From a virus: a DNA stretch of 23,669 nt. The position numbers and the translations under genes are program-made. Below are positions 1 through 23,669 of the stretch, one piece after another; within the stretch, counting starts at the first letter, position 1; each line of letters begins with the position of its first letter. The stretch covers positions 1-23,669 of the IMG/VR virus record IMGVR_UViG_3300030406_003234. The stretch is one strand, 5' to 3'. The notes under the pieces were generated by a model that was given only the letters and a program-made list of their open reading frames with translations, was not told the origin of the DNA and did no database searches.

Positions 1-371
1 GAAAAATTAGTCGTAAGGGATTAATTAAAAAATTAGATAAAGTTTTTAGTGAATATATAAGACAACGGTTTGCTAAAGATGGTTGGGTCCAATGCGTAAC
101 TTGTGGCACTCGTAAACATTGGAAAGAAGTAGATGCAGGGCATTTTGTATCTCGCAGACATTATTCTACAAGATGGGATCCCTCTAATGTTCACGTACAA
201 TGTAAAAAATGCAATATATTTGGAAATGGTGAAAATTATTTAATGGGAAAATATATTGATCGAACTTACGGAATAGGAAAAGCAGACGAGCTTATTGCAT
301 TATCAAAAAAAATTTGTAAGTTTACAAACGAAGAATTAGTTAATATGATCGAGCATTTTTCTCGTACATAA
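1..371 (+). CDS. ninG: NinG-like recombination protein, 3' part
   Basis: The reading frame is open from base 3 to a TAA at 369-371 and runs off the left edge, so the N-terminus is missing. The visible 122 residues carry the hallmarks of the phage lambda NinG family: a CVTCGT cysteine pair, the DAGHFVSR block, a WDPSNVHVQC block and a second CKKCN cysteine pair, all probably zinc-binding. NinG proteins belong to phage recombination regions. That fits the nearby annealing-protein candidate, OB-fold protein and exonuclease. A terminator follows directly, so this gene closes the upstream transcription unit. Family is confident; biochemical role is inferred from the family. Confidence 0.9.
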   Translation, partial: KISRKGLIKKLDKVFSEYIRQRFAKDGWVQCVTCGTRKHWKEVDAGHFVSRRHYSTRWDPSNVHVQCKKCNIFGNGENYLMGKYIDRTYGIGKADELIALSKKICKFTNEELVNMIEHFSRT

Positions 372-395
372 TTTTTTATTTTGATTTTTAATAGG

Positions 396-427
396 AAAAG
401 GGGAACAATTAGTTCCTCTTTTTTTTG
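396..427 (+). terminator. Rho-independent terminator after ninG
   Basis: AGGGGAAC (399-406) pairs with GTTCCTCT (412-419) with one G-U pair and the loop AATTA. Three A-T pairs extend the base of the stem, and a run of T follows to 426. It separates ninG from the promoter-led unit that starts at 487. Confidence 0.85.
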
Positions 428-434
428 TTAGTTA

Positions 435-466
435 TTTGCTATATTAAAAAGTAACTTGTATATTTA
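435..466 (+). promoter_or_regulatory. Early promoter copy 1 (Bacteroidota-type)
   Basis: TTTG (435-438) and TATATTTA (459-466) are separated by 20 bases. This matches the Bacteroidota primary-sigma layout TTTG/N19-21/TAnnTTTG except for the last base. Bases 434-467 are 31/34 identical to 4535-4568, where the same element precedes a second unit. Transcription would start a few bases before the ATG at 487. Confidence 0.75.
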
Positions 467-486
467 AGTAAATAAATAATATATAT

Positions 487-756
487 ATGAAAACAACAAA
501 ATTCTCAAATATTTATGGTGGTGATTTTCAAATCAATGGCTACTCTATGGATATTTACATTAATGGCAAATTTGTAGGTAATAGAACCTTACAACAGCCT
601 GATCGTACAAAAATGGGTTGGTATGGTCGTAAAACAGAAATATTAGATGATGATTTACTGATCACCCACAAAAACGGTACAAAAATCAATTTATTAATAC
701 GCAAAGGCACAGAAATACTTACAGAGATATTTCCTATTTGCGGTAGATTACAATAA
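487..756 (+). CDS. Small conserved-looking phage protein, function unknown
   Basis: This gene encodes 89 residues and is the first gene behind early promoter copy 1, with an ATG about 20 bases downstream of the -7 element. The protein has short beta-strand-like stretches, a QQPDRTKMGWYGRK segment and a C-terminal PICGR motif. No signal peptide or membrane segment is visible. I do not recognise a functional family. As the first gene of an early unit it could be a host-takeover or regulatory protein, but that is inference from position only. Confidence 0.7.
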   Translation: MKTTKFSNIYGGDFQINGYSMDIYINGKFVGNRTLQQPDRTKMGWYGRKTEILDDDLLITHKNGTKINLLIRKGTEILTEIFPICGRLQ

Positions 757-757
757 T

Positions 758-925
758 ATGGAAAAATTAATAACTACTTTGACCAAAAAGGAAATAGATA
801 TAATTTTAATGGCATTGCAACATTCAATTAATACTTGTAATTGGGATTTAGAAACAGATAAACCTGCCGCAGAATTATTTAATTATTTTTTGGATATACA
901 ATACGCAAATAAAAATGGATCCTAA
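758..925 (+). CDS. Small hypothetical protein (55 aa)
   Basis: An ATG at 758 lies just downstream of the TAA of the previous gene, and the frame ends with TAA at 923-925. The product begins MEKLITTLTKKEIDIILMAL and ends NKNGS. It looks like a small helical soluble protein (KEIDIILMALQHSI helix). Its tight spacing and overlap with the next ORF support translation within the early operon. No family recognised. Confidence 0.55.
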   Translation: MEKLITTLTKKEIDIILMALQHSINTCNWDLETDKPAAELFNYFLDIQYANKNGS

Positions 926-1037
926 AGACAAATTAATAGAATATCAAAATTATAGAATTAAGGTATTAGAAAAACGAATAAAAAAATTAGAAAAATCATT
1001 AAATTATGAAAAAAGAGAAACTGATCGAGTTATATAA
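915..1037 (+). CDS. Small coiled-coil protein (40 aa)
   Basis: The ATG at 915 overlaps the end of the preceding ORF, and the TAA at 1035-1037 overlaps the start of the gene at 1006. The 40-residue product is highly charged and helical, with leucine/isoleucine spacing (IKVLEKRIKKLEKSL) typical of a short coiled coil. It may be an adaptor or a partner of the next protein, but nothing in the sequence proves this. Existence is supported only by operon geometry. Confidence 0.45.
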   Translation: MDPKDKLIEYQNYRIKVLEKRIKKLEKSLNYEKRETDRVI

Positions 1038-1452
1038 AAAATATAATTTGACACAAGATGATGTATTTAAACATCAACATTATGTAATTATTACAAGAAC
1101 AGGAATAGAAAAAATTGAGGCACAAGAAAATATAGAGATCGATTATCAAATGATTAAAACAGAGCCTAATTTTGCTGTAGTACAAGCTTATGGCAAATTA
1201 AATGATAGGCGAATGGAAACATTTGGTTCTGCACTAATCCAAGAATATAAACAGGAAATAGTAAAGAAAAAAGATGAAAATGGAAATTTAGTTGATGATA
1301 TAAAACATACAAGAATTGGTAATTGCAATACTTGGTATGTTGCTGAAATGGCTGAAAAACGAGCATTTAGTAGGATAGTATTGAAATTAACAGGCTTTTA
1401 TGCGTTAGGAGTATTTGGAGAAGATGAGAGCGAAGATTTTAAAAAACAATAA
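1006..1452 (+). CDS. Probable phage recombination protein (possible ssDNA annealing)
   Basis: The protein has 148 residues. Its most distinctive part is the C-terminal stretch WYVAEMAEKRAFSRIVLKLT followed by a GFYALGVFGEDE tail (about 110-143). An 'EKRA-x-R-x-L' helix ahead of an acidic end is reminiscent of phage single-strand-annealing proteins of the ERF/Rad52-like type. The middle (about 45-80) reads as alternating strands. The neighbours are ninG and an OB-fold ssDNA-binding candidate, with an exonuclease further on, so a recombination-mediator role is reasonable. I cannot assign the family firmly; profile searches would be needed. Start is the ATG at 1006. Confidence 0.6.
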   Translation: MKKEKLIELYKKYNLTQDDVFKHQHYVIITRTGIEKIEAQENIEIDYQMIKTEPNFAVVQAYGKLNDRRMETFGSALIQEYKQEIVKKKDENGNLVDDIKHTRIGNCNTWYVAEMAEKRAFSRIVLKLTGFYALGVFGEDESEDFKKQ

Positions 1453-1453
1453 A

Positions 1454-1582
1454 ATGGAAATAAATAATCAAATATTTAACCATTATGAAGTATGGTTAAA
1501 AGAAAAAAAAATAAAAGAAGCAAAAGAATTACTTGAAAAAAATGGTTATAAAGTAATAAATTTGAGGAGTTATAATAAATAA
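1454..1582 (+). CDS. Small hypothetical protein (42 aa)
   Basis: The ATG at 1454 lies just after the preceding TAA, and the TAA is at 1580-1582. The product is a lysine-rich helical peptide (EVWLKEKKIKEAKELLEKNG) ending in a short strand (YKVINLRSY). It sits between the annealing candidate and the OB-fold gene in the same unit. No family recognised. Confidence 0.5.
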   Translation: MEINNQIFNHYEVWLKEKKIKEAKELLEKNGYKVINLRSYNK

Positions 1583-1592
1583 ATAAATAGAA

Positions 1593-1928
1593 ATGAGTAA
1601 AATTAACACAGTAAAAGGTTCTATAAAGCGAATAACTGAATTAGAACACAGAGGAGAATTTAAATTTAAAAAACTAATATTATCAACTGATGATAAATAT
1701 CCACAAACAGTCGCTATTGACTTTACACAAAATAATGTAGGATTGTTAGACACTTGGAACGAGGGTGATCAAGTGGAGGTTTTTTACAATTTAAGAGGTA
1801 GAGAATATGAACGAGATGGCAAAATAGTATATTTTACATCTATAAACGGTTGGAGTGTAAAAGGATTAGGAGATGAAATATCCACACAAGCACAAGCACC
1901 TGATCGAGATGATGATTTACCATTCTAA
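1593..1928 (+). CDS. DUF3127-type OB-fold (ssDNA-binding-like) protein
   Basis: The 111-residue protein matches the pattern of the DUF3127 family of Bacteroidota. It has an N-terminal 'G-x-I-x-x-I' strand, a 'FKFKKLILSTDDKYPQ' strand pair, 'AIDFTQNN' and the very characteristic 'FNLRGRE-Y' type segment (here YNLRGREYERDGK, about 65-77). The C-terminus is an acidic tail ending DDDLPF, like the interaction tip of single-stranded-DNA-binding proteins. It probably coats ssDNA during replication and recombination and recruits partners through the tip. A strong terminator follows directly. Confidence 0.82.
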   Translation: MSKINTVKGSIKRITELEHRGEFKFKKLILSTDDKYPQTVAIDFTQNNVGLLDTWNEGDQVEVFYNLRGREYERDGKIVYFTSINGWSVKGLGDEISTQAQAPDRDDDLPF

Positions 1929-1931
1929 TAT

Positions 1932-1959
1932 AAGGGGGTTTTAATTAACCCCTTTTTTT
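1932..1959 (+). terminator. Hairpin terminator/attenuator
   Basis: GGGGTT (1935-1940) pairs with AACCCC (1947-1952), extended by A-T and G-U pairs at the base, and a T run follows to 1959. The next start codon begins at 1960, immediately after the T run, and no promoter is visible between. Partial readthrough is therefore likely needed for the helicase/sigma genes downstream. Confidence 0.8.
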
Positions 1960-2118
1960 ATGGAAAAGAAATGTAAAAAATGTGGAAAAATATTTCCTAA
2001 AAAAAATTTTGTAATTTACGAAACGAAAAAATATCGTCATTTATGTAGAAAATGCCGATATGATAAAATAACTTTAATTCAATTTCAAATATATAGAAGA
2101 AAAAATAAATTGTGCTAA
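1960..2118 (+). CDS. Small zinc-ribbon protein (52 aa)
   Basis: The frame runs from an ATG at 1960 to a TAA at 2116-2118. The product has two cysteine pairs, CKKCGK (5-10) and CRKC (29-32), spaced as in a treble-clef or zinc-ribbon knuckle, and a basic C-terminus. Small proteins of this kind are common beside phage replication genes and may bind nucleic acid. The stop overlaps the GTG start of the ATPase gene by 7 bases, which suggests translational coupling. Confidence 0.65.
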   Translation: MEKKCKKCGKIFPKKNFVIYETKKYRHLCRKCRYDKITLIQFQIYRRKNKLC

Positions 2119-3017
2119 TAAATTTCACCGACCACCTACACCAATTAAATAATTACCGAAAAGGCAAAACAAAAAAAGCCTTAAAAATTGATCAACACGA
2201 ATTTGATAGTGCTTTTAGATTTGTACATGGTAATATGAATATGATTTTAGGGCATAATAACGTAGGTAAAACGCACTTTATATTTTATTTGATGTTATTA
2301 TATACACAAAAACATAATATAAGATGGTTGGTGTTTAGTTCAGAAAATGAGCCATACTCTTTGATCAAGAAGTTGGTTGAATTTATAGAGGGCAAACCGA
2401 TCAACAAAATTGATGAAGCCGATTACAACAAACATACGGAATATGTAAACAACCATTTTAAATTTGTAGATTGTAATCGCCAATACACACACAAAGAATT
2501 ACTTGAATTAGCAACTAATATAAAAAAGGCATGGGATTATGATGGCTTATTAATTGATCCTATAAATTCACTAAGAAAAGATATAAAAGTAGGTAGTAAC
2601 GGTTATCAATACAGCTATGAAAGTTTAACAGATATTAGAATATTCTGTAAAGCTAATCAAATTGCTACTTGGATAAATTGCCACGCAGTAACCGAGGCAT
2701 TAAGAAAAAGGCACGAGAAAGGCCATTCTTTTAGTGGTCAACCTATACCACCAATGATTGGTGATGCTGAAGGTGGTGCAGTCAATGGCAATAGATGTGA
2801 TGATTTTTTAATTATACATAGATATATCTACGACCAAATAGATTGGATATATACAAGGCTCTATGTTGCTAAAGTAAAGTATCAAGAATTAGGTTACAGA
2901 CCGACCTCAATAGAAAGTCCATTAATGTTTAAATCTATCCTAAATAATGTTGGTTTCGAGTTAAATGGAAAAAATTTAGTAACTTATGTAACTAAAGAAC
3001 AATTAAAAGCACTTTGA
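2112..3017 (+). CDS. RecA/DnaB-fold ATPase, probable replicative helicase
   Basis: The 301-residue protein has a Walker A motif GHNNVGKT (47-54), a Walker B strand LLIDP (146-150), and a strand ending in the sensor-like TWINCHAV (186-193). This is the RecA-like core of phage helicases of the DnaB/RepA class. No N-terminal primase or DnaB-type domain is present, so it is core-only. It probably hydrolyses ATP to unwind or translocate on DNA at the replication fork. The start is a GTG at 2112; a stop lies two codons upstream, and the next in-frame ATG (residue 42) would remove residues just before Walker A. It overlaps the sigma gene by 4 bases. A RecA-type recombinase is the main alternative. 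Confidence 0.75.
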   Translation: MLINFTDHLHQLNNYRKGKTKKALKIDQHEFDSAFRFVHGNMNMILGHNNVGKTHFIFYLMLLYTQKHNIRWLVFSSENEPYSLIKKLVEFIEGKPINKIDEADYNKHTEYVNNHFKFVDCNRQYTHKELLELATNIKKAWDYDGLLIDPINSLRKDIKVGSNGYQYSYESLTDIRIFCKANQIATWINCHAVTEALRKRHEKGHSFSGQPIPPMIGDAEGGAVNGNRCDDFLIIHRYIYDQIDWIYTRLYVAKVKYQELGYRPTSIESPLMFKSILNNVGFELNGKNLVTYVTKEQLKAL

Positions 3018-3529
3018 ATGCACTTTCTGAAATAGCAAAAAAACATAATGATTGGATAAATATTGTCTTGTCTTTTGGTTGTGATCCTGATATTGCAGAG
3101 GATTTAGTTCAAGAAATGTATTTAAAAATAGATTCGTTGATCAAGAGAGGAATAGACATCACCTACAAAGACGAAATAAATTACTATTATATCTACAAAA
3201 CTTTAAAAAGCCTTTTTTTAGATTTAAAACGCAAAGAAAAAAATATTATTAAAGTAAATATTTATGATAATTATATAAAAAATTATGGTAAATATGTGGA
3301 AGAATATTTACAATATAATGAACAAGAAATAGATTTAGTTGAAAAAATGCAAAAATTAAATAAAATATTAGACAACTTATATTGGTACGATAGGAAAATA
3401 TTTGATCTGATCAGCAACGGAATGTCTATACAAGAATTATCTAATCAAACAAAAATTAGTTATTATTCTTTATACAACACTTATAGAAACGTAAAAAAAC
3501 ACATAAAAAATAATTTACAATGGGATTAG
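3014..3529 (+). CDS. ECF-like phage sigma factor
   Basis: The 171-residue protein has the two-domain plan of ECF sigma factors. A region 2-like part includes DIAEDLVQEMYLKI (26-39, like the AEDLVQEvF helix of region 2.2) and YYIYKTLKSLFLDLKRKEK (58-76, like the region 2.3-2.4 block). A region 4-like part at about 111-167 has the helix-turn-helix MSIQELSNQTKISYYSLYNT (137-156). It would bind host RNA polymerase and redirect it to phage promoters. The start is a TTG at 3014 overlapping the TGA of the ATPase gene. The repeated late motif CGTTATA in this window is a plausible target, since ECF -10 elements often contain CGT. The sequence relation is by eye only. Confidence 0.68.
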   Translation: MNALSEIAKKHNDWINIVLSFGCDPDIAEDLVQEMYLKIDSLIKRGIDITYKDEINYYYIYKTLKSLFLDLKRKEKNIIKVNIYDNYIKNYGKYVEEYLQYNEQEIDLVEKMQKLNKILDNLYWYDRKIFDLISNGMSIQELSNQTKISYYSLYNTYRNVKKHIKNNLQWD

Positions 3530-3690
3530 GAGATTTAGTAGAAATAATTACAAAATACACAGGCATAAAATGGTTGGTAAAAAAAATATGGGGAGAGGAT
3601 TGTGGTTGTGATGAAAGAAAGGAAGAATGGAACAAAATAAAAATAAATAGGAATGGCACAAAAAACATTAGAAAAAGAGGACAGGATTAG
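3520..3690 (+). CDS. Small CGC-motif phage protein (56 aa)
   Basis: The ATG at 3520 overlaps the end of the sigma gene and the TAG is at 3688-3690. The product begins MGLGDLVEIITKYTGIKWLV and contains EDCGCDERKEEWNKI (27-41). The 'DCGCDERK' signature after an amphipathic helix recurs in small proteins of Bacteroidota phages as I remember them; function is unknown. It overlaps the next gene by 38 bases. Membrane association through the first helix is possible but not strong. Confidence 0.6.
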   Translation: MGLGDLVEIITKYTGIKWLVKKIWGEDCGCDERKEEWNKIKINRNGTKNIRKRGQD

Positions 3691-3874
3691 TTGGCTAAAT
3701 TTTTTAAATGCCAAAACCTCAACCGTTACATACGAAGATATAGAGTTTATCGTATTGTTACACGCCAAATATTATAATCATAAACCAATTGTGCCTAAAC
3801 CTTGTGGTTGTAAAAACGATCCTGCTCGAAAACAAATTAATAATTATATTGATGAGCTAAACGACCTCTTATAA
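3653..3874 (+). CDS. Small CGC-motif phage protein (73 aa)
   Basis: The 73-residue soluble protein has a central segment LNAKTSTVTYEDIEFIVLLH and a late PCGCKNDPARKQINNYIDEL (49-68). It shares the CGC motif followed by a basic helix with the preceding small protein. This suggests a related metal- or partner-binding element, although the rest is different. Its stop overlaps the ATG of the endonuclease gene by one base (TAATG), so the three are probably translated together. Function not recognised. Confidence 0.62.
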   Translation: MAQKTLEKEDRISWLNFLNAKTSTVTYEDIEFIVLLHAKYYNHKPIVPKPCGCKNDPARKQINNYIDELNDLL

Positions 3875-4518
3875 TGGAAGATTATTATTATACAATAGAC
3901 ATACCAAAAACAGTATATAGGAATTTTAATAAAAGTTCTTGGGTAAATAAACATTTTTCTGTTTCGTATGTTGGCAATTGTATGGAGTTGATGACTGATT
4001 TTTACAAACATACAGAGATCAGAACTCATAATGGTTGGGAAAATTACTACAACAATATAGTTGGATTTAATAATTTAACTAAAATATACGATATATTAGA
4101 ACAGCGATTAGATACTAAAAAAGAATATATAAAAAAATATATATGGCACAGAGTAATTGGTCAAACTTGGAATGGATTTAGGAACGAAATTGCAGTTATA
4201 GATGAATTACAATTAGAGTTTCCTAATACTCAAATAAAAAAGACATCATTTGAAATAGATCACGAATATTGCATAGATGCTGAAATGTACATAGGAGATT
4301 TTCTTTTGCTTGGTATTCAAATAAAACCTGTAAGTTATATGTCTATGAACACAGCCTATCAAAATAGGGCAAAGGAAAACCATAGGAAAAAAAACCAACA
4401 ATATAAACAAAAATATGCGCCATATATTTATGTATATCATAAAGATCATAAAATACACCGCAAACAGTACGTTTTTGATCAGATAAACGTAATATCTACA
4501 CTAAGAAAACATTTTTAA
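3874..4518 (+). CDS. MjaI-like type II restriction endonuclease (CTAG candidate)
   Basis: The 214-residue protein resembles the MjaI restriction endonuclease family. It has an N-terminal THNGWENYY segment (51-59), a central helix with RNEIAVIDEL (103-112), and a PD-(D/E)XK-type core. In the core, D135 lies in EIDHEYCIDAEMY and the strand LLLGIQIKPVSYM places Q149 and K151 in the metal-site position, a known family variant of the (D/E)xK motif. MjaI cuts CTAG. No cognate methyltransferase is seen in the window. Instead the window appears to lack CTAG altogether, so the phage could be immune by site loss. Likely roles are host-DNA breakdown or exclusion of other phages. Family confident at the motif level; specificity is inferred. 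Confidence 0.75.
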   Translation: MEDYYYTIDIPKTVYRNFNKSSWVNKHFSVSYVGNCMELMTDFYKHTEIRTHNGWENYYNNIVGFNNLTKIYDILEQRLDTKKEYIKKYIWHRVIGQTWNGFRNEIAVIDELQLEFPNTQIKKTSFEIDHEYCIDAEMYIGDFLLLGIQIKPVSYMSMNTAYQNRAKENHRKKNQQYKQKYAPYIYVYHKDHKIHRKQYVFDQINVISTLRKHF

Positions 4519-4535
4519 ACATTTTTAATAGGATA

Positions 4536-4567
4536 TTTGCTTTATTAATAAGTAACTTATATATTTA
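4536..4567 (+). promoter_or_regulatory. Early promoter copy 2 (Bacteroidota-type)
   Basis: TTTG (4536-4539), a 20-base spacer and TATATTTA (4560-4567). Bases 4535-4568 differ from the copy at 434-467 at only three positions, including identical spacer sequence AAGTAACTT. It drives the leader and the genes from 4747. Expected transcription start is near 4574. Confidence 0.78.
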
Positions 4568-4574
4568 ATCATTA

Positions 4575-4746
4575 TTAAACAACAAATAAGAGGTTAGTGA
4601 TTAACGTTTATGCGGGCACTATTAAACTGAAAGACGCGGGGCACTGACTAAAATAACTCTAAAGGCCTCTTATAAAATGAGTTTTGGTTGACTAAACCAT
4701 ATAATTATAACAATGCGTCGTTATTCCTCAAATAAAATTAAAAATT
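4575..4746 (+). ncRNA. Structured leader RNA or small RNA, unknown class
   Basis: The region between early promoter 2 and the ATG at 4747 has no ORF and contains GC-richer islands in an otherwise AT-rich setting. A perfect 8-bp outer stem joins ATAAGAGG (4586-4593) and CCTCTTAT (4666-4673). Inside it, TAGTG (4595-4599) can pair with CACTA (4617-4621), or GTTAGTG (4593-4599) with CACTGAC (4642-4648); these are mutually exclusive. A hairpin TGGTT/AACCA spans 4685-4699. GACGC (4633-4637) can pair with GCGTC (4715-4719). GCGGGCACT and GCGGGGCACT are near-repeats. It could be a riboswitch-like leader, a processed small RNA, or part of an origin. I cannot match it to a known class. Confidence 0.55.
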
Positions 4747-5034
4747 ATGGAAAACGAATTAAAATTTAATTTAGATGAAATGGGTTACCAAGACATTGAA
4801 TCTATGAAACTAATTATAGATGTTTGGTACAATTTAGATGATAGAGATATTATGTATGAAGGTACAGGTTTTAATAAAATGAGTGGATATGTATATATAG
4901 CCTTAGATAATGGTGTTACTATCTGTTCTTGTTTTGGTAGAGATGTAGAATATCTTGTAACAGATTTTGCAACAGGAGAAGAATATTTTTACGAAACCTA
5001 CGAAGAAGCACTAAACAAATTAGAAATATTATGA
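4747..5034 (+). CDS. Acidic hypothetical protein (95 aa)
   Basis: This is the first gene after the structured leader. The product is acidic, with strand-rich middle (YVYIALDNGVTICSCFGRDV, 49-68) and a C-terminal FATGEEYFYETYEEALNKLE helix (74-93). No signal peptide, membrane segment or recognised domain. The stop overlaps the next start (ATGA). Its position behind a dedicated early promoter and leader suggests that its level is controlled, but its function is unknown. Confidence 0.7.
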   Translation: MENELKFNLDEMGYQDIESMKLIIDVWYNLDDRDIMYEGTGFNKMSGYVYIALDNGVTICSCFGRDVEYLVTDFATGEEYFYETYEEALNKLEIL

Positions 5035-5246
5035 CAAAAAAATACCAAAAGGTTGTAGATTTTTACAATGAAACGACAAACGAACAAAAATTATTCTTTT
5101 TAGAACTTATAAGCAAAGATATATTTGTTCCTGTACAAAAAGAAGATGGAGTACATTGTTTAGGTCTTGATCAAGAGGCTCCTGTTCTTATGAACGGAAC
5201 AGCATTTCAAATTAATACAGAAGATTGGAAAAGTTATGAAAAATAA
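5031..5246 (+). CDS. Hypothetical protein (71 aa)
   Basis: The start codon overlaps the preceding stop by 4 bases (ATGA), indicating coupled translation. The protein begins with a charged helix (KVVDFYNETTNEQKLFFLEL) and then has a strand-rich part with VQKEDGVHCLGL and PVLMNGTAFQI. It looks like a small soluble protein. I do not recognise a family. It overlaps the following membrane peptide ORF by 11 bases. Confidence 0.65.
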   Translation: MTKKYQKVVDFYNETTNEQKLFFLELISKDIFVPVQKEDGVHCLGLDQEAPVLMNGTAFQINTEDWKSYEK

Positions 5247-5346
5247 AGAGCAATTTATATCATTATTATTATTTACACTGTTTTTATTATTATGTAGCAT
5301 ATTTTTATTAAGCTTAGAAAATATGATAAATTGTTTTTTTACATAA
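5236..5346 (+). CDS. Putative small membrane peptide (36 aa)
   Basis: The ATG at 5236 lies inside the end of the previous gene and the TAA is at 5344-5346. After five polar residues there is one strongly hydrophobic stretch (ISLLLFTLFLLLCSIFLLSL, 8-27), which would span the membrane once. Short AT-rich ORFs can give hydrophobic translations by chance. Support therefore rests on the coupled start and on its filling the gap before the next promoter. Confidence 0.45.
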   Translation: MKNKEQFISLLLFTLFLLLCSIFLLSLENMINCFFT

Positions 5347-5365
5347 TAAAAAACTTATATATTTA
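5334..5365 (+). promoter_or_regulatory. Possible third early promoter
   Basis: AACTTATATATTTA at 5352-5365 contains the TATATTTA -7 element (5358-5365) with the same preceding AACTTA as early promoter 2. The -33 region 20 bases upstream reads TTTT instead of TTTG. It sits 16 bases ahead of the ATG at 5382. Confidence 0.5.
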
Positions 5366-5381
5366 TATAAATTAATATACT

Positions 5382-5531
5382 ATGAGAACGCAATTAGATG
5401 ATTTAAGAGCAGAAATAAGGTTATGTGAAGTCAATAAAAAACAAGCCGCTCAAGAAAAAGATATACAAAAATGGAGGTATTGGGATAAAAAAGAGCAACA
5501 CGCAAGACTTATCATTTATAATATTCAATGA
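5382..5531 (+). CDS. Small helical protein (49 aa)
   Basis: The frame runs from an ATG at 5382 to a TGA at 5529-5531, which overlaps the start of the next gene (ATGA). The product is a charged amphipathic helix (LDDLRAEIRLCEVNKKQAAQ, 5-24) followed by KWRYWDKKEQHARLIIYNIQ. Coiled-coil interaction is likely. Coupling to the next gene, itself helical, suggests that they act together. No family recognised. Confidence 0.6.
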   Translation: MRTQLDDLRAEIRLCEVNKKQAAQEKDIQKWRYWDKKEQHARLIIYNIQ

Positions 5532-5818
5532 AAAAAATTACAAATTTGAAAGAGTTAGAAATATGGACGGATATACATTTCTTATCCTCTATAATTAAAA
5601 AGCAAATTGATAAAAAGAAAACAGACAACTTAATTAAAATGGCAGATGCTGTTACAAATTTAGCTTTTTACTTTCAAGAATATACTAACAACATACGATT
5701 ATATGAAAAAGCCTTATCAGAATATAAACTTGCCAAAAACAGAGCAATTGAAAGAGCAAGGAGATCAGAACAAGAAGCTGAAAAAATACAACGAAAAATT
5801 AACAGCCGTAGCTATTAG
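5528..5818 (+). CDS. Coiled-coil hypothetical protein (96 aa)
   Basis: The 96-residue protein is almost entirely helical and strongly charged. The C-terminal half (LYEKALSEYKLAKNRAIERA and following, about 58-92) is a predicted coiled coil rich in R, E, A and K. Its ATG overlaps the stop of the upstream small gene. The neighbouring exonuclease gene starts 27 bases downstream, so it may accompany the recombination functions. I do not recognise the family. Confidence 0.65.
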   Translation: MKKITNLKELEIWTDIHFLSSIIKKQIDKKKTDNLIKMADAVTNLAFYFQEYTNNIRLYEKALSEYKLAKNRAIERARRSEQEAEKIQRKINSRSY

Positions 5819-5867
5819 TTACTTAGGCATAATACTTACTTTATTATGGATCTTATTGGTTTACTAA
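5703..5867 (+). CDS. Possible overlapping small membrane ORF (54 aa)
   Basis: A second frame runs from an ATG at 5703 (or a TTG at 5748) through the end of the coiled-coil gene and the first 22 bases of the exonuclease gene, stopping at TAA 5865-5867. It ends in a hydrophobic segment, AVAISYLGIILTLLWILLVY, preceded by a lysine-rich stretch. This resembles an N-in single-pass membrane peptide. Overlap with two convincing genes and chance hydrophobicity in AT-rich DNA keep confidence low. Confidence 0.25.
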   Translation: MKKPYQNINLPKTEQLKEQGDQNKKLKKYNEKLTAVAISYLGIILTLLWILLVY

Positions 5868-6619
5868 ATGGCGAATATGTTAAAAGAAAAGAAACACTTG
5901 ATCAGATGCAAAATGATGACTATTATTATGGTTATTTAGGCAAAAACGCATTAAGTTCAAGTTCAATTAAATTATTATTAGATAGTCCTAAAAAATATAA
6001 ATATGTTACTGAATATGGTAACGAACAAACAAACGCACTTACAGCAGGACATCTATTTCACCAAGCTATATTAGAGCCACATAAATTTGCAGATAATATT
6101 TATGTTGATGTGCAAAGCAAAAACACTAAGGCTTATAAATTAGCTAAAGAAGAATATGGAGAAGTGTTTACAATTAAAGAGAAATATCAAGCAGAGAGGT
6201 TAGCTGATGCGTTCCTAAGAAACGAACACGCACTAAAATTAATAACAGATTGCCAATTTGAAGTACCTGCTATTGATTACGTATTTGGATATCCATTTAG
6301 AGGCAAGGCTGATGTATTAGGCAAAAATTATTTGGTTGATTTAAAAACTTGTAGCGACATCAAATCTTTTCCATTTCAAGCAAAAAAATATTATTACAAT
6401 GTGCAGGCATACATTTATTCTAAATTATTTAATATTAACTTTGATCAAATAAAATTTATAGCAATAGATAAAGGAAGTTTAGATATTGGTATTTATGATG
6501 TATCAGAACAATTTTATAAGCAAGGAGAATTATTAACAAAACAAGCAATAGACACTTACGAAAGTTTTTTTGTTGAACACGAAGAATTAGACAACTATTG
6601 TATAAAAGGAACTTTATGA
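5846..6619 (+). CDS. PD-(D/E)XK exonuclease (RecE/exodeoxyribonuclease VIII-like)
   Basis: The 257-residue protein fits the phage PDDEXK/RecE-type family (DUF3799-like). It has an N-terminal YYGYLGKNALSSSSIKLLLD stretch (27-46), the TAGHLFHQAILEP block with H69 (66-78), GKAD with D156, VDLKT with D165 and K167, and the QAYIYS helix with Q187. Together these form the metal-dependent nuclease site. Such enzymes resect dsDNA ends and feed ssDNA to an annealing protein for recombination-dependent replication. The ORF at 1006 is the candidate partner. Its stop overlaps the next start (ATGA). Confidence in nuclease family is high. Confidence 0.85.
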   Translation: MDLIGLLNGEYVKRKETLDQMQNDDYYYGYLGKNALSSSSIKLLLDSPKKYKYVTEYGNEQTNALTAGHLFHQAILEPHKFADNIYVDVQSKNTKAYKLAKEEYGEVFTIKEKYQAERLADAFLRNEHALKLITDCQFEVPAIDYVFGYPFRGKADVLGKNYLVDLKTCSDIKSFPFQAKKYYYNVQAYIYSKLFNINFDQIKFIAIDKGSLDIGIYDVSEQFYKQGELLTKQAIDTYESFFVEHEELDNYCIKGTL

Positions 6620-7029
6620 AAACACCGAAAGAATTTATAGAAGAATTACAAAAACAAACCAACATAGATATATTTCAACCAACGAGAAATACAGAAATAA
6701 TCCAATATCGTTGTTTATCCACATTTATATTACATAATTATTATAATATGAGGTTTATTGAAATAACTAATTTTTATAAACAAAACGGATTAAGTTTTGC
6801 CAACGCAAACATACTAAACAGTTATAAAAAATTTATAACCTATAAAAAAATTAATAATAAATTGGCACTTGATTATGATACTATATTAAAAAAATTAAAC
6901 AATAGTGTCCAACTTAAAAGGGCTATGTTGATTGAAGAAATAAAATACGCAACACCTAAAGAAATAAACGCATTTCAAGATGTATATGATAGGAAGTTGC
7001 TATCGAGTGTAAACAAAATCTTAAATTAA
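6616..7029 (+). CDS. Possible DnaA domain IV-like DNA-binding protein
   Basis: The ATG at 6616 overlaps the exonuclease TGA (ATGA), so I prefer it over an upstream TTG at 6598. The 137-residue protein contains IIQYRCLSTFILHNYYNMRF (28-47), then IEITNFYKQNGLSFANANIL and SYKKF. The spacing of arginine helix, 'm-x-x-x-x-I' helix, turn and 'vl-x-s-x-k-x' helix resembles the C-terminal origin-binding domain of DnaA. It would then be an origin- or operator-binding factor. The resemblance is by eye and the DHTT core is not clear, so this is tentative. It is the last gene before the first late promoter. Confidence 0.5.
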   Translation: MKTPKEFIEELQKQTNIDIFQPTRNTEIIQYRCLSTFILHNYYNMRFIEITNFYKQNGLSFANANILNSYKKFITYKKINNKLALDYDTILKKLNNSVQLKRAMLIEEIKYATPKEINAFQDVYDRKLLSSVNKILN

Positions 7030-7030
7030 T

Positions 7031-7037
7031 CGTTATA
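7031..7037 (+). promoter_or_regulatory. Late promoter motif, copy 1
   Basis: CGTTATA followed by exactly five bases (TTAAT) and the ATG at 7043. The same arrangement occurs at 10425, 17257, 18577 and 20880. A CAAA lies 17 bases upstream (7014). If CGTTATA is a -10 element, transcription would begin at or next to the A of the ATG. Confidence 0.65.
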
Positions 7038-7042
7038 TTAAT

Positions 7043-7576
7043 ATGAAACCTAATAAAATAAATATCAGTGATTTAAAAGAAAATCCAAACAATCCAAGAT
7101 ATATTAAAGGATATAAATTTGAAAAATTGGTAAAAAGTATTAAGGAGTTTCCTGAAATGCTAAAACTTAGACCAATTGTTGTTGATGAAAATAATGTTAT
7201 ACTTGGTGGTAATATGCGATACAAAGCATCCGTAGAGGCAGGTTTAAAAACAGTTTATGTAATACAGGCAGATGATTTTACTGAGCAACAAAAAAAGGAA
7301 TTTATAATAAAAGATAATAGCAACTTTGGTGAGTGGGATTGGGATTTACTTGCAAACGAATGGAATAATGATGAGTTAAAAGAATGGGGGTTAGATGTCG
7401 TTAGCTTAGAGGAAAATTTTGATAATGAAGAAATGTTTGAAAGTAATGACACAGATACGAAAGATGAGGTAATAATTAATTTAAAAATGCCATATTACCA
7501 ATATGAAGAAATTGATCAAGAGTTCCAAAGTTTTATTAAAAAATATCCTAATATAGTATGCAGAATCCAAAACTAA
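7043..7576 (+). CDS. ParB/sulfiredoxin-fold domain protein
   Basis: The 177-residue protein has the ParB N-terminal domain: INISDLKENPNNPRYIK (6-22), LRPIVVDENNVILGGNMRYK (42-61) with the GG-x-x-R motif, then KDNSNFGEWDWDLLANEW (90-107). In phages this domain often forms the N-terminus of DNA methyltransferases or stands alone near the terminase; its nucleotide-binding pocket can serve as a nuclease or switch. Here it stands alone with no methyltransferase domain. It is led by late motif copy 1 and overlaps the glycosyltransferase by 19 bases. A role in DNA handling before packaging is an inference. Confidence 0.8.
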   Translation: MKPNKINISDLKENPNNPRYIKGYKFEKLVKSIKEFPEMLKLRPIVVDENNVILGGNMRYKASVEAGLKTVYVIQADDFTEQQKKEFIIKDNSNFGEWDWDLLANEWNNDELKEWGLDVVSLEENFDNEEMFESNDTDTKDEVIINLKMPYYQYEEIDQEFQSFIKKYPNIVCRIQN

Positions 7577-8907
7577 ATGTGTTAATTTATCCAATGTTGT
7601 CGGTTGATCACCTCAACGCAGATAGCAACTATATCATTATCAAGCAATTATGCAACGAATTATTAAAAACAAAACGATATAATTTTTTTCTAATAATTGA
7701 CAAGGATAGAAACTATGTAAAAGATGATCTAAACTCATTGGTAAAAATAATTAAGATACCATTACCAAAATCAAAAAAACATCAAGTAATACATTTTAAC
7801 AGCAATTTATTTAGAGAGTTATTTAAAAAATATGCCTTTGATTTAGTATGGAATAATGTAGTTGAACAAGGACATCATTTTAGATACTTTCAAGACACTT
7901 TATTAGATAGCCAACGAACTAAGGTGATTAATTATCATCATTACGTAATACATAGAAGTTTAGAGAACCTCACAAACTATTTACCTTGCAAACATATTTT
8001 ATATGATCAACTTGTTGGTAGTTTAGGTGCAGATTTAAATTATTTCCATACGCAATATTGTTATAATATGTTAGAGGAAGAAGCTAAGGATATTCTTTCT
8101 GATCAGAGTTTAGAATTACTAAAATCAAAAAGTTGTATTGAATTAGGTGGATATGCAAACAAAATACCAAGCGAAAACAAATACGATAAATTTACATTTA
8201 TATATAATCATAGATTAGATGGTTATAAAAATTGGCAAATAACATTTAACCAATTTGATAAATTATATGATGAGGGTTTAGATTTTCAAGTGATATTAAC
8301 AGCAGGAGATAAAGACAACATCAATACTATTAACCAAAAACCATATACAATAGTAAAATCATTTACTAAACACCAAGATTACATAAAGGAATTATCCAAA
8401 TGCCACGCAAACACCATAAACAGCACACACGAAACATATTGCATTAGTATTGCTGAAAGTATTATGAATGGTCAAGTTGTTGTGTTGCCTAATAGGTGTA
8501 CTTTTCCTGAATTAGTAGGCGCAGATGATAAGTATTTATTCAACAACACAGAGGAACAATACGAAATGCTTAAAGAAATCATTTTAAACAACATACGACA
8601 AAAACAATATAAAACACACAAACAACTAAAACTAACCAACCACGTTAACAATATACATAACCTATTCAGTGAATTAGCAAAACCTGATAAAACAGATATA
8701 TTTGATCGAATTAAAAAACAAATAACAAAAGATAAAATAAAAGCATATTTATCAAAAAGAAACGAAGTTACATTACAAGAGTTTAGATCTTATATATTTA
8801 GTTTAGGATATGCTTCACAAAGTTTTCCTAATATTAAAATAAAATATATTCTTAATGAGTTTGGTTACGATTACAACATAAATAAAGATAAATACATATA
8901 TGGGTAA
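7558..8907 (+). CDS. GT-B glycosyltransferase with extra C-terminal domain
   Basis: The protein has 449 residues. The first ~375 fit a GT4-like GT-B fold: an N-terminal NVLIYPMLS strand, the FIYNHRLDGYKNW donor-domain entry (214-226), VILTAG (245-250), and the E-x7-E motif in HETYCISIAES (E292, E300) followed by VVVLPNRCTFPELVG (307-321). Residues ~385-449 form a separate basic helical region resembling a winged-helix. The gene lies between a ParB-like gene and the terminase. Plausible targets are modified phage DNA bases or a virion surface; no hydroxymethylase or base-modifying gene is visible. Fold confident, substrate unknown. Confidence 0.78.
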   Translation: MQNPKLNVLIYPMLSVDHLNADSNYIIIKQLCNELLKTKRYNFFLIIDKDRNYVKDDLNSLVKIIKIPLPKSKKHQVIHFNSNLFRELFKKYAFDLVWNNVVEQGHHFRYFQDTLLDSQRTKVINYHHYVIHRSLENLTNYLPCKHILYDQLVGSLGADLNYFHTQYCYNMLEEEAKDILSDQSLELLKSKSCIELGGYANKIPSENKYDKFTFIYNHRLDGYKNWQITFNQFDKLYDEGLDFQVILTAGDKDNINTINQKPYTIVKSFTKHQDYIKELSKCHANTINSTHETYCISIAESIMNGQVVVLPNRCTFPELVGADDKYLFNNTEEQYEMLKEIILNNIRQKQYKTHKQLKLTNHVNNIHNLFSELAKPDKTDIFDRIKKQITKDKIKAYLSKRNEVTLQEFRSYIFSLGYASQSFPNIKIKYILNEFGYDYNINKDKYIYG

Positions 8908-9268
8908 ATCAGACAAAATCCGACACACTAAGAACAATTTGATCAACGCATTAGAAAAATCAATGGGTGTGGTTACTACTGCTTGTAAAAAGGTAGGAAT
9001 ACATAGATCAACCTTTTATGAATATTACAACAATGATGAGGAGTTCAGACAAAGTGTAGATGATATTGGTAATGTTGCTCTTGATTTTACTGAAAGTAAG
9101 ATGTTTGAACAAATACAGGAAGGTAACACACAATTAATTAAATTTTATTTATCAACGAGAGGGAAAAAACGAGGTTATGTTGAAAGACAAGAAATTACAG
9201 GTGCAGATGGTATGCCTACAAATTTTCAAATAGAAATAATTGACAACATTAAAGATACAGACGAATAA
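8900..9268 (+). CDS. terS: Terminase small subunit
   Basis: The 122-residue protein has an N-terminal helix-turn-helix (NLINALEKSMGVVTTACKKV at 13-32, then GIHRSTFYEYYNND at 33-46). A helical oligomerisation part and an RGYVERQEITGADG segment (91-105) typical of phage TerS proteins follow. It should recognise the packaging start on phage DNA and deliver it to the large subunit. It overlaps the preceding gene by 8 bases and the large-terminase gene by 29 bases. Family confident from domain plan plus position. Confidence 0.88.
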   Translation: MGKSDKIRHTKNNLINALEKSMGVVTTACKKVGIHRSTFYEYYNNDEEFRQSVDDIGNVALDFTESKMFEQIQEGNTQLIKFYLSTRGKKRGYVERQEITGADGMPTNFQIEIIDNIKDTDE

Positions 9269-10403
9269 AGTTTTTAAACACCTTGTAGCAAGTGAGAAAA
9301 AAATTATTGTTGAACAAGGCGGAACGAGATCAGGAAAAACTTATAATATCCTTTTATGGATAATCTTTCACTATTGCACACAAAATCACGATAAAATAGT
9401 TACTATTTGCAGAAAAACCTTTCCAAGTTTAAGGGGTTCTGTAATGAGAGATTTTTTACAGATACTTAAACAATTTGAAATATATAAAGAAGAAGAACAT
9501 AATAAATCAAGTTCAGAATATAGGTTATATGGCAATTTAGTAGAGTTTATTAGTTTAGATATGCCACAAAAAGTTAGAGGGCGTAAAAGGAATCTTTTGT
9601 TTATCAATGAGGCTAACGAACTTAATTTTGAAGATTGGCAACAATTAATCTTCAGAACAAATGAAAAAATTGTTATTGACTACAATCCATCAGAAGAATA
9701 TCATTGGATATACGACAAAGTAATACCAAGAGAAGATTGTGAGTTTTACCGTACCACTTATTTAGACAATCCTTTTTTAGAGCAAACAATAAAAGAGGAG
9801 ATCGAGAGGCTAAAAGATACCGATGAGCAATATTGGCAAATATACGGTTTAGGATTAAAAGGCATAAGTAAAGCAACCATATTTAAATATTACGAATGCA
9901 ATCATATACCTGATCAAGCTAAATTTGTTGCTTATGGTGTTGATGCAGGATATACCAACGATCCAAGTACATTAGTAAGTGTTTATATTGATAATTATAA
10001 TTTATATATAAAAGAGCATCTATACAGAACTATGATGACAACCTTAGATATCCATAATACCTTTTTAAATGTTGGTATAAATAAAAATCAAGTGTATATT
10101 GATAGCGCAGAACCAAGATTAATTGATGAGTTAAGGAGAATGGGTTGGAATGTAAGAGGTAGTTTAAAAGGCAGGGATTCAGTTAATGCAGGTATAGATT
10201 TATTAAAACGTTATAAGATATTTATAACAAACGATAGTAAAAACGCAATACAAGAATTTAGAAACTATAAATGGAAAGAGGACAAAACAGGCAAACTAAC
10301 CAACACGCCTGAAGATAAAAACAACCATATTATAGATGCTGTAAGATATGCAACATATAGTATATTATCAAGACCAAACTTTGGTAAATACGTTATTAGT
10401 TAA
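9240..10403 (+). CDS. terL: Terminase large subunit
   Basis: The 387-residue packaging motor has an N-terminal ATPase with Walker A GGTRSGKT (27-34), Walker B LLFINEAN (119-126) and the coupling segment IDYNPS (146-151). The C-terminal RNase H-fold nuclease shows its acidic residues in GVDAGY (D235), YIDSAEP (D288) and IIDAVRY (D366). It resembles the PBSX XtmB-type group. It cuts concatemeric DNA and pumps it into the prohead. The start is uncertain: a TTG at 9240 inside terS is the only reasonable start codon before the conserved VFKHLVASEKKIIVEQGG region. Very confident call. Confidence 0.95.
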   Translation: MTTLKIQTNKVFKHLVASEKKIIVEQGGTRSGKTYNILLWIIFHYCTQNHDKIVTICRKTFPSLRGSVMRDFLQILKQFEIYKEEEHNKSSSEYRLYGNLVEFISLDMPQKVRGRKRNLLFINEANELNFEDWQQLIFRTNEKIVIDYNPSEEYHWIYDKVIPREDCEFYRTTYLDNPFLEQTIKEEIERLKDTDEQYWQIYGLGLKGISKATIFKYYECNHIPDQAKFVAYGVDAGYTNDPSTLVSVYIDNYNLYIKEHLYRTMMTTLDIHNTFLNVGINKNQVYIDSAEPRLIDELRRMGWNVRGSLKGRDSVNAGIDLLKRYKIFITNDSKNAIQEFRNYKWKEDKTGKLTNTPEDKNNHIIDAVRYATYSILSRPNFGKYVIS

Positions 10404-10424
10404 TTTTAAAAACTTTTTTTTTTA

Positions 10425-10431
10425 CGTTATA
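10425..10431 (+). promoter_or_regulatory. Late promoter motif, copy 2
   Basis: CGTTATA, then TAAGT and the ATG at 10437. It sits in the short gap after terL and leads the tail module. A T-rich tract precedes it; the upstream CAAA seen at other copies is absent here. Confidence 0.65.
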
Positions 10432-10436
10432 TAAGT

Positions 10437-11087
10437 ATGAAAGTTGAAGTATATATACCTGATACATTGAGCGAAATAACTTTAGATAAATATCAAAGGT
10501 ATCTAAAGATACAAGACAAGGAGAAAGACGAGAACTTTTTAGCGATCAAGATGATAGAAATATTTTGTGGTTTAAGAGGTGATGTTATAATGAAACTTAA
10601 AGCAACAAGCATTAAAGATATTACTCAAATATTATCTGAAATGTTCAATGATAAACCACAACTTGTAAGACAATTTACAATGAAAGGAAAAACTTATGGT
10701 TTTATACCTAAGTTAGAGGATATGAGTTTTGGTGAATATGTTGATCTTGATACATATATTGGTGATTTTGACAATATACATAGAGCTATGGCTGTTTTAT
10801 ATAGACCAATTAAACACAAATCAGGAGAACAATATACGATAGAGGAATATACAGGAGAACATTCTGATCAGATGAAAGATATGCCAATGGATGCTGTATT
10901 AAGTTCCATACTTTTTTTTTATCATTTAGGAATGGACTTATCGACAGTTATGATGAGCTCTTTGGAGGAGGATCAGGAAACGAATTTAGTGCAGTATCTC
11001 AATTCTCTAAACGATGGGGTTGGTACCAATCAATTTTCGAACTCGCTCAAGGAGATGTTACAAGATTTGAAGATATCACTAAATTAA
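10437..11087 (+). CDS. Tail assembly chaperone, short (0-frame) form
   Basis: The 216-residue protein begins VEVYIPDTLSEITLDKYQRY (3-22) and continues with helical and strand parts (YGFIPKLEDMSFGEYVDLDT, 87-106). It lies between the terminase and other tail genes. Near codon 159-161 (L-F-F) the frame crosses a T9 run at 10912-10920. In the -1 frame an ORF continues to 11176 although it has no start of its own. This is the classic arrangement of phage tail chaperones (lambda G/GT type), which guide tail-tube protein onto the tape measure. Function is inferred from this arrangement and place. Confidence 0.7.
   Translation: MKVEVYIPDTLSEITLDKYQRYLKIQDKEKDENFLAIKMIEIFCGLRGDVIMKLKATSIKDITQILSEMFNDKPQLVRQFTMKGKTYGFIPKLEDMSFGEYVDLDTYIGDFDNIHRAMAVLYRPIKHKSGEQYTIEEYTGEHSDQMKDMPMDAVLSSILFFYHLGMDLSTVMMSSLEEDQETNLVQYLNSLNDGVGTNQFSNSLKEMLQDLKISLN
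10912..10920 (+). promoter_or_regulatory. Programmed -1 frameshift slippery site (T9)
   Basis: In the 0 frame the codons are CTT TTT TTT TAT, so the heptamer T TTT TTT allows both tRNAs to re-pair after a one-base backward slip. The -1 frame is open from about 10866 to 11173. A sequencing error in the T run is the main alternative. Confidence 0.68.
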
Positions 11088-11176
11088 ACGTACATACTTG
11101 TTTATATGCTTTAAGTTTTATGAAAGACAAAGCGCAAGTAGAATCTAAAAATATAAAAAATAAATTTAATAAATAA
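10919..11176 (+). CDS. Tail assembly chaperone -1 frameshift extension
   Basis: This is an 85-codon -1 frame extension read after slippage at 10912-10920, ending at TAA 11174-11176. It has no ATG, GTG or TTG between the upstream -1 frame stop (near 10864) and the conserved core, so it is expected only as a fusion of about 246 residues with the 0-frame protein. The translation is convincing coding sequence: FGGGSGNEFSAVSQFSKRWG, then WYQSIFELAQGDVTRFEDIT and KLNVHTCLYALSF. It resembles small tail proteins next to terminase/tape-measure genes. The 0-frame tail it replaces is also gene-like, so both products are probably made. Confidence 0.68.
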   Translation, partial: LSFRNGLIDSYDELFGGGSGNEFSAVSQFSKRWGWYQSIFELAQGDVTRFEDITKLNVHTCLYALSFMKDKAQVESKNIKNKFNK

Positions 11177-11295
11177 TGGAATTTATAAAACACTTTTTTG
11201 GTTTATGTGGTGAAGCACATTTAAATATTTACTCTGTAATTTTTATAATTATGTTAATATTAGCTATTAAATATAAATTAAGAACTAATGAGTAA
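11176..11295 (+). CDS. Small membrane protein (39 aa)
   Basis: The ATG at 11176 overlaps the stop of the frameshift ORF and the TAA is at 11293-11295. The product starts MEFIKHFFGLCGEAHLNIYS, then has a hydrophobic helix VIFIIMLILAI (21-31) and a basic end. The 'GLCGEAH' signature plus one membrane segment recurs in small proteins of Bacteroidota phages as I recall them. Role unknown. It overlaps the next gene by 8 bases. Confidence 0.6.
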   Translation: MEFIKHFFGLCGEAHLNIYSVIFIIMLILAIKYKLRTNE

Positions 11296-11761
11296 TCAAG
11301 GAGTAAGAGGCTATTACCAAATCACCGAAACCATAAAAACAAACTTATTAGCTGATGAGAATGTTAATACGGTAACAACAGGAGATATATTTGACATTGA
11401 TTTATCTAAACAAACAATATTCCCTCTCAGCCATATAATTATCAATTCGGTAACAATACAGGAACAAATATTAAATTTTAATATTACTGTTATGTCAATG
11501 GATATAGTTGATCAAAGCAAAGATGCGACTACAGATATATTCAGAGGCAACGACAACGAACAAGATATACTGAATACACAACTTGCAGTTGCTAATAAAT
11601 TAATAGGTTTATTAAGCAAAGGAGATTTATATAAGAATAAATACCAATTAGATGGTGATGCCTCTTGTGAGTTTTTCTATGAAAGGTTTGAAAATCAAAT
11701 GGCAGGAGTTGCTTGTACGTTTAATGTATTAATAGCAAATGATATAAACGTATGCAATTAA
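11288..11761 (+). CDS. Tail terminator/completion-like protein
   Basis: The 157-residue protein begins with VRGYYQITETIKTNLLADEN (6-25), and strands with FNITVMSMDIVDQS (63-76) follow. The middle has NDNEQDILNTQLAVANKLIG (87-106). The alpha/beta pattern and the place just after the tail chaperone and before an HK97 gp10-like gene match tail terminator or head-tail joining proteins. No catalytic motif. I infer a structural role at the upper end of the tail. Confidence 0.55.
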   Translation: MSNQGVRGYYQITETIKTNLLADENVNTVTTGDIFDIDLSKQTIFPLSHIIINSVTIQEQILNFNITVMSMDIVDQSKDATTDIFRGNDNEQDILNTQLAVANKLIGLLSKGDLYKNKYQLDGDASCEFFYERFENQMAGVACTFNVLIANDINVCN

Positions 11762-12303
11762 GAGAAACGAAAGAAATATTAAACAAATTTGGAAGATACG
11801 TTGTTCAACAAGGTAGAAGTATTTTATCAAAGGATAAGAAAAAAGGTAATATATATAAACAATTTGACTATGTTCCATTTCAAGCTGATGGTTTTATTGG
11901 TGTTAAATTTGTTTTACCTGATTACGCTAAGTTTGTTGATCAAGGTGTAAAAGGTAAAGATCCAAGCAAAGTATCACCTAATGCGAAAATAACAGGACAA
12001 CAAGCACCAAACAGTCCATTTAGGTTTGGCACAGGTACAATGAGAGGATCATTTGACAAATTTGCTAAAAGAATGTCTTTGTTTGCAAAAGAAAGAAATA
12101 TAAGATTTAGGCAAGGTAAAACAGGTAAATTTGCTAAAGGTGGATATAATAGTATGGGATATGTTATAGCAAAGAATATTTATTATAGAGGTTTAAAACC
12201 TACTATGTTTTTTACCAAGCCATTTAATAAGGCTTATGAAAATTTACCACCTGAAATACAAAAGGCATTTGTAACTGATTTTGAAAAAATAATAATTGAC
12301 TAA
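11752..12303 (+). CDS. HK97 gp10-like tail completion protein
   Basis: The 183-residue protein is basic. Key blocks are GVKFVLPDYAKFVDQGVKGK (54-73), a PFRFGTGTMRG segment, and the late IYYRGLKPTMFFTKPFNKAY (147-166). 'YAkfvdqG-GTR/K' followed by 'I-y-rGl-p--ff--pf' is the pattern of the HK97 gp10-like head-tail/neck family in flavobacterial phages. It overlaps the genes on both sides by a few bases. Structural role confident from pattern and context, exact position in the virion inferred. Confidence 0.65.
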   Translation: MQLRETKEILNKFGRYVVQQGRSILSKDKKKGNIYKQFDYVPFQADGFIGVKFVLPDYAKFVDQGVKGKDPSKVSPNAKITGQQAPNSPFRFGTGTMRGSFDKFAKRMSLFAKERNIRFRQGKTGKFAKGGYNSMGYVIAKNIYYRGLKPTMFFTKPFNKAYENLPPEIQKAFVTDFEKIIID

Positions 12304-13232
12304 TGGCAAATATATTACTTAGAAGTCCATATTTTGTAACGGTAACTACCGCATCACATTTATCTGCTCAAATGGCACTAACCATAGATGGTACTTTACG
12401 TTATACAATACTTAAAAACGCTGTAAGCAATAGAACAGTATTTGAAATAGCTACATTGTGTAAAGATTACTTTGTTGCCAATTATAACAACTTAGATACC
12501 GTATCTATATCTTATGTGATCACCACTTATACAGCAATAGATGGTGGTGGTACAGCGACAGCACAAAGTGCAGTAACACATACAGGTTATTATGGATATT
12601 CAGAGTTTTGGGACGGTGTTAATCAAGATTTTGATCCTGATGATTACGAACTAACTAACACAGGTGATACACAAATAATTTATTTACCTGAAAACAGAGC
12701 AGGATTTGCTTGGGATATGAACTCAGGTACAGCAACAAAAGCAACTATAAGCACATCAGCAACAAGCGTAGCGGCAACATCAGGTAATTATACTTGGACC
12801 ATAGAAAGAGTTTGTAGTGCAAAATATAGTCCAATACAAATGCGATTTATAAATAAGAATGGCGTACCACAAGATCAGTATTTCTTTTTAAAGTCAGTAG
12901 AAAACGTAAACACAAGAAGCGAAACATTTAAACGCAATATATTTACTTATTCCTCATCTAATTACGATGTTAAATCACATCAAACACAAACATTTAATAA
13001 AACAGGTAAAAAACGTTTTACATTAAATACCGATTATATAGCAGAGGCTTATAACGCAGTAATAGAAGATATTATGTTAAGCGAGTATGTATGGATATAT
13101 TATGATTCTAAATGGCATCCTGTTACAGTAACGACAAGCGCATTACAAAAGAAAACATCACTTAACGACAAACTAATACAATATACATTAGAGGTAGAAG
13201 ATGCTAACGATATTATCAATAATATAGTATGA
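12303..13232 (+). CDS. Tail structural protein (309 aa)
   Basis: The protein is beta-rich and threonine/serine-rich, starting MANILLRSPYFVTVTTASHL (1-20). It has repeated strand motifs, tyrosine-rich stretches (TYTAIDGGGTATAQSAVTHT region) and a C-terminal part ending QYTLEVEDANDIINNIV. Such composition is typical of tail or baseplate proteins. It lies between the gp10-like gene and a 694-residue tail protein and overlaps both by 1-4 bases. No specific family recognised; a tail-tip or tail-sheath-like role is inferred from context. An internal CGTTATA (12399) has no start codon nearby. Confidence 0.6.
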   Translation: MANILLRSPYFVTVTTASHLSAQMALTIDGTLRYTILKNAVSNRTVFEIATLCKDYFVANYNNLDTVSISYVITTYTAIDGGGTATAQSAVTHTGYYGYSEFWDGVNQDFDPDDYELTNTGDTQIIYLPENRAGFAWDMNSGTATKATISTSATSVAATSGNYTWTIERVCSAKYSPIQMRFINKNGVPQDQYFFLKSVENVNTRSETFKRNIFTYSSSNYDVKSHQTQTFNKTGKKRFTLNTDYIAEAYNAVIEDIMLSEYVWIYYDSKWHPVTVTTSALQKKTSLNDKLIQYTLEVEDANDIINNIV

Positions 13233-15313
13233 GGCGTGAGGTACAATTATATATCCAAGATACTCGAGTTGATTTATTCCAAGATGAAACAATTAGTATC
13301 ACAGATTCAATACAAAATATCTCAGATATAAGTAAGGTATTTACACCTTTTTCCAAACAATTTAATTTACCTGCTTCTTCAACAAATAATAAGTTATTTA
13401 AACACTATTACAATTTTGACATCACAGGTGGTTTTGATGCAAGATTCAGAGTTGATGCACGCATAGAGATCAATCACGTACCATTTAAAGTAGGTCAAAT
13501 AAGATTAGATGGTGTTAGTATGAAAGAAAACCACCCACATACTTATAAAGTAGTTTTCTTTGGAAAACCAAGTGATTTAAAAGATATATTTGGAGATGAG
13601 GAACTAAACTCATTAAACCCTTTGTCTACTTATGATTTTGACTATTCACAAATACAGAATACAGGTGGTGCATTTAATACAGGAATTCAAAGTAACCTAA
13701 CAGCAGCTACTAATTTACAAAACAGAAATATAGTTATACCTGCTATATTTGTAAAAGATTATTACACATACGATTCAGGTGGTGGTACTAACGAATTGAA
13801 AAATGTGAGTTTTAACAATGTGCTAAAATACAACCTCAAACCTGCTGTAAAACTTAAAAGAATTATAGAAGCTATAGAAACACAATATAATATAGATTTT
13901 AATATGACAGATGAGGGTAGTATTAAGACATTCTTTGGAAGTGATATGTTTGAAGAACTATATCTTTGGTTGCACAGAGAAAAATCTCCCATTACAGATT
14001 TAGAAGATACTACAATTAGGTTTGGTATGGACTTAGAAACAAAAGGTAAAAAATTAACTTTTGCTGATTTTACTTATTCAAGTGGTGATGGTGATATTTT
14101 AACAAATAATACATTAGTAGTAGATGAGGGAGATAGTTATACGTTAAGATTAGCTTTAGAAACTTCAAGCGCAACATCTAATGATGTGGAAATAATTGTA
14201 AAAGACAAACTAACTAACGAAATATTATATCATAGAGAAGATATTACATTCACTCAGAACATATCTAAAACAGTTTCTTTAGTAGATTTAACAAGTGGCA
14301 ACCTTACACAAAGAACATACGATCTTGAGTTTAGAATAAATACTAAACCTTTTCAAAAAACATTTATAGCCAAAACAACAGGCCTAACAATAAACAAAAA
14401 CGCAACAACAGCACACATATATAGTTACTCGCAATTTGTGACATTATCAACATTATTCATACAAGATTATTTACCTAAGATGAAAGTGTTAGATTTTCTA
14501 ACAGGCTTATTTAAGATGTTTAATTTGGTTGCTTATACAAAAAAAGACAGCTCACAAATATATGTACAGACTTTTGATGATTATATGACTTTAGGAGTAT
14601 CAAGAGATATAACAAGATACGTTGATATTACACAAAGCACAATAGATAGACCTGTGCCTTACAATAGGGTTAATTTTAAATATTCTGATCCTGTTACACA
14701 AACAAGTCAAAGATTTGTAAATCAATTTAGCCAAGTATTTGGTGATCTTAACTATTCTGCACCTGAAAAATATGATGGACAAGAATTTAATCAAGAAGTT
14801 CCATTTGAAAGAACTGTATTAATCAACTTGAAAGATCATAATGGAAACATTACTAACAACATAGTTGGTTGGTGGGCAGATGATTCAGGTAATACAGCAT
14901 TAGGCAAACCTTATATATTTTTTAATAGAGTAGTAGATTCAAGCAGTTATACTGTAACCTCATCACATTATACATCATACAATGCACCATCTAATGTATC
15001 AAGTGATGAAAACCATACGCTCAACTTTGGTGCAGAATATGATGAGTTTAATGGAGACATAAACACTAATAGTTTGTTTAGTAGATTTTATCAGCAATAT
15101 ATTGAGCAATCTTTTAATCTTAAAGGAAGAATCATAAAAATATCAGCACAATTGCCTGTAAGTTTTATTTTAAATTATAGTGTAAATGATATTATAGTAA
15201 TAAATGGTCAAGAATATTACATAAATAGTTTAACTACAAACTTAGCAACAGGCAAATCAGAATTAGAACTTATAGTAAAAACATTAACCTATACTAATAG
15301 CGTTTTAACATGA
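13229..15313 (+). CDS. Large tail protein (distal tail/baseplate candidate)
   Basis: The 694-residue beta-rich protein begins VQLYIQDTRVDLFQDETISI (5-24), followed by 'VFTPFSKQFNLPAS' and 'HVPFKVGQIRLDG'. This N-terminal arrangement looks like the tail protein found directly before or after the tape measure in flavobacterial phages. No peptidase or enzymatic motif seen. It starts 4 bases before the stop of the previous gene, and a 46-codon gene follows before the tape measure. A baseplate or tail-tip hub is the likely role, by context. Confidence 0.65.
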   Translation: MRREVQLYIQDTRVDLFQDETISITDSIQNISDISKVFTPFSKQFNLPASSTNNKLFKHYYNFDITGGFDARFRVDARIEINHVPFKVGQIRLDGVSMKENHPHTYKVVFFGKPSDLKDIFGDEELNSLNPLSTYDFDYSQIQNTGGAFNTGIQSNLTAATNLQNRNIVIPAIFVKDYYTYDSGGGTNELKNVSFNNVLKYNLKPAVKLKRIIEAIETQYNIDFNMTDEGSIKTFFGSDMFEELYLWLHREKSPITDLEDTTIRFGMDLETKGKKLTFADFTYSSGDGDILTNNTLVVDEGDSYTLRLALETSSATSNDVEIIVKDKLTNEILYHREDITFTQNISKTVSLVDLTSGNLTQRTYDLEFRINTKPFQKTFIAKTTGLTINKNATTAHIYSYSQFVTLSTLFIQDYLPKMKVLDFLTGLFKMFNLVAYTKKDSSQIYVQTFDDYMTLGVSRDITRYVDITQSTIDRPVPYNRVNFKYSDPVTQTSQRFVNQFSQVFGDLNYSAPEKYDGQEFNQEVPFERTVLINLKDHNGNITNNIVGWWADDSGNTALGKPYIFFNRVVDSSSYTVTSSHYTSYNAPSNVSSDENHTLNFGAEYDEFNGDINTNSLFSRFYQQYIEQSFNLKGRIIKISAQLPVSFILNYSVNDIIVINGQEYYINSLTTNLATGKSELELIVKTLTYTNSVLT

Positions 15314-15450
15314 TAAAAAATATATTAGAATTATTGCCTTATGCAAAAGGCGAAACAGAAAACATAAAAATAGCTAAGGGTAAATATAAATATCCTGATA
15401 GCGTAAAAGAGGTATATAACAACTTTAAAAAAGGATTATGGGACAAGTAA
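15310..15450 (+). CDS. Small hypothetical protein between tail genes (46 aa)
   Basis: The ATG at 15310 overlaps the stop of the large tail gene and the TAA at 15448-15450 lies inside the tape-measure gene. The product starts MIKNILELLPYAKGETENIK and ends KVYNNFKKGLWDK-like (EVYNNFKKGLWDK). It is basic, soluble and without membrane segments. The double overlap supports translation. Function unknown. Confidence 0.55.
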   Translation: MIKNILELLPYAKGETENIKIAKGKYKYPDSVKEVYNNFKKGLWDK

Positions 15451-17237
15451 TTGAAGCAGAATTAAAATTAAAATACCAAAATGCTATTGAACAAGTAGAA
15501 GAATTAAAGAAAGAGCTTGATCAAGTAAAAGAATCGTTTGAAGCTAACGAAAAAGCTGCTAAAGATTCTGAAAAAGGTGCAAAAGGATTTGGTAATACTC
15601 TTAAAACAATAGGACAAGCAGGAGGTATTATATTTTTATTACAAAAAGCCTTTGAATTGCTAAAAAATGCTATAAATAGTAATCAACAAGTTGCTGACAC
15701 ATTTGCTGTTGTTATGGGCACTATCGGACAAGTATTTAGCGAAATAGGTAATGTTTTAGTTGGTGTTGTTACAAATTTAACCTCTACAACAGAGAACTTT
15801 GATGCTTTAGGCAGGGTGATCAGTAATGTTGGTAAAATAGCTTTAGCACCATTTAAATTACTTATTGATGGTTTGGCATTAGGTTTTTACAACGCACAAC
15901 TTGCTTGGGAACAATCGTTTCTCGGTAGTGGTGATACAGAAAAAATAGAAGCACTTAATCAAAAAATAGATGAAACTAAGCAAAGCCTTGTAGATACTAC
16001 TGTTGGTATTGCAGAGGCAGGTGTCGCAATTGTAAACGATTTTGGTGAAGCCGTAAGCGAGGTTGGTAATGTAGGTACGCAATTAGTTGAGGGTTTAAGC
16101 ACTATCAGTGTTAAGTCAATAGCTGAAAACGTAAAAGCTAATGAACAACTAAAAAAATCAGCCGCAGAGGCAAGAATTGTAAATCAAGGTCTAATAGAAC
16201 AATACGATAGACAAGCAGAACAACAAAGACAAATCAGAGATAATGACCTTAAAAGTATAGATGATAGAATAAAAGCAAATGATAATCTAAAGGCAACACT
16301 TGAAGAACAGGAGAAATCTATGTTAGCCAATGCTGATTTAATGATACAACAAGCAGAATTGCAATTTCAATTAAGTGGTTTAGAAGAAGATAGATTGGCA
16401 TTATTAGAAGCAAGAAACGAAAAAGCAGCCATTGAAGCTCAAATAGAGGGTTTTATGTCAGAACAAGAAGCTAATAGAGTTGCATTATTGAAAGAAAAGA
16501 TAGAATTACAATTATCAGAAGATGAAGCTGTTGCAAACAGACAAAATATAGAAAGACAATTTAATGCAGAGATGGAACAAAATGAGGTTAAGCGAATACA
16601 AATGATGTTAGAAAACCTGCAAACAGAAAGAGCCATTGAAGAAGAAAGGTTGTTAATGAAAAGAAATGCTTTTGAAGAAGGTACACAAGCATATATAGAT
16701 GCAAATAACGAATTATTAGATTACCAACAAGACAATTCTAATCAACAACAAAAAATAGAAAAAGATTTAGGTATTGCTAAAGAAAATCAGTTAAAATCTA
16801 CTTTAGGAAGTATTGCAAGTATAGTAGGACAAAACTCTAAGTTTGGAAAAGCTATTGCAATTGTTCAGGCATTACAAGACACATACGCAGGTGCCAACAA
16901 GGCATTAGCGCAAGGAGGACTATTTGGATTTATTGGTGCTGCCGCAGTTATCGCTGCAGGTATAGCCAATGTTAAACAAATCGCAGGAAGCAAAACACCT
17001 AATCCACCTGCATCATTAGGCGCAAGATCAACAGGCGGAGAATCTACACCTGCTATTAGTACTCCAACAGTTACAACCTCTCCACCACAATTTAGTACAG
17101 TAGGCGCAAGTGGTACAAATCAATTAGCAGAATTATTAGGTAATCAAGCACCACCAAGAGCTTATGTGGTATCAGGAGATGTTAGTACAGCACAAGAATT
17201 AGATAGAAATATTGTGAGTAGTGCAAGTTTAGGATAA
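15438..17237 (+). CDS. Tape measure protein
   Basis: The 599-residue protein starts with a coiled coil (LKLKYQNAIEQVEELKKELD, 9-28). A hydrophobic part (IIFLLQKAFELLKNAINSN region and GQVFSEIGNVLVGVV, roughly 58-112) is followed by long EQ-rich coiled coil (about 190-450). It ends in a small glycine/alanine-rich membrane-like segment (GGLFGFIGAAAVIAAGIANV, about 494-513). This is the usual plan of tape measures, which fix tail length and later help DNA entry. At roughly 1.5 angstrom per residue it implies a tail near 90 nm. It ends the tail module; a late promoter follows. Confidence 0.85.
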   Translation: MGQVIEAELKLKYQNAIEQVEELKKELDQVKESFEANEKAAKDSEKGAKGFGNTLKTIGQAGGIIFLLQKAFELLKNAINSNQQVADTFAVVMGTIGQVFSEIGNVLVGVVTNLTSTTENFDALGRVISNVGKIALAPFKLLIDGLALGFYNAQLAWEQSFLGSGDTEKIEALNQKIDETKQSLVDTTVGIAEAGVAIVNDFGEAVSEVGNVGTQLVEGLSTISVKSIAENVKANEQLKKSAAEARIVNQGLIEQYDRQAEQQRQIRDNDLKSIDDRIKANDNLKATLEEQEKSMLANADLMIQQAELQFQLSGLEEDRLALLEARNEKAAIEAQIEGFMSEQEANRVALLKEKIELQLSEDEAVANRQNIERQFNAEMEQNEVKRIQMMLENLQTERAIEEERLLMKRNAFEEGTQAYIDANNELLDYQQDNSNQQQKIEKDLGIAKENQLKSTLGSIASIVGQNSKFGKAIAIVQALQDTYAGANKALAQGGLFGFIGAAAVIAAGIANVKQIAGSKTPNPPASLGARSTGGESTPAISTPTVTTSPPQFSTVGASGTNQLAELLGNQAPPRAYVVSGDVSTAQELDRNIVSSASLG

Positions 17238-17256
17238 ACAAAAAAATAAAAAAATA

Positions 17257-17263
17257 CGTTATA
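17257..17263 (+). promoter_or_regulatory. Late promoter motif, copy 3
   Basis: CGTTATA, then CTATT and the ATG at 17269, placed in an A-rich gap after the tape-measure gene. CAAA begins 18 bases upstream at 17239. It leads the head module. Confidence 0.68.
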
Positions 17264-17268
17264 CTATT

Positions 17269-18297
17269 ATGAAGATTATCGAACTTATTTTAGGCGAGAA
17301 CGAAATAACAGGGATAGAAGCTATATCGGTAGTTGAAAATCCTGCAATTGAAGAAGATTTTATAGCACTAAAAAGCGAGGAGATCAAACTTGCAGAGATA
17401 AACAAAGAGAAACGTATATTAATGGGTCCTCTATTAATACCTAACAAACCTATTTATCGTAGAAAAGGAGAAGAAGAATATTACATTTATTTCTCTAAAT
17501 CAACCGTAGAAAAAGCATCACAACTATATTTAATGAATGGTAACCAATCTAAAGCTACATTAGAACACCAACATTCTATAAATGGACTAACATTGGTAGA
17601 ATCTTGGTTAGTAGAAGATGAGGTACACGATAAAAGTCGTAAATATGGTTTAAATATGCCAATTGGTACTTGGATGGGCGCTGTTAAGGTAAACAACGAT
17701 GAAATATGGAATGATTTTGTAAAAACAGGCAGGGTTAAAGGATTTAGTATAGAGGGTTATTTTGCTGACCGTATGGAAAGACCAAAAGAGCCTGTAAATG
17801 ACTTTGATGATATAGAAGAAGCTGAAGCAAGTGAGATGTTATCGCATATACGATCAATTATAAAAGAAGATAAGCGATTAAAAAACGGACAAAGGAGAGA
17901 ATTAGAAAGTTATAGTGATTATCCATCAGGCGTAAAAAACAACGCAAAAAGAGGATTAGAACTAAACAAAAAGGTAGGTAATAAATGTGCAACGCAAGTA
18001 GGTAAAGTAAGAGCACAACAATTGGCGCAAGGAAAACCTGTTAGTGTTGAAACGATAAAACGTATGTACTCTTATTTAAGTAGAGCAGAAGAATATTACG
18101 ATGAGGGAGATTCTAAAGCGTGTGGTACGATATCTTATTTATTATGGGGTGGTAAGGCCGCTAAAAGATGGAGTGAAAGCAAATTAAAGGATTTAGAGTT
18201 AATTGATTTAGAGGCACCTTGTTACGATGGTTATAGACAATACGGAATGAAAATGAAAAACGGAAGATTAGTACCTAATTGCATACCTATTAATTAA
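17269..18297 (+). CDS. Prohead protease (XkdF/S78-2-like) with C-terminal domain
   Basis: The protein has 342 residues. The N-terminal ~170 match the XkdF-like caudovirus prohead protease type: GIEAISVVENPAIEEDF (15-31), LMGPLLIPNKPIYR (51-64), ATLEHQHSINGLTLVESW with H100/H102 (96-113), and VKGFSIEGYF with S160. The His and Ser are the likely catalytic residues. Residues ~205-315 (KNNAKRGLELNKKVGNKCAT, then VGKVRAQQLAQGKPVS, then CGTISYLLWGGKAAKRW) form a second conserved phage domain of unknown role. It should cleave scaffold and capsid N-terminal parts during head maturation. The stop overlaps the next start. Confidence 0.85.
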   Translation: MKIIELILGENEITGIEAISVVENPAIEEDFIALKSEEIKLAEINKEKRILMGPLLIPNKPIYRRKGEEEYYIYFSKSTVEKASQLYLMNGNQSKATLEHQHSINGLTLVESWLVEDEVHDKSRKYGLNMPIGTWMGAVKVNNDEIWNDFVKTGRVKGFSIEGYFADRMERPKEPVNDFDDIEEAEASEMLSHIRSIIKEDKRLKNGQRRELESYSDYPSGVKNNAKRGLELNKKVGNKCATQVGKVRAQQLAQGKPVSVETIKRMYSYLSRAEEYYDEGDSKACGTISYLLWGGKAAKRWSESKLKDLELIDLEAPCYDGYRQYGMKMKNGRLVPNCIPIN

Positions 18298-18416
18298 TGG
18301 CAAGAAAAGTAATAAGCGTTTATAGAAAAGCAAAACGTAAATCACACCCGCATAGCAAAAATGCGAGTAAAGGACAAAACGGATACACAAAACAATATAG
18401 AGGACAAGGCAGATGA
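18297..18416 (+). CDS. Small basic phage protein (39 aa)
   Basis: The ATG overlaps the protease stop (TAATG) and the TGA is at 18414-18416. The product is very basic, MARKVISVYRKAKRKSHPHS then a KKQYRGQGR-like end (TKQYRGQGR). Similar short K/R-rich proteins ending 'YRGQGR' sit beside protease genes in Bacteroidota phages as I recall. It may bind nucleic acid or the head. It is coupled to the next small gene by an ATGA overlap. Confidence 0.65.
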   Translation: MARKVISVYRKAKRKSHPHSKNASKGQNGYTKQYRGQGR

Positions 18417-18553
18417 GAAAATTTTTAGATTTTTTAACACCATCAAGGACAAGTCCTAAAGGCAGTAAAAGAGCTTGTTTATGTGAAAATAATACATATT
18501 CTAAGAAATGTTGTAAGGGAAATATAACAAATCAAGGAATAGGAAATATATAA
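18413..18553 (+). CDS. Small Cys-rich phage protein (46 aa)
   Basis: The frame runs from an ATG at 18413 to a TAA at 18551-18553. The product starts MRKFLDFLTPSRTSPKGSKR and has four cysteines in ACLCENNTYSKKCCKG (21-36), then ends QGIGNI. The 'RACLC--ytyskKCC-g--qgiG' pattern is one I recall from small head-module proteins of Bacteroidota phages. A metal site is likely. Function unknown. Late motif copy 4 follows 23 bases downstream. Confidence 0.65.
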   Translation: MRKFLDFLTPSRTSPKGSKRACLCENNTYSKKCCKGNITNQGIGNI

Positions 18554-18576
18554 AAATGCAAATATAAATTTAAACA

Positions 18577-18583
18577 CGTTATA
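18577..18583 (+). promoter_or_regulatory. Late promoter motif, copy 4
   Basis: CGTTATA, then CTTAT and the ATG at 18589. CAAA-like sequence begins 18 bases upstream at 18559. It drives the scaffold-like and major capsid genes, which need high expression. Confidence 0.68.
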
Positions 18584-18588
18584 CTTAT

Positions 18589-19206
18589 ATGAAATCAACC
18601 GAAATACTAAACAAAATCCAAGCTTTCTTAGGTGAAGAAAAGGTAGAAGAAAACGTTGATCAAGTTGAGGAAACTCAATTAGAAGAAAATGTTGAAGCTA
18701 CTGAAGAATCAGTTGAGGAAGTCCAAGTAGAGTTAGCACAAGCTAAACTTGAAAATGGCACTGTACTCGAAGCAGAAGCTTTTGAGTCAGGAAAAGAAAT
18801 TTTTATCGTATCTGATGAAGAAAAAGTTGCAGTACCTGTAGGAGAATATCTTATGGAAGATGGTCAGCTTTTAGTGGTAGAAGAAGAAGGTTTAATCTCT
18901 GAAATCAAATCTGCTGAAGAAGAAGTAGAGGAAGAAGAAGAGGTAGAAGCAAACCAAGAAAGATATATCACTAAAGAAGAATTTGAATCTGCAGTAGAAG
19001 AAATCAAAGGAATGATAGATGAATTAAAAGGGAAAAAAGAAGAAATGGCTGAAGTAGAGGAACAAATCAAACAAGAATTAAGCGAAACTCCTGCTGCTGA
19101 GCCTATTACTCATAACCCTGAAACGAAAAATAAAGTAAATTTAAAGTTTGCACAAAACAGACCACAATCTACTTTAGATAGAGTATTAAATAAACTTAAC
19201 AACTAA
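18589..19206 (+). CDS. Scaffold-like acidic protein
   Basis: The 205-residue protein is extremely acidic and glutamate-rich (long E/V runs at about 21-50 and 103-123), with a coiled-coil segment (YITKEEFESAVEEIKGMIDE, 125-144). It ends in a basic-hydrophobic part (KVNLKFAQNRPQSTLDRVLN, 183-202) that could contact the capsid protein. Composition, length and position between protease and major capsid fit an assembly scaffold, presumably cleaved by the protease. No enzymatic motif. Scaffold role is inferred. Confidence 0.7.
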   Translation: MKSTEILNKIQAFLGEEKVEENVDQVEETQLEENVEATEESVEEVQVELAQAKLENGTVLEAEAFESGKEIFIVSDEEKVAVPVGEYLMEDGQLLVVEEEGLISEIKSAEEEVEEEEEVEANQERYITKEEFESAVEEIKGMIDELKGKKEEMAEVEEQIKQELSETPAAEPITHNPETKNKVNLKFAQNRPQSTLDRVLNKLNN

Positions 19207-19218
19207 AATTAAATAGAA

Positions 19219-20169
19219 ATGTCAGTATCAATTACATCAACTTATGCAGGAGAGTTTGCCGGTAAATACATCGGTGCCGCTCTTTTGTCAGCTTCAACTA
19301 TCGATAATGGTGGTATTGAAGTAATGCCTAACGTAAAGTATAAGGCAGTTATGAAAAAAGCATCATTCGATACTATCGTAAAAGATGCGACTTGTGACTT
19401 CCAAACAGGTCAAGGAACTTTAACTTTAACAGAAAAGATCCTAACACCTGAAGAGTTCCAAGTAAATTTAGATATTTGTAAAAAAGATCTACACTCAGAT
19501 TGGGAAGCCGCTCAAATGGGATTCTCTGCTTTTGATAATTTACCTCCACAATTTTCTGATTTTGTAATCAGTAGAGTTGCCGCTGAGGTTGCTAACAGAA
19601 CAGAGTTAAATATTTGGTCAGGTGACACAGCTACATCAGGACAATTCAACGGATTTACTAAATTATTATCTACAGATGCAGATTTACCTGCTGCTCAAGA
19701 AATTGCAGGAACAACTGTAACAGCTTCAAACGTAATCGCACAATTAGGATCTGTAGTAGATGCACTTCCATCAGCATTATATGGAAAAGAAGATTTATAC
19801 ATCTATGTATCTCAAAACATAGCAAGAGCTTATGTTAGAGCTTTAGGTGGATTTGGTGCTTCAGGTCTTGGTGCTAATGGTACCAACAATATGGGTACTC
19901 AGTGGTGGAATAATGGTTCATTATCTTTTGATGGTGTGAAATTATTCGTTGCTCACGGATTAGCTGATAACGATATGATTGCTGCTCAAAAATCTAACTT
20001 ATTCTTTGGAACAGGTCTATTAAATGATATGAACGAAGTTCGTGTTATTGATATGGCCGACTACGATGGATCACAGAATGTAAGAGTAGTAATGAGATTT
20101 ACTGCAGGCGTACAATACGCAATTGTAGAAGATATCGTTACTTATGGTATAGCAAACTCTGCTAACTAA
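19219..20169 (+). CDS. Major capsid protein
   Basis: The 316-residue protein has the pattern of HK97-fold capsid proteins from flavobacterial phages. Strand-rich N-terminus TYAGEFAGKYIGAALLSAST (8-27), PNVKYKAVMKK, a TPEEFQVNLDICKKDLHSDW segment (76-95), a spine-helix-like FVISRVAAEVANRTELNIWS (114-133), and a C-terminal RVVMRFTAGVQYAIVEDIVT (290-309). Codons are more C-ending than in neighbours, typical of a highly expressed gene. It lies 12 bases after the scaffold gene and is followed by a strong terminator. Confidence 0.88.
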   Translation: MSVSITSTYAGEFAGKYIGAALLSASTIDNGGIEVMPNVKYKAVMKKASFDTIVKDATCDFQTGQGTLTLTEKILTPEEFQVNLDICKKDLHSDWEAAQMGFSAFDNLPPQFSDFVISRVAAEVANRTELNIWSGDTATSGQFNGFTKLLSTDADLPAAQEIAGTTVTASNVIAQLGSVVDALPSALYGKEDLYIYVSQNIARAYVRALGGFGASGLGANGTNNMGTQWWNNGSLSFDGVKLFVAHGLADNDMIAAQKSNLFFGTGLLNDMNEVRVIDMADYDGSQNVRVVMRFTAGVQYAIVEDIVTYGIANSAN

Positions 20170-20190
20170 TAAATAAATTAATTAACATAT

Positions 20191-20225
20191 AAAGGGGTGG
20201 GTAGTATTCTGCCTACCCTTTTTTA
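20191..20225 (+). terminator. Terminator after major capsid gene
   Basis: AAAGGGGTGGG (20191-20201) pairs with CCTACCCTTT (20212-20221) with one bulged G, followed by a T run to 20224. No late motif lies between it and the next gene at 20238, so that gene relies on readthrough and gets less transcript than the capsid gene. Confidence 0.75.
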
Positions 20226-20237
20226 ATACTAAATATT

Positions 20238-20762
20238 ATGGCTTGTACATTAACAACGGGAAGAAAGTTGCCATGTAAATCAGGGGTAGGTGGTTTAAAA
20301 ACTGTTTATTTTGCTGATTACGGAACTCTTGGTGCTGCTACAATTGCTTCAGGTGAAGTTACTGCATTAGCAGGAAGTCCTGCTTTATTTCAGTTTGATA
20401 TTAAAGGTAATTCATCTTTAGAAACTGCAATTAATAGCTCACGAGAGAATGGTACTACTTTCTACGAAACCACATTAAATTTAACACTTACATTCCTTGA
20501 AAAAGCTACACAGGAAGAACTAAAATTGATCGCTCACGCAAGACCACACGTTTTTGTAGAGGATTATAATGGTAATTATTTTGTAGTTGGTTTAGAACAC
20601 GGCGCAGAGGTAACAGGAGGAACTATCGTAAGTGGCGCTGCTATGGGAGATCTTAGCGGATTTACATTAACTATGGTTGCTCAAGAAACTGCACCACCAT
20701 ATTTTGTAACAGGATCAGTAGTTACAGGAGATGCAAGTGCAACTCAAATCACACCTAACTAA
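20238..20762 (+). CDS. Major tail tube-like protein
   Basis: The 174-residue protein starts MACTLTTGRKLPCKSGVGGL (1-20) and continues KTVYFADYGT, ALFQFDIKGNSSLETAINSS (50-69), RENGTTFYETTLNLTLTFLE (70-89), VEDYNGNYFVVGLEHGAEVT (108-127) and GAAMGDLSGFTLTM. I associate this pattern with the tail-tube or similar abundant structural protein of flavobacterial phages. If correct, it lies outside the tail module, next to the capsid gene. Function by pattern and expression context; a head-decoration role is the alternative. Confidence 0.62.
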   Translation: MACTLTTGRKLPCKSGVGGLKTVYFADYGTLGAATIASGEVTALAGSPALFQFDIKGNSSLETAINSSRENGTTFYETTLNLTLTFLEKATQEELKLIAHARPHVFVEDYNGNYFVVGLEHGAEVTGGTIVSGAAMGDLSGFTLTMVAQETAPPYFVTGSVVTGDASATQITPN

Positions 20763-20791
20763 TTGAGTTAACCAATTTTTTAATATATTTG
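20763..20791 (+). promoter_or_regulatory. Possible host-type promoter
   Basis: TATATTTG (20784-20791) matches the Bacteroidota -7 consensus TAnnTTTG exactly. A TTG lies 18 bases upstream (20763-20765); no clean TTTG is present. A terminator begins about 35 bases downstream, so any transcript would be short. Confidence 0.4.
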
Positions 20792-20825
20792 TAGTCCACT
20801 TTTTCATGAATATATTAATTTGTTC

Positions 20826-20856
20826 AAAGGGGGGTTCATCATAACCCCCTTTTTTT
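20826..20856 (+). terminator. Strong Rho-independent terminator
   Basis: AAAGGGGGGTT (20826-20836) pairs with AACCCCCTTT (20843-20852) around the loop CATCAT, with one extra G, and a T run follows to 20856. It isolates the following late motif and portal unit from the genes upstream. Confidence 0.85.
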
Positions 20857-20879
20857 ATACACAAAAATTAAATTATTTA

Positions 20880-20886
20880 CGTTATA
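20880..20886 (+). promoter_or_regulatory. Late promoter motif, copy 5
   Basis: CGTTATA, then TTATT and the ATG at 20892. CAAA begins 18 bases upstream at 20862. It stands between the strong terminator and the portal unit, so this unit probably depends on it. Confidence 0.7.
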
Positions 20887-20891
20887 TTATT

Positions 20892-21248
20892 ATGATACAT
20901 TTAACAACATCTGCATCAGCGCAAAGTATTAAAATAATACCAAGAAGTTATGCAAGTTCTGTTAGTATGGTGCTTCGAGATGATTCAACAAATACCTCTA
21001 CAACCTATTCAAGTATTAGCACTTCAACAGACAAAAATTATTTAGTAGTATCACAAGCATTAAGTCCTGTACTTGTAGAGGGTAGGTTTTACGACCTTAC
21101 AATAAAAGAGGGAACTAATGTAATATATAAAGACAAGGTTTTCTGTTCTGATCAGACAATTAATCAAACAAATAATGATTATTATAGCGTAAATAGTGGC
21201 GAATATACGACAGAAAATAGTTTTGACAACGATTACTTAATTATATGA
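20892..21248 (+). CDS. Small beta-rich structural protein (118 aa)
   Basis: I choose the ATG at 20892 because it stands exactly five bases after the late motif; a longer frame begins at a TTG at 20820 but crosses the terminator. The product starts MIHLTTSASAQSIKIIPRSY and is threonine/serine and strand-rich (TSTTYSSISTSTDKNYLVVS region), ending in an acidic tail. It precedes the portal gene with a 4-base overlap. A minor virion or head protein is likely. No family recognised. Confidence 0.65.
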   Translation: MIHLTTSASAQSIKIIPRSYASSVSMVLRDDSTNTSTTYSSISTSTDKNYLVVSQALSPVLVEGRFYDLTIKEGTNVIYKDKVFCSDQTINQTNNDYYSVNSGEYTTENSFDNDYLII

Positions 21249-23020
21249 AAAAAAGCGATTTACAGATAGTTAATTTAAGCACATATACTTCACCAAGTAT
21301 TAAAGAAGTTAAATATAAAGATTTTGTGTATTATGGTGAAGATAATAACTATTTCCAATATTTAATAGATAGATATAATGGTAGTCCAACCAATAATGCA
21401 ATAATAAATGGTATTAGCGAGATGATTTATGGTAAAGGATTAGATGCTACTGATTCTAATAGAAAACCTGATCAATACGCAAAAATGGTTAGTTTATTCC
21501 ATAAAGATTGTGTAAGAAAATTATGTTTTGATTTGAAACTTATGGGGCAATGTGCTATGCAAGTAATATATTCAAAGGATAGAAGTAAAATTGTACAGTT
21601 AGAACATATGCCAATTGAAACATTAAGAGCCGAAAAATGTAACGACAAAGGAGAAGTAGAGGCATATTATTATTTTAATGATTGGAGTAAATATAAAAAT
21701 TCGAGTGATTTACAAAGAATCCCTGCATTTGGTACATCTAAAGAGGCATTAGAGATTATGTATATCCAACCATATAGAGCAGGATTTAAATATTATAGTC
21801 CTGTGGATTATCAAGGTGGTACACAATACGCTGAATTAGAAGAAGAAATAAGCAACTATCACCTGAACAACATTATGAATGGTTTAGCACCAAGTATGCT
21901 AATCAACTTTAATAATGGAACACCTGATGCAGAACAAAGAACAATTATTGAAAACAGAATAAAAGAAAAGTTCTCAGGCACAAGCAACGCAGGTAAATTT
22001 ATTTTAGCATTCAATGATGATCCTGATACTGCGGCAACTATTGATCCTATCCAATTAAGCGATGCACATAACCAATACCAATTTTTAAGTGATGAAAGTG
22101 CAAGAAAAATATTAGTAGCACATAGGGTAGTTAGTCCAATGTTATTAGGTATTAAAGACAATACAGGTCTTGGCAACAATGCAGATGAATTAAAAACAGC
22201 AACTATATTAATGGATAATATGGTAATTAGACCGTTTCAGACACTTTTATTAGATGCTTTTGATCAAATACTTGCTTTTAATAATATGTCGCTTAATATG
22301 TACTTTAAAACGCTTCAGCCACTCGAATTTACCGACTTAGACAATGTTGCAGACGAAGAAACAAGAGAAGAAGAAACAGGAGTTAAATTAAGCGAAGATT
22401 TATCTGATGATGATGGATATTATATTTTAGATAATTTAAATGGTGAAATAGTAGATGATGAATGGGAATTAGTAGATGAGAGAGAATATTCTGAAGAAAA
22501 TACAGATATAGAAACTTGGGCAAATAGTTTAATAGAAGAAAAAAAGACAATACTTGAAAAATTAGGCATACCTAATATCAAAAAAGGTAAAGGTGATTTT
22601 TCTGTATTAGATAAAAGTTATTATAAAGTAAGATATAAATACGCAGAAAAATATTCAAGCACTAACACAAGGCCATTCTGTAAAGCCTTGATGAACAGGA
22701 ACTTAGTATATAGGATAGAGGATATTGATCAAGCGAGTGATAAAGGAGTTAATAAAGGTTTTGGTCATAAAGGTAAAAAATACGATTTATTCCGTTTTAA
22801 AGGCGGAGTAAATTGTGGTCATTATTGGAGTGAACAACTTTATAGATTAAAGAAAAAATCAAATGGTAAGTATATTGAAAAATCAGATAAAATGAAAGAT
22901 TATGTAGAAACTGACAATATACCAACATCATATAAACCAAAACCAAGAGGTTGGAGAGATGCCAAAAAAGCACCAAAGGATATGCCTAATAATGGACATC
23001 ACCCAAACTATAAAAAATAA
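21245..23020 (+). CDS. Portal protein with MuF-like C-terminal domain
   Basis: The protein has 591 residues. The first ~375 fit a phage portal: VYYGEDNNYFQYLIDRYNGS (28-47), an AIINGISEMIYGKGLD helix (52-67), HMPIETLRAE (121-130), and the late LLGIKDNTGLGNNADELKTA (301-320) with NMVIRPFQTLLLDAFDQIL. Residues ~470-591 contain the pattern of minor-capsid MuF-type C-terminal domains: YSSTNTRPFCKALM, LVYRIEDIDQ, NKGFGHKG and FKGGVNCGHYW. The portal is the DNA gate at one capsid vertex. Here both parts are in one polypeptide. Portal call confident; C-terminal domain probable. Confidence 0.82.
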   Translation: MKKSDLQIVNLSTYTSPSIKEVKYKDFVYYGEDNNYFQYLIDRYNGSPTNNAIINGISEMIYGKGLDATDSNRKPDQYAKMVSLFHKDCVRKLCFDLKLMGQCAMQVIYSKDRSKIVQLEHMPIETLRAEKCNDKGEVEAYYYFNDWSKYKNSSDLQRIPAFGTSKEALEIMYIQPYRAGFKYYSPVDYQGGTQYAELEEEISNYHLNNIMNGLAPSMLINFNNGTPDAEQRTIIENRIKEKFSGTSNAGKFILAFNDDPDTAATIDPIQLSDAHNQYQFLSDESARKILVAHRVVSPMLLGIKDNTGLGNNADELKTATILMDNMVIRPFQTLLLDAFDQILAFNNMSLNMYFKTLQPLEFTDLDNVADEETREEETGVKLSEDLSDDDGYYILDNLNGEIVDDEWELVDEREYSEENTDIETWANSLIEEKKTILEKLGIPNIKKGKGDFSVLDKSYYKVRYKYAEKYSSTNTRPFCKALMNRNLVYRIEDIDQASDKGVNKGFGHKGKKYDLFRFKGGVNCGHYWSEQLYRLKKKSNGKYIEKSDKMKDYVETDNIPTSYKPKPRGWRDAKKAPKDMPNNGHHPNYKK

Positions 23021-23022
23021 TT

Positions 23023-23523
23023 ATGGCAACAGTTTTATTCATAAAAAGGTCAGATTTGATCAAGAATAGTATCATTGATGGGAATGTAGATACTGATTTG
23101 TTTATCCAATTTATAAAGTTGGCACAACAAATACACGTTAGAAACTATTTAGGTACTGATCTTTATAATAAAATTAGCACAGATATAAGTGGCGGTAATT
23201 TAGCAGGTAATTATTTATCATTAGTAAATGATTATGTGCAACCAATGCTAATATGGTACGCACAGGTTGAGTATATACCTTATGCGGCATACCAAATAAA
23301 AAATGGTGGAATATTCAAACATTCAAGCGAAAATGCAGAAACAGTATCAAAAGATGAGGTAGATTATTTAGTAGAAAAGGCAAGAAATTCAGCAGAATAT
23401 TATACAAGAAGATTCATAGATTATATGAGTTTTAATAATAGTTTATTTCCTGAATATAATTCTAATAGTAACGAGGACATTTATCCTGATAAAGATTCTA
23501 CATTCAATGGGTGGGTATTATAA
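23023..23523 (+). CDS. Head-tail connector-like protein
   Basis: The protein has 166 residues, begins MATVLFIKRSDLIKNSIIDG and is mostly helical (FIQFIKLAQQIHVRNYLGTD, 28-47; DYLVEKARNSAEYYTRRFID). The pattern 'IKLAQ-x-HVRnYLGTdLY-kI' is typical of connector proteins in phages of Bacteroidota, possibly of the gp6-like adaptor type. It begins 2 bases after the portal stop. Structural role inferred from pattern and position. Confidence 0.7.
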   Translation: MATVLFIKRSDLIKNSIIDGNVDTDLFIQFIKLAQQIHVRNYLGTDLYNKISTDISGGNLAGNYLSLVNDYVQPMLIWYAQVEYIPYAAYQIKNGGIFKHSSENAETVSKDEVDYLVEKARNSAEYYTRRFIDYMSFNNSLFPEYNSNSNEDIYPDKDSTFNGWVL

Positions 23524-23635
23524 ACCGAAGGAGATCAATAAAATAAAACTTAAAAAGTATTTAAATGGCAAATACGATAAATTGGGGCAAATCATACAGC
23601 GAGAGTTATTGGGGAAACGCAACCTCAACGATTGA
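23507..23635 (+). CDS. Possible small basic protein (42 aa)
   Basis: An ATG at 23507 inside the end of the connector gene opens a frame to TGA 23633-23635. The product starts MGGYYKPKEINKIKLKKYLN and is lysine-rich and helical (IIQRELLGKRNLND end). It overlaps by about 70 bases with the Trp-rich ORF at 23565. Overlapping start with the connector supports it, but coding by both frames is uncommon. Confidence 0.45.
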   Translation: MGGYYKPKEINKIKLKKYLNGKYDKLGQIIQRELLGKRNLND

Positions 23636-23669
23636 TTGGGCAGATGTTTACCAAATAGAATATCACACT
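23565..23669 (+). CDS. Structural-like protein, 5' part
   Basis: The frame is open from the ATG at 23565 to the right edge (35 codons shown). The peptide starts MANTINWGKSYSESYWGNAT and is rich in Trp, Asn and Ser, as in short phage virion or tail proteins. It is cut by the window edge, so the end and full size are unknown. Confidence 0.55.
   Translation, partial: MANTINWGKSYSESYWGNATSTIDWADVYQIEYHT

Follow-up and report, generated by a model that had tools for sequence, protein, structure and literature searches.

How can a phage carry a restriction-type endonuclease gene when a restriction enzyme without its methyltransferase normally endangers its own genome? The question is raised by an open reading frame at 3874–4518 (plus strand) of the window, an entire IMG/VR record (23,669 bases) that may represent just a fragment of the phage. 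The window contains terminase, portal and other structural genes, and among annotated phages the terminases closest to its own include those from Flavobacterium phages (~37% identity). A first-pass annotation had taken the encoded protein for an MjaI-like endonuclease, the prototype MjaI being an enzyme that cuts CTAG, and had proposed that the phage tolerates this solitary nuclease by having lost every CTAG site.

By comparing the 214-aa protein with profile collections, we could confirm that it is MjaI-like, since it matched Pfam RE_MjaI (PF09568) with 34.5 bits, above the curated cut-off of 22.7, as well as PADLOC REase_II (1.1e-9). RE_MjaI was also matched by 13 of 14 diverse relatives of the nuclease at E 0.01 or better. 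In an alignment of 14 diverse family members, E105 (codon 4186–4188), D135 (4276–4278), Q149 (4318–4320) and K151 (4324–4326) were invariant and, following the PD-(D/E)XK pattern, these residues (4186–4326, plus strand) presumably form the active site. The structure model is confident (pLDDT 94), with alternating helices and strands. The protein thereby combines conserved acidic residues, an (E/Q)xK motif and a predicted alpha/beta core, as PD-(D/E)XK nucleases do. Neither the model nor the sequence found a significant match among solved structures, so that the fold was assigned from profile, motif and topology. Median dN/dS values of 0.04–0.07 in three groups of relatives indicate that the protein is maintained under strong purifying selection. 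No match to it was found in annotated phage records, nor any relative in the cellular genome collection that we scanned.

Then, we counted the words of the window exactly. In line with the zero CTAG and more than 60 GATC claimed in the first-pass annotation, we found 0 and 79, respectively. The 60–70 CTAG that it had expected from composition also agrees with our computed value of 61.8, while Markov models give lower expectations (51.5 at first order and 46.9 at second order). CTAG had the most negative second-order Markov score among all 256 tetranucleotides, followed by CTGG (0), CATG (5) and CCAG (0), with ~37 CTGG and ~32 CCAG expected. Hence, the loss of CTAG stands but the word was drawn too narrowly: CTGG and CCAG are equally lost, which rules out CTAG as the only lost word. 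What has been lost is the degenerate palindrome CYRG, of which CTAG is one form, and over positions 1–23669 a single CCGG (19259–19262) is all that is left of it. We also shuffled the 20,955 coding bases 300 times while retaining every protein and the codon usage. The shuffles contained on average 36.9 CTAG (minimum 22), 27.8 CTGG and 26.4 CCAG, and for CYRG as a whole 96.0 (minimum 78 of 300) compared to 1 observed.

When the virus collection was searched with a small alignment, 80 nuclease loci were recovered, with 47–100% identity to the query. Over 82 carrier loci, the observed and expected counts were 2/2397 for CTAG, 5/1826 for CTGG and 9/1961 for CCAG. CCGG was only partly lost (53/905), the remaining sites being concentrated in few loci, with partial loss in L205, L210, L213 and L217. 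Most words one base away from CYRG (CTAC, GTAG, CCTG, CTGC) were near or above expectation in carriers, and CATG was low alike in carriers (0.11 of expected) and non-carriers (0.09). In contrast, 138 loci of non-carrier relatives, a set selected for having CTAG, kept CTAG, CTGG and CCAG at 0.86, 0.73 and 0.75 of expected. When 20 carrier records were counted whole, 5 CTAG were found against 1477 expected. On a terminase tree covering the phages with a visible slot (38 carriers and 61 non-carriers), CYRG was lost in all 38 carriers and kept in 59 of the 61 non-carriers; L255 and L279 lack CYRG although no MjaI-like gene was detected in them. The trait changes state six times on this tree, and it offers four well-supported independent pairs, a number too small for a sign test, of which most agree and none runs the other way. 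Thus, the proposal of a solitary nuclease made safe by site loss gains from about 80 further carrier contigs that are site-depleted almost without exception, while related non-carriers keep their sites.

To be solitary, the nuclease should have no cognate methyltransferase. Profiles of N6_N4_Mtase, DNA_methylase, Dam and MethyltransfD12 matched nothing in the window, in agreement with what had been claimed, and the genes adjoining 3874–4518 are not methyltransferases. The same four families were absent from eight further records of carriers, among them those of 30.8, 29.0 and 28.7 kb, so the cognate methyltransferase expected of a Type II restriction-modification system was found in none of these nine. 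Among the 21 carrier records, 9 (one of them being the window) lack any recognisable DNA methyltransferase; since such records may be incomplete, a distant one could still exist. The other carrier records encode assorted methyltransferases.

The nuclease gene sits in a defined gene order. A sigma-like gene (3014–3529, plus strand; NCBIfam sigma70-ECF at 8.1e-10, below the curated cut-off), which occupies the same position in relatives, forms the upstream border of a slot. It is followed by a small companion protein of 73 aa with a CxC motif (3653–3874, plus strand), directly upstream of the nuclease, and then by the nuclease itself. The downstream border is an exonuclease VIII-like gene (5846–6619, plus strand; Pfam DUF3799 at 4.2e-21 and PHROG exonuclease VIII at 3.1e-36).

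Homologues of the companion protein (131 matches) also precede, in sister phages, an unrelated protein of ~138 aa that carries a D...ExK motif and whose model is similar to archaeal Holliday junction resolvases (E about 1e-4 at best). No CATG was found in 105 of the 111 loci with this gene. In four loci of one lineage (L030:4222-4632, L031:3386-3796, L037:3927-4361 and L040:4212-4622), ExK is changed to T/S-M-N and CATG is present 27–30 times compared to 42–50 expected. These mutated copies are still under purifying selection (dN/dS 0.05) and may therefore serve another function. L058 keeps CATG despite an intact motif, and the CATG pairing is weaker than that of CYRG: CATG is scarce throughout the group, and it is also missing from 27 of the 45 phages that have no active CATG-linked gene. 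In our window too, CATG is strongly depleted (5 vs 50 expected, and 4 vs 31 in the codon shuffles) and no CATG-linked protein was seen there, so something other than such a gene purges words as well.

A further family of ~131 aa, found in 80 loci, is paired with GATC, for which 4 sites were observed where 1608 were expected, 77 loci having none; CTAG was counted 1478 times in the same loci for 2586 expected. The GATC pairing held in a wider scan. Gene content also tied GATC loss to other clusters that are not nucleases, among them a glycosyltransferase-like and a nucleotidyltransferase-like one, and these were set aside. Annotated phage records gave no match to the CATG-linked protein, and the tested members of both families received no above-cut-off assignment in Pfam, PHROGs or NCBIfam. 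The slot proteins of these sister phages are PD-(D/E)XK-like and unrelated, each with its own lost word. We consider it likely that solitary restriction nucleases are exchanged in a common slot of these phages, each of them forcing its word out of the phage genome. If this holds, the missing words would reveal the specificity of uncharacterised nucleases, namely CYRG for the MjaI-like family, and CATG and GATC for the two others.

Could the sites have been purged from outside, by CYRG or CTAG restriction-modification systems of the hosts, the phage nuclease being incidental or acquired from such hosts? The first-pass annotation had itself cautioned that a host CTAG system might be the cause. 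Precedents exist: HF1-group haloviruses without CTAG and GATC are credited to host systems (PMC7230728), and non-temperate phages commonly avoid sites (PMC6286503). Moreover, CTAG on its own is missing from some relatives in which no such gene was detected. However, host-driven avoidance should be independent of the phage nuclease gene, and on the terminase tree the loss tracks that gene; two unrelated families in addition pair with other words, and the cellular collection holds no relative of the nuclease. Host purging as the sole cause is therefore disfavoured, and we regard an origin of the loss in the hosts as unlikely.

It is more improbable still that the nuclease forms part of a restriction-modification system, its methyltransferase being either encoded beyond the ends of the record or recruited from elsewhere among the genes, and that site loss is secondary. 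Some carrier records do encode N4/N6 or C5 methyltransferases, and records may be incomplete, but the types differ among carriers, the four families are absent even from the three carrier records of about 29 to 31 kb, and a genome protected by methylation would have no need to lose its sites. Finally, since TAG serves as a stop codon and many genomes are poor in CTAG, the lost words could be a product of composition or codon bias, with no nuclease involved. For the window this reading is already refuted by the codon-preserving shuffles, which still give ~96 CYRG; the words are also retained in non-carrier relatives, and most of those differing by one base occur at normal frequency, leaving bias with hardly any credibility.

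Thus, very probably, the protein is a solitary Type II-like PD-(D/E)XK nuclease acting at CYRG from an exchangeable slot, and the phage is self-immune by site loss. Regarding cleavage, exact specificity, timing and biological role, we infer that the nuclease would cut unmodified DNA at CYRG and that selection would have removed CYRG from the phage's own genome. The phage would consequently need no methyltransferase, and would survive its own nuclease because almost no CYRG sites remain. Expression would probably occur alongside early replication and recombination genes. The nuclease would then probably shred host DNA and, CYRG being a frequent word, reduce it to short fragments, which the nearby exonuclease VIII-like protein would finish, extending the damage. 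This role is suggested by the neighbouring genes and by analogy with chloroviruses, whose restriction endonucleases are believed to break down the host DNA at an early stage of infection (PMC7019647). Exclusion of rival phages that still have sites is another possible role. The slot would be exchangeable, sister phages holding unrelated nuclease-like proteins and lacking CATG or GATC instead.

Several known systems share part of these properties. The protein resembles R.MjaI by its RE_MjaI profile score above cut-off and by CTAG lying within the lost word; the loss of CTAG in carriers is consistent with cleavage of CTAG by the nuclease, though here the loss suggests a broader word, CYRG, and the adjoining genes include no methyltransferase. 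PacI is also solitary, without cognate methyltransferase, in a genome said to lack PacI sites (PMC3488263), and within our record the pattern is of the same type, with no methyltransferase match and almost no CYRG. PacI is, however, a bacterial enzyme of the HNH type that recognises 8 bases (PMC4081073), whereas here a phage gene with many relatives is associated with a frequent 4-base word. Chlorovirus restriction enzymes are likewise virus-encoded, but an adjacent methyltransferase gene is kept there, while here none was found and the sites are absent. HF1-group haloviruses show the same complete loss of CTAG, along with other tetranucleotide palindromes, attributed to host systems (PMC7230728), whereas here the loss tracks the phage's own nuclease gene. 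Our search of the openly accessible literature returned no paper with CYRG as a DNA recognition word and no phages with the same self-immunity strategy. A large phage group appears to have escaped self-cutting by removing the target word from its genome, on repeated occasions and for three or more different words. Besides host defence, site avoidance in phages would thereby have a phage-internal cause, and the specificity of a nuclease would become readable from genome composition.

Some relatives showed other missing words. CTAG was absent with CTGG and CCAG normal in L055, L029, L031, L156 and others, in which no MjaI-like gene was detected; gene-content candidates for this CTAG-only loss were not convincing. 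The MjaI-like carriers L215, L216 and L221 are also without TCGA (0 of 67 expected). Downstream of the slot in the window, a ParB-like protein (7043–7576) matches the N-terminal part of ParB-methyltransferase fusions of relatives such as L075 and L026, the methyltransferase half being absent from the window gene, and a glycosyltransferase-like gene (7558–8907) overlaps its end. In L075 (1–21146), ACGT, TCGA, GCGC and GGCC are absent while CATG, GATC and CTAG are present, and the slot holds a different protein of 163 aa, at 6607–7098.
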